Assembly (NCBI RefSeq): GCF_004339575.1
Contig: NZ_SMFV01000007.1
Coordinates: 1-53,163 of the forward strand
Reading direction: 5' to 3'
DNA: 53,163 nucleotides
From: Phorcysia thermohydrogeniphila
GTDB taxonomy: Bacteria; Aquificota; Aquificia; Desulfurobacteriales; Desulfurobacteriaceae
Shown here: positions 1-53,163 of the stretch, piece by piece
Layout: the number at the start of each line of letters is the position of its first letter
Numbering within the stretch: the stretch's first letter is position 1
Translations under genes and position numbers: made by a program
The notes under the pieces: model-generated
The model's input: the letters and a program-made list of their open reading frames with translations, nothing else
The model's database searches: none
Told to the model about the DNA's origin: nothing

Positions 1-246
1 ACAGTCAACGTGGGCGTAGTGGTACTTGTCGGATTCGTACTCCACGTGGGCAGTAGCGATTGTGATACCCCTTTCCCTCTCTTCTGGAGCTTTGTCAATC
101 TGGTCGTAGGCTACTTCCTGAGCGAGACCTTTGAGGGCGAGACAGTGGGTGATAGCAGCAGTGAGGGTTGTTTTACCGTGGTCTACGTGTCCGATTGTTC
201 CCACGTTCTTGTGGGGCTTCTTCCTTTCAAATTTCTGCTTTGCCAT
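1..246 (-). CDS. tuf: Elongation factor Tu, N-terminal part (left copy)
   Basis: EF-Tu brings aminoacyl-tRNA to the ribosome as a GTP complex. Only the first 82 codons lie in the window; the gene runs off the left edge. The G1 motif [11 protein letters not shown] is at about residues 19-29, switch I contains [14 protein letters not shown], and the fragment ends at HVDC, just before the DxxG glycines. The ATG follows an AGGAGG ribosome binding site. It is the last gene of the str operon, after fusA. The encoded protein is identical to the fragment at the right end of the window; the DNA differs at about nine silent sites. Confidence 0.97.
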
Positions 247-299
247 TTTATTCCTCCTATAAATCCCTTATTGGTTTGTTAAAGACCAAGCGGCGTAGA

Positions 300-327
300 A
301 TTATATTCCTTTTCGGAAAAATGTAAA
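300..327 (-). promoter_or_regulatory. Probable sigma70-type promoter for left tuf
   Basis: Read on the minus strand there is a TTTACA -35 box (327-322), a 16-base spacer and a perfect TATAAT -10 box (305-300), about 54 bases before the tuf ATG. The -35 box overlaps the palindrome that follows fusA, so tuf probably has its own promoter besides read-through from the str operon. Confidence 0.6.
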
Positions 328-353
328 GGGGGAATCGGCCGATTCCCCCTTTA
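324..353. terminator. Perfect 30-bp palindrome between fusA and tuf
   Basis: A GC-rich perfect inverted repeat (TAAAGGGGGAATCGG and its complement, no loop) lies 20 bases past the fusA stop. In the fusA direction it is followed by CATTTTT. It could attenuate or terminate the str transcript ahead of tuf; the poor U-tract and full dyad symmetry also allow an operator. The tuf -35 box lies in its distal edge. Confidence 0.5.
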
Positions 354-372
354 TTTGCAGGCGTTTTAGAAC

Positions 373-2475
373 TTACTGCGTCCTCTCTCCGATAATCTGT
401 TCAGCCACGTTAGGCGGAACTTCCTCGTAGTGGCTAAACTTCATGATGTAGGTTGCCCTACCCTGAGTCATAGAACGGAGGTCTGTAGCGTAACCGAACA
501 TCTCAGCAAGGGGAACGAGAGCTCTTATCACCTGAGCGTTACCCCTTGCCTCCATTCCTTGAACTCTACCGCGACGCCTGTTGAGGTCACCGATAACGTC
601 TCCCATGAACTCTTCAGGAGTTGTAACCTCAACTTCCATAATTGGCTCAAGGAGAACTGGGTCAGCTTTCTTAGCACCTTCCTTAAAGGCTATGGAAGCA
701 GCAATCTTAAAGGCCAGCTCTGAAGAGTCAACCTCGTGGTATGAACCGTCAAAGAGGGTAACCTTGATGTCAACCATTGGATAACCAGCAACGACACCGG
801 TTTCCATAGCCTCTTTTACGCCGGCCTCAACTGCAGGAATGTACTCTTTTGGAACGACACCACCCTTAATGGTCTCGTAGAACTCAAACCCTTTACCGCG
901 CTCAAGGGGCTCAATCTTGAGCCATACGTGACCGTACTGACCTCTACCACCGGTCTGCTTGATGAACTTACCTTCAGAGGTAACCTCTTTCCTGATTGTC
1001 TCCCTGTAGGCAACCTGAGGCTTACCGACGTTAACGTCAACGCCGAATTCACGCTTCAGACGGTCAATGATAATTTCAAGGTGGAGCTCTCCCATACCGG
1101 CGATAATTGTCTGGCCGGTCTCGTGGTCCATAGAGACCCTAAAGGATGGGTCTTCCTTTGCAAGCTTCTGGAGAGCTATGGAAAGTTTCTCTTGGTCAGC
1201 CTTTGTCTTAGGCTCAACGGCAATGGAGATAACAGGCTCTGGGAACTCCATTGCCTCAAGGAGAATTGGGTGCTCTGGATCACAAAGAGTATCTCCGGTA
1301 AAGGTCTCCCTAAGACCTACAGCAGCAGCGATGTCTCCAGCACCAAGAACTGGGATTTCCTCCCTCTTATTTGCGTGCATACGGAGGATTCTCGCAAGCC
1401 TTTCCTTCTTATCCCTTGTAGCGTTGTAAACGTAAGAACCGGACTCCATAAGACCGGAGTAAACCCTAATGAACGTAAGCTGTCCAACGTATGGGTCTGT
1501 GAGAATCTTAAAGGCAAGGGCTGAGAATGGAGCATCGTAGGATGCGGGTCTTTCTTCTTCCTCTCCAGTCTTTGGGTTAACGCCCTTAACTGGAGGAATG
1601 TCAAGTGGAGATGGTAAGTAATCTACAACTGCGTCAAGGAGTGGCTGAACACCCTTGTTTTTGAAAGCAGCACCGCAGAGCATTGGGAAGAACTTAAGTC
1701 CAATAGTTCCTTCCCTTAGAACCTTCTTAATCTCTTCCTCTGTAATCTCCTCTCCCTCAAGGTACTTCATCATTATCTCTTCATCAACATCGGCAAGAGC
1801 TTCAAGCATCTTTTCGCGCCACTCTTCGGCAAGGTCCCTCAGGTCCTCAGGAATTTCCTCGTAGTGGTACTTAGCTCCGAGGGTCTCATCTTCCCAGATG
1901 ATGGCCTTCATTGTAATGAGGTCAACAACGCCCTTAAACTCGTCCTCAGCTCCAATTGGTATCTGAATTGGAACGGGCTTTGCACCAAGCTTTTCTTCAA
2001 CATCGTTAACAACCTTAAAGAAGTCAGCTCCTATTCTGTCCATCTTGTTGACGAAGATAATCCTTGGAACGCGGTACTTGTCCGCCTGTCTCCAGACCGT
2101 CTCTGTCTGAGGCTGAACACCACCAACGGAACACAGTATTGTTACTGCACCGTCAAGAACGCGGAGGGAACGCTCAACCTCAATCGTGAAGTCAACGTGT
2201 CCGGGAGTGTCAACGATGTTAATCCTGTGGTCGCGCCAGAAGCAGGTAGTTGTAGCGGAAGTAATCGTAATACCCCTTTCCTTCTCCTGCTCCATCCAGT
2301 CCATCTCGGCCGCACCCTCGTGAACCTCACCTATCTTGTGGATACGGCCGGTGTAGTAGAGGATACGCTCCGTGGTGGTTGTCTTACCGGCGTCAATGTG
2401 GGCTATGATTCCAATGTTCCTAACCTTTTCAAGGGGAACTTTTATCTGCTTAATGAGTGCCTGTTGCTTACTCAA
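373..2475 (-). CDS. fusA: Elongation factor G
   Basis: Ribosomal translocase GTPase of 700 residues, the normal length for bacterial EF-G. The G1 motif [12 protein letters not shown] lies at about residues 25-36, DTPGHVDF (G3) near 88 and NKMD (G4) near 142, followed by domains II-V; the C-terminal region has the EF-G [14 protein letters not shown] stretch. It sits between rpsG (29-base gap) and tuf in the classical str order. No odd residues were seen. The TAA stop is followed by a strong palindrome. Confidence 0.98.
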
Positions 2476-2504
2476 CTTCGCCTCCCGATATAGAGTTCCT
2501 TAGA

Positions 2505-2987
<483 letters not shown>

Positions 2988-2994
2988 CTAATGG

Positions 2995-3378
2995 TTATTT
3001 TTTCTGGTCTTTTGGTCTCTTTGTTCCGTACTTGGAACGGGACTGTCTTCTACCCTCAACGCCTGCGGCGTCAAGAGCTCCACGGATAATCTTGTAACGA
3101 ACACCCGGAAGGTCCTTAACCCTTCCACCCCTTACAAGAACAACGGAGTGTTCCTGTAAGTTGTGTCCGATTCCCGGAATGTAGGCAGTAACCTCAATTC
3201 CGTTTGAGAGCCTTACCCTTGCAACCTTACGGAGAGCAGAGTTCGGCTTCTTTGGCGTAGTCGTGAAAACCCTTATACAGACGCCCCTTTTCTGGGGACA
3301 TCCTTGAAGGGCAGGGGCTTTAGAGCGCTTAACTTTCTTCTCGCGCCCCTTCCTTACGAGCTGGTTAATTGTGGGCAT
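2995..3378 (-). CDS. rpsL: 30S ribosomal protein S12
   Basis: Decoding-centre protein and first gene of the str operon. The start is the ATG giving [15 protein letters not shown] (127 residues), because GGGAGGAGT lies just upstream and every S12 begins this way; a longer frame upstream has no support. The KKPNSALRK decoding loop, where streptomycin-resistance changes occur in other bacteria, is intact at about residues 42-50. A good promoter lies about 30 bases upstream. Confidence 0.98.
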
Positions 3379-3409
3379 ACTACTCCTCCCATAGAAAGTT
3401 TGGCGGTTG

Positions 3410-3439
3410 AATATAAGCAAAGAGAAAAGAATTTGTCAA
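3410..3439 (-). promoter_or_regulatory. Promoter of the str operon
   Basis: A perfect TTGACA -35 box (3439-3434) and a TATATT -10 box (3415-3410) are separated by 18 bases and lie 32 bases before the rpsL ATG. No terminator is obvious between leuA and this promoter. Confidence 0.7.
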
Positions 3440-3502
3440 GGAAAGATGATAGTCAGGAAAACAGCAAAATCAAGCTAACTAAACACTCAAATGTCAAGAT
3501 TG

Positions 3503-5038
3503 TTATTCTCTCCTCTTCCTCCTTTCAAGTCTATCAAGAACATCAAGGAAAGCAAGAGCAGAGGCTTTGACAATGTCAGAGTCAACACCTCTACCGCTTA
3601 CTCTTATGCCGTCAGCTTCAACTGTTAGGTAAACTTCCGCTAAAGCATCTGTACCGGCGGTTAGAGCTCTTATCTTAAAGTCCTTGAGCTTTACTTCCTC
3701 TCCTATTCCAAGGGCATTCTTTATCGCCTTATAAGTAGCATCAACAGGACCGTTACCTATCGCAAGACCAAGTTTTTCTCCTTCTGGAGTTTTCACCTTA
3801 ACAGTAGCAGAGGGTATTATCCCCTCTCCGCTAACTGCTTGGTTGTGGAGGAGCTCGTAGAGTCTCTCTTTTGCCCCCTCAAGGTTTTCTATGAGGAGCT
3901 CTATATCAACGTCGTAAATTTCTTTCTTACGGGAAGCAAGCTCTTTAAACTTCTTGAAGGCTTCTTCAAATTGTTCTTCGGAGAGCTCCACCCCCATCTC
4001 TTCAAGTTTCTTCTTAAAGGCGTGCCTACCAGAGTGTTTTCCAAGAACAATCTTTGACTCCTTAAGGCCGATATCCTCAGGCTTCATTATCTCGTAGGTC
4101 TCACGGCAGGCAAGGACGCCGTGCTGGTGGATTCCGGACTCGTGGGCAAAGGCGTTATCCCCAACTATAGGCTTTGTCCTTGAAATCATTACGCCTGTGA
4201 GCCTGCTAACGAGCTGGGAGGTCTTGTATATCTGAGTCGTATCTATCTCAGTATAGACAGGAAACTGGTCGGAACGAACCTTTATGGCCATTACTATCTC
4301 TTCCATTGCGGCGTTGCCAGCTCTCTCACCTATGCCGTTGATGGTGCACTCTACCTGACGAGCTCCGGCTTTAACGGCCACTAAAGAGTTAGCAGTCGCA
4401 AGGCCAAGGTCGTTGTGGCAGTGAACGCTGATTATTGCCCTGTCTATGTTTGGAACGTTTTCTTTTATTGCCAGAATCCTCTCGTACCACTCATCAGGAA
4501 CAGCGTAACCGACGGTATCGGGAATGTTTACTACTTTAGCACCGGCCTCAATTACGGCCTCTATAACTTCAAAGAGGTACTTAAGGTCGGTCCTTCCGGC
4601 ATCCTCTGCAGAAAACTCTACCTCTGCCTTTCCTTCGCTTACGTCCTGAATGAGTTTAACCGCTTCAACGGCCCTCTTTAAAGCCTCATCCCTTGACATA
4701 CGGAGCTTATACTTAAGGTGAATGTCAGAAGTAGCAATAAAGGTGTGAATCCTTACCCTGTGCCCCTCTTTCAGGGCATCCCAAGCCGTCCTTATATCAA
4801 GTTCTACTGCCCTTGCAAGGGAGCAGACGGTTGAGTTTTTAACCTCCCTCGCTATTCTCCTTATGGCCTCAAAGTCTGCCGGAGAGCTAACGGCAAAACC
4901 TGCCTCTATTACGTCAACCCCAAGCCTTTCAAGTTGCTTAGCTATCTGAACCTTCTCCTCAACTGTCAGATTAACTCCCGGCGTCTGCTCTCCGTCCCTT
5001 AAAGTCGTATCAAATATGTACAGTTTCTCCTTAGCCAA
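3503..5038 (-). CDS. leuA: 2-isopropylmalate synthase
   Basis: Condenses acetyl-CoA with 2-oxoisovalerate, the first committed step of leucine synthesis. The [12 protein letters not shown] signature is at about residues 10-21, the metal-ligand motif HCHNDLG near 206-212, and NGIGERAGN follows. The C-terminal third (about residues 380-511) matches the LeuA regulatory domain that binds leucine. The best start is a TTG six bases after GGAGG, giving 511 residues; an earlier TTG directly abuts that GGAGG and is less likely. Related homocitrate and citramalate synthases share the fold, but length and motifs favour LeuA. Confidence 0.93.
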
Positions 5039-5068
5039 ATCCAACCTCCTTGCAGAAAGTTCAACCTT

Positions 5069-5458
5069 TTAAATTATTTCTATTTTCATCAACTTGCTCC
5101 TATAATTCTTCCACAGACTATCGGTAGTTAACACTTTTTTGCAACCTGCCAGCTTAAAAGAAGCCAATATAATAGAATCCACTGTCGCCAACTTCAATCC
5201 ATAAGACAACCTTGCCGCCTCAACAACCAAATCGGCATTAACTTCCACCACTAAACAGTTCAGAAAAATGGCCTCTCTCAAAGCTTCAAGAGCTTCACAG
5301 TTTATCAGTCCTTTCAACTTCAACCTTTCAAGTTCAAACAGTGTCAGAACGGAAACAACCGCTTTTTCCTTTCCTCCAACCACACTAAGCCATACACCTT
5401 TAAGGTTTGCCTGTCCCTGCAGGAGTTTGATGAAAAAACCCGTATCAAGACCAATCAC
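5069..5458 (-). CDS. PIN-domain toxin, VapC type
   Basis: Probable RNA-cleaving toxin of a type II toxin-antitoxin pair. The acidic PIN residues are visible: D in GLDTGFF near the N-terminus, E in LFELERL, D in ATVDSIILASF and D in LTTDSLW. The chosen start is a GTG nine bases downstream of GGAGAG, giving 129 residues that open with V-I-G-LDTGFF; a TTG 27 bases further upstream is weaker. It overlaps the antitoxin gene by 14 bases, as expected of a coupled pair, and ends 30 bases before the leuA start. Confidence 0.85.
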   Translation of the reverse strand: MIGLDTGFFIKLLQGQANLKGVWLSVVGGKEKAVVSVLTLFELERLKLKGLINCEALEALREAIFLNCLVVEVNADLVVEAARLSYGLKLATVDSIILASFKLAGCKKVLTTDSLWKNYRSKLMKIEII

Positions 5459-5684
5459 GGTCAGCTCTCCTTCTTTCGGCTTCAAGCTCTTTCAAAGCAT
5501 CTTCAGAAACTGAACCAACAAACTCTAAAAGTCTCATTCCTGCCTGCCGTCTCTTCCTATCCGTAAGCCACTCCCTAAGAGATGACCTAACAAACTCACT
5601 CACACTTTTCCCTTCCTTCTTTGCAAGTTTCTTTATTTCCTTTAAGAGCTCCTCCTCAATACTTATGGTAAGCCTTGCAGACAT
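5445..5684 (-). CDS. Ribbon-helix-helix antitoxin, VapB/CopG type
   Basis: A 79-residue protein with an N-terminal RHH DNA-binding segment (SARLTISIEEELLKEIKKLA, then SVSEFVRSSLREWL) and a charged C-terminal tail that would wrap the PIN toxin encoded directly downstream. The second of two tandem ATGs has the better spacing to GGAGG. It probably represses its own operon; the region upstream (5688-5834) is AT-rich and could hold the operator. Confidence 0.85.
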   Translation of the reverse strand: MSARLTISIEEELLKEIKKLAKKEGKSVSEFVRSSLREWLTDRKRRQAGMRLLEFVGSVSEDALKELEAERRRADRDWS

Positions 5685-5834
5685 CATTTCCTCCTACCAA
5701 CAGTATGCACCTTTCTTATGATAAATACTTCATAAAACATTTCAACCTCCAAGCATCAACTTTTCAACTTATAGGTCGCATTCTGTCCTTTTTCAGCTCT
5801 ACTCTTCTTTTCACAAAAGTCATTTGGAGGGAAG

Positions 5835-6038
5835 ATGATTATTCAGACAAAAGATCCTTACTCCGGCAAAGGAAAAATCTGGCTCAAGTTTGTCATCGGC
5901 GAAGAGGAATTTGAAAGGTTCTTTAAAGTCACTTTTCAAGGAATACAGAAGGGAAAATTTTTCTACGAGGTTGAAGACGGGTTTCCAAAGGAGATGGTAA
6001 AGCTAATATTCGGGCTCGACGCCGTAATAGTTAGGTGA
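5835..6038 (+). CDS. Hypothetical protein, 67 aa
   Basis: I do not recognise this family. A good ribosome binding site (GGAGG, six bases before the ATG) and a clean frame support it as real. The product is small, soluble and mixed alpha/beta in look (MIIQTKDPYSGKGKIWLKFV at the start) with alternating hydrophobic strands and a C-terminal GLDAVIVR. It is followed after 15 bases by another small gene on the same strand, so the two are probably cotranscribed. Both lie between vapBC and a defence-type gene. Confidence 0.6.
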   Translation: MIIQTKDPYSGKGKIWLKFVIGEEEFERFFKVTFQGIQKGKFFYEVEDGFPKEMVKLIFGLDAVIVR

Positions 6039-6053
6039 ACAGAGGACAAAACA

Positions 6054-6422
6054 ATGGCAAAAATAGGAGTCTTCTGGGTAATAGACGGTGAAAAGATTGA
6101 CGGCTATAGAGAGCCTCTTGAAAGTGGAGAAAGCTACGGCGATACTATCCAGCCAACCTTTGACCATTTTAGTTACTGGAAAAAATTAATACTACGCTAC
6201 CCCAAACTCAAACTTCTTGAGTATGACGATACACCAAGAGGTAGGGTAGTCTATAACAAGAAAGAGAAACGTTTCTTAATACTTTCCTCAAAAGAAGTAC
6301 TGGAAAACAAAAACCTTATTAAGGCAATATCTCATTTCTTTGAAATATCAGGAGCTCCTAAACTCGTATGGGACGAACACTATGAAATTAACAGGCCACC
6401 CACAGAGGGCGACCGATCTTAA
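6054..6422 (+). CDS. Conserved hypothetical protein, 122 aa
   Basis: Starts MAKIGVFWVIDGEKIDG and contains DTIQPTFDHFSYWKK, TPRGRVVYNKKEKRFLILSS and a C-terminal VWDEHYEINRPP. I recall short conserved hypothetical proteins with this IGVFWV...HxxYW...RGRVxY layout in many bacteria, often in accessory regions; I know no function. No signal peptide or membrane segment is visible. It converges with the DUF262 gene, the stops being only 19 bases apart. Confidence 0.65.
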   Translation: MAKIGVFWVIDGEKIDGYREPLESGESYGDTIQPTFDHFSYWKKLILRYPKLKLLEYDDTPRGRVVYNKKEKRFLILSSKEVLENKNLIKAISHFFEISGAPKLVWDEHYEINRPPTEGDRS

Positions 6423-6441
6423 CTTAGCGACCTAAACTATT

Positions 6442-8247
6442 CTAAACTTTCCATCTATTTAGCACGAACTCTGTAATTCTCTTTGTCCTCCTATCTATTT
6501 CTCCTTTATTCCAATTTCTGTTAGTTAATGCAAGTAAGTAAAGTTCACAGTTCTTATTCTCATCACTCTTATAACAGTCGTCCAAATATTTACCCTCCGA
6601 AGAGGGTAAACGATTCTTGCACCTTTGATTCAAATTGCTCTTCAGCAAAGATAAATTCCCAATTTTGTTAACTCCAGCCTCATATTCTATCCTGTCGCTA
6701 AATCCAAAACTTGAAGGATCAATATCTAAGCTTCTTGGTAATATGTGTTCCACCTCAAGCTCTTCAAATTCTTTAATGCTACATTCCTTAAATTTTCTAT
6801 CAGGATATCTTTGACAGTCCTCTACTTCTTGAAAATTCCTCACGTATTCCCAAAGGATATATTTAGTAGCAGGATTTCCATACATATGACCGTTCAAAAC
6901 GGCTACTATCCTGTAATCGTTCGCAACTCTCCTTATAAAGTCTTTAAGTTTTGTCTCCAGCCTTTTACTTAATGTTTCATTTTTGAGTTTTATTATTATA
7001 TCCAAGTATAAGTCTCTTCTAACCTGAGAGCCCACAAGCTTATAAACTCTTAAGTCTAAGGTTTCCAAGAGTAAGATCCACTTATCGTCCAGCCAACCTT
7101 TTAGTTTCAGCAAAATTAGCAAAATCCAGCTATGTCTAATAGGTCCTAAAAATCTTACTAGCTTACAAAGCCTTGGATTAAATTCAACCTCGTGTTCTCC
7201 AAAAGATTCCAAAATCCCCTCTCTTTCTGTTGGTATTAAAACTGAAAGTAGAATTTCCAGTACTGACCTCAAGACTCCCTTCATTGTAATCAGAAGTTCT
7301 TTTAGAAATTCTTCAAGTAAAGACTTTGAATGGCTTAAGTCATCAATTCTTTGCTTTATAGCATTAAAAATGCTTTCCAAAGAAGCATCGTAAGGATATT
7401 CCGGAACGTAACCGTATAATCCTTCTCCTAAGTAGTGAAACACAAAACGAAGTAAGTCATCTTCAGATAATCCCCTAAAGTAAGACACATCCGTAATCCT
7501 TGCAAGTTCTCTAAGATACTCAAAATTCCTAAATAGTTGCGAAAATGTAAGATTTATCTCTTCATTGAACTTCCCAGCTAAATGTTTAGTAGAAACAAAC
7601 ATTAAAAAACTTTTAAGTTTATCAATGTATGTTAAAGGTCTTCCTCTATCATTAATAGTCTCAAAAATCTTTATTGATATCTTTTCATCCTCAACTTCCG
7701 TCTTTACAACAAAAAGTTTTTTATAGAGAAAATCAATAAATCCTCCAATATCATCAAGTTCGCCAAGTTTTGCTTTAAAATACTCGTAAGCATCCCTTAT
7801 TAACCTGTTAGTTAAAAATCTCAAATCTTCGCGTGAAAAGCTTTCTCCTCCTAAGAATTTTCTAAAAAATTCTTCATTTAAATTTCCAAGCTCTAAAACG
7901 AAGCAATTCCCTCTTTTTAAGCTAAACACTTCATCACCTAAAAGATCATTTATAGCTTTAAGCATAATAATCAAAGTCGTAAGTCTTTGCTGACCATCTA
8001 TCACCTCGTAAACAGTATATACAGAAAAGCCACCACACTTTTTATCTCTCGCTCTTCTTAAGATTATAGAACCTAAATAATGAGGCATGTTATTTTTAAA
8101 AGCATCTATCAGATCTCTTAAAAATTCTTTCCAATTTCTCTCTCCCCAAGAATAAAGTCTTTGATAATCAGGAACCTTAAACAAGTAGTGTCCCTGAATA
8201 AGCTCCATCAAATTTTGTTCTTTCGCATCAAAGGGCTTACCTGCCAT
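6442..8247 (-). CDS. DUF262/DUF1524 (HNH) protein, GmrSD-like type IV restriction enzyme
   Basis: A 601-residue single-chain protein. The N-terminal DUF262 (GmrS/ParB-like) part carries VPDYQRLYSW at about residues 25-34 and the nucleotide-binding VIDGQQRLTTL motif near residue 83. The C-terminal DUF1524 part carries the His-Me nuclease pattern VEHILPRSLD followed by GVNKIGNLSLL. Characterised GmrSD and BrxU proteins cut DNA with modified cytosines, so anti-phage defence is the likely role by family. The gene is clearly more AT-rich than neighbouring housekeeping genes, which suggests transfer. The ATG follows GGGAGGTAACC. No methylase partner is nearby. Confidence 0.85.
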   Translation of the reverse strand: MAGKPFDAKEQNLMELIQGHYLFKVPDYQRLYSWGERNWKEFLRDLIDAFKNNMPHYLGSIILRRARDKKCGGFSVYTVYEVIDGQQRLTTLIIMLKAINDLLGDEVFSLKRGNCFVLELGNLNEEFFRKFLGGESFSREDLRFLTNRLIRDAYEYFKAKLGELDDIGGFIDFLYKKLFVVKTEVEDEKISIKIFETINDRGRPLTYIDKLKSFLMFVSTKHLAGKFNEEINLTFSQLFRNFEYLRELARITDVSYFRGLSEDDLLRFVFHYLGEGLYGYVPEYPYDASLESIFNAIKQRIDDLSHSKSLLEEFLKELLITMKGVLRSVLEILLSVLIPTEREGILESFGEHEVEFNPRLCKLVRFLGPIRHSWILLILLKLKGWLDDKWILLLETLDLRVYKLVGSQVRRDLYLDIIIKLKNETLSKRLETKLKDFIRRVANDYRIVAVLNGHMYGNPATKYILWEYVRNFQEVEDCQRYPDRKFKECSIKEFEELEVEHILPRSLDIDPSSFGFSDRIEYEAGVNKIGNLSLLKSNLNQRCKNRLPSSEGKYLDDCYKSDENKNCELYLLALTNRNWNKGEIDRRTKRITEFVLNRWKV

Positions 8248-8595
8248 GGTTACCTCCCCAATTTATTATTTATTCTCGGCAATTATATCACTTAAGTAAC
8301 TCATAATACGAGATTCTATCTTAGTCAGGACTCATACTCCTAATAAGATTAAAGTCAGAAGCTAGGAAATTATCCGTTTGTTCTTTATTTCCCTTCACAC
8401 TCTGAAAAACACCAAAAGATCCAAAGAAAGAAAGCTTTTTTTCGTAAGACTTCCTTTCTCTGTTATAGGAATTTTTTAGACCTTCAAAAAACCTATTTAG
8501 CGATTCAAGATAAGAGCTGACCTCCCATTCATACCAATCTCCTCTTTAGATTTACGTCGTAGAAACATTAGAAGTTTTATTAGTCAATAGGCGTC
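8248..8595. other. Intergenic stretch with no intact gene
   Basis: AT-rich interval between the WYL regulator and the DUF262 gene, both on the minus strand. The only structure I see is an uninterrupted start-less minus-strand frame at 8321-8545, described separately. No RNA gene, repeat array or convincing terminator was recognised. Confidence 0.5.
8321..8545 (-). pseudogene. Start-less gene remnant, C-terminal piece
   Basis: A 74-codon frame bounded by TAA on both sides and lacking ATG, GTG or TTG until near its end. Its translation looks like real protein: it opens DWYEWEVSSYLESLNRFFEG, continues with a Lys/Glu-rich helix and ends SDFNLIRSMSPD. I read it as the tail of a decayed gene whose 5' part is gone. 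I do not recognise the family. The AT-rich context matches the adjacent defence gene, so it may be a lost partner. Confidence 0.4.
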
Positions 8596-9711
8596 CTAAA
8601 TCCCCTCCTTTTCCAGCTTTTCAAGTGCTCTCTTTCTCTGTTTCAGAAAGTAACGGAGCTCTTCCACAAAAAGCGAGAATTTCTTTCTATTCTCTTCAAG
8701 ACTAAAAGAGAGATTAGAATACTTTTCCTTCAACTTTCGCTCTTTAGCCATTGCTATCATATCTTGTGAGGGAGGAATTATCTCCAGAACCTCTTCTACC
8801 AGAAAACGACTCGTAAACCGTGAACCTAAGAAACCAACAAGGTAGATGAGGTAACTTTCTTTCTCTTTCTTGAAGAAAAACTGTGTAGAAAACACTTGAG
8901 GCTCAGAGAAGTAGTCCATTCCCCCTTTTAAAGCAACTCTCATTCCAAAAAGAAAAGGCTCTTCATCCTTCATACCAAAGGTAATGTTTCTAAACTGCTT
9001 ACGATAAAACTTTGATAACGTCTCATTCAGCTCCTCAAGGACTTTCAAACCAGCTAAGTAGTAGGTTCTATAACTCTTATCTTCCTTATCCTCTTTTAGA
9101 GCTCCAACGTAAAGGACTCCGTTGTAAACGAAAATCTTTAACGGAAAAATCTTAAAGACCTCTGAACCCTTGTATTTAACCCTTAGAGCTCTGTTTTCTA
9201 TTATAGCTCTGTGAACCTGTATAAGCACTTCTTGGTCAAAAGAAACAAACTTTTCTAAGAACTGAGTCTCATAGACAAAAGAATCCTCTATCAGTTCTTT
9301 CTTACTTCCATCTAACCGTTTACTCAAACGGCAAAGAAGCTCTAAGAAGGGAGAAAATATCGGTAGATTCCTGTAAGTTTCTGGAACAAAAGTAGCAAAG
9401 GTTAAAAGCGACACCATTTCCTCATCAGAAATAGATACCAAGTAAGGCAAAGCCTTTTCATTAACTCGCCACCTTTGAGGTTTTCTCCCCCGTAAATCAG
9501 CTCTTTCAGATTCTATATAGCCTGTAGACTCAAGAAAGGAAAGAAGCCTATTTAGTTTTCTCCTATCTTTTCCGGCAGGTGAAACACTTTCCAGAAGCCC
9601 CAAAGAGAATAAATGCTTCTGAATCTCTGGGGTTGAAACAAAATCTCCTTTCTGAAGAAGAAAGTTTAAAATCTCAACAGCAAGTTTAAACCTTATAACT
9701 TCCCATCTCAT
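8596..9711 (-). CDS. WYL-domain transcriptional regulator
   Basis: A 371-residue protein with an N-terminal helix-turn-helix (about residues 5-85, including TPEIQKHLFSLGLL and DRRKLNRLLSFLESTGYIE) and a central WYL-type domain around residues 160-235, where KIFVYNGVLYVGAL occupies the usual WYL position. A C-terminal charged helical tail follows. Such proteins sense ligands, often single-stranded DNA or nucleotides, and frequently control defence loci; the DUF262 gene lies just beyond. The ATG is preferred over a TTG five codons upstream. The gene overlaps the end of the rhomboid gene by 26 bases. Confidence 0.8.
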   Translation of the reverse strand: MRWEVIRFKLAVEILNFLLQKGDFVSTPEIQKHLFSLGLLESVSPAGKDRRKLNRLLSFLESTGYIESERADLRGRKPQRWRVNEKALPYLVSISDEEMVSLLTFATFVPETYRNLPIFSPFLELLCRLSKRLDGSKKELIEDSFVYETQFLEKFVSFDQEVLIQVHRAIIENRALRVKYKGSEVFKIFPLKIFVYNGVLYVGALKEDKEDKSYRTYYLAGLKVLEELNETLSKFYRKQFRNITFGMKDEEPFLFGMRVALKGGMDYFSEPQVFSTQFFFKKEKESYLIYLVGFLGSRFTSRFLVEEVLEIIPPSQDMIAMAKERKLKEKYSNLSFSLEENRKKFSLFVEELRYFLKQRKRALEKLEKEGI

Positions 9712-10378
9712 TTTCTTTTGGTGCAAAGAACTTAGCTAAGATTACGCCAGCGAGGAATCCCCCGATGTGGGCAAACCAAGCAACTCCTCCCATTGAAAGG
9801 TGGTTTACTGAAAGAAGGGCACTAACAAACTGCATTAAGAACCAAACGGATATCCAAAGAGCAGCAGGAAGGACAATGATGTCTATGAGGAAGAAAATAA
9901 AAATGAGCGTTACTATTTGTGCCCTCGGGAAAAATACCATATAAGCACCGAGAACGCCACTTATAGCGCCAGAAGCTCCTATTAGTGGAATTTTTGAGTC
10001 GGGATAAACCCAAACTTGCAGGAGAGCTGCGAATATCCCACAGATAGTATAGAAGAGGAAGAACCTAAACCTTCCCAGCCTGTCTTCAACGTTGTCCCCA
10101 AAAACCCACAAAAAGAGCATATTGCCCAAGATGTGGAAAAGCCCACCGTGGAGGTACTGGTGGGAAATGAGGTTACCGTAAGGGGCTACGGGACTTGGTG
10201 GGGGGATATCTACACCGTGAGAAATCTCGTAAGGTATAACGCCGAACATTTTTACGAAGATGTGGTTAAAAGCCCCAAGGTAGAGCTCGTAGAGAAAAAC
10301 AGCAGTGCAGATAACTATTAGTGCTATGGTAACAACAGGAGTTCTGCGGCTTGGGTTTATGTCCTTTATCGGTATCAC
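9686..10378 (-). CDS. Rhomboid family intramembrane serine protease
   Basis: A 230-residue polytopic inner-membrane protease. The catalytic serine sits in GASGAISG (about residues 134-141) and the catalytic histidine in FAHIGGFLAG near residue 206; YLHGGLFHILGNMLFLWVFG is the conserved HxxxN helix. About six membrane segments are visible. The start is GTG five bases after GGGGG. It is nine bases downstream of the dUTPase fusion gene and overlaps the WYL gene, so the minus-strand genes from rpsO or pnp onward may be one transcript. Confidence 0.93.
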   Translation of the reverse strand: MIPIKDINPSRRTPVVTIALIVICTAVFLYELYLGAFNHIFVKMFGVIPYEISHGVDIPPPSPVAPYGNLISHQYLHGGLFHILGNMLFLWVFGDNVEDRLGRFRFFLFYTICGIFAALLQVWVYPDSKIPLIGASGAISGVLGAYMVFFPRAQIVTLIFIFFLIDIIVLPAALWISVWFLMQFVSALLSVNHLSMGGVAWFAHIGGFLAGVILAKFFAPKENEMGSYKV

Positions 10379-10387
10379 ACCATCCCC

Positions 10388-11239
10388 CTATCCTGTGCTT
10401 CCGAATCCCCCCTCTCCCCTTAGTGTCTGGTCAAGGGAAGGAGCTTCTTTAGCCTCTAAGGGGAAGAAACGCCTCGGGATGAGCTGAACGGCTCTCCAAG
10501 GGAGCTCCGGGTCGGGCTTCTCTGGGTCAACTTTTATAAGGGGAACTTTAATAGTTCCCCTGTAGGTCATGTCTATGATTCCGACAGAGTTTGCAAGGAT
10601 GAATCCGCTCTTATAGATGGAGGAACGGGGAACAAGGTCAAAGTAAAAGCCGGGAGGAGGAGAAACTCTTACGCCAGTGTCAAAAAAGTAGAGGTTACCT
10701 TCCTTCTTTAGGAGTTTTATAAGGTGTAAGTCCCAACCGCTGTCAGAAATTCTCTTTTTAAAGGGTGGTAGAGCTCCTTCCTCAAGAGAAAACTTAAAGG
10801 CCTTCCTCTCCCAGATTTCACCGGTCAGCATTGAGAGGAACTTTTCAAAGAAAAACTCTGAACGCTCTTCCGTCTCCTCGTCGTAGAGAGCGTGAATAAG
10901 GAGCTCCGCCCCGTCGGTAACGAAAAAGCCAATTTCTGTTTTAAGAGGTGAAAAGGGTGAAAGGAACTCCTCCATCTCTTTTGAAAACTTTTTAACTATC
11001 GGGATAAAGAGCGTCTTTGAACCCCAAGTTCCACCGGCCTCAAAGACTCCTCTTATAAAGGAAAGGTCAACCTCTTTAACTTCTGGATAGGAAGAAAGTG
11101 AAAAGATAAAGGAGCTCCCCTCCTTCTCCAACTTTCCGCCAAGGAAGGAGTGGAGCTTAACGGCTACGTCAAGAAACCTATCCTCAAACTCTATCCTTAA
11201 ACCTTTTGTATAGATCCATCCACAAGCCCAGTTACTCAT
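10388..11239 (-). CDS. dUTPase-like protein with N-terminal degenerate LAGLIDADG-like domain
   Basis: The C-terminal half (about residues 150-283) has all five dUTPase motifs: SGWDL (167-171), VPRSSIYKSG (203-212), GIIDMTYRG (220-228, catalytic Asp 223), the AVQLIP region (250-255) and a final RGEGGFGSTG. It should hydrolyse dUTP to dUMP. Normal dUTPases have about 150 residues; here about 140 extra N-terminal residues hold two motifs spaced like LAGLIDADG helices, ACGWIYTKG (5-13) and IRGVFEAGG (62-70), each followed by strands. The metal-binding acids are replaced by K and G, so nuclease activity is unlikely. The ATG overlaps the pnp stop by eight bases. Confidence 0.82.
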   Translation of the reverse strand: MSNWACGWIYTKGLRIEFEDRFLDVAVKLHSFLGGKLEKEGSSFIFSLSSYPEVKEVDLSFIRGVFEAGGTWGSKTLFIPIVKKFSKEMEEFLSPFSPLKTEIGFFVTDGAELLIHALYDEETEERSEFFFEKFLSMLTGEIWERKAFKFSLEEGALPPFKKRISDSGWDLHLIKLLKKEGNLYFFDTGVRVSPPPGFYFDLVPRSSIYKSGFILANSVGIIDMTYRGTIKVPLIKVDPEKPDPELPWRAVQLIPRRFFPLEAKEAPSLDQTLRGEGGFGSTG

Positions 11240-13370
11240 CTGTCTTCTCCGGTTCAGCGTAGAATCCACCCTGCTGTCTTAACCTCTTTTCCTCTTCGGG
11301 AGTAACATCTATACGGCTGAGCTTAGGTCTTCCGAGCTGGTCAAACTCAACGATTTTAACGGGAATGATGTCGGAAACCTTTATGTGCTCAAAGATGTTC
11401 TCCCTCATTTCAGGAGGAAGCTTAGAGATGTGAACAAGTCCGATTTTACCGGGAGCAAGCTCTACAAAAGCTCCGTAGTTTTCTACCCTTGTAACTTTAC
11501 CAAGGTAAGTTCCACCAATCTCTAAATCCTTCGTCACGTCCTCAATCATCTTGAGGGCTTGAGCTGCAGCATCTTCAGATGGGGCAGAGACGAGAACAGT
11601 TCCGTCCTCTTTAATGGTTATCTTAACGCCGGTTCTGTCTATGATTGTCTTAATCGTCCTACCGGAAGGTCCTATAAGGTCTCTACTCTTTTCTGGCTCT
11701 ATCTTGGTTGTAACAATTCTCGGAGCGTAAGGTGAAATGGCAGTTCTTGGTTTGGATATAACCTCATCCATCTTGTCAAGGATGTAGAGCCTTCCCTCCC
11801 TTGCCTGAGCAAGTGCCTTAGAGAGGACTTCTCTGCTTATTCCTTTAACTTTTAGGTCCATCTGAATGGCAGTTACTCCCTTCCTCGTTCCTGCAACCTT
11901 AAAGTCCATGTCTCCCAAGTGGTCTTCGTCCCCTAAGATGTCAGAGAGGACGACGAACTTGTCCTCCTCCATAATGAGTCCCATTGCGATGCCGGCAACC
12001 TGTGCCTTTATGGGAACTCCGGCGTCCATGAGGGAGAGAGAACCACCGCAAACTGTTGCCATTGATGAAGAGCCGTTTGATTCAAGGATGTCCGAAACTA
12101 CCCTTATAACGTATGGGAACTCTTCCTCCGGTGGAATAACCGGAGCAAGGGCTCTTTCTGCGAGAGCTCCGTGTCCAATTTCCCTCCTTCCGGGCCTTTT
12201 TAGGGGAGATATCTCTCCAACGCAGAAGGGTGGGAAGTTGTAGTGGAGCATAAAGCGTTTTTGCTCTTCAGGCATTAAACCTTCTACGAGCTGGTACTCT
12301 TCCGGCGTTCCAAGGGTGGTAGTAACGAGGGCCTGAGTCTGTCCACGGGTAAAGAGGGCAGAACCGTGAGCCCTCGGAAGGAGTCCAACCTCTATAGTGA
12401 TAGGACGGATTTCGTCGGGCTTCCTTCCATCAATTCTGACGCCCTTCTCAAGAACCATCTTCCTGACGAACTTCTTCTCGGCCTCGTCAAAGGCCTCCTC
12501 TGCAAGCTTTTGCTCCTCTTCCGGAATGTTAAGCTCAACGAGCATGAGCTCTTTGAGTTTACGGAGCTCCTCTCTCCTCTTCTTCTTATCCGGAATTGTG
12601 ATGATTGGCTCTATCCTCTCAAATACCCACTCCTCTATCTTGGCCTTTGTGGCTTCATCTAAGGAAGGAGCGATAAACTCGTACTTTTCCTTACCGGCAA
12701 GGGTGCGGAGCTCTTCCTGAGCTTTAATGATTTTCTTTATCTCCTCGTGGGCAAAGAGGATAGCGTCAAGGACTTCTTCTTCTGGAACTTCCTTAGCCCC
12801 TCCCTCAACCATTACAACGGCGTCGGCCGTTCCTGAAACTATCAGGTTTATGTCGGCCTCCTGCTGGGCCTCATAAGAGGGATTTATGACGAGCTCTCCG
12901 TTTATTCTGCAGACCCTTACAGCTCCAACGGGCTTTTCAAAGGGTATCCTTGATATGTGAAGGGCAGCAGAAGCTCCGTTAATTGCAAGGACTGCAGGGT
13001 CGTTCTCTTGGTCTGCCGATATAACAAAGGCTATAACCTGAACGTCGTTTCTAAAACCTTTCGGGAAGATTGGTCTTATGGAACGGTCAATAACCCTTGA
13101 CTTTAGAACTTCCTCGTCGGTAGGCTTACCCTCCCTCTTTATAAAACCTCCGGGAATCTTTCCTGCCGCGTAAGCCCTTTCTCTATACTCAACAAGGAGG
13201 GGGAAGAAGTCTATATCCTCCCTCGGCTCATCGCTCATTACTGCCGTAACGAGGACGGTTGTGTCCCCCTGAGATACAAGGACAGCTCCATCAGCCTGCT
13301 TTGCGACTTTTCCTGTCTGAAAGCGCAAAGGCCGGCCACCAACGTTAGTTGCAACTTCCGATATAGACAT
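11232..13370 (-). CDS. pnp: Polyribonucleotide nucleotidyltransferase
   Basis: PNPase, a phosphorolytic 3'-5' exoribonuclease. Two RNase PH domains are separated by a helical linker; GRREIGHGALAERAL and the second-domain metal region with DILGDEDHLGDMDFKVAGT are present, followed by a KH domain (DLIGPSGRTIKTI) and a C-terminal S1 domain (YLGKVTRVENYGAFVEL). It has 712 residues from an ATG placed seven bases after TTGGAGG; an in-frame TTG within that ribosome binding site is not the start. It follows rpsO, the classical rpsO-pnp order. Confidence 0.97.
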   Translation of the reverse strand: MSISEVATNVGGRPLRFQTGKVAKQADGAVLVSQGDTTVLVTAVMSDEPREDIDFFPLLVEYRERAYAAGKIPGGFIKREGKPTDEEVLKSRVIDRSIRPIFPKGFRNDVQVIAFVISADQENDPAVLAINGASAALHISRIPFEKPVGAVRVCRINGELVINPSYEAQQEADINLIVSGTADAVVMVEGGAKEVPEEEVLDAILFAHEEIKKIIKAQEELRTLAGKEKYEFIAPSLDEATKAKIEEWVFERIEPIITIPDKKKRREELRKLKELMLVELNIPEEEQKLAEEAFDEAEKKFVRKMVLEKGVRIDGRKPDEIRPITIEVGLLPRAHGSALFTRGQTQALVTTTLGTPEEYQLVEGLMPEEQKRFMLHYNFPPFCVGEISPLKRPGRREIGHGALAERALAPVIPPEEEFPYVIRVVSDILESNGSSSMATVCGGSLSLMDAGVPIKAQVAGIAMGLIMEEDKFVVLSDILGDEDHLGDMDFKVAGTRKGVTAIQMDLKVKGISREVLSKALAQAREGRLYILDKMDEVISKPRTAISPYAPRIVTTKIEPEKSRDLIGPSGRTIKTIIDRTGVKITIKEDGTVLVSAPSEDAAAQALKMIEDVTKDLEIGGTYLGKVTRVENYGAFVELAPGKIGLVHISKLPPEMRENIFEHIKVSDIIPVKIVEFDQLGRPKLSRIDVTPEEEKRLRQQGGFYAEPEKTDE

Positions 13371-13473
13371 TTTTACCTCCAAACGAAACTTTCTTTAACT
13401 TAAGTTAAGTTAATTCAGGCAAAATAATAACACAACAGAGGAGGGATGAGGGGGAGGGGAAGGGGAGAAAGCG

Positions 13474-13494
13474 AAAAGGAGGCAGAGAGCCTCC
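13474..13494 (-). terminator. Hairpin after rpsO
   Basis: On the minus strand, one base past the rpsO stop, GGAGGC pairs with GCCTCC around a five-base loop and is followed by TTTTCGC. It could terminate or attenuate between rpsO and pnp. The stem is only six base pairs and the U-tract is short. Confidence 0.5.
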
Positions 13495-13495
13495 C

Positions 13496-13765
13496 TTACT
13501 TTCTGAGACCGAGCTTAAGAACGATATTCTGATACCTGTTAAAGTCCTTCTCCCTGAGGTACTTGAGGAGCTTCTTTCTTCTTCCAACGAGCCTCTGGAG
13601 AGCCCTCTTGTTGTTGTTGTCGTGCTTGTGAACCTTGAAGTGCTCTGTGAGCCTCTTAATCCTCTCAGTTAAGAGAGCAATCTGTACCTCTGGAGAACCG
13701 GTGTCCTTCTCGTGGAAGCCGTACTTCTTTACAATCTCCTGCACAACGTCTTTATCCAGTGGCAT
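13496..13765 (-). CDS. rpsO: 30S ribosomal protein S15
   Basis: An 89-residue protein of standard length that binds 16S rRNA and contacts 23S rRNA at bridge B4. The signature runs from KYGFHEKDTGSPEVQIALLT to HDNNNKRALQRLVGRRKKLL. The ATG is preceded by GGGAGG. It lies directly upstream of pnp, separated by a hairpin. Confidence 0.97.
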   Translation of the reverse strand: MPLDKDVVQEIVKKYGFHEKDTGSPEVQIALLTERIKRLTEHFKVHKHDNNNKRALQRLVGRRKKLLKYLREKDFNRYQNIVLKLGLRK

Positions 13766-13927
13766 CTAAGAAACCTCCCAAAATTTGCGTTTTCCACCAA
13801 AGAAGAGCAGGTGGAAATTTAACAAAGAGAAGGCTGATTGTAAAGGGGTAAATCCGGGAGTTTGAAAGAGCAACAGAACTCCAAAACAGGATAGTCTAGG
13901 ATGATGAAACTTATAGAGTTTATGCCA

Positions 13928-14611
13928 TTAACTAACAATATTAGGCTTCTTTATCAAGCCGTAACTATCAAAAGGCATGTCCACAAAATGCTCTATAAGT
14001 TCCCTTACATCTCCTTCCACAACCGCAAGGTCTTCTCTCATTCCTTGAACTATTTCATCAAGCGTCACGAAAAATTTGGAGAAGTTCTTTTCATTTAATG
14101 GTTCAGAATCAGCCACTCGCTTATTAAAAGCGAGGCGCTCCTTATTTTCCCTGAAGTATTTAACAAAATGAGCTATCTGTTCCTCATCCATATCTCTAGG
14201 ATAGAGGCGTCCATACATTTTAAGTTGGAGAAGGAACTGTGAAAGCATAGACACTAAAGACGCATTTGCAACTAAGCATGCTTCTCCTATTTTGTTCTCA
14301 ATAATTGTTATTTCCTTATCTTCTATTATTTTGTCATCATCCATCTCAAATATCAGCTTCAACAATTCTTGGTATATCTTAAGTTTCGCCCTGAACACAT
14401 GGACGGCGTATTCACTTTTTTGTTCTTCTTTGTATTGCCACTTTAGAATTACTGCCATCACAGCGACAGTAAAAGCAGTCCCTAAAACAGCTGCCATTAA
14501 TTCATAACTAAAATTTGAAAGCTTAGCTTCAAAAAAAACGTGAAAGAAAACAAATCCAATTAGCAAAAACAATGCTACCAAAATAAAAGTATTTAATCTT
14601 TGTTCTGACAT
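13928..14611 (-). CDS. Hypothetical membrane protein, 227 aa
   Basis: Unrecognised. Two membrane segments lie near the N-terminus (about residues 8-28 and 37-57), followed by a roughly 170-residue cytoplasmic part that is highly charged and helical (VFRAKLKIYQELLKLIFEMD, then a C-terminal FVTLDEIVQGMREDL). There is no catalytic motif I can name. It lies 30 bases downstream of the duplicated-motif gene on the same strand and is probably cotranscribed with it. Base use is AT-rich compared with pnp and rpsO, in line with acquired DNA. Confidence 0.7.
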   Translation of the reverse strand: MSEQRLNTFILVALFLLIGFVFFHVFFEAKLSNFSYELMAAVLGTAFTVAVMAVILKWQYKEEQKSEYAVHVFRAKLKIYQELLKLIFEMDDDKIIEDKEITIIENKIGEACLVANASLVSMLSQFLLQLKMYGRLYPRDMDEEQIAHFVKYFRENKERLAFNKRVADSEPLNEKNFSKFFVTLDEIVQGMREDLAVVEGDVRELIEHFVDMPFDSYGLIKKPNIVS

Positions 14612-14641
14612 CTCATTATCCCCTCTCTTGCTTTTACTGTA

Positions 14642-15058
14642 TTAACTTTTCTGGAAATGTAACACCACTTTTGGAGGGATTCCCAACTCTATTTCTACCT
14701 CTTCTAACTTTTCATCCTTTAACTTTAAGGATTCCTGAACTTTTGAAGCAAAAAGAAGACCCTTTATAATTGAATATCCAACTTTATTTTCTTCCCGTAG
14801 CTCAGATAAAATGTCCTCAAGACTAGTACTACCAGAACCCACTTGGAAATGGATGATAACCGTTGGAGGCATCCCAACCTCAACTTCAATTTCTGACAGT
14901 GTATAACCAGCCTCTTTTACAAGTGGCAAAACGTCTTTAAGCTGCTTTATTGATTCATTTATTTTTTCAACACCAAGATTTGAAAGGTCTACTACAGGAA
15001 TCTTTCCCTTCACTTTTTCACTCTGCTCTCTAAGTTTACTAGAAATGTTTTTCAACAT
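14642..15058 (-). CDS. Hypothetical protein with duplicated GxPPxVxxHFQ module
   Basis: Unrecognised 138-residue soluble protein. It contains two copies of one unit about 64 residues apart: LSEIEVEVGMPPTVIIHFQ (54-72) and LEEVEIELGIPPKVVLHFQ (118-136). Each is preceded by an amphipathic helix, and the second copy ends the protein. The ATG follows GGGGGGTGG. It is the first gene of a two-gene cassette with the membrane protein downstream. The strand-turn-strand character of the repeat suggests a pair of small alpha/beta modules; I infer no activity. Confidence 0.7.
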   Translation of the reverse strand: MLKNISSKLREQSEKVKGKIPVVDLSNLGVEKINESIKQLKDVLPLVKEAGYTLSEIEVEVGMPPTVIIHFQVGSGSTSLEDILSELREENKVGYSIIKGLLFASKVQESLKLKDEKLEEVEIELGIPPKVVLHFQKS

Positions 15059-15263
15059 CTTCCACCCCCCATTTTGGTGGCATCTTAATTATGTTCCTTG
15101 ATTTTACCACATCTTTTGCAAAAAGAAGAAAAAAAACTTACCTTTTCCGACATCAGAGCAAAAAAACTTAAACCCAACAAACCCCTAAAACTCATCAACT
15201 CCTAACATGCACCAGAGAGGCAGACTAATAATAAGTTATTTCATAAACCTCCAAAAAGTATCC

Positions 15264-15830
15264 AGACGACATCATCCTATTAATGCTCTTCCTTCAAGTC
15301 ATTTGGCAACCCTAATTGACTTCCACAACTTCCTGTCCGGAAAACTCCTTAACAAATATCACAGCAGGTAACCCGCCCGATTATTGACGGTACTGGCTTT
15401 AAGTACAACGAACTTTACCCCCTAAGAATCCTAAGAGAAACACAGATTACGAGCTATGTTAAAGCTGTTATTCTGAGTGTTCACCTTGATAACGGTAAAA
15501 GGTTTATTCTGGCTTTATCCACTCATTTTCCTCTGGCTGTATTAGACGGAAACTAAAATAGTGGATAAAGCCTATGATAGTGAAAGTTTCATTATGAACG
15601 CTATTATGCTTGGTCTTAGACCCTACATCAAGGTTAGAGAAACTTTCAGAGTTGGAGTTTGCTTCCCTTTGAGGTTGAAGTGCAAGAAACTTGTGGAGTT
15701 GGAGGAGATATTTGTAGAGGTTAAACAAACGCTTGGTAGTTATGAGAGGACGAAGAGTTACCACATTGCGGAGTTGTTTCGTGGGTTCTCTTCTTGGTCT
15801 TATGGATTTTTCAAACAGTCCCAAGGGTAA
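15264..15830 (+). pseudogene. Degenerate DDE transposase
   Basis: Three collinear pieces of one transposase lie in different frames: SSHLATLIDFHNFLSGKLLN around 15290-15355, then IIDGTGFKYNELYPLRILRE through FILALSTHFPLAVLDGN to a stop at 15554-15556, then DKAYDSESFIMNAIMLGLRP onward to 15828. IIDGTGF and DKAYDS are typical surroundings of the first two catalytic Asp residues of IS4/IS5-like DDE enzymes. The N-terminus is missing and at least two frameshifts are present, so the element is dead. I could not find terminal inverted repeats and do not assign an IS family. Confidence 0.75.
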
Positions 15831-15832
15831 GT

Positions 15833-15928
15833 CTACGCCACCACCCTTACCATCTTATGAATCACGTAGAGGAAAGGAACAACTATTGCTATTCCCACTA
15901 TTAGAGCTATCAAGGCTTCTCTTTCTAT
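15833..15928 (-). pseudogene. Remnant of a tiny single-span membrane protein
   Basis: A 31-codon frame reading EREALIALIVGIAIVVPFLY then VIHKMVRVVA and a stop, one obvious membrane span. It opens with ATA where ATG would be expected, and its first codons overlap the stop of the broken gene upstream. A single G-to-A change of ATG would explain this. It could still be translated from a weak start, so the pseudogene call is tentative. Confidence 0.4.
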
Positions 15929-16160
15929 TTATTCAACTCCTCTACAAGTTCACTTAAAATTTCTAACACTATGAAAATTTCTATCATAACTCCAACAGTC
16001 AAAATTAGGGCAGAAAAAAACTGGATGTTCCAGCTTGAAAAGTAAACCCGTCGTTCCTCCAACAAGAGAAATTAGCAGAATTATCAAGTTACGCAGAAGC
16101 TCTTTGTAATAGGCTAACTTTTCCTTTTAAGAATTCAAGCTCTTTTTGCTCTCTGTCCAT
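15925..16160 (-). pseudogene. Frameshifted small two-span membrane protein
   Basis: An ATG six bases after the TPR gene stop begins MDREQKELEFLKGK and runs into TAA. Removing one A from the A-run near 16117 and one T from the minus-strand T7 run at 16014-16020 gives one continuous protein of about 77 residues with two membrane spans (LIILLISLVGGTTGLLFKL and FSALILTVGVMIEIFIVLEI), ending EELNK and TAG. Both defects are +1 changes in short homopolymers, so genuine decay and sequence error are equally possible. It looks cotranscribed with the TPR gene. Confidence 0.55.
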
Positions 16161-16165
16161 GACCT

Positions 16166-17410
16166 TTAGAGCATCCTTTCAAGTGAAAGTATCTCCTCAA
16201 TTTCCTTAAGTTTTGAGTAAGAGCGCTTTATCAGTTTTTCGTCCTTTGAGTAGGAAACAATCTCCCTGTAGTACTTTAAGGCCTCCTCGTAGTTTTTGTC
16301 CTCGTAGAGGGCATCGGCGACTATTTCGGCAATTTCACAGTAGTCTTCTTCGGTGAGCTCGGGGTGTTTCATGAGCTTTTTGCCAATTTCAACGATGTCC
16401 TTATACCTTTCCTGCTCAACGAGGATTATCGCAAGCTCAGAGAAGGCATCAAGTAAAATCCAGAGGTTATCGGTGGTGTCAATAATCTCCCTCAGTATCT
16501 CTTCTGCTTGGTCGTAGCGTCCTTTCTCTGCAAGGAACTCGGAGAAGAGCTTTAAGGAGTCTTCTCTAACGAAACCTTCAGACTTTGAAATGGCAAGTCT
16601 GTAGTAGTACTCGGCAAGTTCCTCGTTTCCGAGGAGGTCATAAAGGGCAGCAGCGCTCTGTATTACGTAAACGGCATCGGGGTAAAGCTCTAAAGTAGAC
16701 ATAACAACCTGCAGAGCTCCCTCGTAATCCTCGTCGTTAACCATTACTTCGGCAAGCTTTTGGCGATACTCAACGTTTAAGAAGTCCTGACGGCATGCCT
16801 CTGAGAGCTCCTCCTTTGCCTCTTCCACCTTTCCCATATCGGCAAGGACTTTTCCGAGCTCAAAGTGGAGCTCCGGAAGGTCTATCCTCTCAAGGCCAAA
16901 GCGTAGAACTTCAACAGCCTTCTTGTACTGCCTCCTCAAGGCGTAAAGCCTTGAAAGCTCAAGGTAGGGGAAGGATGAAAAGGGGTCTATTGTCATTAAG
17001 TTCTGTAAAGTTTCAACCATCTTCTTGTGGTTACCGGTTTCCCTGTAGAGCCTGTATAGCTCGTAGTAGGCATCCCTCTCAAAGGGGTTGAGCTTTACAG
17101 ACTCAAGGAGAGCCTGCTCGGCAGCACGGAAGTTCTTCATAGAGGCCAAGGTGATACCTTTACGGAGTTTTTCCTTTGAGCGGAGCTCCGTATCAAGGAA
17201 ACGGGCTTCCTCAAGGTAAAACTCTGCCTTTTCGCTGTTTCCCAAACCCTCGTAGGCCTCTGCAAGGAGGAGGAAGTAGTCAACACTTCTTATTTTATGT
17301 TTTTCTAACTCTTCTACAGCTTTTCTGTAATTTTTGGACTTTATGAAATTTTCAGCTTTTTCAAGGATGGACCTAACGTCGGCCACCGGCTTCTCAAAAC
17401 TCTTCTTCAC
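16166..17410 (-). CDS. Tetratricopeptide-repeat protein
   Basis: A 414-residue protein made almost wholly of TPR-like helix pairs (for example KNYRKAVEELEKHKIRSVDY, EKAEFYLEEARFLD, NFRAAEQALLESVKLNPFER, KKAVEVLRFGLERIDLPELH, GRYDQAEEILREIID, KNYEEALKYYREIV). No signal peptide or membrane segment is visible, so it is probably a cytoplasmic scaffold; the partner is unknown. The start is GTG with GGGAG about nine bases upstream. It is divergent from the PpiD-like gene across an 81-base promoter region. Confidence 0.85.
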   Translation of the reverse strand: MKKSFEKPVADVRSILEKAENFIKSKNYRKAVEELEKHKIRSVDYFLLLAEAYEGLGNSEKAEFYLEEARFLDTELRSKEKLRKGITLASMKNFRAAEQALLESVKLNPFERDAYYELYRLYRETGNHKKMVETLQNLMTIDPFSSFPYLELSRLYALRRQYKKAVEVLRFGLERIDLPELHFELGKVLADMGKVEEAKEELSEACRQDFLNVEYRQKLAEVMVNDEDYEGALQVVMSTLELYPDAVYVIQSAAALYDLLGNEELAEYYYRLAISKSEGFVREDSLKLFSEFLAEKGRYDQAEEILREIIDTTDNLWILLDAFSELAIILVEQERYKDIVEIGKKLMKHPELTEEDYCEIAEIVADALYEDKNYEEALKYYREIVSYSKDEKLIKRSYSKLKEIEEILSLERML

Positions 17411-17491
17411 TGAAAGCGCTCCCTATTCCTTGAGATAGCTGCTAATTTCAAGTATAAATCCTTCCTATAAATTTTCAAGCTCGGAGGGTTC

Positions 17492-18814
17492 ATGCTTTCA
17501 AAGATAAGGAAAAATATGAGGGCCTTTAGCATTCCCCTCTGGATTGTGGCCGCCTCCTTCGTGGGGACGATTTTTTTAGTCTGGGGGAGAGGGTCAATCT
17601 CTGGACCTTCTGGGAACGAGGTTGCAACAGTCAACGGTAAAGGAATAGACTTTGTTGAGTTTAACAGAGAGTACAGCAGTCTCGTCAGGGAGCTTGAACA
17701 GCAGTTCGGTGAAAACTTCAGGAAGCTCTTTCCGGAAAAGGAGATAAAGCTTACGGCACTTCAGAGGTTAATAACAAGGGAGCTCCTTCTGCAGGCAGCA
17801 AAGGAGGAGGGAATAAAGGTAAGCGACTGGGCGGTTGCAAAGGAGATTATGGAATCTCCCCTCTTTAAAAAGGACGGAAAGTTCTCTAAGGAGCTCTACG
17901 AGGAGTTCCTCAAGGCCAACAGGCTCACAAAACACACCTTTGAGGAGATGGTAAGGGAAGACTTAACGATTCAAAAGCTCTTAGAAGTCATCAACCGTTC
18001 CCCTTCCGTTACGGAGTATGAGGTAAAGGAGCTCTACAAGGAGACCTTCGGGAAGAGGGACTTTTCCTTTAAGCTCTTCCCTGTAGACAGTTTTAAACCG
18101 GAAGTAACAGAAAAAGAGATAGAGGACTACTACAAGGCCCATAAGGGAGAATTCACAGAGAAGACCGGAGAGCAGTACTTTCTGATAAAAATTCCCAAGG
18201 GAGAAGAGGGAGCAAGCGATAGAGCAAAGGAGGCCTTTAGGTTAGCAAAGGGAGGAAAAAAAGAAGAGCTCCAAAAGTTTTCTCCAGAACCCGTTACAGA
18301 CAAAGAGCTGATAGAGAAAAAGTTTAAAAACAAGCCCTTCGGATTTTACAGCGATAGGGACAATTTCTACGTTTTCTTTAAGCAGGAAGGAGAAAAGGTT
18401 AAACCCTTAGAGTCAGTAAAAGAAGAAATAGCCAAAAAGTTAAAGACACAAAAAGCCCTAAAGCTTGCCAAGGAAGCTGCAACAGCTTTCCTCAAGGAGA
18501 ACAGAAGCTTAACAGAAAAGGTAGAGGGGTTAGACAAAGCTTCATTCTTTGAGAAGTTTAAACCTCTAAGTCCCGATGATGTTGATAAGCTCTTTGCCCT
18601 CCACAGTGGAGTGAAAATGGTTATTGTCCTTTCAGATGGTTACGGGGTCTTTGAACCTACTTCAGAGATAAGAGTTGACGGTTACGATAAGGAAAAGATG
18701 GAGCAGATTAAGGAGTTTATCCTTAACGTAAAACGTCAGAGCAACTACGCCAACTTTGTAAACCTTTTAAGGGAAAGAGCAACGATAAAGATTAATCAGG
18801 CACTATTTAAGTAG
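17492..18814 (+). CDS. PpiD/SurA-like membrane-anchored periplasmic chaperone
   Basis: A 440-residue protein with one N-terminal membrane anchor (FSIPLWIVAASFVGTIFLVW, about residues 12-31) and a SurA_N-like region: EVATVNGKGIDFVEFNREY, then EIKLTALQRLITRELLLQAA, about residues 43-180. That architecture matches PpiD, which helps outer-membrane and periplasmic proteins fold near the Sec exit. I do not see a clear parvulin signature in the second half, so isomerase activity is doubtful. The ATG follows GGAGG. It is the first gene of a long plus-strand run with yicC 12 bases downstream. Confidence 0.8.
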   Translation: MLSKIRKNMRAFSIPLWIVAASFVGTIFLVWGRGSISGPSGNEVATVNGKGIDFVEFNREYSSLVRELEQQFGENFRKLFPEKEIKLTALQRLITRELLLQAAKEEGIKVSDWAVAKEIMESPLFKKDGKFSKELYEEFLKANRLTKHTFEEMVREDLTIQKLLEVINRSPSVTEYEVKELYKETFGKRDFSFKLFPVDSFKPEVTEKEIEDYYKAHKGEFTEKTGEQYFLIKIPKGEEGASDRAKEAFRLAKGGKKEELQKFSPEPVTDKELIEKKFKNKPFGFYSDRDNFYVFFKQEGEKVKPLESVKEEIAKKLKTQKALKLAKEAATAFLKENRSLTEKVEGLDKASFFEKFKPLSPDDVDKLFALHSGVKMVIVLSDGYGVFEPTSEIRVDGYDKEKMEQIKEFILNVKRQSNYANFVNLLRERATIKINQALFK

Positions 18815-18826
18815 AAGAGGTGAACC

Positions 18827-19705
18827 TTGAAGAGCATGACCGGATACGGAAAGTGCGTTAAACGTAACGAGCTTATAGAGATATCCGTTGAAATTAAAAC
18901 CCTCAACGGAAAAGCCCTAAGAACACGTTTTTCCATACCGAGGATTTTTAATCCCTTTTTAAACGAGATAAACGCCCTTGTGTCAAAGTACATAAAGAGA
19001 GGAGACGTTGACCTCTACCTCTACTACAGGCTCTCACCGGACGTTACCGTTCCCATCTCCGTTAACTACGCTGAAGCCGTTAAGTACGTAAAGGCTGCCG
19101 AAAGGATTGGGGCTATTTCCGGGAGGGAAATTCAGGTTTCCCTTAAAGACCTCCTCTCAATTCCTGAGATTTTCGTTAAAGAGGAGCTTGAAGTAGAGCC
19201 ATTTAAAGAAATTCTCTTAGGAACTATTGAGTGCGCACTAAAAGAGCTTGATAGTGCAAGAAAAGCAGAGGGAGAAAAGCTTAAAAACTACTTCTTAGAA
19301 AGACTTGAGAGAATAGAGTCTACCCTTTTAGACCTTGAAAAGCAGGTTGAAGAGATAGAGGAGAAGCTCTTTCAAAAGTTAAAGGAAAAGGTTCAGAAAC
19401 TACTAAAGGGGGATGAGTTCCCCGAGGACTTCACAAAACGCCTTGAGCTTGAAGTTGCCTTTTTAGCCGAAAAGCAGGATGTTTCTGAGGAGATATCAAG
19501 GTTAAAGGCTCACATTTCCCGTTTTAGAGAACTTCTGAAATCAGAAGAACCGGTAGGTAAGACTCTTGACTTCTTGTGTCAAGAGATGCACAGGGAGATA
19601 AACACCCTCGGCAACAAGATAAAGGAGATTGACGTAACAGACCCAGTTATTGCCATAAAGACAGAGATAGCAAGGATAAAAGAGCAAGTTCAGAACGTTG
19701 AGTGA
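18827..19705 (+). CDS. YicC/YloC family endoribonuclease
   Basis: A 292-residue protein with the family hallmarks: an N-terminal KSMTGYG, EIKTLNGKALRTRFSIPR, and the C-terminal block EEISRLKAHISRFRELL, LDFLCQEMHREINTLGNKI and IKTEIARIKEQVQNVE. Characterised members are RNA endonucleases that affect sRNA stability. The start is TTG after AGAGGTGA, which gives the usual MKSMTG beginning. It ends in TGA eleven bases before gmk, the conserved yicC-gmk-rpoZ order. Confidence 0.93.
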   Translation: MKSMTGYGKCVKRNELIEISVEIKTLNGKALRTRFSIPRIFNPFLNEINALVSKYIKRGDVDLYLYYRLSPDVTVPISVNYAEAVKYVKAAERIGAISGREIQVSLKDLLSIPEIFVKEELEVEPFKEILLGTIECALKELDSARKAEGEKLKNYFLERLERIESTLLDLEKQVEEIEEKLFQKLKEKVQKLLKGDEFPEDFTKRLELEVAFLAEKQDVSEEISRLKAHISRFRELLKSEEPVGKTLDFLCQEMHREINTLGNKIKEIDVTDPVIAIKTEIARIKEQVQNVE

Positions 19706-19715
19706 GGAGAAAAAG

Positions 19716-20357
19716 ATGGGAAAGCAGAAAGGACTCCTCATAGTTATCTCAGCCCCTTCAGGAACGGGTAAAACTACCCTCTGCCATATGCTCCTTGAAG
19801 AGTTTCCAAACATGGAGTTCTCAATCTCATACACGACGAGGAAGCCAAGGCCGGGAGAGCTAAACGGCAGGGACTACTTCTTCGTTGACAGGGAAACCTT
19901 TGAGAGGATGATAGAGGAAGGGGACTTTTTGGAGTGGGCAGAGGTTTACGGGAACCTCTACGGAACATCAAAGAGCCAAGTTTTAAAAGCCTTAGAGGAA
20001 GGGAAGGACATTCTGCTTGACATAGACACTCAGGGAGCTCTCCAAGTTAAAAAGAACTTCCCAGAAGCCGTTCTCATCTTTATCCTTCCTCCTTCCCTTA
20101 AAGAGCTTGAGAGACGCCTCAGGAAGAGAGGAACTGACGACGAAGAGACTATAAAGAAAAGGTTACGGATAGCCCGTGAGGAGATAGGGAAAGCCCTTGA
20201 GTACGACTACATAGTCGTAAACGACATCTTAGAAGTTGCCTTTGAGAGGTTAAGGTCTATCATTACAGCCGAAAAGTGCAGGACCGATAGGCTATCGGGA
20301 GAAATTGAGAAGTTGGTGGAAGATAGGGAAATAGTAGAACTCATCCGTAAAGCTTAA
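19716..20357 (+). CDS. gmk: Guanylate kinase
   Basis: Phosphorylates GMP to GDP with ATP. P-loop SAPSGTGKTTL at about residues 13-23, the GMP-binding region SYTTRKPRPGELNGRDYFFV, and DIDTQGALQVKKNFP follow. It has 213 residues, the usual length. ATG is chosen because GGAG lies six bases upstream; an in-frame TTG 18 bases earlier overlaps the end of yicC. rpoZ follows after 15 bases. Confidence 0.97.
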   Translation: MGKQKGLLIVISAPSGTGKTTLCHMLLEEFPNMEFSISYTTRKPRPGELNGRDYFFVDRETFERMIEEGDFLEWAEVYGNLYGTSKSQVLKALEEGKDILLDIDTQGALQVKKNFPEAVLIFILPPSLKELERRLRKRGTDDEETIKKRLRIAREEIGKALEYDYIVVNDILEVAFERLRSIITAEKCRTDRLSGEIEKLVEDREIVELIRKA

Positions 20358-20372
20358 TTGAGGAGGTTGGAC

Positions 20373-20579
20373 ATGTCTAAGAGGATACCATTAGAGCCGG
20401 TAGTTGAGAAAATCGGGAACTACTACGAAACCGTCCACGTAGCAGCCAAGAGAGCAAGACACCTTTACACTATTGACTCTTACACTTTCGGCAAGGACGA
20501 AAAGGGTGAAGAGCACAAAAAGACAGTAATCGCCCTCATGGAGATTGCCGAAGGAAAAATCTGCTCAAAGAGAGAATAG
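20373..20579 (+). CDS. rpoZ: RNA polymerase omega subunit
   Basis: A 68-residue protein that helps assemble the beta' subunit of RNA polymerase. It starts MSKRIPLEPVVEKI and contains VHVAAKRARHLY and KKTVIALMEIAEGKI, as in omega proteins, in the standard location after gmk. GGAGG lies six bases before the ATG; an earlier in-frame TTG is part of that ribosome binding site. Two bases separate it from pyrK. Confidence 0.9.
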   Translation: MSKRIPLEPVVEKIGNYYETVHVAAKRARHLYTIDSYTFGKDEKGEEHKKTVIALMEIAEGKICSKRE

Positions 20580-20581
20580 TT

Positions 20582-21325
20582 ATGGAGTTTAGAGTAGTTG
20601 AGAACAGACACGTAACCGGAAGGGACTACCTGTTAACCGTTGAAGTTGACGAGAAGACACTCTCTAAGATAAAGCCCGGTCAGTTTGGAATGGTTCAGGT
20701 AAGGAGCTCTTTACAGCTTGACCCTCTCCTTCGCCGTCCCTTGGGCATTTTTGACGTTCGGGGTAACAACGTTTCATTTCTCTACAGGGTTTACGGTAGA
20801 GGAACTTCTCTCTTAACAGAGGTTAAAGATAGAGTCTCCATTCTGATGCCCTTGGGTAACTTCATTGAGGATGACGCAAGTAACTACCTATTTATCGCCG
20901 GCGGTATCGGTATAGGAGGAGTCTTCTTAGCTGCGAAACTCTTTAAACAGAAGGGAAAGAGGGTTAAGCTCCTCTACGGAGAGAGGACAAAGGAGACCCT
21001 TTCTGCCCTTCCCTTTATTGAGGATGCAGGAATTGACTGCACGGTTTACACAGAGGACGGAAGCTACGGTAAGACCGGATTTGTTACGGCAGAGCTTGAA
21101 GAGTATACCGACTACAGGTGGGTAGCCTGCGGCCCTACCCCGATGCTGAAAAAGGTTAAGGAAATAGCAGAAAGAATAGGAGTTGAGTGTTACCTATCTA
21201 TGGACAGGAGAATGGCCTGTGGTGTTGGCGCCTGTCTTGGGTGCACCGTAAAAACCACAAAGGGCTATAAAAGGTGCTGTGTTGAAGGTCCCATTTTTAA
21301 CGCTCAAGAGGTAGTTTTTGACTAA
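20582..21325 (+). CDS. pyrK: Dihydroorotate dehydrogenase electron-transfer subunit
   Basis: A 247-residue FAD and [2Fe-2S] protein of the ferredoxin reductase fold that passes electrons from dihydroorotate oxidation (PyrD) to NAD. FAD motif RRPLGIFDV at about residues 51-59, NAD-domain GGIGIGGVFLAAKL near 108-121, and the cluster ligands in MACGVGACLGC and RCCVEGP near the C-terminus. No pyrD lies in the window. It is spaced two bases from rpoZ and 68 from the Fe-S protein. SudB/HydG-type relatives share this fold, but the cysteine pattern fits PyrK. Confidence 0.88.
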   Translation: MEFRVVENRHVTGRDYLLTVEVDEKTLSKIKPGQFGMVQVRSSLQLDPLLRRPLGIFDVRGNNVSFLYRVYGRGTSLLTEVKDRVSILMPLGNFIEDDASNYLFIAGGIGIGGVFLAAKLFKQKGKRVKLLYGERTKETLSALPFIEDAGIDCTVYTEDGSYGKTGFVTAELEEYTDYRWVACGPTPMLKKVKEIAERIGVECYLSMDRRMACGVGACLGCTVKTTKGYKRCCVEGPIFNAQEVVFD

Positions 21326-21393
21326 CCTTCCCCTCCAAACATAAATTTGGAAGTTACCCTTTAAAGGTGGAATTTTTTCCTGCGGAGAAGTAA

Positions 21394-22626
21394 ATGGCCA
21401 AAGAGAAAATCCCCGGCGTAAGCAGAGAGCTCTTAGAAAAGTGCGTAAGGTGTGGTTCCTGTAGAACCGTCTGCCCCGTCTTTAACGTTACGAGGGAAGA
21501 GCCTTCTGTTGCAAGGGGAAAAATCTTCTTGGCCAACATGATAAACCAAGGGGTAGTGGAACTTGACAGGGAGGCTGCCCACTTTTTTAACCTGTGTACA
21601 ACCTGTTTAAGGTGCGCAGAAATTTGTCCCGTTATGGTTGACTATGAGAAGATAATAATCCCTGCCAGAAGCTTAGCCGTAGAGAAGTTCGGTCTATCCC
21701 CAGAGAAAAAGGCTGCAGTTAAGTTGTTTAGCCACAGGAAACTCCTTGAAACTGCCACTAAGCTCTCTGCTCCCTTTACCAAGTTACTCCCAAAGAGCTC
21801 CCAGAGCTCCCAGAACAGGCTACTCCCCTTTAAGATTCCAAAACTCGGCAAAGTTCTAATACCAGAGCCCAAAGCAAAACCTTTTAACGACAGAGATAAG
21901 TGGTTTAAGGCTGACAAAGAAAAAGGAAAAGTTGTTTTCTTTACAGGATGTATGTTTAACAACTTCTACACCCAGACGGCAGAGAACGTAGTGAAAGTAT
22001 TAAACGCCCTTGGATACTCCGTTTTTGTTCCAAAAGAACAAGGGTGCTGTGGAGCTCCAGCCCTCTTTTCTGGAGACCTAAAAACTTTTGAAAGGCTAAA
22101 AGAGGAAAACTTTAAAGTTTTTAAAGAACTAAAGGAAGATTTTGACTTTGCAGTAACGGCATGTGCAACCTGTGGACACGTTCTAAAGTCCTTCTACAAG
22201 AGCTTCCCGTACTCAGTTAAGGAGCTAATAGAGGTCCTATTTGAAAACATAGACAAAATTAAAGGATGGAAGTATCCACAACCCATAAAAGTAACTTGGC
22301 ATCACCCCTGCCACATCGTAAGGGGACAGAAGATACCGAGGAACTACCCGATTGACGTGCTTAAGGCCCTCCAAAACGTTAAGTTCATCAGCATGGAGGA
22401 AGCTGACAACTGCTGCGGTATGGGTGGTTCATTCAAACTCTCGTATCCAGAAATATCAAGAAAAATACAGCTCAAGAAAGCTAAGAACATAGAGGCCACA
22501 GCTGCCGACGCCGTCTCGACGGAGTGTCCCGGCTGCGTTATGAACATAGCAGAAGGTTTAGAAAGGGTGAGCTCCAAGGTAAAAGCTCTTCACATCGCGG
22601 ACCTCTTAGTAGAGTGTGAAAAGTAA
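21394..22626 (+). CDS. (Fe-S)-binding oxidoreductase subunit, GlcF/GlpC type
   Basis: A 410-residue cytoplasmic protein. It has two 4Fe-4S ferredoxin motifs near the N-terminus (CVRCGSCRTVCP about residues 17-28 and CTTCLRCAEICP about 70-81) and two CCG domains (CMFNNF...GCCGAP and HHPCHIVRG...NCCGMGG...ECPGC). The layout matches the iron-sulfur subunit of glycolate oxidase, glycerol-3-phosphate dehydrogenase GlpC and HdrD-like proteins. No flavin subunit is adjacent, so the substrate cannot be named. An AT-rich hairpin follows the gene. Confidence 0.88.
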   Translation: MAKEKIPGVSRELLEKCVRCGSCRTVCPVFNVTREEPSVARGKIFLANMINQGVVELDREAAHFFNLCTTCLRCAEICPVMVDYEKIIIPARSLAVEKFGLSPEKKAAVKLFSHRKLLETATKLSAPFTKLLPKSSQSSQNRLLPFKIPKLGKVLIPEPKAKPFNDRDKWFKADKEKGKVVFFTGCMFNNFYTQTAENVVKVLNALGYSVFVPKEQGCCGAPALFSGDLKTFERLKEENFKVFKELKEDFDFAVTACATCGHVLKSFYKSFPYSVKELIEVLFENIDKIKGWKYPQPIKVTWHHPCHIVRGQKIPRNYPIDVLKALQNVKFISMEEADNCCGMGGSFKLSYPEISRKIQLKKAKNIEATAADAVSTECPGCVMNIAEGLERVSSKVKALHIADLLVECEK

Positions 22627-22649
22627 AAGCAAAAGTAAAAAGCTCTTGG

Positions 22650-22677
22650 TTGAAAAAGCTTTAATTTTTTTTAAAAT
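22650..22677 (+). promoter_or_regulatory. Candidate leaderless promoter
   Basis: TTGAAA and TAAAAT boxes are separated by 16 bases, with the ATG of the lipoprotein gene only seven bases past the -10 box and no ribosome binding site. If used, the transcript would begin at or next to the ATG. The same bases partly form a weak AAAGCT/AGCTTT hairpin followed by a T-run that may terminate the upstream gene. Confidence 0.4.
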
Positions 22678-22683
22678 TTCTAC

Positions 22684-23196
22684 ATGGGCAGAAAAATCCT
22701 CTTAGCTACTCTAATAACAGGCCTTCTAAGCTTTGGCAGCTGTAGCAGCGACAACGATGTCTGCCTCCTCACGGATAGATGCTACTTTGCAGCTCCATTT
22801 GAAGCAAGTAAGTTCACCGGCTTCCTCACAAGGAAGTACCTTAAAGTCCACGTGGACATAGTTCAGGACAGGAATAGTCTTATAAAGTTCCTGAACTTGA
22901 GCCGTTACAACGCATTTATAACGGACACAGAAACCGCTAAGTTCATAACAGGAAACAATAACAAGTGGGTTCTCATATGCCGTATAGCTGTGAAAAGACC
23001 AGCTTCTCCTCTTAAAACCTACAGTATAGTCGTAAATAGCAACCTATTGCGCCACAAGGAGATTTTGATAAACTTAATTGAGAGCTGGAACCGTGGAGTA
23101 GACCTTCTGAAAGACCCTGCTGTCCAGAAAGTCATATTTAAAAACCTTAACATCCGGGCAGACGGCAAGCTTAAACTCGTCCACTGTACAGGTTGA
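22684..23196 (+). CDS. Substrate-binding-like lipoprotein
   Basis: A 170-residue exported protein: N-terminal signal MGRKILLATLITGLLSFGSC with a lipobox-like FGSC, so probably lipid-anchored outside the inner membrane. The rest resembles part of an SsuA/NMT1-type binding fold (YNAFITDTETAKFI, LIESWNRGVDLLKDPAVQKV), shorter than usual. No ribosome binding site precedes the ATG. It ends ...VHCTG and TGA, and the next frame continues without break into a membrane HD-GYP protein that lacks its own start. It may be that sensor's ligand-binding partner, or its N-terminal domain if the TGA is read through. Confidence 0.7.
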   Translation: MGRKILLATLITGLLSFGSCSSDNDVCLLTDRCYFAAPFEASKFTGFLTRKYLKVHVDIVQDRNSLIKFLNLSRYNAFITDTETAKFITGNNNKWVLICRIAVKRPASPLKTYSIVVNSNLLRHKEILINLIESWNRGVDLLKDPAVQKVIFKNLNIRADGKLKLVHCTG

Positions 23197-25329
23197 GGCT
23201 ATGGCCAGAGCCGGGGCATAGATAAGTACTGGCTTCTACTTATCTCCTCCACGGTCATATCAATATGCATCGGCCTTTTTAGTTACTTTATCACCCTCTC
23301 AATTACAGAAAAGCGATTTCTAACATCAACCATAGAAAGCGCCAATAATTACATTGAAGTCACAGCAACAGCCATCACCTCAAGTAAGGAAAAAACAAAA
23401 CTGAAGGAAATCCTTGAAAAAGCTCCTTACATTAAGGAAGTTTCCTTTGGCAAAAACAAAATTGGTTCTTTCTCTGTAGAGAAAAAGCTCCTATTTCCTG
23501 ACGGCCCGCTAAATGTCAAAGTTCTCCTAAATAAAGAGGTTATAAAGTCAAAGGCTTCTTCCGTTGCTAAGAACGTAGCTCTAACTGTATTTGCCGCAAC
23601 ACTCTTCCTTCAAATTCTTTTAATCCTACTAATAAGAAAGTTCTACCTCATTCCTCTCAAGAGGATACGACAGGACATAGATAAAATTCATAGCGGAAAA
23701 CTTCAGAAAGTTCCAGAAATTGGAAGGGACGAGTTTGGAAGGATAAGGAAAAGCATCAACCAGATGATAGACAGTATTCGTGAGAGGGACGAAAAAGCAG
23801 AAACAATATCCCAGTTCATTCAGTTACTTACTGTTGGTAAAGGTTTTAACGGCGAGTTCATCGAACTCATGAAAAAAACACTGGAAATTACAGGTACAGA
23901 CGGGGCAATCATAGGTGTTCTAAACGATAACAATAGGGACAAAGTAGAAATAAGGGTAATTACCCAAACTGAACATCGCACACTGGAAAGGAAGATTGTT
24001 GACCTCCAAGGAATAGAACCTTACATCCTTGAAATGGGAAAAGAAGTAGAAACAGCAAAAGAGGACATTCTATCAAGGGAAGAAAGAGGGCTTGGTATTA
24101 AATATTTCATAGGACTCCCCATGACGGTATTCTCAAGGACAATAGGTTACTGTATCTTCTTCAGGAAAAGCACCCAACCTCTTAACGAGGAAAACAAGAA
24201 GTTTATAAGGAACATAGCTAAAGCTATAGGAATTTCCGTTGAAACCAGAAATCTAATAGAGGAGCTCCGCAGAAAGTTAGAAAAGGAAGAAAGATTAACG
24301 GACACAATAATAAAAAGCCTTGTAAGGGGCATAGAGATAAGGGATTCATACACCCGCGGTCACTCCGAAAGGGTTGCGTACTACTCTAAGAGAATTGCTC
24401 AAGAAATGGGACTCCCTGAGGAAGAGGTCAGAAACATATACTTGGCAGGCCTCCTTCACGATATTGGAAAAATAGGTATCCCCGACAGCATACTCCTAAA
24501 ACCGGGAAAGCTTTCAGACAAAGAGTACGAAATAATCAAACTACATCCATTACTTAGCTATGAGCTCCTGAAAAACATTGAGCCACTAAAGGGAGCCCTT
24601 GACGGGATAAGGTACCACCACGAAAGGTGGGACGGTAGAGGTTACCCGAAAGGCCTTAAAGGTAGAGAGATTCCACTTGCAGCAAGAATAATAGCCGTTG
24701 CAGACTCTTACGATGCAATGACAAGCGAGAGAATCTACAGGAAAGGAAGGAGTAAGAAAGAGGCTATTAGCGAGATTATGGAAATGGCCGGGAAACTCTA
24801 CGACCCCGATGTTGTCTCTGCAGCTATTCCCATTCTGCTAAACGAAGAACCGAAGGAGCTCCGCGAGGACTACCTAAACGTAGAAACTGTAAAAGAAATC
24901 GAAGAGAGAAGACTTGACTACTTCCTGAGGGATTCCCTTACCGGCGTGTTCAACAGGAATGCTTTTGAGTACGTTTACACTCTCGTTAAAGAACAGCTAA
25001 GAGAGTTCAAGGCCTACTCTCTGGACATTGCAAAACTAAGGGAAATAAACATCAAAAACGGTTGGAGCGAGGGGGACAAGTTACTCAAAGGAGTAGTCTC
25101 ACTACTTGAAAAGGAAGTTCAACCAAACTACATAGTCAGGTACTCTGGCGACAACTTCATCTTCTTCGTTCCAACCTCAAAGCCAGACAGTGAAATCGTA
25201 GAAAAAATAAAGGAGATTGAAAAAACCTTAGGTGTTTCCCTTATCCTCGTCAAGCTCAAAAACACAAATAACGTTGAAAAACTAAAAGTTGAGCTTACAG
25301 AGCTGGAGTTCAACCCTCCCATCAACTAA
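23197..25329 (+). CDS. Membrane sensor with HAMP, GAF, HD-GYP and degenerate GGDEF domains; start unclear
   Basis: A likely cyclic-di-GMP phosphodiesterase. In order: span WLLLISSTVISICIGLFSYF, an extracytoplasmic segment, span VALTVFAATLFLQILLILLI, HAMP, GAF (about 23800-24240), HD-GYP with HSERVAYY, HDIGK, HHERWDGRGYP and ADSYDAMTSER, and a C-terminal GGDEF-like domain reading RYSGDNFIFF, without an intact GGDEF motif. From 23197 to 23763 the frame has no ATG, GTG or TTG. It is in the same frame as the lipoprotein, separated only by TGA 23194-23196. One extra G in GGGG at 23213-23216 would instead join it to the ATG at 23201. The first ordinary in-frame start, at 23764, would lose both spans. 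Confidence 0.75.
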   Translation, partial: GYGQSRGIDKYWLLLISSTVISICIGLFSYFITLSITEKRFLTSTIESANNYIEVTATAITSSKEKTKLKEILEKAPYIKEVSFGKNKIGSFSVEKKLLFPDGPLNVKVLLNKEVIKSKASSVAKNVALTVFAATLFLQILLILLIRKFYLIPLKRIRQDIDKIHSGKLQKVPEIGRDEFGRIRKSINQMIDSIRERDEKAETISQFIQLLTVGKGFNGEFIELMKKTLEITGTDGAIIGVLNDNNRDKVEIRVITQTEHRTLERKIVDLQGIEPYILEMGKEVETAKEDILSREERGLGIKYFIGLPMTVFSRTIGYCIFFRKSTQPLNEENKKFIRNIAKAIGISVETRNLIEELRRKLEKEERLTDTIIKSLVRGIEIRDSYTRGHSERVAYYSKRIAQEMGLPEEEVRNIYLAGLLHDIGKIGIPDSILLKPGKLSDKEYEIIKLHPLLSYELLKNIEPLKGALDGIRYHHERWDGRGYPKGLKGREIPLAARIIAVADSYDAMTSERIYRKGRSKKEAISEIMEMAGKLYDPDVVSAAIPILLNEEPKELREDYLNVETVKEIEERRLDYFLRDSLTGVFNRNAFEYVYTLVKEQLREFKAYSLDIAKLREINIKNGWSEGDKLLKGVVSLLEKEVQPNYIVRYSGDNFIFFVPTSKPDSEIVEKIKEIEKTLGVSLILVKLKNTNNVEKLKVELTELEFNPPIN

Positions 25330-25415
25330 AGAGCCACTTGACTTTTTAATTCCCGTTAAATTTTTGTAAAAATTTTGTTAAAATCATTGGCAACTTAAAA
25401 GGCGGGAGGAAGAGG

Positions 25416-26585
25416 ATGAAGATACACGAGTACCAAGCAAAAGAAATCTTTAAGAAGTACGGACTCCCGGTTCCTAAGGGTATCGTAGCCCACAACGCTC
25501 AGGAAGCTGAGCAGGCTGCAAAGGAACTCGGTACACCGGTAGTCGTTGTAAAGGCTCAGGTTCACGCAGGTGGTAGGGGCAAAGCTGGTGGCGTTAAACT
25601 TGCAAAGTCCCCAGAGGAAGCCGGACAGATAGCAGCTCAAATGATAGGAAGCCGCCTTAAAACCTATCAGAACCCAGAGGGCCTTCCTATAAACTGTGTC
25701 CTTGTTGAGGCCGGCGTAAACATAGACAAGGAGTTCTACGTTGGTCTAACCCTTGACAGGGAAGTTTCAAGGCCAGTCCTTATGGTATCAGCGGCTGGTG
25801 GAATGGAAATAGAGGAAATAGCGAAAACAAACCCCGAACTCATCATCAAGGAACACGTAGACCCTGCCATAGGACTCCTTCCTTACCAAGCAAGGAAAAT
25901 CGCTTACAAGGTCGGAATAACGGATAAAAAGCTTCTCTCCCAGTTCGTTAAAATCGCAATGACCCTCTCAAAGATGTACTTTGAACTTGACGCTTCCCTC
26001 ATTGAAATAAACCCACTCGTTCAGACAAAGGAAGGAGAGTTTATCTGTCTTGACGCAAAGATAGACTTTGACGACAACGCTCTCTTTAGACATCCCGACA
26101 TTCAGGAGCTTGAAGATACAACCCAGATTGACCCACTTGAGCTTGAAGCTCAGAAGTGGAACCTCAACTACGTTAAGCTCAACGGAAATATCGGATGTAT
26201 GGTTAATGGTGCAGGCCTTGCAATGGCCACAATGGACACAATTAAGTACTACGGTGGAGAGCCTGCCAACTTCTTAGATGTTGGTGGAACCGCAACTGTA
26301 GAGAGGGTTGCAGCTGCATTTAAGCTACTCCTTTCCGATCCCAACGTTAAAGCAATATTCGTCAACATCTTCGGTGGAATCGTTAGGTGCGATAGGATTG
26401 CCGGAGGAATTATTGAAGCTGCAAAGCAGGTTGAGCTTGACAGGCCTTTAATCGTAAGGCTTGAAGGAACAAACGTTGAGCTCGGTAGGAAGATGCTTGA
26501 GGAGAGTGGTCTCAACATAATTCCAGCTAAGGATATGGCAGACGGAGCTCAGAAGGCCGTAAAAGCTGCAAAAGGTGAACTTTAA
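25416..26585 (+). CDS. sucC: Succinyl-CoA synthetase, beta subunit
   Basis: A 389-residue ADP-forming beta subunit with an N-terminal ATP-grasp domain ([40 protein letters not shown]) and the C-terminal [20 protein letters not shown] and [13 protein letters not shown]. It couples ATP to succinyl-CoA formation, which runs in the biosynthetic direction in the reverse TCA cycle; the kor genes immediately downstream support that reading. GGGAGGAAGAGG precedes the ATG. First gene of the sucCD-korDABC run. Confidence 0.97.
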
Positions 26586-26605
26586 AAAAGGAGAGGGAGG
26601 AAGAG

Positions 26606-27508
26606 ATGAGCGTTCTCATAAATAAGGACACAAAAGTAGTCGTTCAGGGGCTTACAGGAAAGGAAGGTTCTTTCCACGCAAAGCAGTGTCTTGACTACGG
26701 GACAAAGATAGTTGCAGGCGTAACACCCGGTAAGGGTGGAATGACTTGGACAGATGACGAAGGTAAGTATCAAGTGCCCGTCTTTAACACAGTTGAGGAA
26801 GCCGTTAAGGAAACTGGAGCTAACGCCTCCCTTATCTTCGTTCCTCCTGCCTTTGCGGCAGACGCAATTATGGAAGCTGCAGACGCAGGAATAAAGCTGA
26901 TTGTCTGTATCACTGAGGGAATTCCAGTTAACGACATGGTAAAGGTAAAGAGGGCACTCCAAGGAACTGGCGTTCGCTACGTTGGTCCAAACTGTCCCGG
27001 CGTTATCACACCTGAAGAGTGCAAGATGGGAATTATGCCCGGACATATCTTTAAGAAGGGAAGGGTCGGAATCGTTTCCCGTTCTGGAACTCTAACCTAC
27101 GAGGCTGCCTACCAGCTAACAACAAGGGGAATTGGACAGTCAACAGTTATCGGAATCGGTGGAGACCCAGTTCCCGGAACAACCCACAGGGAAGCTATTG
27201 AGATGTTCAACAACGACCCAGAAACCGACGCAATAGTTCTCATCGGTGAAATCGGTGGAACTATGGAAGAGGAAGCTGCCGAGTACATCAAGGAGTGCGT
27301 TGACAAGCCGGTAATTGCCTACATCGCCGGTGTTACAGCTCCTCCGGGAAGGAGGATGGGACACGCTGGAGCTATCATCTCCGGCGGTAAGGGAGACGCC
27401 AAGAGCAAGATGGAAGCTCTAAAGGCAGCAGGAGCTTACGTCTGCAACACTCCTGCAGAGATTGGCGAAATGGTTGAGAGAGCTCTTAAAGAAAGGGGAC
27501 TTCTCTAA
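26606..27508 (+). CDS. sucD: Succinyl-CoA synthetase, alpha subunit
   Basis: A 300-residue CoA-binding subunit. The N-terminal Rossmann part has [20 protein letters not shown], and the phosphohistidine loop is [10 protein letters not shown] near residue 251. Length and motifs are standard. It follows sucC by 20 bases with a strong GGGAGGAAG site. Product succinyl-CoA feeds the ferredoxin-dependent carboxylation encoded next. Confidence 0.97.
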
Positions 27509-27530
27509 AGGAACCAAAAGGGAGGAAAGT

Positions 27531-27758
27531 ATGGCGGCAAAAGGAGTTGTTGTTGTAAAAGAGGAGTGGTGCAAGGGCTGCAACATCTGTGCAGCCGTAT
27601 GTCCTACAAAAGTTCTTGAGCTTGACAAGGTTAAGGCCGTAATGAAGGTCGTAGCGCCCGAAAAGTGTATCGGGTGTAAACAGTGTGAAATGATATGTCC
27701 AGACTTCTGCATCTACGTTTTCACTCCAGAAGAGTATGAAGAAATAGCAAGCGCTTAA
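27531..27758 (+). CDS. korD: 2-oxoglutarate:ferredoxin oxidoreductase, delta (ferredoxin) subunit
   Basis: A 75-residue ferredoxin-like subunit with two 4Fe-4S motifs, CKGCNICAAVCP and CIGCKQCEMICP. It moves electrons between ferredoxin and the thiamine diphosphate centre. ATG at 27531 is chosen because GGGAGGAAAGT precedes it; an upstream in-frame extension overlaps sucD and has no support. It is 22 bases after sucD and 11 before korA. Confidence 0.93.
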   Translation: MAAKGVVVVKEEWCKGCNICAAVCPTKVLELDKVKAVMKVVAPEKCIGCKQCEMICPDFCIYVFTPEEYEEIASA

Positions 27759-27769
27759 GGGAGGAAAGT

Positions 27770-28921
27770 ATGGCAAAACTGGAGCTCAAGTACGGAAACC
27801 ACGCCTGTGCTGAAGCTGCAATCCTTGCAGGATGTAGGTTTTACGCAGGTTACCCGATTACACCATCTTCAGAGATTGCCGAGAAGATGTCAGAGCTCCT
27901 TCCAAAGGTTGGAGGAGTATTCATCCAGATGGAAGACGAAATTGCCGCAATGGGAGCTGTAGTTGGAGCTTCCTTTGCCGGCGCAAAGGCAATGACAGCA
28001 ACCTCTGGTCCCGGATTCTCCCTAAAGCAGGAGAACCTCGGCTACGCCTTTATGTCTGAAGCTCCGTGCGTTGTCGTTAACGTTCAGAGGGGCGGTCCTT
28101 CAACAGGTCTTCCTACCCAGATTGGTCAGCAGGAGATAATGCAGTCCCTCTGGGGAACTCACGGAGACAAGCTCATTCCGGTCTTCTACCCCGGAAACGT
28201 TCAGGAGATAATGGAAGAGACAATAAGGGCTTTCAACTGGGCTGAAAGGCTCAGAACTCCCGTTGTCCTCCTCCTTGACGAGGTTCTCGGACACATGAGG
28301 GAAACCGTTGACGTTGAGCAGTTCACCCCCGACAAGATTGAAGTCTGGAACAGGAAACAGCCCGACGTTCCACCAGAGGAGTACCTCCCCTACAAGCCCG
28401 GTGAGGACGACGTTCCAGCAATAGCCGACTACGGAACACCCGGATACAGGGGACACGCTACTGGCCTTCACCACGACTACACAGGATTCCCAACGACAAA
28501 CCCTGAAATGTGCCAAGAGCTCATAGACAGGCTTATCAGAAAGGTTAAAAGAGTTCAGCCTGAGCTTGAGAAAAACGAAGAGTATATGCTTGACGACGCA
28601 GAAATCGCAATCGTTGCCTTTGGAACAACGGCAAGGGCTGCAAGAACGGCCGTTCAGCTTGCAAGGGAAAAAGGAATAAAGGCAGGACTCTTCAGGGTCA
28701 TAACCATATGGCCATCTCCAGAGGAAACTCTAAACAAGCTTGCCAAGCACGTTAAGGCCATCCTCGTTCCTGAGCTCAACATGGGACAGTACGTCCTTGA
28801 AGTTGAAAGGTGTGCTAAGGGCGAGTGTCCAATTTACAGGCTCAACAGGGCAAACGGAAAGATAATCTACCCCAGCGAGATTCTTGAAAAAGTAGAGGAA
28901 ATTGCTAAGGGAGGTAAATAA
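27770..28921 (+). CDS. korA: 2-oxoglutarate:ferredoxin oxidoreductase, alpha subunit
   Basis: A 383-residue subunit with the pyrimidine-binding-like domain: YGNHACAEAAILAGCRFYAG, YPITPSSEIAE, then SGPGFSLKQENLGYA and VNVQRGGPSTGLPTQ. In the reductive direction the complex carboxylates succinyl-CoA to 2-oxoglutarate, the signature step of the reverse TCA cycle. The stop overlaps the korB ATG by one base, indicating coupled translation. Other 2-oxoacid oxidoreductases (for example Vor) are similar; neighbouring sucCD makes Kor most likely. Confidence 0.92.
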   Translation: MAKLELKYGNHACAEAAILAGCRFYAGYPITPSSEIAEKMSELLPKVGGVFIQMEDEIAAMGAVVGASFAGAKAMTATSGPGFSLKQENLGYAFMSEAPCVVVNVQRGGPSTGLPTQIGQQEIMQSLWGTHGDKLIPVFYPGNVQEIMEETIRAFNWAERLRTPVVLLLDEVLGHMRETVDVEQFTPDKIEVWNRKQPDVPPEEYLPYKPGEDDVPAIADYGTPGYRGHATGLHHDYTGFPTTNPEMCQELIDRLIRKVKRVQPELEKNEEYMLDDAEIAIVAFGTTARAARTAVQLAREKGIKAGLFRVITIWPSPEETLNKLAKHVKAILVPELNMGQYVLEVERCAKGECPIYRLNRANGKIIYPSEILEKVEEIAKGGK

Positions 28922-29778
28922 TGAACGCCGCTAACATACCTATGGAAAAAATCATTGAAAAGAAGCCTTACTTTAAGTACCTGCGTCTTAGCAAGCTCCC
29001 TACTATCTGGTGTCCGGGTTGCGGTATCGGACAGGCTTTCAGGGCTACCTGTATGGCCCTTGACGAGCTCGGAATACCAAACGACAAAGTTGCAATGGTC
29101 TCCGGTATCGGATGTTCTTCAAGGACTCCCGGTTACTTTGACGGATTTACCCTCCACACAACTCACGGAAGGGCTCTCACCTTCGCAACAGGTTTAAAGC
29201 TCTTTAAGCCCGAGCTCACAACAATCATCTTCACCGGAGACGGTGACGCTCTCGCCATCGGTGGAAACCACTTTATCCACGCTGCAAGGAGAAACATTGA
29301 CGTTACAGTTGTTCTCATCAACAACTGGATTTACGGTATGACAGGTGGACAGGTTTCCCCAACAACTCCAGAAGGTTCTTACGCTACAACAATGCCTTAC
29401 GGAAACTACGAGCCCCAGTTTGACATAGCAAAGGTAGCCATAGCTGCCGGAGCTACCTACGTTGCAAGGGGAACGGCCTACCACGCAATGGAGCTCAAGA
29501 AGCTCATAATGGACGGAATTAAGCACAAAGGTTTCTCCCTAATTGAGGTTCTCTCTCCATGTACAGTTATCTACGGACGTAAGAACAGGATGAGCACAGA
29601 GGAGATGTACTTCTGGTTCAAGGAGAACACACTACCTATTCAGGCTTGGGAGAAACTCCCAGAGGAGAAGAGGGCTGGAAAGATACCAAGGGGTGTTCTC
29701 TACCACGACACCTCAAGACCTGAGTACACGGAAGTTTACTGGAAAAGGGTGAAAGAGCTCTCTGGAGGTGAAAAATGA
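28921..29778 (+). CDS. korB: 2-oxoglutarate:ferredoxin oxidoreductase, beta subunit
   Basis: A 285-residue thiamine diphosphate-binding subunit: WCPGCGIGQAFRA near residue 30 with cluster cysteines, GIGCSSRTPGYF, GRALTFATGLKL and the cofactor motif GDGDALAIGGNHFIHAARRN, then NNWIYGMTGGQVSPTTP. The order delta-alpha-beta-gamma and one- to four-base overlaps show an operon. Its TGA overlaps the korC ATG (ATGA), so TGA acts as an ordinary stop here. Confidence 0.94.
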   Translation: MNAANIPMEKIIEKKPYFKYLRLSKLPTIWCPGCGIGQAFRATCMALDELGIPNDKVAMVSGIGCSSRTPGYFDGFTLHTTHGRALTFATGLKLFKPELTTIIFTGDGDALAIGGNHFIHAARRNIDVTVVLINNWIYGMTGGQVSPTTPEGSYATTMPYGNYEPQFDIAKVAIAAGATYVARGTAYHAMELKKLIMDGIKHKGFSLIEVLSPCTVIYGRKNRMSTEEMYFWFKENTLPIQAWEKLPEEKRAGKIPRGVLYHDTSRPEYTEVYWKRVKELSGGEK

Positions 29779-30401
29779 GGTATGAAGTTAGAGTTATAGG
29801 TTCTGCTGGTCAGGGTTCCATATTGGCCGCAGTTGTCCTTGCTACGGCAGCAGCCGAGGAAGGGCTTTACGCTACCCAGACAGCTACCTACGGCGCTGCT
29901 ATGAGGAGTGGAGTTTCTCTTGGAGACGTGGTTATCTCCAACGAGCCTATTGACTTCCCAAAGACAACAGACCTTGACGCAGTTATCATACAGTCTCAGG
30001 AAGCTTACGACGATATGGTAAAGGGTAAGCCTGTAAGGCTTGACCCTGAGTGTGGCGAGAATGACGCCGACATCCTCGTAAACGTTAAGCCGGGAGCTCT
30101 CGTAATAGTAGACGCCGACCTCGTCCAGTGCGACCTTGACTGCAACATGTACAGAGTTGTTTCTGCCCCAATAGCCAGAACGGCAGCAGAGGTTCTTGGA
30201 AGAAGGCAGGTTATGAACATCGTTGCCCTTGGAGTTTTTCAGGTTGCAACCACCATCCAGTTTGACGGAAAGCCCCTCATCTCTGAGGATTCCTTCCTTA
30301 AAGCGATTGAAAAGAGCGTTCCTGCAAGGTTCATTGACCTCAACAAGAACGCCTTCCTTGAAGGTGTCAAAATCGGCCAGCAAGCCCTCCAGAAAGCATA
30401 A
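29775..30401 (+). CDS. korC: 2-oxoglutarate:ferredoxin oxidoreductase, gamma subunit
   Basis: A 208-residue gamma subunit beginning with the typical RVIGSAGQGSILAAVVLATA and containing YGAAMRSGVSLGDVVISNE. Last gene of the complex, overlapping korB by four bases and followed by a strong terminator. Length and motifs are standard. Confidence 0.93.
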   Translation: MRYEVRVIGSAGQGSILAAVVLATAAAEEGLYATQTATYGAAMRSGVSLGDVVISNEPIDFPKTTDLDAVIIQSQEAYDDMVKGKPVRLDPECGENDADILVNVKPGALVIVDADLVQCDLDCNMYRVVSAPIARTAAEVLGRRQVMNIVALGVFQVATTIQFDGKPLISEDSFLKAIEKSVPARFIDLNKNAFLEGVKIGQQALQKA

Positions 30402-30408
30402 CATCCTT

Positions 30409-30433
30409 GCCCTCCCTCGGTGGGAGGGCTTTT
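30409..30433 (+). terminator. Intrinsic terminator of the suc-kor operon
   Basis: GCCCTCCC pairs with GGGAGGGC around a five-base loop and is followed by TTTTCCTT, eight bases after the korC stop. The eight-bp GC-rich stem is convincing for plus-strand transcription. Confidence 0.85.
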
Positions 30434-30488
30434 CCTTCCTCAAACTGCTAAAATAATTTCTCAAGAAAAGACAATCGCAGAGGTTACT

Positions 30489-30905
30489 TTGGTTGAGAAG
30501 ATAGCCGACTTTATGCTAAAAAACGACAAAGTAGCCGTATGGCTCAACGTAAAACTAATAGAAATTAAGAAAGGTTACGCAAAAATTGAAATGACTGTAA
30601 GGGAAGATATGCTAAACGCTGCCGGCGTTTGTCAGGGAGGGGCAATATTTTCACTTGCAGACTTTGCCTTTGCCCTTGCATCAAACAGTTACGGAAAAGT
30701 AGCCCTTGCAACAAACGCAAACATAAACTTTGCCAATCCAGCCTTTAAAGGTGAAAGGTTAATCGCAGAAGCCACTGAAATGAACAGAACAAGAAGAACA
30801 GGACTATACAGAGTAGAGGTAAGGAAGGAAAACGGTCAACTGGTCGCCCTCTTTACAGGACAGGTCTTCGTAAAAGATAGGGAAATACTAACTGAAGAAT
30901 CCTAA
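30489..30905 (+). CDS. PaaI/hotdog-fold thioesterase
   Basis: A 138-residue protein of the acyl-CoA thioesterase family: AAGVCQGGAIFSLADFAFAL is the family active-site region (usually HGG; here VCQGG), followed by ANINFANPAFKGERLIAEA. The start is unclear. A GTG at 30420 would lie inside the kor terminator, so I choose TTG at 30489 after AGAGG, giving VEKIADFMLKNDK. The His of HGG being replaced by Cys-Gln is unusual but seen in some hotdog proteins. Substrate unknown. Confidence 0.75.
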   Translation: MVEKIADFMLKNDKVAVWLNVKLIEIKKGYAKIEMTVREDMLNAAGVCQGGAIFSLADFAFALASNSYGKVALATNANINFANPAFKGERLIAEATEMNRTRRTGLYRVEVRKENGQLVALFTGQVFVKDREILTEES

Positions 30906-30929
30906 GCCTTTCTCCTCTTCCCCTTCAGG

Positions 30930-30945
30930 TTAACCGTCAGGTTAA
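30930..30945. promoter_or_regulatory. Inverted repeat upstream of bioA
   Basis: TTAACC-GTCA-GGTTAA lies 40 bases before the bioA ATG in the short gap after the thioesterase gene. The position suits an operator. The half-sites recall those of BirA, but the four-base spacer is far shorter than in known BirA operators, so I do not name the regulator. Confidence 0.35.
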
Positions 30946-30984
30946 AATTTGTCTTGATTTTATGGACATTTGGAGGTTTTAAAA

Positions 30985-32340
30985 ATGAAAGTAGAAAAAG
31001 AGCTCCTTAAAGAGTGGGATAAAACTTACGTCTGGCATCCATTTACACAGATGGCCGAATACGTAAAGTTTGATCCGATTATTATTGAAAGGGGCGAAGG
31101 GTGCTGGCTCTACGATATTGATGGCAGAAAGTACCTTGACGCAGTCGGTTCAATCTGGTGTAACGTCCACGGCCATAACGTAAAAGAACTAAACGAGGCT
31201 CTAATAGAACAGGTAAATAAGATAGCCCACTCAACGCTCCTTGGCCTTTCAAACGTTCCGGCAGTCCTTTTAGCAAAGAGAATCGTTGATATAGCCCCTA
31301 AAGGGCTAAACCACGTCTTTTACTCTGACGACGGCTCAACAGCCATGGAAGTTGCCCTAAAGATGGCCTACCAGTACTGGCAACTTAAGGGAGAAAAGAA
31401 GAGGACAAAGTTTGTAAAGCTTGACGAGGCATACCACGGGGATACGGTAGGCTCTGTCAGCATCGGAGGAATAGACCTCTTCCACTCAATGTTTAGAGAG
31501 CTCATGTTTGAGACCTACAAAATTCCCTCCCCTCACCCTTACAGGTTTGACGGAACGCCAGAAGAGTGTAGGGACTACGCCCTCTCAAAGCTTGAAGAAG
31601 TCTTAGAGAAACACGGAGAAGAAGTTGCCGCGGTTGTTTTAGAGCCTCTCGTTCAGGCAGCAGCCGGAATAATCGTTCATCCGGAAGGCTTTTTAAAAGG
31701 GGTGAGGGAGCTCTGCAACAAGTACAACGTCCTCCTGATTTTAGACGAGGTTGCAACGGGCTTTGGAAAGACCGGAAAGATGTTTGCCTGTGAGTGGGAA
31801 GGGGTTACCCCGGACATTATGGCCATTTCAAAAGGACTTACTGCAGGATACATGCCCCTTGCAATAACATTGGCTACCGACGAGGTCTATGAAGCCTTCT
31901 GGGGAGGGGACTACGGAAGTGGAAAGACCTTCTTCCACGGACACACCTTTACAGGAAACCCCTTAGGATGTGCAGTAGCCCTTGCAAACCTTGACCTTTT
32001 TGAGAAGAAGGGATATCCAGAGTCCTTAAAACCAAAAATTGACTACCTCTACAGGAAACTATACGAGGAGCTCTCAGAGCTCAAACACGTTGGAGACATA
32101 AGAGGAAAGGGCTTTATGGTAGGAATAGAGCTCGTCAAGGACAAGAAAACTAAAGAAGGCTTTTCGTGGAAGGACGATGTAGGAAGGAGAGTTTCAAGGA
32201 GAATCGTAGAAAAAGGCGTCTTTACAAGGCCTTTAGGTCCTGTCCTCGTGATAATGCCACCCTTAGCTATCTCTGAAGAGGAGATTGACTTTATGGTGAA
32301 AACTTACAGGGATGCAATCGTTGAGGTCTTGGGAAATTAA
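30985..32340 (+). CDS. bioA: Adenosylmethionine-8-amino-7-oxononanoate transaminase
   Basis: A PLP aminotransferase of 451 residues in biotin synthesis that makes 7,8-diaminopelargonate. It begins with the BioA-type YVWHPFTQMAEY, has DGSTAMEVALKMAYQYW, the PLP Asp in LILDEVATGFGKTGKMFA, and the Schiff-base Lys in MAISKGLTAGYMPLA. ATG is taken eight bases after TTGGAGG; an in-frame TTG within that site is not the start. No other bio genes are adjacent. Lysine-type BioA relatives are possible but the motifs are standard. Confidence 0.93.
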   Translation: MKVEKELLKEWDKTYVWHPFTQMAEYVKFDPIIIERGEGCWLYDIDGRKYLDAVGSIWCNVHGHNVKELNEALIEQVNKIAHSTLLGLSNVPAVLLAKRIVDIAPKGLNHVFYSDDGSTAMEVALKMAYQYWQLKGEKKRTKFVKLDEAYHGDTVGSVSIGGIDLFHSMFRELMFETYKIPSPHPYRFDGTPEECRDYALSKLEEVLEKHGEEVAAVVLEPLVQAAAGIIVHPEGFLKGVRELCNKYNVLLILDEVATGFGKTGKMFACEWEGVTPDIMAISKGLTAGYMPLAITLATDEVYEAFWGGDYGSGKTFFHGHTFTGNPLGCAVALANLDLFEKKGYPESLKPKIDYLYRKLYEELSELKHVGDIRGKGFMVGIELVKDKKTKEGFSWKDDVGRRVSRRIVEKGVFTRPLGPVLVIMPPLAISEEEIDFMVKTYRDAIVEVLGN

Positions 32341-32344
32341 AAAA

Positions 32345-32360
32345 GGGGGCGAAAGCCCCC
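32345..32360 (-). terminator. Terminator between convergent bioA and cytochrome genes
   Basis: GGGGGC-GAAA-GCCCCC is a six-bp stem with a GNRA tetraloop. On the minus strand it is followed by TTTTTTAATT, so it best terminates the cytochrome transcript; the plus-strand side lacks a T-run. Confidence 0.8.
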
Positions 32361-32365
32361 CAAAA

Positions 32366-34792
32366 TTAGTTCCTCTTTCTTCTAAGGAGTCCAAGGGGAA
32401 GGAGTGAAATCAAGGCAGAGAGAGCTCCACCAACTCCAGCAGAATGACTCACAGAACAGCCTCCGCCACCTTCAGACGTAGCAACCTCGCTTATAGAGGA
32501 CTCGGTGGTAGTTTCCCCGCTTTCTTCTGTTAGAGAAAGGGTATCTTCAGAAGGAGCGGGATATCCGACAGCCACCAGTTCTTCCTTAACGTGTTCTGCG
32601 TACTCAGCAAGGGTAGGAGTTCTGTCAATCGCTTTTACAAAATAAGAGGATGTCTCAACATCGGAGTCGTAGGTAAAGTATAGAGGCGTAGTGTTCCTAA
32701 GGAGTGAACCTTCTAAGTCCTCAGTCCTTGTTCCGTGGCAGTCGCCACAGGAAAGGGCTTCGTCTGCCGGCCTGATGTTATGGCTCATTCCAAAGGCGTC
32801 TGTCGTAGCAACAAGCCTAACCTCTATTTCCTCTTCGCTCTTTCCGGTCGCAGAAGCTATAACCTTCTTGAGAGCAGTAATTGCTGCTTCAACCTCCTCC
32901 TTTGTATTGAGCTCCAAGTCGCCGTCGGGAGCTCCGGTAAGACCGGTATCGTCAGTAATTTGAACATCACCTTCACCACAAACACCATCCAGATTAACGT
33001 CTATACAGTTCGGGACGACCCTCCACAGTGACCAGTTACCGCTGGCAAGGTCGGAATCGGTTGCAATCGTAACTCCAGAATTCGCCTTAACGACCTTAAT
33101 GTTAAGAATATTCAAGTTTTCCCCTGTATTCGTCGTTGCTGGACTATACTTAGGTTTACCGGTAGAAGGGTCTATCTCCACTTTCATATACTTGGTCGGC
33201 CACTCAGGATTAACCTTAAAGACCTTAGCTAAATACCTTGCAAGAACAGGTTTAAACTCTCCAGAGGAGTTATCTTCAAACAGGAGAACTCCCATTGCAT
33301 TTACAGGTTTAATCTTCCACTTAACTTCTCCCGTCTCAAAGTCCCTTTCTGGCAACCAAGCGATATCAACGTACTTACCGTTTACAGGGTCTCCGTAGAG
33401 GTAACCGTGCTTGTCAAGCCCAAAGAACTGAATGTTACTTGCATTTCCCATAACTACAAACATCGGGAGAGTCCAGTCTATGAGCTTGACCCTGTAAAAA
33501 TACTTCTTTCCTATGTGGCAAGTAGTGCAAGCAATTACACTAAGGTGGGTATTTGCCGCAGGGCCGAAGTAGTCTATGTGCTCGCTCTCTGCATCGTAGT
33601 GACAGTTCTTACAGGTTAAGCTACCTGCAAGCTGATTCCACATAACTCCAAAGGCAGGCCCACAGCTACCTTTTGCAAAGTTGTGGGAAGGAGTTCCTAT
33701 GTGAGTACTTCCCACAGGTTGGTGACAATCTACACAGCCAATACCGTTCTTCTTATGAACGTCAACGTTCTTACTACCATCTGCAAACTGCCATACCATT
33801 GCCTCTTTCATAAAGTCCGGCTGCATGAACTTTAAGTCCTTAACCTGCAGGACAAAGTCCATCGCATTTACTTGACCGTCGCCATTTATATCTTCAAACC
33901 CTATAGCTCCGTGGCAGTGGCCGCAGTGCTTATCAGTTGCGTGGCCTATGGTTTCATCCCCAACCGTTCCACTTTCATAGGTAACGCTCAAATCCTCATT
34001 AACTGTCCCAATAAAGCCTCCAGCAACGTCTGCAGCAGCAAAGTAAGGCTTCCCAACAGCTCTACCGTTTACAGTTGTTCTGAACATAAGAGTTCCTGTT
34101 GCCGCCTTTTCCCAGCTTTCCGTCAGCTTCTTAGAGTGGCAGTAGAAACAGGTAGGAGCCATCGTATTATTTACACTTTGGCCGTTTACATCTACTTTCC
34201 ACTCAAAAGGTAAAAACTTTTTCTCCCCGGTATTCGGGTCAGTACCAAAGGTAGCGTAATCTCCCGGAATCTTTCCAGAGTCAAACACTGCCTGAATTTC
34301 TGAAAGGGACTTTTCGTGAAGGAAGTTGTCGTTTCTGTCCTTCTCCATAGGGCCGCCACCGGGGTGGCACATTCCACACATTCTGGCGTAATCTGGAGTA
34401 GTAAGGTCAATGAGTCCCGGGTTTGTTCCTTCCTGAGGCGCCAACTGGCGGTAAGCTGGTGGTCAGAGCTTACCGTACATCCCCATGTCAAGAGATGTCA
34501 GCTCCTTAGGAAGACCGTTTGTGAACTGGGTATCACCATACTTGTTGTAATAGTTCTTCTCATAAATCTCCTTTGTCAGGAGAACAAGCCTTCCCTGTTG
34601 GAAGTGATAAGCTGTTGCAATGTAATCAACGTCATGACAGGAGCCACAGCTTTTTCTAACATCCACAGGAAGTCCTGATTCTGAAACAGGATTTTCAAAC
34701 TGGTCTTTAAGGGTTACATCAGGGTGTGTTGCTAAAGCTCCTGAGGTTGATAACAGCGCAACCCCCAACACTACCCCTAAGTATCTCTTCAT
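32366..34792 (-). CDS. Octaheme c-type cytochrome interrupted by an in-frame TGA
   Basis: Read across TGA 34463-34465 (codon 110) this is one 808-residue exported cytochrome: signal peptide ending SGALA, one CXXCH before the TGA (CGSCH, about 49-53) and seven after (CGMCH, CFYCH, CGHCH, CVDCH, CKNCH, CTTCH, CGDCH). Two calcium-loop-like stretches occur (DINGDGQVNAMDF and DVNLDGVCGEGD). The C-terminus is a sorting-like tail: GGGGCSVSHSAG, a hydrophobic span, then RRKR. After the TGA the same frame continues PPAYRQLAPQEG with no ATG or ribosome binding site of its own. Family resemblance is to multiheme reductases of the OTR/ExtKL kind; the electron acceptor is unknown. Confidence 0.8.
34439..34474 (-). 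other. Stem-loops around the in-frame TGA
   Basis: On the minus strand GGTAAGCT and AGCTTACC form a perfect eight-bp stem whose nine-base loop holds the TGA (34463-34465). A second stem, CGCC-AGUU-GGCG (34450-34439), has its loop starting 17 bases after the TGA with G as second loop base. That agrees with the loose description of bacterial selenocysteine insertion elements. The two stems compete slightly; no folding energy was computed. Confidence 0.4.
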
Positions 34793-34833
34793 CGTTCCCT
34801 CCTAAATTGGTTAGTTAGTTCATTCATATTTAT

Positions 34834-34862
34834 ACTTTACTTCAATTTTAGAAAATTGACAA
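34834..34862 (-). promoter_or_regulatory. Probable cytochrome gene promoter
   Basis: TTGTCA (34862-34857) and TAAAGT (34839-34834) are separated by 17 bases on the minus strand, about 42 bases before the cytochrome ATG. A 24-bp palindrome is centred roughly 70 bases upstream of the expected transcription start. Confidence 0.55.
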
Positions 34863-34884
34863 TACCTAAATAAATTAAATTATC

Positions 34885-34908
34885 AATGTTATATAGCTAT
34901 ATAACATT
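34885..34908. promoter_or_regulatory. Perfect 24-bp palindrome, probable operator
   Basis: AATGTTATATAG followed directly by its exact complement, in an AT-rich divergent promoter region between the cytochrome and the carbonic anhydrase-like gene. Size and symmetry suit a dimeric regulator. Its position near -70 relative to the minus-strand promoter fits an activator site of the CRP/FNR class, but the half-site is not a consensus I recognise. Confidence 0.6.
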
Positions 34909-34992
34909 TTATTTATACAAGACTTTATTTATATATGGGCTTCTAAAGTGCTAAAATTGCTTTGAAAATCAACCAACTAAAAGGAGGAAGCT

Positions 34993-35508
34993 TTGATAAA
35001 GCCCTTCAGAGACCTAACCCCAAAAATTGGAGAAAGAGTTTTCATCGCAGAGAACGCAACGGTAATAGGAGACGTAGAGATAGGAGATGACAGTAGCATC
35101 TGGTTTGGAGCTATCCTGAGGGGAGACGTTAACTACATAAAAGTTGGTAAGTGTACCTCCATTCAGGACGGCTCCGTTGTCCACGTAACGAGAAAAACTC
35201 ACCCGACAATTATCGGAAACTACGTAACTGTCGGACACGCAGTTAAACTTCACGGGTGCACAGTTAAAGATAACTGCCTGATAGGTATAGGAGCGATTAT
35301 CCTTGACGGTGCAGTAATTAATGAGAACTCCATAGTCGCTGCTGGAGCTCTCGTTCCACCGGGAAAGGAGTTTCCTCCCGGAAGTCTCATAATGGGATTC
35401 CCTGCCAAGGTGGTAAGACAGCTAACAGAAGAAGAAATAAAAGGCCTAAGAGAGCACGCTGAAAGGTACGTAAGGTACAAAGACGAGTATCTGGAATTCT
35501 TTAAATAG
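34993..35508 (+). CDS. Gamma-carbonic anhydrase family protein (left-handed beta-helix)
   Basis: A 171-residue hexapeptide-repeat protein. Zn-ligand-type histidines lie in HVTRKTHPTIIGNYVTVGHAVKLHGC, read here as positions near H65, H70, H81 and H86. The C-terminal PPGSLIMGFPAKVVRQLTEE is typical of the YrdA/PaaY/CamH group. Activity could be CO2 hydration, useful in an autotroph, but many relatives are inactive or have other substrates. The start is TTG after AAGGAGGAAG. It is divergent from the cytochrome gene and 17 bases upstream of hrcA. Confidence 0.85.
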   Translation: MIKPFRDLTPKIGERVFIAENATVIGDVEIGDDSSIWFGAILRGDVNYIKVGKCTSIQDGSVVHVTRKTHPTIIGNYVTVGHAVKLHGCTVKDNCLIGIGAIILDGAVINENSIVAAGALVPPGKEFPPGSLIMGFPAKVVRQLTEEEIKGLREHAERYVRYKDEYLEFFK

Positions 35509-35525
35509 TCCTATATTTTAACTCT

Positions 35526-36602
35526 GTGAAATCCTATGTGAAGACAGAGCAAATGGAAAGGGTAAGGTACACTTCTGAGGAACAACTTTCTGAAAGGGAG
35601 AGAGATATTCTTTTAAAGGTTGCAGAGCTCTACATTGAGACCGGTGAACCCGTCGGCTCTCGGACGGTTCAAAAGACTTACAGGATGAAAATAAGCTCCG
35701 CAACCATAAGGAACGTTATGGCGGATTTAGAAGACAAAGGGCTTCTCTCCCAACCCCACACTTCTGCCGGAAGAGTTCCCACGGACGAAGGACTGAAAAT
35801 TTACATAAACCACCTTTTCTTAGCTTTAGGAGAAGAAGACACCACCCTCGTTAACAGGCTACTGGATTTCATACAGGGTGCAGGCGTTTCAAGGCCAGAA
35901 GAGATACTCTCTCGGGTTCTTGATTTCCTCCAGAACTCAACAGGTTACCTTGGATTTGGAGTTAACTTTGTTGAGAACTTAGTAGTTAAAGGAGTTACGC
36001 TGATAAAGGTTTCACACAATAAAGTACTCATCGTTATCAAGTTCTCTCCAGACTACATACTCCACAAAGTAATAGACATAGAAATTCCCGACACGGAGCT
36101 CCCCAAACTGTCTAAGGAGCTCTCCAAACGCTTTAAAGGGAAAACCTTAGGAGAAGTCAAAAAAGAGCTCATAGAAGAGATAGACGCAGTAAGGCAGGAA
36201 TTTGCTACCCTGTCTTTTAAGGTCAACAAGCAAATACTATCTACCTTAAACAGCGTAAACCAAGTAAAACTTCAAGGAACGCCCAACATAGTAAACGTTT
36301 TAGCCGATGACTTGGAGAAATTAAAGGAAATTCTTAAAGTTCTTGAAGAGAAAAACGTTCTCCTTGAAATACTATCCAAGTTTTTAGAGGAGAACAAGAA
36401 GATAGACGTAATTCTTGGCTCAGAAACCTCATTTAAACCCTTTGAACCTTTCAGTATAGTGATAGGAAAGTATCAGGTAGGAATGAGAAACAGCGGAGTT
36501 GTAGGAATAATAGGACCAAAGAGGATGAACTACTCTGAGGTCATTCCGATAGTTGAGAACGTGGCGAGAGCTCTCTCTTATTTAATGAACAGGGATAAAT
36601 AA
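35526..36602 (+). CDS. hrcA: Heat-inducible transcription repressor HrcA
   Basis: A 358-residue repressor that binds CIRCE operators and controls groESL and dnaK in many bacteria. The N-terminal winged helix holds LYIETGEPVGSRTVQKTY and KISSATIRNVMADLEDKGLL, then QPHTSAGRVPTDEGLKIYI; the C-terminal end has GIIGPKRMNYSEVIPIVENV. The start is uncertain: GTG 35526 lacks a clear ribosome binding site, and ATG 35553 (MERVRYTSEEQ) is an alternative. No CIRCE element or heat-shock gene lies next to it here. Confidence 0.93.
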   Translation: MKSYVKTEQMERVRYTSEEQLSERERDILLKVAELYIETGEPVGSRTVQKTYRMKISSATIRNVMADLEDKGLLSQPHTSAGRVPTDEGLKIYINHLFLALGEEDTTLVNRLLDFIQGAGVSRPEEILSRVLDFLQNSTGYLGFGVNFVENLVVKGVTLIKVSHNKVLIVIKFSPDYILHKVIDIEIPDTELPKLSKELSKRFKGKTLGEVKKELIEEIDAVRQEFATLSFKVNKQILSTLNSVNQVKLQGTPNIVNVLADDLEKLKEILKVLEEKNVLLEILSKFLEENKKIDVILGSETSFKPFEPFSIVIGKYQVGMRNSGVVGIIGPKRMNYSEVIPIVENVARALSYLMNRDK

Positions 36603-36604
36603 AA

Positions 36605-36700
36605 GAGCCGGAGCCTTACCACACACGTCCTTCAGGCTTACCGTTGCTCCCTTCCGGGCCTGGCGGGGTTCACCCTCCGGACGTTGTGGAGACCCCGGCT
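36605..36700 (-). ncRNA. ffs: Signal recognition particle RNA, bacterial small (4.5S) type
   Basis: The minus strand carries the conserved domain IV: CCCCGCCAGGCCCGGAAGGG followed by AGCAACGGTAAGC. Its flanks (GTCCGGAGG / CTGAAGGAC) extend the long hairpin, and an outer AGCCGG/CCGGCT closing stem is followed by TCTTTT, which probably terminates it. The RNA of about 96 bases pairs with Ffh for membrane protein targeting. A good promoter lies directly upstream. It converges with hrcA. Confidence 0.93.
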
Positions 36701-36707
36701 TTAATAA

Positions 36708-36735
36708 AAGATAAAAACTAAACATCAACTGTCAA
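36708..36735 (-). promoter_or_regulatory. Promoter of SRP RNA
   Basis: TTGACA (36735-36730), 16-base spacer, TATCTT (36713-36708) on the minus strand, placing transcription start within a few bases of the RNA 5' end. Confidence 0.65.
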
Positions 36736-36757
36736 GAGCACTTTCTTCCAGCTTGTC

Positions 36758-37084
36758 TTAAATTTCCTGAATTTTCATTTTGAGCCAAGGAACATCTTTA
36801 CAGACGGTCTTCCTCCAGACAATCTCGTAATCAACACCGAAATAATCGTGAATGAGGACGTCCCTCATTCCCGCAATCTTTTTCCAAGGAATCTCACAGT
36901 ACTTTTCTTTAAGCCCTGCAGAAAGATTTTTAACAGCCTCACCTATGATTTCAAGACTCCTTACAAACGCTCTTGATAGAACTGGGTCATCCACAAGCTC
37001 TTCATAGGAAATTTTGGCGGAATATTCCATCAAAAACTCACATTCTTGCAAGATGTGGGCTAAGTAAACTTTATCACTTTTCAA
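36758..37084 (-). CDS. HepT-like toxin (DUF86, HEPN family)
   Basis: A 108-residue HEPN RNase-type toxin. The catalytic pattern Rx4-6HxY is present as RDVLIHDYF near residue 73, within the DUF86 signature KKIAGMRDVLIHDYFGVDYE. The start is TTG, overlapping the end of the nucleotidyltransferase gene by 11 bases. In characterised HepT-MntA pairs the partner AMPylates the Tyr of this motif to silence the toxin. Confidence 0.88.
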   Translation of the reverse strand: MKSDKVYLAHILQECEFLMEYSAKISYEELVDDPVLSRAFVRSLEIIGEAVKNLSAGLKEKYCEIPWKKIAGMRDVLIHDYFGVDYEIVWRKTVCKDVPWLKMKIQEI

Positions 37085-37376
37085 AATTTAACACCTCAAC
37101 TTCTTTTAGATGAGGCCTTATATAAGGACTTATGGCATTCTCTGTAACCAAATCCACTTTCAATTTAACCAAGTTTTCTATGTATTCTTTTAAGCTTAAA
37201 AACTCAAGAAGGGTTGGAGCTTCTTTAAAGGTCACTATTACATCAAGGTCACTGCTTTCTGTTTGTTTGCCTACTGCGTAAGAACCAAAAATTTTTAAAG
37301 TTTTTATTTTATACTTTCCTTTTAACTTTTCTTCGTGCTTCTGTAGAATCTGGATTATGCTCTGAAGCGTCTTCAT
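37074..37376 (-). CDS. MntA-like minimal nucleotidyltransferase antitoxin
   Basis: A 100-residue protein with the minimal nucleotidyltransferase motif GSx10DxD: FGSYAVGKQTESSDLDVIV at about residues 30-48, with a third acidic site in KVDLVTE. It is probably the AMPylating antitoxin for the overlapping HepT. The ATG lies only 20 bases after the encoded CCA of tRNA-Ser on the same strand, so the pair may be transcribed from the tRNA promoter. Confidence 0.88.
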   Translation of the reverse strand: MKTLQSIIQILQKHEEKLKGKYKIKTLKIFGSYAVGKQTESSDLDVIVTFKEAPTLLEFLSLKEYIENLVKLKVDLVTENAISPYIRPHLKEVEVLNFEK

Positions 37377-37396
37377 AGTTAGAACTCAAATTAAAA

Positions 37397-37489
37397 TGGC
37401 GGAGGGGGCGGGATTCGAACCCGCGGTACCCCTTTTAGGGGTACACACGATTTCCAGTCGTGCCCCTTCGACCGCTCGGGCACCCCTCC
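37397..37489 (-). tRNA. tRNA-Ser (GGA)
   Basis: A 93-base tRNA with encoded CCA. Acceptor GGAGGGG/CCCCTCC with G73, anticodon stem CACGA/TCGTG around the loop CTGGAAA (anticodon GGA), a long variable arm GTACCCC-TAAAA-GGGGTAC as in serine tRNAs, and T-loop GGTTCGAATCC. It reads UCC and UCU codons. Confidence 0.96.
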
Positions 37490-37523
37490 GTGCAAGGAGC
37501 AAATATAGGACAATTTTAAGGAG

Positions 37524-37552
37524 TTGACAAGTTACTCTTACTTTAGTAAATT
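37524..37552 (+). promoter_or_regulatory. Promoter of rplM-rpsI
   Basis: A perfect TTGACA box (37524-37529) and TAAATT (37547-37552) with 17-base spacing. It leaves a leader of about 55 bases before rplM, long enough for feedback control, but no known motif was recognised. Confidence 0.7.
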
Positions 37553-37615
37553 TCCGCCTGCCCGCTACATTTTCGGCGCTTTACCCAAACGCCATTTAAG
37601 TCCGGAGGACTAAGG

Positions 37616-38044
37616 ATGAAGACCTTTATGCTGAGGAAGGAGGACGTCCAGAGAGACTGGTACGTAGTTGACGCTACTGGAAAAACCCTCGGTAGGCTTG
37701 CAAGCGAAATTGCTAAAATTCTCATTGGTAAGCACAAGCCAAACTACACCCCTCACGTTGACAACGGTGACTTTGTTATCGTGGTTAACGCAGAGAAAAT
37801 CCACGTAACCGGTAAAAAGCTTGAGAAGAAAATCTACTACAAGCACACAGGCTACATGGGACACCTCAAAGAAACTACCCTTAAAGAGATGCTCCAGAAG
37901 AAGCCCGAGGAGGTTATAAGGCTCGCAGTAAGGGGCATGCTCCCTAAGAACAAGCTCAGAAAGAGAAGGATGAAGAGGTTAAAGGTTTACGCAGGGCCTG
38001 AGCATCCCCACGCCGCACAAAAACCCAAACCCCTTGAGCTTTAA
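37616..38044 (+). CDS. rplM: 50S ribosomal protein L13
   Basis: A 142-residue early-assembly protein of the large subunit. Signatures: [20 protein letters not shown] near the start, [15 protein letters not shown] and [19 protein letters not shown]. The ATG follows AGGACTAAGG. rpsI follows after 12 bases, the standard pair. Confidence 0.98.
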
Positions 38045-38056
38045 CGGAGGAAAGTA

Positions 38057-38467
38057 ATGGCTGAAGTTAGATACTACGGAACAGGAAAGAGGAAAACTGC
38101 AGTTGCAAGGGTCTGGCTCATTCCAAACGGAGAGGGGAAGATACAGATAAAGCGTTCAAAGAACAAGGTTCTCTCTGCAGAGGAGTACTTTGGAAGGATT
38201 ACACTCCTCAAGATTATGCAGCAGCCCTTTGAGGTAACAGGAACTACCGGAAGGTTTGACGTCCTCTGCACTGTAAAGGGTGGCGGAAAGTCAGCTCAGG
38301 CAGACGCAATCAAGTACGGAATTGCTAAGGCACTCCTCGCATTTAACCCGGAACTCCGTCCAGTCCTCAAGAAAGCAGGTTTCCTCACAAGGGACGCAAG
38401 AATCAAGGAAAGGAAGAAGTACGGTCAAAGGGGAGCACGTGCAAGGTACCAGTGGTCCAAGCGTTAA
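38057..38467 (+). CDS. rpsI: 30S ribosomal protein S9
   Basis: A 136-residue protein whose C-terminal tail contacts P-site tRNA. It starts [20 protein letters not shown], has [20 protein letters not shown], and ends with the typical [17 protein letters not shown]. The 3' end overlaps the argC start by 29 bases. Confidence 0.98.
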
Positions 38468-39488
38468 AGCTGCAATTATCGGTGCTTCTGGATATACGGG
38501 GGCGGAGCTCCTCCGCCTCCTTACACTACACCCTCTTGTCAGCGTAGTTACCGTTACTTCCAGACAGTTTGAAGGTAAAAAGCTCACAGACGTCTTCCCT
38601 CACTTTTTAAAAAGTCCTTTTTCAGAACTCCAATTTGAGCCCTACAACTCCGAAAAGATTGCCAAAAACTGTGATGTTGTCTTCTGCTGTCTTCCTCACA
38701 AGGCATCATTCCCCATCGTGAAGGAACTCTACACTATCAACCCTGAGCTTAAAATCATTGACTTTAGCGCAGACTTTAGGTTTAAAGACCCGAAAACCTA
38801 CGAGGAAGTTTACGGAGTAGAGCACTCGGCAAAGGAGCTCTTTGGAAAGGCCACCTACGGACTTCCAGAGATAAACAGGGAAGAAATAAAGAGAAAAAGC
38901 ATCATTGCAAATCCCGGCTGTTATCCAACAAGCATCATCTTGGGACTCTACCCTGCAAGGGTAAAAGGACTGATAGACACCTCCTTCCCCATAATAGCCG
39001 ACAGTAAGTCAGGAGTAACTGGAGCAGGCAGGAAGGCAAGTCTCTCCTTTACTTTCTGCGAGGTTAACGAGTCATTTAAGGCCTACGGAGTAGAGGGTCA
39101 TCGCCACGCTCCAGAAATTGCTGAAAAGTTAAACCTACCAGCCGTCAGATTTACCCCCCACCTCGTCCCGATGAACAGGGGGATTCTCTCAACAATTTAC
39201 TTTAAGACCGAGGCAAAGAAGGAAGAACTACAAGAAATCTACAGGGAGTTTTATAAAGACGAATACTTTGTTAGAGTTAGAAACTCTCCTCCCTCAACCT
39301 CAGACGTTGCAGGGACAAACTTCTGCGACATCTACGTAACAAAAGAAGAATCAACGGGGCTTGCAGTAGTTATCTCTGCAATTGACAACATCGGTAAAGG
39401 CGCTTCTGGTCAGGCCGTCCAAAATATGAATATCGTGTGTGGATTTCCTGAAACCACCGGCCTTGAACTCTTTTCCAACTGGATATAG
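38439..39488 (+). CDS. argC: N-acetyl-gamma-glutamyl-phosphate reductase
   Basis: NADPH-dependent reductase in arginine synthesis. NADP-binding [16 protein letters not shown] at the N-terminus, catalytic Cys in [17 protein letters not shown], and HRHAPEI with the [16 protein letters not shown] segment. I choose GTG 38439 (349 residues, preceded by GGGGAG) because no later ATG, GTG or TTG precedes the Rossmann motif; the start therefore lies inside rpsI. A longer frame upstream would be mostly antisense-free overlap with rpsI and is not credible. Confidence 0.9.
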
Positions 39489-39519
39489 TTTCCTTTTGAA
39501 CCCTTAGAGAAGGTTTAAA

Positions 39520-40050
39520 ATGCCCTTAACTCACAGATACCTTCCCCACTACACTTATGAAGATTACAAACGCTGGGAAGGAGACTGGGAGCTCATAGAG
39601 GGAATTCCTTACGCTATGACACCTTCTCCTTTAAAAAAACACCAGATTGTCGCTGGCAAGATTTACATACAGCTCTTCAGCCAGCTTACGGAGTGTAAAA
39701 ACTGCCAAGTTCTCCACGAGATAGACTGGATAGTAAGCAAGGACACTGTTGTAAGACCAGACATTTTAGTGGTCTGTGGAGATGAGTCAGAGGATTTCGT
39801 TAGGAAAACTCCAAGCATAGTTTTTGAAGTCGTATCAAGAACAACAGCCTTTAAGGACGAAAATTTAAAATTTGAGCTTTACGAGAGGGAAGGAGTAAAC
39901 TACTACGTCCTTGTCTACCCAGATGAAAAGAGGCTCAAAGTTTACAAACATACAGGCGATAAGTTCATAAACGTCTTTGATGGAAGTTCAGGTAGGTTCA
40001 CTTTTGAAATTGAGTGTCCGTTAGAGCTTGAAGTTGACAAAGTCTGGTAA
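39520..40050 (+). CDS. Uma2 family (DUF820) PD-(D/E)XK nuclease-like protein
   Basis: A 176-residue protein of the Uma2 family: [36 protein letters not shown], then the nuclease core [11 protein letters not shown] and [20 protein letters not shown]. Family members are abundant in thermophiles and cyanobacteria; their role is unknown, though a DNA-cleaving or transposon-related function is suggested by fold. The ribosome binding site is weak. It lies 31 bases after argC. Confidence 0.85.
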
Positions 40051-40133
40051 TAACAACAGATTCTTTTCCTCCTACTTCCTACCGCCTATCTTTTCCAAGA
40101 GCAATACTTTCCAAAGAGGAAGAGAAAGGGAAA

Positions 40134-42950
40134 ATGAAGGACAAAATCGTTATAAAGGGAGCTCGTCAGCACAACTTAAAGAACGTTGACCTTGAAATAC
40201 CTAAAAACAAACTGGTCGTAATTACAGGAGTTTCCGGCTCTGGAAAATCCTCTCTGGCTTTTGACACGTTATACGCAGAGGGGCAGAGAAGGTACGTTGA
40301 GAGTTTATCTGCCTACGCAAGGCAGTTCTTGGAGCTCATGGAAAAGCCAGACATTGACCTTATAGAGGGACTTTCCCCTGCCATTTCAATAGAGCAGAAG
40401 ACCGTCTCAAAAAACCCCCGCTCAACTGTTGGAACGACAACGGAAATTCACGACTACTTAAGGGTTCTCTTTGCAAGGGTTGGAACTCCCTACTGTCCAA
40501 AGTGTAACGTTCCAATAGAGCCTATGACTGTTCAGGAAATCGTTGACAGGGTTTTAAAGCTGGAAGGGAAGAGGGTCATAATCCTCTCACCGGTTGTAAG
40601 GGAGAGGAAGGGAGAGCACAGGGAGCTCCTTGAAAGGCTCTTTAAGCAGGGCTTTCGCAGGTTAAGAATAGACGGCAAAGACTACAGGATTGAAGAAGCA
40701 CTAAACTTAAAACTTGAGAAAAAGGTAAAACACACCATAGAGGTAGTAGTTGACAGGATAAAGGTTTCTCAAAAAGAAAAAACGAGAATTGCAGATTCAG
40801 TAGAAATTGCCGTAAAGCTTTCAGAAGGTCTTGTAACAATTCAGGACTACGATACAAGAGAGGAAGAAACAATATCAACAAAGGGAGCCTGCCCTATCTG
40901 CGGTTTTAGCTTTAAGGAAATCTCCCCAAGGCTTTTCTCATTTAACAGCCCCCTTGGGGCGTGTCCTGAGTGTGGAGGTCTTGGCTTTAGGCTTGCAGTT
41001 GACCCAGACCTCTTAATTGACTGGGATAAGCCCATAATTGAGGCTATTGAGCTTGTGAATAGGGCAAAGTTTGAGTATCTCTACGACCTAATAGAAACTG
41101 GGTGCGAGTACTTGGGGATTTCGTCCTACACGAAAGCGTCAGAGTTAAAAGAGGAAGAGTTAGAGTTTCTCCTCTACGCAAAAAAACAGCCGATAAGGGT
41201 CTTTAACACCGTTCCCTACAGTCGGGGCAACTACCGCCCCTATTACTTTGAAGGGATAATAAGACACTTAGAGCGTCGCTACGTGGAGTCTGAGTCAGAC
41301 TACGTAAAGGAGCTGATTGAGCCCTACCTCAGGGAAGTAACCTGCGAAAGATGTAAGGGGAGAAGGCTCAACGAGGAGGCGCTATCAGTAAAAATAGAGG
41401 GGCTAAGCATTGCAGAAGTTGAGTCTATGAGCGTCGGGGAGTGCTACCGATTTTTTGAAAACCTTAAGTTTTCAGGGCAGAAAGCAGTAATAGCAGAGAG
41501 GGTTTTAAAGGAAGTCAGAAACAGGCTTAAGTTCCTCATAGACGTTGGCCTTGACTACCTCACCCTTGATAGGAGAACATCAACTCTGTCTGGAGGGGAA
41601 TCCCAGAGGATAAGGCTTGCGACTCAAATAGGTTCAAGGCTTACAGGCGTTCTATACGTTCTTGATGAGCCAAGTATAGGCCTTCACCAAAGGGACAACA
41701 GGAGGCTCATAGAAACCTTAAAGAGCTTAAGGGACTTGGGGAACACGGTTATTGTCGTAGAGCACGACCTTGAAACCATAGAGAGCGCAGACTTCATAGT
41801 TGACATGGGGCCGGGAGCTGGAGTCCACGGCGGTGAAGTTGTTGCAACCGGAACGCCTGAAGAAATCAAGAAAAACGAAAAATCCCTTACGGGCAAGTAC
41901 CTATCCGGAAAGCTAAGAATTGAAATCCCGAAAGAGAGGAGAAAGCCAAAGGGTAAGTGGCTCAGGATAGTAGGAGCACGGGAGCACAACCTCAAGAACA
42001 TAACCGTTGAAATTCCCTTGGGGCTCTTTGTCTGCGTTACGGGAGTTTCCGGCTCTGGAAAGTCCACCCTCATAAACGAAATACTCTACAAGGCCTTGGC
42101 AAGGAAGATTTACAAGAGTAAGGTTATCCCCGGAAAACACGAAAGGATTGAGGGAATAGAACACGTTGATAAAGTGGTAAGGGTTGACCAGTCCCCGATA
42201 GGGAGAACTCCCCGCTCCAACCCCGCAACCTACGTTGACGTTTTCACGCCGATAAGGGAGCTCTTTGCCGCAACGCCAGAGGCAAGGGCACGGGGCTATA
42301 AAAAGGGCAGGTTCTCCTTTAACGTTCCCGGCGGAAGGTGTGAGGCCTGTAAAGGAGACGGCGTTATAAAGGTTGAGATGCACTTCCTGCCGGACGTTTA
42401 CGTGACCTGTGACGTATGTGGAGGAAAGCGCTACAACAGAGAAACCCTTGAAATTACCTACAAGGGTAAGAACATCTACGACGTCTTAGAGATGACAGTT
42501 GAAGAGGCAATGGAGTTCTTCAAAAACCACCCGACGATAATGAACAAGCTTAAAACTCTCTACGACGTCGGGCTGGGATACATAAAGCTCGGACAGCCTG
42601 CAACAACCCTCTCAGGTGGAGAAGCCCAGAGAATTAAATTAGCAAAAGAACTTTCTAAAAAAGGAACTGGCAAGACCGTCTATATCCTTGATGAGCCTAC
42701 CACGGGACTTCACCTACACGACATAAAGAAGCTGATAAACGTCCTCCAGAGGCTCGTTAATAAGGGGAATACCGTAATAGTTATTGAGCACAACCTTGAC
42801 TTTATAAAGTGCGCAGACTGGATAATTGACTTAGGCCCTGAGGGTGGAGAAAAGGGTGGACGTGTAGTTGCAACTGGAACACCCGAAGAGGTTGCCCAAA
42901 CAGACACGTGGACGGGTAAGTTTTTAAGAGAAGTGTTAAGTAAAAAATAA
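40134..42950 (+). CDS. uvrA: Excinuclease ABC subunit A
   Basis: The damage-recognition ATPase of nucleotide excision repair, 938 residues, standard length. Two ABC cassettes: Walker [15 protein letters not shown] near residue 31 and [14 protein letters not shown] in the second half; signature [14 protein letters not shown] and [14 protein letters not shown]; Walker [11 protein letters not shown] and [10 protein letters not shown]. Zinc modules include [17 protein letters not shown] and [19 protein letters not shown] terminator shared with the convergent acpP follows. Confidence 0.98.
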
Positions 42951-42952
42951 AA

Positions 42953-42970
42953 AGCCCCCTTTCGGGGGCT
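42953..42970. terminator. Bidirectional terminator between uvrA and acpP
   Basis: AGCCCCC pairs with GGGGGCT around a TTTC loop. It begins three bases past the uvrA stop and ends 24 bases from the acpP stop. On the minus strand it is followed by a TTTTTATTTTTT-like run, so it suits acpP best. Confidence 0.8.
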
Positions 42971-42993
42971 GAATCTACCAACTATCTACTAAC

Positions 42994-43227
42994 TTAAAGG
43001 TGCTTCTGGATGTACTCTATAGCGTCTCCTACTGTCTGTATCTTCTCAGCATCCTCGTCTGGAATTTCAATTCCAAACTCCTCTTCAAGAGCCATAACGA
43101 GCTCTACTGTATCGAGAGAATCAGCACCAAGGTCCTCTACGAATGAAGCTTCAGGAGTTACCTCCTCTGGGTCTACTCCAAGTCTATCAGCTATGATTTC
43201 CTTTACCTTCTGTTCAATGTTTTCCAT
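42994..43227 (-). CDS. acpP: Acyl carrier protein
   Basis: A 77-residue ACP with the phosphopantetheine serine in [21 protein letters not shown]. The start is the ATG giving [18 protein letters not shown], preceded by GGAGG ten bases away; an 18-codon upstream extension has no homology to ACPs. It lies 57 bases downstream of fabG, the common fabG-acpP order. Confidence 0.96.
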
Positions 43228-43284
43228 CCTTATGACCTCCCAAGCTTTATTTTTTAAGTATCGTCTGGAATTATAGCCCAAGCC

Positions 43285-44013
43285 TTAAAAAAGTCCACCG
43301 TTTACGTGAATAACCGTTCCCGTAATATAAGAGGCCATATCAGAGGCCAAGAAGACACAAACGTCGGCAACTTCCCTTGGCTCTCCTTCTCTCTTAAGTG
43401 GAATGGACTTGAGTATCTCCTGCTTTATCTTCTCAGGTATCTTCTCAGTCATATCGGTGGTTATGTAGCCAGGAGCAATACAGTTAACTCTTATTCCTCT
43501 CCCACCGAGCTCCTTAGCAAGGGATTTTGTGAAACCAACAAGGGCAGACTTTGTTGAGGAGTAGTTAACCTGTCCTACGTTACCGGTAAAGCCAATAACA
43601 GAAGAGATGTTGATGATGTTCCCACTTCTCCTTTTCACCATAGAAGGAACAACTGCCCTTGTAACGTTGTAAACGCCGTTTAGGTTGGTGTTTATGACAG
43701 CGTCCCAGTCCTCATCCTTCATCCTCAGAAACAGCGTATCCCTCGTTATCCCTGCGTTGTTAATGAGAACATCTATCCTTCCTTCCTTCTCAAGTATCTC
43801 TGAAACTACCCTTTTAACCTCTTCTCTGTCCGTTACGTCCATTTTTACACCGTTTACTCCTATCTCCTCTGCTACAGCCTTCGTTCTCTCCTCGTTAGTT
43901 CCCGTAATGTAAACAACAGCACCTAAGCTCTTAAATCTTTCTGCAATAGCCCTTCCAATGCCCCTCGTCCCTCCGGTTACCAAGACAACCTTACCCTTTA
44001 ACTCCTCAAACAT
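43285..44013 (-). CDS. fabG: 3-oxoacyl-[acyl-carrier-protein] reductase
   Basis: A 242-residue SDR enzyme that reduces 3-oxoacyl-ACP in fatty acid elongation. NADPH motif VTGGTRGIGRAIAERF, NNAGITRD, and the catalytic Ser-Tyr-Lys in INISSVIGFTG and VNYSSTKSALVGF. The start is the ATG five bases after GGAGGGAG (MFEELKGKVVLVTGG); in-frame ATGs just upstream overlap that site. acpP follows, and a membrane protein gene precedes it by 14 bases. Confidence 0.95.
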   Translation of the reverse strand: MFEELKGKVVLVTGGTRGIGRAIAERFKSLGAVVYITGTNEERTKAVAEEIGVNGVKMDVTDREEVKRVVSEILEKEGRIDVLINNAGITRDTLFLRMKDEDWDAVINTNLNGVYNVTRAVVPSMVKRRSGNIINISSVIGFTGNVGQVNYSSTKSALVGFTKSLAKELGGRGIRVNCIAPGYITTDMTEKIPEKIKQEILKSIPLKREGEPREVADVCVFLASDMASYITGTVIHVNGGLF

Positions 44014-44027
44014 AACTCCCTCCATCA

Positions 44028-44510
44028 TCATTTTGCAGCGTCAAGACCTATACTGCCTATCACAGAAAAAACAGTAACAAGTATAACTGTTTTAATGAAC
44101 CAGCTAAAGGTGTTGATGATACCCGGGTAGATTCCAAGAATCAAAAGTGAAAGAGCTGAAATTACCAAAGAAATGATGAGGCTCGTTAAAAGCCTTAAAG
44201 GTATAAATCCTGCAAGGTTCTGTGTTTTCCAGTTTCCGACGTTAGCGTACCTTATGAAAATGAACAGTCCCAATACCGTAGCTATAAACGTAAAAGCCGC
44301 ATGATAAAAAGTCATATTCTTTGAAATTTCCCAGATGTCGGCATTGGCAGCAAAGGGGAAAGCTAAAATTACAGCTCCTGTAATTTCCTGAATAAAGTCG
44401 TTAAAGTTAAAGTTTTTTTTGCTTACAGAAAGGGTTTCTGCTATCTCCTTTAACCTACTATCAATACTCTCTATTTCCTGCCTAAGCTCATTTATTTCCT
44501 TCCTGTCCAT
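44028..44510 (-). CDS. Integral membrane protein, possibly DUF2391
   Basis: A 160-residue protein: an N-terminal coiled coil (EINELRQEIESIDSRLKEIA), then about four membrane segments, among them GAVILAFPFAANADIWEISK, FYHAAFTFIATVLGLFIFIR and SLIISLVISALSLLILGIYP. The segment EIS-NMTFYHA and overall layout recall the DUF2391 family, whose function is unknown; that assignment is from memory. It is 14 bases upstream of fabG and may be cotranscribed. Confidence 0.6.
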   Translation of the reverse strand: MDRKEINELRQEIESIDSRLKEIAETLSVSKKNFNFNDFIQEITGAVILAFPFAANADIWEISKNMTFYHAAFTFIATVLGLFIFIRYANVGNWKTQNLAGFIPLRLLTSLIISLVISALSLLILGIYPGIINTFSWFIKTVILVTVFSVIGSIGLDAAK

Positions 44511-44590
44511 ACAAACCTACCTACGGCAACTTAAGGAAGACGCAGGGTGTATATTACAATATTCCTCTAAAAGAGGTTTGGGAGCTCCAA

Positions 44591-45280
44591 ATGAAAGTTA
44601 AGCAATTACTCCCAATCTTCACAGTTCTCGTTTCCAGTTTTGCTTCCTACGCCCAAAACTGTCCTCCAGTTCCAGAAGTCCAGTCTATCCTCAACAGAAC
44701 ATTAAAGACGCCTTTTACCGCTGTCTCTGTAGAACCGGTAGAGAGCTTTTCAGCCTGCAAAGTTAAAACCGCCGAAGGAGAAACTTTCTTTCTGTCCCTT
44801 GATAAGAAGTTCCTGATAGAAGGCTTCCTTACTAAAGTTCCTCCCCTTAAGATATCAGAGGAAGACTACCTTAAACTAAGGAAAAATGTTCTCTTTAGCA
44901 CAGGAAAGGGGGAAGAAATTATCGTTGTAACCAATCCCCTATGTAACGCCTGTCGCCAGAATAGAGAAAAGCTCAAAAAGCTGGTTGAGAAGGTAAAACT
45001 CTCCTTCGTCCCAGCAGCCTTTAACAGAGAACAGGAAAAGGTAGCAGTTGACGCTGTCTGTAGAAAAAAGGACGCCCAGAACTTTTTTGAAATTCAACCT
45101 CCCCTTTTAACCTGTGACAGGGGCAAATTAAAGGTCTGGACAGTTTCAGATACACTCAAAAAGTACGGAATAACAGGAACTCCTGTCTTTATTTTTCCAG
45201 ACAGGAGCGTAACAGTAGGAATCTTAGAATTCTCTCAGAAGATTAGCGACTTTATTAAATTAACTACGTTTCAACCTTAA
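44591..45280 (+). CDS. DsbC/DsbG-like periplasmic thiol:disulfide protein
   Basis: A 229-residue exported protein with a signal peptide (KQLLPIFTVLVSSFASYA). The thioredoxin-fold part carries the active site CNAC in TNPLCNACRQNREKL (near residue 117) and the cis-proline loop GITGTPVFIFPDRS. An N-terminal segment of about 90 residues may be the dimerisation domain, as in DsbC. It probably reshuffles or reduces disulfides in exported proteins. Its 3' end overlaps the convergent CopB gene by 17 bases. Confidence 0.8.
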   Translation: MKVKQLLPIFTVLVSSFASYAQNCPPVPEVQSILNRTLKTPFTAVSVEPVESFSACKVKTAEGETFFLSLDKKFLIEGFLTKVPPLKISEEDYLKLRKNVLFSTGKGEEIIVVTNPLCNACRQNREKLKKLVEKVKLSFVPAAFNREQEKVAVDAVCRKKDAQNFFEIQPPLLTCDRGKLKVWTVSDTLKKYGITGTPVFIFPDRSVTVGILEFSQKISDFIKLTTFQP

Positions 45281-47318
45281 GAAGTTTTGCGTTTATCGCC
45301 ACTATAACAGTGCTTAGAGACATCAAAACAGCCCCTACTGCTGGGCTGAGGAGAATTCCTGAGCCGTAGAGAACACCGGCAGCAAGAGGAATAGCAACTG
45401 CGTTATACCCCGTTGACCATATCAAGTTCTGAACCATCTTCCTGTAAGTGCTTCTTGCAAGTTTCACGATAGAAACAACGTCCCTCGGGTCATTTCTCAC
45501 AAGCACTATATCTGCAGATTCAACGGCCACATCAGTACCTGCTCCAATAGCAATACCTACATCTGCCTGTGCCAACGCCGGCGCGTCGTTCACTCCATCG
45601 CCAACCATTGCAACAACTAAACCACGGGACTGAATCTCTTTAATTTTCTCTGCCTTCTCGTGAGGTAGAACCTCAGCAAAGAACTCATCAAGTCCAATCT
45701 CCTTTGACACCCAACTGGCAACCTGTCTATTGTCCCCTGTGAGCATCATACACTTTATACCCATCTCCTTTAGCTTTAGTATTGCCTCCTTAGACTCAGG
45801 CCTTACGATATCGGCAAGCCCAATAGCTCCTTTTAGCTCACCGTCTATCAGGACGTATACCACCGTTTTCCCCTCTGAGGCCATCCTTAAAACTCTCTCA
45901 TCATCAACCTTGATACCCCTTTCTCTTAGAAAACCCGGACTAACAACCATCACATGCTTTCCATTTACCCTACCTTCTGCTCCCTTCCCCGGAATAGCCC
46001 TGAAACCCTCTACTTCCATGTACCCCTTAGACGAGGTTACTATGGCCTTAGCGATGGGATGCTCTGAGTGTAGCTCAATAGAAGCTGCATACCTTAGAAT
46101 CTCCTCGTCTGTAAGGTTATCTGAAAAATTAACTACGTCAGTAACTCCAAACTTTCCCTCTGTTAGAGTTCCCGTCTTATCAAATACCACCGCCTGTAAG
46201 TTTCTCGCCCTCTCAAAGGCAGAACGGTCTCGTATAAGAAAACCACTCTTTGCTGCAAGGGCAGTTGAAACTGCAACCACTAAAGGAACTGCCAAACCAA
46301 GGGCATGGGGACAGGTGATAACCATAACGGTAACCGTCCTCTCCAAGGCAAAGGCAACGTCCTTCTTCATTATCACAGTCCATACGAGGAAAGTAATAGC
46401 CCCTCCAGATAGAGCAACTACCGTTAACCAGACCGCAGCACGATTTGCCAAATCTTGAGTTTTAGACTTACTCTCCTGAGCCTTCCTTACAAGCTCAATC
46501 ACCTGAGATAAAAAGGAGTCCTTCCCCGTCTTTTTAACTTCAACCTTAATTGAACCCTCCCCGTTGATAGAACCACCTATAACTATACTGCCTTTCTTCT
46601 TAGGGACAGGCTTACTCTCACCGGTCAGCATAGCCTCATTTACCGAGGTCTCCCCCTCAATAACAACGCCATCTGCAGGAATCTTTTCACCCGGCTTTAC
46701 AAGAACTATATCTCCCGGCTTTAGCTCCTGAAGGGGAATATCCCTTAAAGTCCCATCCGGCATAAGCTTGTGAGCCTTTGAAGGCATCAGCTTTGCCAGC
46801 TCCTCCAAGGCTTTAGAAGCCCCCATGACGGACTTCATTTCTATCCAGTGACCAAGCAACATGATGTCTATTAACGTCGCCAGCTCCCAGAAGAAGATTT
46901 TTCCCTTTAACCCGAAGACGACAAAACTGCTGTAGAGGTAAGCCGTAGTTATCGCAGTAGCAATAAGGGTCATCATTCCCGGCTTTTTCGTCTTTATCTC
47001 CTTGTAGAAGCCCTTGAGGAAAGGGTAACCTCCGTAAAGGTAGATTACGGTTGACAGCCCAAAGAGGACATAGAGGTCTCCGGGAAATCGGAGTACTTTC
47101 TCAATACCCAGCAAGCTCCGGACTGATGGAGACAAAACCAGAACGGGGACTGTCAGTATAAGAGAAATCCAGAACCGCCTTTTAAAGTCTTCTACCATAC
47201 GGGAGTGATGGCTTTTATGATTTACATGGCTTTTCCCATGACTTGAAGCTTTCATACTGTGGTTGTGTTTTTTAGAATGGTTACCATGAGATTTTTTTGA
47301 GTTTACGTTAACTTCCAT
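45264..47318 (-). CDS. Copper-translocating P1B-type ATPase, CopB group
   Basis: A 684-residue heavy-metal pump. A His-rich N-terminal tail (HGNHSKKHNHS, HGKSHVNHKSHH) is followed by eight membrane segments with the CPH motif in TCPHALGLAVPLV, which marks the CopB (P1B-3) group rather than CopA. Also TGES, the phosphorylated Asp in FDKTGTLTEG, the HP motif in LHSEHPIAKAI and GDGVNDAPALAQADVG. It probably exports Cu or Ag. The start is the ATG after AGAGGAG (MEVNVNSKK); an earlier GTG is weaker. Confidence 0.92.
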   Translation of the reverse strand: MEVNVNSKKSHGNHSKKHNHSMKASSHGKSHVNHKSHHSRMVEDFKRRFWISLILTVPVLVLSPSVRSLLGIEKVLRFPGDLYVLFGLSTVIYLYGGYPFLKGFYKEIKTKKPGMMTLIATAITTAYLYSSFVVFGLKGKIFFWELATLIDIMLLGHWIEMKSVMGASKALEELAKLMPSKAHKLMPDGTLRDIPLQELKPGDIVLVKPGEKIPADGVVIEGETSVNEAMLTGESKPVPKKKGSIVIGGSINGEGSIKVEVKKTGKDSFLSQVIELVRKAQESKSKTQDLANRAAVWLTVVALSGGAITFLVWTVIMKKDVAFALERTVTVMVITCPHALGLAVPLVVAVSTALAAKSGFLIRDRSAFERARNLQAVVFDKTGTLTEGKFGVTDVVNFSDNLTDEEILRYAASIELHSEHPIAKAIVTSSKGYMEVEGFRAIPGKGAEGRVNGKHVMVVSPGFLRERGIKVDDERVLRMASEGKTVVYVLIDGELKGAIGLADIVRPESKEAILKLKEMGIKCMMLTGDNRQVASWVSKEIGLDEFFAEVLPHEKAEKIKEIQSRGLVVAMVGDGVNDAPALAQADVGIAIGAGTDVAVESADIVLVRNDPRDVVSIVKLARSTYRKMVQNLIWSTGYNAVAIPLAAGVLYGSGILLSPAVGAVLMSLSTVIVAINAKLLKVET

Positions 47319-47487
47319 ACAGGCTTCTCCTCTATGCCGTTTCACTTAAAGAAATACCTCTACCCTTAATAACTTATTGTTGTTTTTTGAAGTAGTGAAA
47401 CTCAAAAAGATACACAGAGCTACAAAGTGATTACTTGGGGTAAATAAGCTGGGTATCTAAAAGAGGGAGGGATTTTTTTATTTAAAT

Positions 47488-47835
47488 TGGTGGAGGTGGC
47501 GGGATTCGAACCCGCGTCCGGAGATGCGGCTCGGGTAGCTTCTACAGGCTTAGCCCGTGTTTTACTTCTCGCTCTGGGATTAGCCCACGGGCAGGCGTCC
47601 CAGAGCCAGCCCTCTTAGCTCTCGGCTACCCCCGGAGGGCGCGGGAAGTAGCCCAGCCCGCCTCTCTGTCGCCCTACCCGGAGCCGGCAGGCGGAGCTCC
47701 GGGGGACGTCGCCGCGTTTATTTAGGCGGCGAGAGCGAGAGTTTCGTCGGCAGCTATTTGCAGTGCCTTTTACGGGTTGGCACCCGGCCTGCCACTACCC
47801 AAGCCTTTGCATCCCCGTCGAAACCATTCACCCCC
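47488..47835 (-). ncRNA. ssrA: tmRNA
   Basis: A 348-base one-piece tmRNA that rescues stalled ribosomes. Its 5' end GGGGGTGAATGGTTTCGACG and 3' end GGTTCGAATCCCGCCACCTCC plus encoded ACCA form the tRNA-like half, with acceptor GGGGGTG/CACCTCC (one G-U). The tag reading frame ends ADETLALAA and TAA near 47715. GC-rich pseudoknot stems follow. It lies between copB and lepA on the same strand and has its own promoter. Confidence 0.96.
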
Positions 47836-47856
47836 ACTTTATTCATCCACACTTAA

Positions 47857-47884
47857 AATATAGACTGCTATTGCAAATTTGCAA
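47857..47884 (-). promoter_or_regulatory. Probable tmRNA promoter
   Basis: TTGCAA (47884-47879), 16-base spacer, TATATT (47862-47857) on the minus strand, placing initiation about 15 bases before the mature tmRNA 5' end. Confidence 0.5.
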
Positions 47885-47890
47885 ATCCAC

Positions 47891-49687
47891 TCACTCAACC
47901 TTAAGGACAGCCAAGAAGGCCTCCTGTGGAACTTCCACTTTGCCGAGCATCTTCATTCTCTTCTTACCCTCTTTCTGCTTCTCAAGGAGCTTCTTCTTCC
48001 TCGTTACGTCTCCACCGTAACACTTTGCAAGAACGTCCTTCCTCAAAGGTTTAATGGTAGAGCGGGCAATTATCTTGTTTCCAATTGCAGCCTGTATTGC
48101 AACCTCAAAGAGCTGTCTCGGAATTATCTCCTTCAGCTTATCAACGAGCTGTCTTCCCCTCTGGTAAGCCTTGTCCCTGTGGACGATAACGGATAAAGCA
48201 TCAACGGGCTTCTTGTTTATGAGAATGTCAAGCTTAACAAGGTCGGAAGGCCTGTAACCAGCAAACTCGTAGTCAAAGGAGGCGTAACCACGCGAAACAG
48301 ACTTTAACTTATCAAAGAAGTCAAAGAGAATTTCGGAAAGTGGCATGTCGTAGCGGAGCTCCACCCTCGTCTGGTCAAGGTAGGTAAAGCCCGTCTGAAT
48401 GCCACGCCTATCCTGACACAGTTGCATTATTGGCCCTACGTACTCTGCCGGCGTAATTATTGAAGCACTTATGTAGGGCTCCTCAATCCTCTCTATTTTT
48501 TCAGCAGGAGGCATCTCGGCAGGGTTTTGAACGTCAATCACGCTACCGTCTTTAAGGTAAACCTTATAGATAACGCTTGGAGCAGTAGCAATGAGATTTA
48601 AGCCAAACTCCCTCTCTAACCTTTCCTTTATAACTTCCATGTGAAGGAGTCCTAAGAATCCACACCTAAAGCCAAAGCCAAGGGCAGCAGAAGTCTCAGG
48701 CTCAAAGAAGAGGGCAGCATCGTTAAGCTTTAGCTTCTCAAGGGCTTCTTTCAAGTTCTCGTAGTCGTCAGAGTCCACAGGGTAGAGTCCGGCAAAGACC
48801 ATAGGTTTTGCAGGCCTAAATCCGGGACAGGGCTCTTCTGTTGGGTTCTCTGCGTCGGTTATCGTATCACCAACTTGTGTATCCTCAATGTTCTTAATGT
48901 TGGCCGCTATCCAGCCTACCTCTCCGGCCTTTAGCTCCTGTAAGGTAACTCTATTGGGAGTCTGAGTTCCAACCTCAACGACCTCAAACTCCTTGTCGTT
49001 TGACATGAGCTTTATTCTCATTCCCGGCCTTACAACGCCGTCAAAAACCCTTATAAAGGGGATAACCCCCTTGTAGTTGTCGTAGTAAGAGTCAAAGATG
49101 AGCGCCTTTAACGGTTTTTCAGGGTCGCCAGAGGGAGGAGGGACTCTTTTTACTATCGCCTCAAGTATTTCCTTTATTCCTATCCCCTCTTTTGCAGAGG
49201 CTAAGATGGCCTCATCGGGGTCAAGTCCAAGAACATCTGCAATCTGCTCCTTCACCCACTCAACGTTTGCGCTCGGAAGGTCTATCTTGTTTATAACGGG
49301 AATAATCTCAAGACCTGCATCAAGGGCTAAGAAGAAGTTGGCAATGGTCTGGGCTTCAATCCCCTGAGTCGCGTCAATAACTAAGAGAGCTCCCTCACAG
49401 GCCGCTAAGCTCCTTGAAACCTCATAGGTAAAGTCCACGTGACCGGGAGTATCTATAAGGTGCATGGTGTAGGTTTTTCCGTCGTCGGCCTTATACTTCA
49501 TACGGACGGCGTTTAGCTTAATGGTAATGCCCCTTTCCCTTTCAAGCTCTAAAGTATCTAACATCTGCTCCTTGAGCTCCCTCTTAGAAACCGTACCCGT
49601 ATATTCAAGAAGCCTGTCTGCTAAAGTAGACTTACCGTGGTCTATATGGGCAATTATGCAGAAGTTCCTTATAAGCTCTTGCCCCAT
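47891..49687 (-). CDS. lepA: Elongation factor 4
   Basis: A 598-residue translational GTPase that acts on the ribosome during initiation or stress. G1 [16 protein letters not shown]3 [16 protein letters not shown]4 NKIDLP; the LepA-specific C-terminal domain with [40 protein letters not shown] and [20 protein letters not shown] is complete. The ATG follows GAGGGAATCGG. No partner genes are adjacent apart from ppa upstream. Confidence 0.97.
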
Positions 49688-49786
49688 CCGATTCCCTCAA
49701 AAGGTTTTGGTTAAATATAGGAAAAGCAAAAAACAACCGCCAATTGGAATTTTAGCTTTACATCCCCCTCCTTGTTTAATTAAAAA

Positions 49787-49806
49787 AGGCAGCCACGAGG
49801 CTGCCT
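49787..49806 (-). terminator. Intrinsic terminator of ppa
   Basis: AGGCAGCC-TCGT-GGCTGCCT on the minus strand, an eight-bp stem with a tetraloop followed by TTTTTAATT, eight bases past the ppa stop. Confidence 0.9.
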
Positions 49807-49814
49807 GAGAGCTC

Positions 49815-50336
49815 TTACTTACAGTTCTCTATTGCCTTCTTAATCATCTCCTTAGCTACGTCGCTTCCCTTAAACTCCTTAACCTTAACCCACTTGCCGG
49901 GCTCAAGGTCCTTATAGTGCTCAAAGAAGTGCTTTATCTCGTTGAGAGTAGCCTCTGGAAGGTCTGTTATCTCCTTTACCTTAGAGAAGGTAAGGTCAAG
50001 CTTGTCAACAGGAACGGCAAGAATCTTCTCATCCTGTCCGCTCTCGTCCTCCATCACGAGAACGCCGATTGGCCTACACCTAATTACGCTACCGGGAACG
50101 ACAGGCTGTCTTGAGATAACGAGGACGTCAATAGGGTCTCCATCATCTGCAAGGGTGTTTGGAACAAAACCGTAGTTTGCAGGGTAGAACATCGGAGTGA
50201 AGAGGAAACGGTCAACAAAAACAGCCCCACTTTCCTTGTCCACCTCGTACTTCACGTTGGAACCCTGAGGTATTTCTATTACAGCGTAGATATCCTCAGG
50301 AGGGTTCTTTCCCGGTGGTATCTTCTTTACATCCAT
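49815..50336 (-). CDS. ppa: Inorganic pyrophosphatase (family I)
   Basis: A 173-residue soluble PPase that pulls biosynthetic reactions forward by hydrolysing PPi. Metal-ligand residues lie in the signature [10 protein letters not shown], with [20 protein letters not shown] before it and [14 protein letters not shown] near the end. GGAGGTATT precedes the ATG. A TATAAT -10 box lies at 50376-50371 upstream. It is divergent from feoAB. Confidence 0.97.
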
Positions 50337-50397
50337 AATACCTCCTCCTTTAGTTTAGGTTTTAGGTTGAATTATAAGACACTTCAGTCATCCAAAG

Positions 50398-50426
50398 TTG
50401 ACCACACTTAAAAAAGTTCATATTAT
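50398..50426 (+). promoter_or_regulatory. Promoter of feoAB
   Basis: TTGACC (50398-50403), 17-base spacer, TATTAT (50421-50426). The ribosome binding site of feoA starts within a few bases of the expected start, leaving a very short leader. No clear Fur box was recognised. Confidence 0.65.
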
Positions 50427-50444
50427 TTAACTCAGGAGGTGAAA

Positions 50445-50663
50445 ATGAAGTTACTGGAAGCCCCCTCAGGAAAAAGAGTTAGGGTAGTTAACATAAAAGG
50501 TGGTCTTGGTCTGAGAAACCGCCTCGCAGCGATAGGTATCTACCCCGGTGCAGAGGTTACAGTTGTTAAATCTCCTCCGGGCCCTATGATTGTGGAGATA
50601 GCTGGAACGCGACTTGCCCTCGGAAAGGGTATGGCCTCAAAGATAGAGGTGGAGGAAGAATGA
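50445..50663 (+). CDS. feoA: Ferrous iron transport protein A
   Basis: A 72-residue SH3-like cytoplasmic protein needed with FeoB. It shows KGGLGLRNRLAAIGIYPGAE and SPPGPMIVEIAGTRLALGKG, as in FeoA. The ATG six bases after AGGAGG is preferred to the GTG two codons earlier. The stop TGA overlaps the feoB ATG by four bases. Confidence 0.92.
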   Translation: MKLLEAPSGKRVRVVNIKGGLGLRNRLAAIGIYPGAEVTVVKSPPGPMIVEIAGTRLALGKGMASKIEVEEE

Positions 50664-52684
50664 AAAGGAGTATCCGGGTAGCAATAGCCGGGAACCCCAA
50701 CGTTGGAAAAACTGCCATAATGAACGCCCTTGCCGGAACGACCGAAAAAGTAGGGAACTGGCCGGGCGTTACGGTTCAGAAAAAGGTCGGTAAGTACAAC
50801 TTCCGTGGCGTTGACGTAGAGCTTATAGACCTTCCGGGAATCTACAGCCTTACCTCCTACACCCTTGAAGAGAGAGTTGCAAGGAGCTTCCTCCTGAAAG
50901 GGGACTACGACGTCGTAATGAACGTCATTGACGTTACGCTCCTTGGCAGAAACCTATATCTCACCTTAGAGCTCCTTGAGATGGGAATTAAACCGGTCTT
51001 AGTTCTAAACAAAGCTGACGAGCTTGAAAACTTCTCCGTTGACAGTAAAGCTCTTGAGAGAATACTGAAACTTCCGGTAGTAACCGTCTCTGCCTTAAAG
51101 AGGAAGGGACTTGAGGAGCTCTCAGAAACACTGCTAAGGGTAGCAACGGGAGGACTAAAGCCAGAAGGAATAACCCCTACCTACTCTGAAGACCTTGAAA
51201 ACGCCATAGAGCTCCTCTCAATGAAAATTGAGAGGTTAATCACTGAAAAAAACTTCCCCTACAACCTAAGGTGGTTTGTAATAAAACTCCTTGAGAAAGA
51301 CCCGGAGGTAACAGAAGAGGCTAAGGAGCAGTTAAAACTGCCCCAGAGCATCTTCAGGGAAATAGAGAAAATAGAGGAGTTCATAAAGGAGAGACACAGG
51401 TGCGACCTTCCATCGTACATAGCAAGAGAGAGGTTTAACTTAGCCTCACAAATTGCAAGGAAGGTCATTAAAAGTATCAGGGAAATCCCCAAGGAGAGAA
51501 TCAGCGACAGGATTGACAGGTTCGTTACAAACCCATTTACCGGCATTCCCATCTTTTTCGGGGTAATGTGGTTAGTCTTTAAGCTAACCTTTGACTTAAG
51601 CGCTCCTTTAAGTAACCTGATTGATATCGTGTTTAGCAGGATTCTCCCAAGCCTTGTTGAAAGTTACCTCTCATCCCTTCCACCTTTTGTAACCTCACTA
51701 ATAAACAACGGCGTCCTTGCCGGCGTCGGAGCCGTTATGGTCTTTCTTCCTGTCCTTGGAATTCTTTACCTGACGATGTCCATCCTTGAGGATACGGGAT
51801 ACATGGCAAGGGCTGCTGCCCTCTGGGACAACTTTATGAGGCTATTCGGACTAAGTGGGGCTTCTGTAATCCCCATGATACTTGGCTTTGGATGCAACGT
51901 TCCTGCAGTTTACGCAACAAGGGCTATGCGCTCCACAAGGCAGAAACTAATAACCATGCTCATAATCCCTTGGATATCCTGTAGTGCGAGGTTACCAGTT
52001 TACGCCGTCTTTGTAGCTGCGTTCTTTAGAGAGAAAGAATCCCTCGTTATCTTTTCCCTATACCTTTTAGGCGTTCTTTTAGCTCTAACCCTTGGAGCTC
52101 TCCTCTCAAAGTCATTTAAACCAGAATCGGAAGAAGAGGACTTTTTCATAGAGCTCCCTCCCTACAAACTCCCAGCGTGGAGCGTTGTCTTTAACCAGAC
52201 TTGGATAGAGGTAAGGGAATTTGTGTATAAAGCCGGAACGGTAATCCTTGCCCTCTCCGTATTCATCTGGGCCCTTGCAAGCCTTCCTCCGGGAGTAGAT
52301 TATGCAGGGGAAGGCAGCATAGTTGGGCACGTTGGTAAGTGGCTACTTCCCATATTTGAACCCCTCGGCATAAGCGACTGGAAACCTGTAGTTGCCCTCA
52401 TTTTTGGAGCTCTTGCCAAAGAGGTAGTCGTTGGAACCCTCGGAACGCTCTACGGAGCAGAAGAAAACGTAATTGAGGCGATTGCCCACATTTTCACGCC
52501 GGCAAGTGCCCTTGCATTCATGGTATTTACCCTTCTCTACATGCCCTGCATCGCAACCATTGCTGCAATAAAGCACGAGAGCGGAACTTGGAAATACCCA
52601 ATCCTAGCTATTGCCATAGAGTTAACGACAGCTTGGGTCATAGCCTTTGGCGTTTATCACGTAGCAAGCCTCTTTCTTAAGTAG
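50660..52684 (+). CDS. feoB: Ferrous iron transport protein B
   Basis: A 674-residue inner-membrane Fe(II) transporter with an N-terminal G domain: GNPNVGKTAIMNAL (G1), GNWPGVTVQKK (G2), DLPGIYSL (G3) and NKADE (G4). The membrane part carries the conserved GFGCNVPAVYATRAMRS and MLIIPWISCSARLPVYAVFV segments with their cysteines. Length is normal for bacterial FeoB. Translation is coupled to feoA. No FeoC is present. tRNA-Thr follows after 50 bases. Confidence 0.96.
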   Translation: MKRSIRVAIAGNPNVGKTAIMNALAGTTEKVGNWPGVTVQKKVGKYNFRGVDVELIDLPGIYSLTSYTLEERVARSFLLKGDYDVVMNVIDVTLLGRNLYLTLELLEMGIKPVLVLNKADELENFSVDSKALERILKLPVVTVSALKRKGLEELSETLLRVATGGLKPEGITPTYSEDLENAIELLSMKIERLITEKNFPYNLRWFVIKLLEKDPEVTEEAKEQLKLPQSIFREIEKIEEFIKERHRCDLPSYIARERFNLASQIARKVIKSIREIPKERISDRIDRFVTNPFTGIPIFFGVMWLVFKLTFDLSAPLSNLIDIVFSRILPSLVESYLSSLPPFVTSLINNGVLAGVGAVMVFLPVLGILYLTMSILEDTGYMARAAALWDNFMRLFGLSGASVIPMILGFGCNVPAVYATRAMRSTRQKLITMLIIPWISCSARLPVYAVFVAAFFREKESLVIFSLYLLGVLLALTLGALLSKSFKPESEEEDFFIELPPYKLPAWSVVFNQTWIEVREFVYKAGTVILALSVFIWALASLPPGVDYAGEGSIVGHVGKWLLPIFEPLGISDWKPVVALIFGALAKEVVVGTLGTLYGAEENVIEAIAHIFTPASALAFMVFTLLYMPCIATIAAIKHESGTWKYPILAIAIELTTAWVIAFGVYHVASLFLK

Positions 52685-52734
52685 CTCTGCCTGTTGCAAT
52701 CACGGCATATCAGCCTATATTTTTCATCATAGCT

Positions 52735-52811
52735 GCCCACGTGGCTCAGGAGGTTAGAGCGCACCCTTGGTAAGGGTGAGGTCGGCGGTTCAACTCCGCC
52801 CGTGGGCACCA
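52735..52811 (+). tRNA. tRNA-Thr (GGT)
   Basis: A 77-base tRNA with encoded CCA: acceptor GCCCACG/CGTGGGC, anticodon stem CACCC/GGGTG around TTGGTAA (anticodon GGT), and T-loop GTTCAACTC. It stands 106 bases upstream of tuf, the usual tRNA-tuf linkage in bacteria. Confidence 0.95.
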
Positions 52812-52840
52812 CTTTCTTTAAAAATAAAGAAAATCCCCCC

Positions 52841-52868
52841 TTGAATTTTTCCCCTTCCCTTGTTAAAT
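52841..52868 (+). promoter_or_regulatory. Probable promoter of right tuf
   Basis: TTGAAT (52841-52846), 16-base spacer, TTAAAT (52863-52868), 49 bases before the tuf ATG. An AT-only hairpin TTTCTTTA/TAAAGAAA between the tRNA and this site lacks a T-run. Confidence 0.45.
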
Positions 52869-52917
52869 TTCCACCGTCAAACACTAAAGCCCAAATAGAT
52901 TTTTGGAGGATAGGATT

Positions 52918-53163
52918 ATGGCAAAGCAGAAATTTGAAAGGAAGAAGCCCCACAAGAACGTAGGAACAATCGGACACGTAGACCACGGTAAAACAACCCT
53001 CACAGCTGCTATCACCCACTGTCTCGCCCTCAAAGGTCTCGCTCAGGAAGTAGCCTACGACCAGATTGACAAAGCTCCCGAGGAGAGGGAAAGGGGTATC
53101 ACAATCGCCACTGCCCACGTAGAGTACGAATCCGACAAGTACCACTACGCCCACGTTGATTGC
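52918..53163 (+). CDS. tuf: Elongation factor Tu, N-terminal part (right copy)
   Basis: The first 82 codons of a second EF-Tu gene; it runs off the right edge. Motifs are as in the left copy: [11 protein letters not shown] and [14 protein letters not shown], ending at HVDC. The protein is identical to the left fragment and the DNA differs only at silent positions. TTTGGAGGATAGGATT precedes the ATG. It follows tRNA-Thr with a leader unlike that of the left copy, so the two genes are regulated separately. Confidence 0.97.

Follow-up and report, generated by a model that had tools for sequence, protein, structure and literature searches.

An in-frame TGA conserved in octahaem cytochrome genes of Desulfurobacteriaceae as a probable selenocysteine codon

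An octahaem reading frame interrupted by a single TGA

The window analyzed here is the whole 53,163-nucleotide stretch of contig NZ_SMFV01000007.1 from Phorcysia thermohydrogeniphila. Its minus strand carries a single reading frame that runs from 34792 to 32366 and is open apart from the TGA at 34463-34465, which is codon 110 of this frame. The signal peptide and haem site 1 precede this TGA in the product, while CXXCH sites 2-8 follow it, an arrangement that the first-pass annotation had described and that translation confirms. The features of the gene are listed below with the basis on which each was assigned.

34798..34803, minus strand: Shine-Dalgarno sequence AGGAGG, belonging to the sole well-formed start (sequence)
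32366..34792, minus strand: gene for an octahaem c-type cytochrome of 808 residues, counting TGA110 as selenocysteine; stop codon TAA (sequence and homologues)
34730..34792, minus strand: putative Sec-type export signal peptide, about codons 1-21, MKRYLGVVLGVALLSTSGALA (sequence)
34634..34648, minus strand: haem site 1, CGSCH, codons 49-53 (sequence and alignment)
34463..34465, minus strand: codon 110, TGA, a proposed selenocysteine within MYGKL-U-PPAYRQLA (TGA in all homologues)
34439..34453, minus strand: invariant 15-nt block TACCGCCAGTTGGCG, codons 114-118, candidate SECIS core (conservation)
34447-34450, 34443-34446 and 34439-34442, minus strand: parts of that core, namely stem CGCC, loop AGUU and stem GGCG
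34364..34378, minus strand: haem site 2, CGMCH, codons 139-143 (sequence and alignment)
34136..34150, minus strand: haem site 3, CFYCH, codons 215-219 (sequence and alignment)
33911..33925, minus strand: haem site 4, CGHCH, codons 290-294 (sequence and alignment)
33806..33808, minus strand: Lys329, which is invariant and pairs with Lys153 of octahaem tetrathionate reductase (OTR, 1sp3) (alignment)
33722..33736, minus strand: haem site 5, CVDCH, codons 353-357 (sequence and alignment)
33599..33613, minus strand: haem site 6, CKNCH, codons 394-398 (sequence and alignment)
33515..33529, minus strand: haem site 7, CTTCH, codons 422-426 (sequence and alignment)
32735..32749, minus strand: haem site 8, CGDCH, codons 682-686 (sequence and alignment)
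32369..32470, minus strand: C-terminal anchor, GGGGCS, hydrophobic stretch, RRKRN (sequence)
32339..32361, minus strand: terminator-like hairpin GGGGGC..GCCCCC followed by a T run (sequence)

The AGGAGG lies 5 nt upstream of the start ATG. Past TGA110, the in-frame restart candidates are TTG at codon 117, ATG at codons 138, 141 and 149, and GTG at codon 169, and no Shine-Dalgarno sequence was found upstream of any of them. The downstream part had initially been described as having no ATG, no ribosome-binding site and no means of export; the last two points hold, but the first does not, given the three in-frame ATG codons, from which translation would yield a product with no export signal. Long open frames around stop codons are not rare in this 1.62-Mb genome, in which 42 in-frame stops have at least 100 open codons before them and at least 400 after them, presumably for the most part ordinary tandem genes. 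The split by itself therefore proves little, and the long open frame past the stop, on which the earlier argument had leaned, is weak evidence. What raises the split above chance is that the TGA and the bases 3′ of it are kept in every homologue.

The C-terminal tail of the window protein scores 14.2 bits with the MYXO-CTERM sorting domain model (TIGR03901), below its cut-off of 20. A pattern search for a GGGGCS-hydrophobic-RRKK tail found it in two proteins of this genome only, the window protein and a larger relative (family B, below), and the tail is possibly a dedicated sorting signal. At the two ends of the contig, positions 4-207 (minus strand) and 52957-53160 (plus strand) match the same stretch of a translation-factor GTPase with equal score, which suggests that the contig was broken at duplicated tuf-like genes.

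Conservation of the TGA and of a hairpin behind it

Family A, which comprises the window gene and its homologues in Desulfurobacteriaceae (52-75% identical), has TGA at the codon 110 position in nine of nine loci, the window's own included, within the motif GMYGKL-U-(P/A)PAYRQLA; TGG never occurs at this position among close homologues. Two further octahaem subfamilies (24-27% identical) have a TGA at the same site, subfamily B within SHYGGW-U-PPSYRQLA (proteins of about 1380-1540 residues) and subfamily C within GDDGAW-U-PPSYRQLA (about 1310-1500 residues). Across A, B and C, the TGA is present at this site in all 36 loci, which come from several genera of Desulfurobacteriaceae. Wherever the fetched DNA encodes [PA]P[AS]YRQLA, a TGA comes before it and the same 15 bases are used, with no exception (37 distinct strings in this search, versus 36 loci by covariance model search). 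The family is confined to Desulfurobacteriaceae among 136 Aquificota genomes. When 84,980 species genomes were scanned with the window protein, a search that reaches close relatives only, one locus was returned, in a Desulfurobacteriaceae MAG; a plasmid scan returned no match.

The 15-nt block TACCGCCAGTTGGCG starts 9 nt past the TGA and is identical in every copy of A, B and C. It forms a CGCC-AGUU-GGCG hairpin that starts 12 nt after the TGA, with its loop 16 nt after it. Family A has 179 codon columns with one amino acid in all nine sequences, and only eight of these are codon-invariant: five are the consecutive codons 114-118, and a sixth is codon 109, which adjoins the TGA. The block includes rare synonyms, namely CGC (9% of Arg codons), TTG (9% of Leu codons) and GCG (8% of Ala codons). 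A covariance model of the block gave 36 strong sites (E<1e-11) in 22 family genomes, with everything else at E of at least 5e-4. Two of the sites lie in the P. thermohydrogeniphila genome, one in the window gene and one in its family-B gene, and all of the sites that were examined fall at the in-frame TGA of an octahaem gene. Folding of the 39 nt behind the TGA gives, for the window copy, a minimum free energy no better than that of shuffled sequences (z -0.13); the hairpin is short, and its support is conservation and not energy. The Rfam SECIS_1 model found no match in this genome and none in the controls, and is thus uninformative. We dropped a 9-bp inverted repeat around the TGA (CGGTAAGCT..AGCTTACCG, with the TGA in its loop), as it is not conserved in homologues.

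These data bear on whether the TGA is a real stop, in which case the locus would encode a short monohaem protein, and the larger part would be a second gene or a remnant produced by nonsense mutation, pseudogene formation or sequencing error. The frequency of tandem in-frame ORFs in this genome and the TTG and ATG codons after the TGA would suit such an arrangement, but the TGA is kept, and never replaced by TGG, at 36 loci in several genera, no other bases in the gene are as constrained as those after it, and the downstream part conserves all seven of its haem sites despite having neither signal peptide nor ribosome-binding site. We regard a real stop as highly improbable. The TGG-to-TGA nonsense mutation and the sequence error that the first-pass annotation had listed as alternatives are excluded by the presence of the TGA in 36 loci of many genomes.

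The same genome encodes a second predicted octahaem selenocytochrome, a family-B protein of 1407 residues with TGA at codon 165 (contig C3:173749-178014, minus strand; L048:1753-5973), whose gene carries the same 15-nt core as the window gene. A sister family, D (L032, L035, L026-L028 and L033), has the Ser codons TCA, TCT and AGT at the corresponding position, and the copies seen are without the 15-nt block and without the C-terminal anchor. A tree that includes OTR divides the family in two, A+D on one side and B+C on the other. Were the root to lie on the OTR branch, the Ser of family D would most simply be a loss of selenocysteine, a tentative reading because OTR is very distant.

Selenium machinery and other selenocysteine genes

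The P. thermohydrogeniphila genome encodes selA (643 bits), selB (430 bits), a tRNA-Sec (selC, 84 bits; anticodon TCA by ARAGORN) and SelD (TIGR00476, 386 bits), the last of these with an in-frame TGA of its own, MKPFKLTQTVRASG-U-GAKLSP, and a SECIS-like hairpin. SelB scores above cut-off in 20 of the 22 family genomes. The initial suggestion of a selenocysteine candidate, to be checked through selA, selB, selC and selD and a SECIS search in the bases after the TGA, is thus borne out by the presence of all four genes, by the conserved SECIS-like hairpin and by a TGA at this codon in all close homologues.

A downstream structure can likewise promote stop-codon read-through, and the hairpin could in principle be a signal of this kind, with an ordinary amino acid such as Trp inserted at the UGA. 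Against this stand the full sel system of this genome, the occurrence of selB across the family genomes and the Cys, not Trp, that OTR relatives conserve between haems 1 and 2. The geometry and GU-containing loop of the hairpin also match SECIS elements of the same lineage: GCC-GGUCU-GGC in the TGA-containing fdhA of relatives (loop 18 nt after the TGA), GCCC-GGUC-GGGC in the SelD gene (17 nt) and GCUGC-GGUC-GCAGC in a selenocysteine peroxiredoxin gene (17 nt). We regard read-through with an ordinary amino acid as highly improbable. Codon 110 is almost certainly a selenocysteine codon, as judged from sequence conservation, and we put the probability of selenocysteine together with a single octahaem product at roughly 90%. 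UGA110 would be decoded by SelB and tRNA-Sec under control of the short SECIS hairpin, yielding one exported octahaem cytochrome that is probably anchored at the cell surface through its C-terminal tail.

No TGA-containing formate dehydrogenase was found in this genome, which places the cytochromes among its few clearly recognised selenocysteine clients; relatives with TGA-containing formate dehydrogenase alpha genes exist (L064, L065, G004:C1:295039 and G020:C117:5122). The selD gene (contig C3:171306-172298, minus strand) is the second gene downstream of the family-B cytochrome; the gene between the two encodes a lipoprotein, judged by eye to be PPIase-like, and in three further genomes that were inspected family B is also followed by a similar lipoprotein gene. 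A ferredoxin-like protein of about 200 residues with several 4Fe-4S motifs (contig C2:218552-219151, plus strand; relatives L235-L246) is encoded in 18 of the family genomes, each time with an in-frame TGA. The 12 loci that were read share one position for this TGA, CP.(D/N)AFL-U-, and each has behind it a hairpin of the CUCC-AGUUU-GGAG type, whose sequence varies (for example, GCUCCGGUUCGGAGC in L243); the protein probably represents a further selenoprotein family. An AhpC/Prx-type peroxiredoxin (contig C2:278852, plus strand) has predicted selenocysteine at the peroxidatic position (TFV-U-PTE) and a canonical GGUC-loop SECIS; its best match is PrxU (NF040737) at 231.5 bits, below the cut-off of 270. 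The genome paper of T. ammonificans notes a tRNA for selenocysteine and leaves multihaem proteins unmentioned (PMC5441870).

Relation to octahaem tetrathionate reductase and possible function

No model of NCBIfam release 20.0 (June 2026) scores above cut-off for families A, B or C. Pfam Cytochrome_C7 covers a two-haem stretch of the window protein, which has no close Pfam or NCBIfam family; the OTR model TIGR04315 reaches 45 bits against a cut-off of 375. The window protein nonetheless appears, from profile alignment, to be a remote relative of OTR. We aligned the family by hhalign with OTR from Paracoccus and Photobacterium plasmids and a 1sp3 fragment, with selenocysteine written as X, and obtained a probability of 99.8%; all eight haem sites pair in order, and the invariant Lys329 pairs with the OTR residue that is Lys153 in 1sp3. 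Lys153 of OTR reportedly ligates the catalytic haem, and Cys64 is said to lie in the active site. Selenocysteine 110 pairs with an OTR Cys only if it is written as C, and falls in a gap when written as X, so its equivalence to Cys64 is unproven. Of the U or C in homologues that the first-pass annotation had named as support for selenocysteine, U is borne out; for C there is an OTR Cys in the same interval that did not align blindly. The full-length AlphaFold model, at pLDDT 44, was too poor to place the residue.

On the alignment with OTR, electrons would travel through the other seven haems to an active-site haem ligated by Lys329, where selenocysteine 110, located between haems 1 and 2 like Cys64 of OTR, might act as a nucleophile or redox partner. 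The protein would then serve respiration by reducing polysulfide or an oxyanion of sulfur (or selenium), a substrate class that is the most likely by analogy because of the OTR relation. We see an even chance that the protein performs OTR-type catalysis with selenocysteine at the active site.

Alternatively, selenocysteine 110 may be real but serve as a haem ligand or as a structural or redox-buffer residue in an extracellular electron conduit. The C-terminal anchor suggests surface placement, as in electron conduits, subfamilies B and C have weak matches to an OmcA/MtrC-type model, and the equivalence to Cys64 is not recovered once the selenocysteine is masked, all of which would be compatible with a conduit. 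The eight haems and the catalytic-type Lys are nevertheless strictly co-linear with those of OTR, and about 88 kDa for 8 haems gives about 11 kDa per haem, which is within the range of catalytic multihaem proteins, described at >7 kDa per haem (PMC7096707). We consider a conduit a substantial possibility, somewhat on the improbable side.

Extended to the whole family, the OTR-type reading would mean that Desulfurobacteriaceae possess surface-anchored, OTR-type octahaem reductases in three ancient subfamilies of paralogues. Selenocysteine would take the place of the active-site Cys in these proteins, facing a Lys-ligated catalytic haem, and would be specified by a dedicated, sequence-invariant AGUU-loop SECIS; together, the three subfamilies would be the most numerous class of selenocysteine proteins that was recognised in these thermophiles. 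We advance this tentatively, at just short of even odds; if true, such proteins would make up a new class of selenium-dependent terminal reductase. By its sequence features, the window gene would mark a group of surface cytochromes containing selenium for which no model had existed, and no paper describing the three subfamilies was found in the part of the literature that our search covered. Selenocysteine in multihaem cytochromes has already been predicted for ExtKL, and one entry of TIGR04315 is listed as carrying such an annotation in GenBank; to these few known or predicted cases the present analysis adds three octahaem subfamilies, as well as a short, AGUU-looped type of SECIS that is common to distant paralogues. 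Standard gene finders cut at TGA, so they would overlook large respiratory cytochromes of this kind or record them as fragments. Whether early-branching vent bacteria use selenium in haem-based respiratory catalysis becomes testable.

Like the SECIS elements of fdhA, selD and PrxU, the cytochrome element has a GC-rich stem at its apex and a loop containing GU, and this GU lies about 18-21 nt after the TGA. It differs in its shorter stem of 4-5 bp, in its AGUU loop instead of GGUC(U) and in a primary sequence that is invariant across three paralogous subfamilies.

ExtKL of Geobacter (GSU2937-2936) is likewise a multihaem cytochrome whose frame is cut by TGA and for which selenocysteine has been predicted (PMC5877670; listed in PMC13188914), which upholds the parallel drawn in the first-pass annotation. 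It differs, however, in its five haems, its ext cluster partners and its size of about 49.5 kDa, and membership of the window protein is ruled out by its score with the ExtKL model NF040886 (10.9 bits against a cut-off of 250, E=0.13); the window protein stands nearer to the OTR family. WP_331457571.1, a TIGR04315 member, is listed as a GenBank-annotated selenoprotein (PMC13188914); compared by this listing alone, it indicates that selenocysteine has been annotated at least once in the OTR-type family. OTR itself (Shewanella, PDB 1sp3; TIGR04315) shares with the window protein the order of its eight CXXCH sites, matching motifs that surround haems 7 and 8, the Lys aligned with Lys153 and a non-haem residue between haems 1 and 2, which is Cys in OTR and predicted selenocysteine here. 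At 443-547 residues, versus 808, OTR differs from the window protein, which has a long additional stretch between haems 7 and 8, the GGGGCS C-terminal anchor and a putative selenocysteine with its SECIS rather than a Cys.
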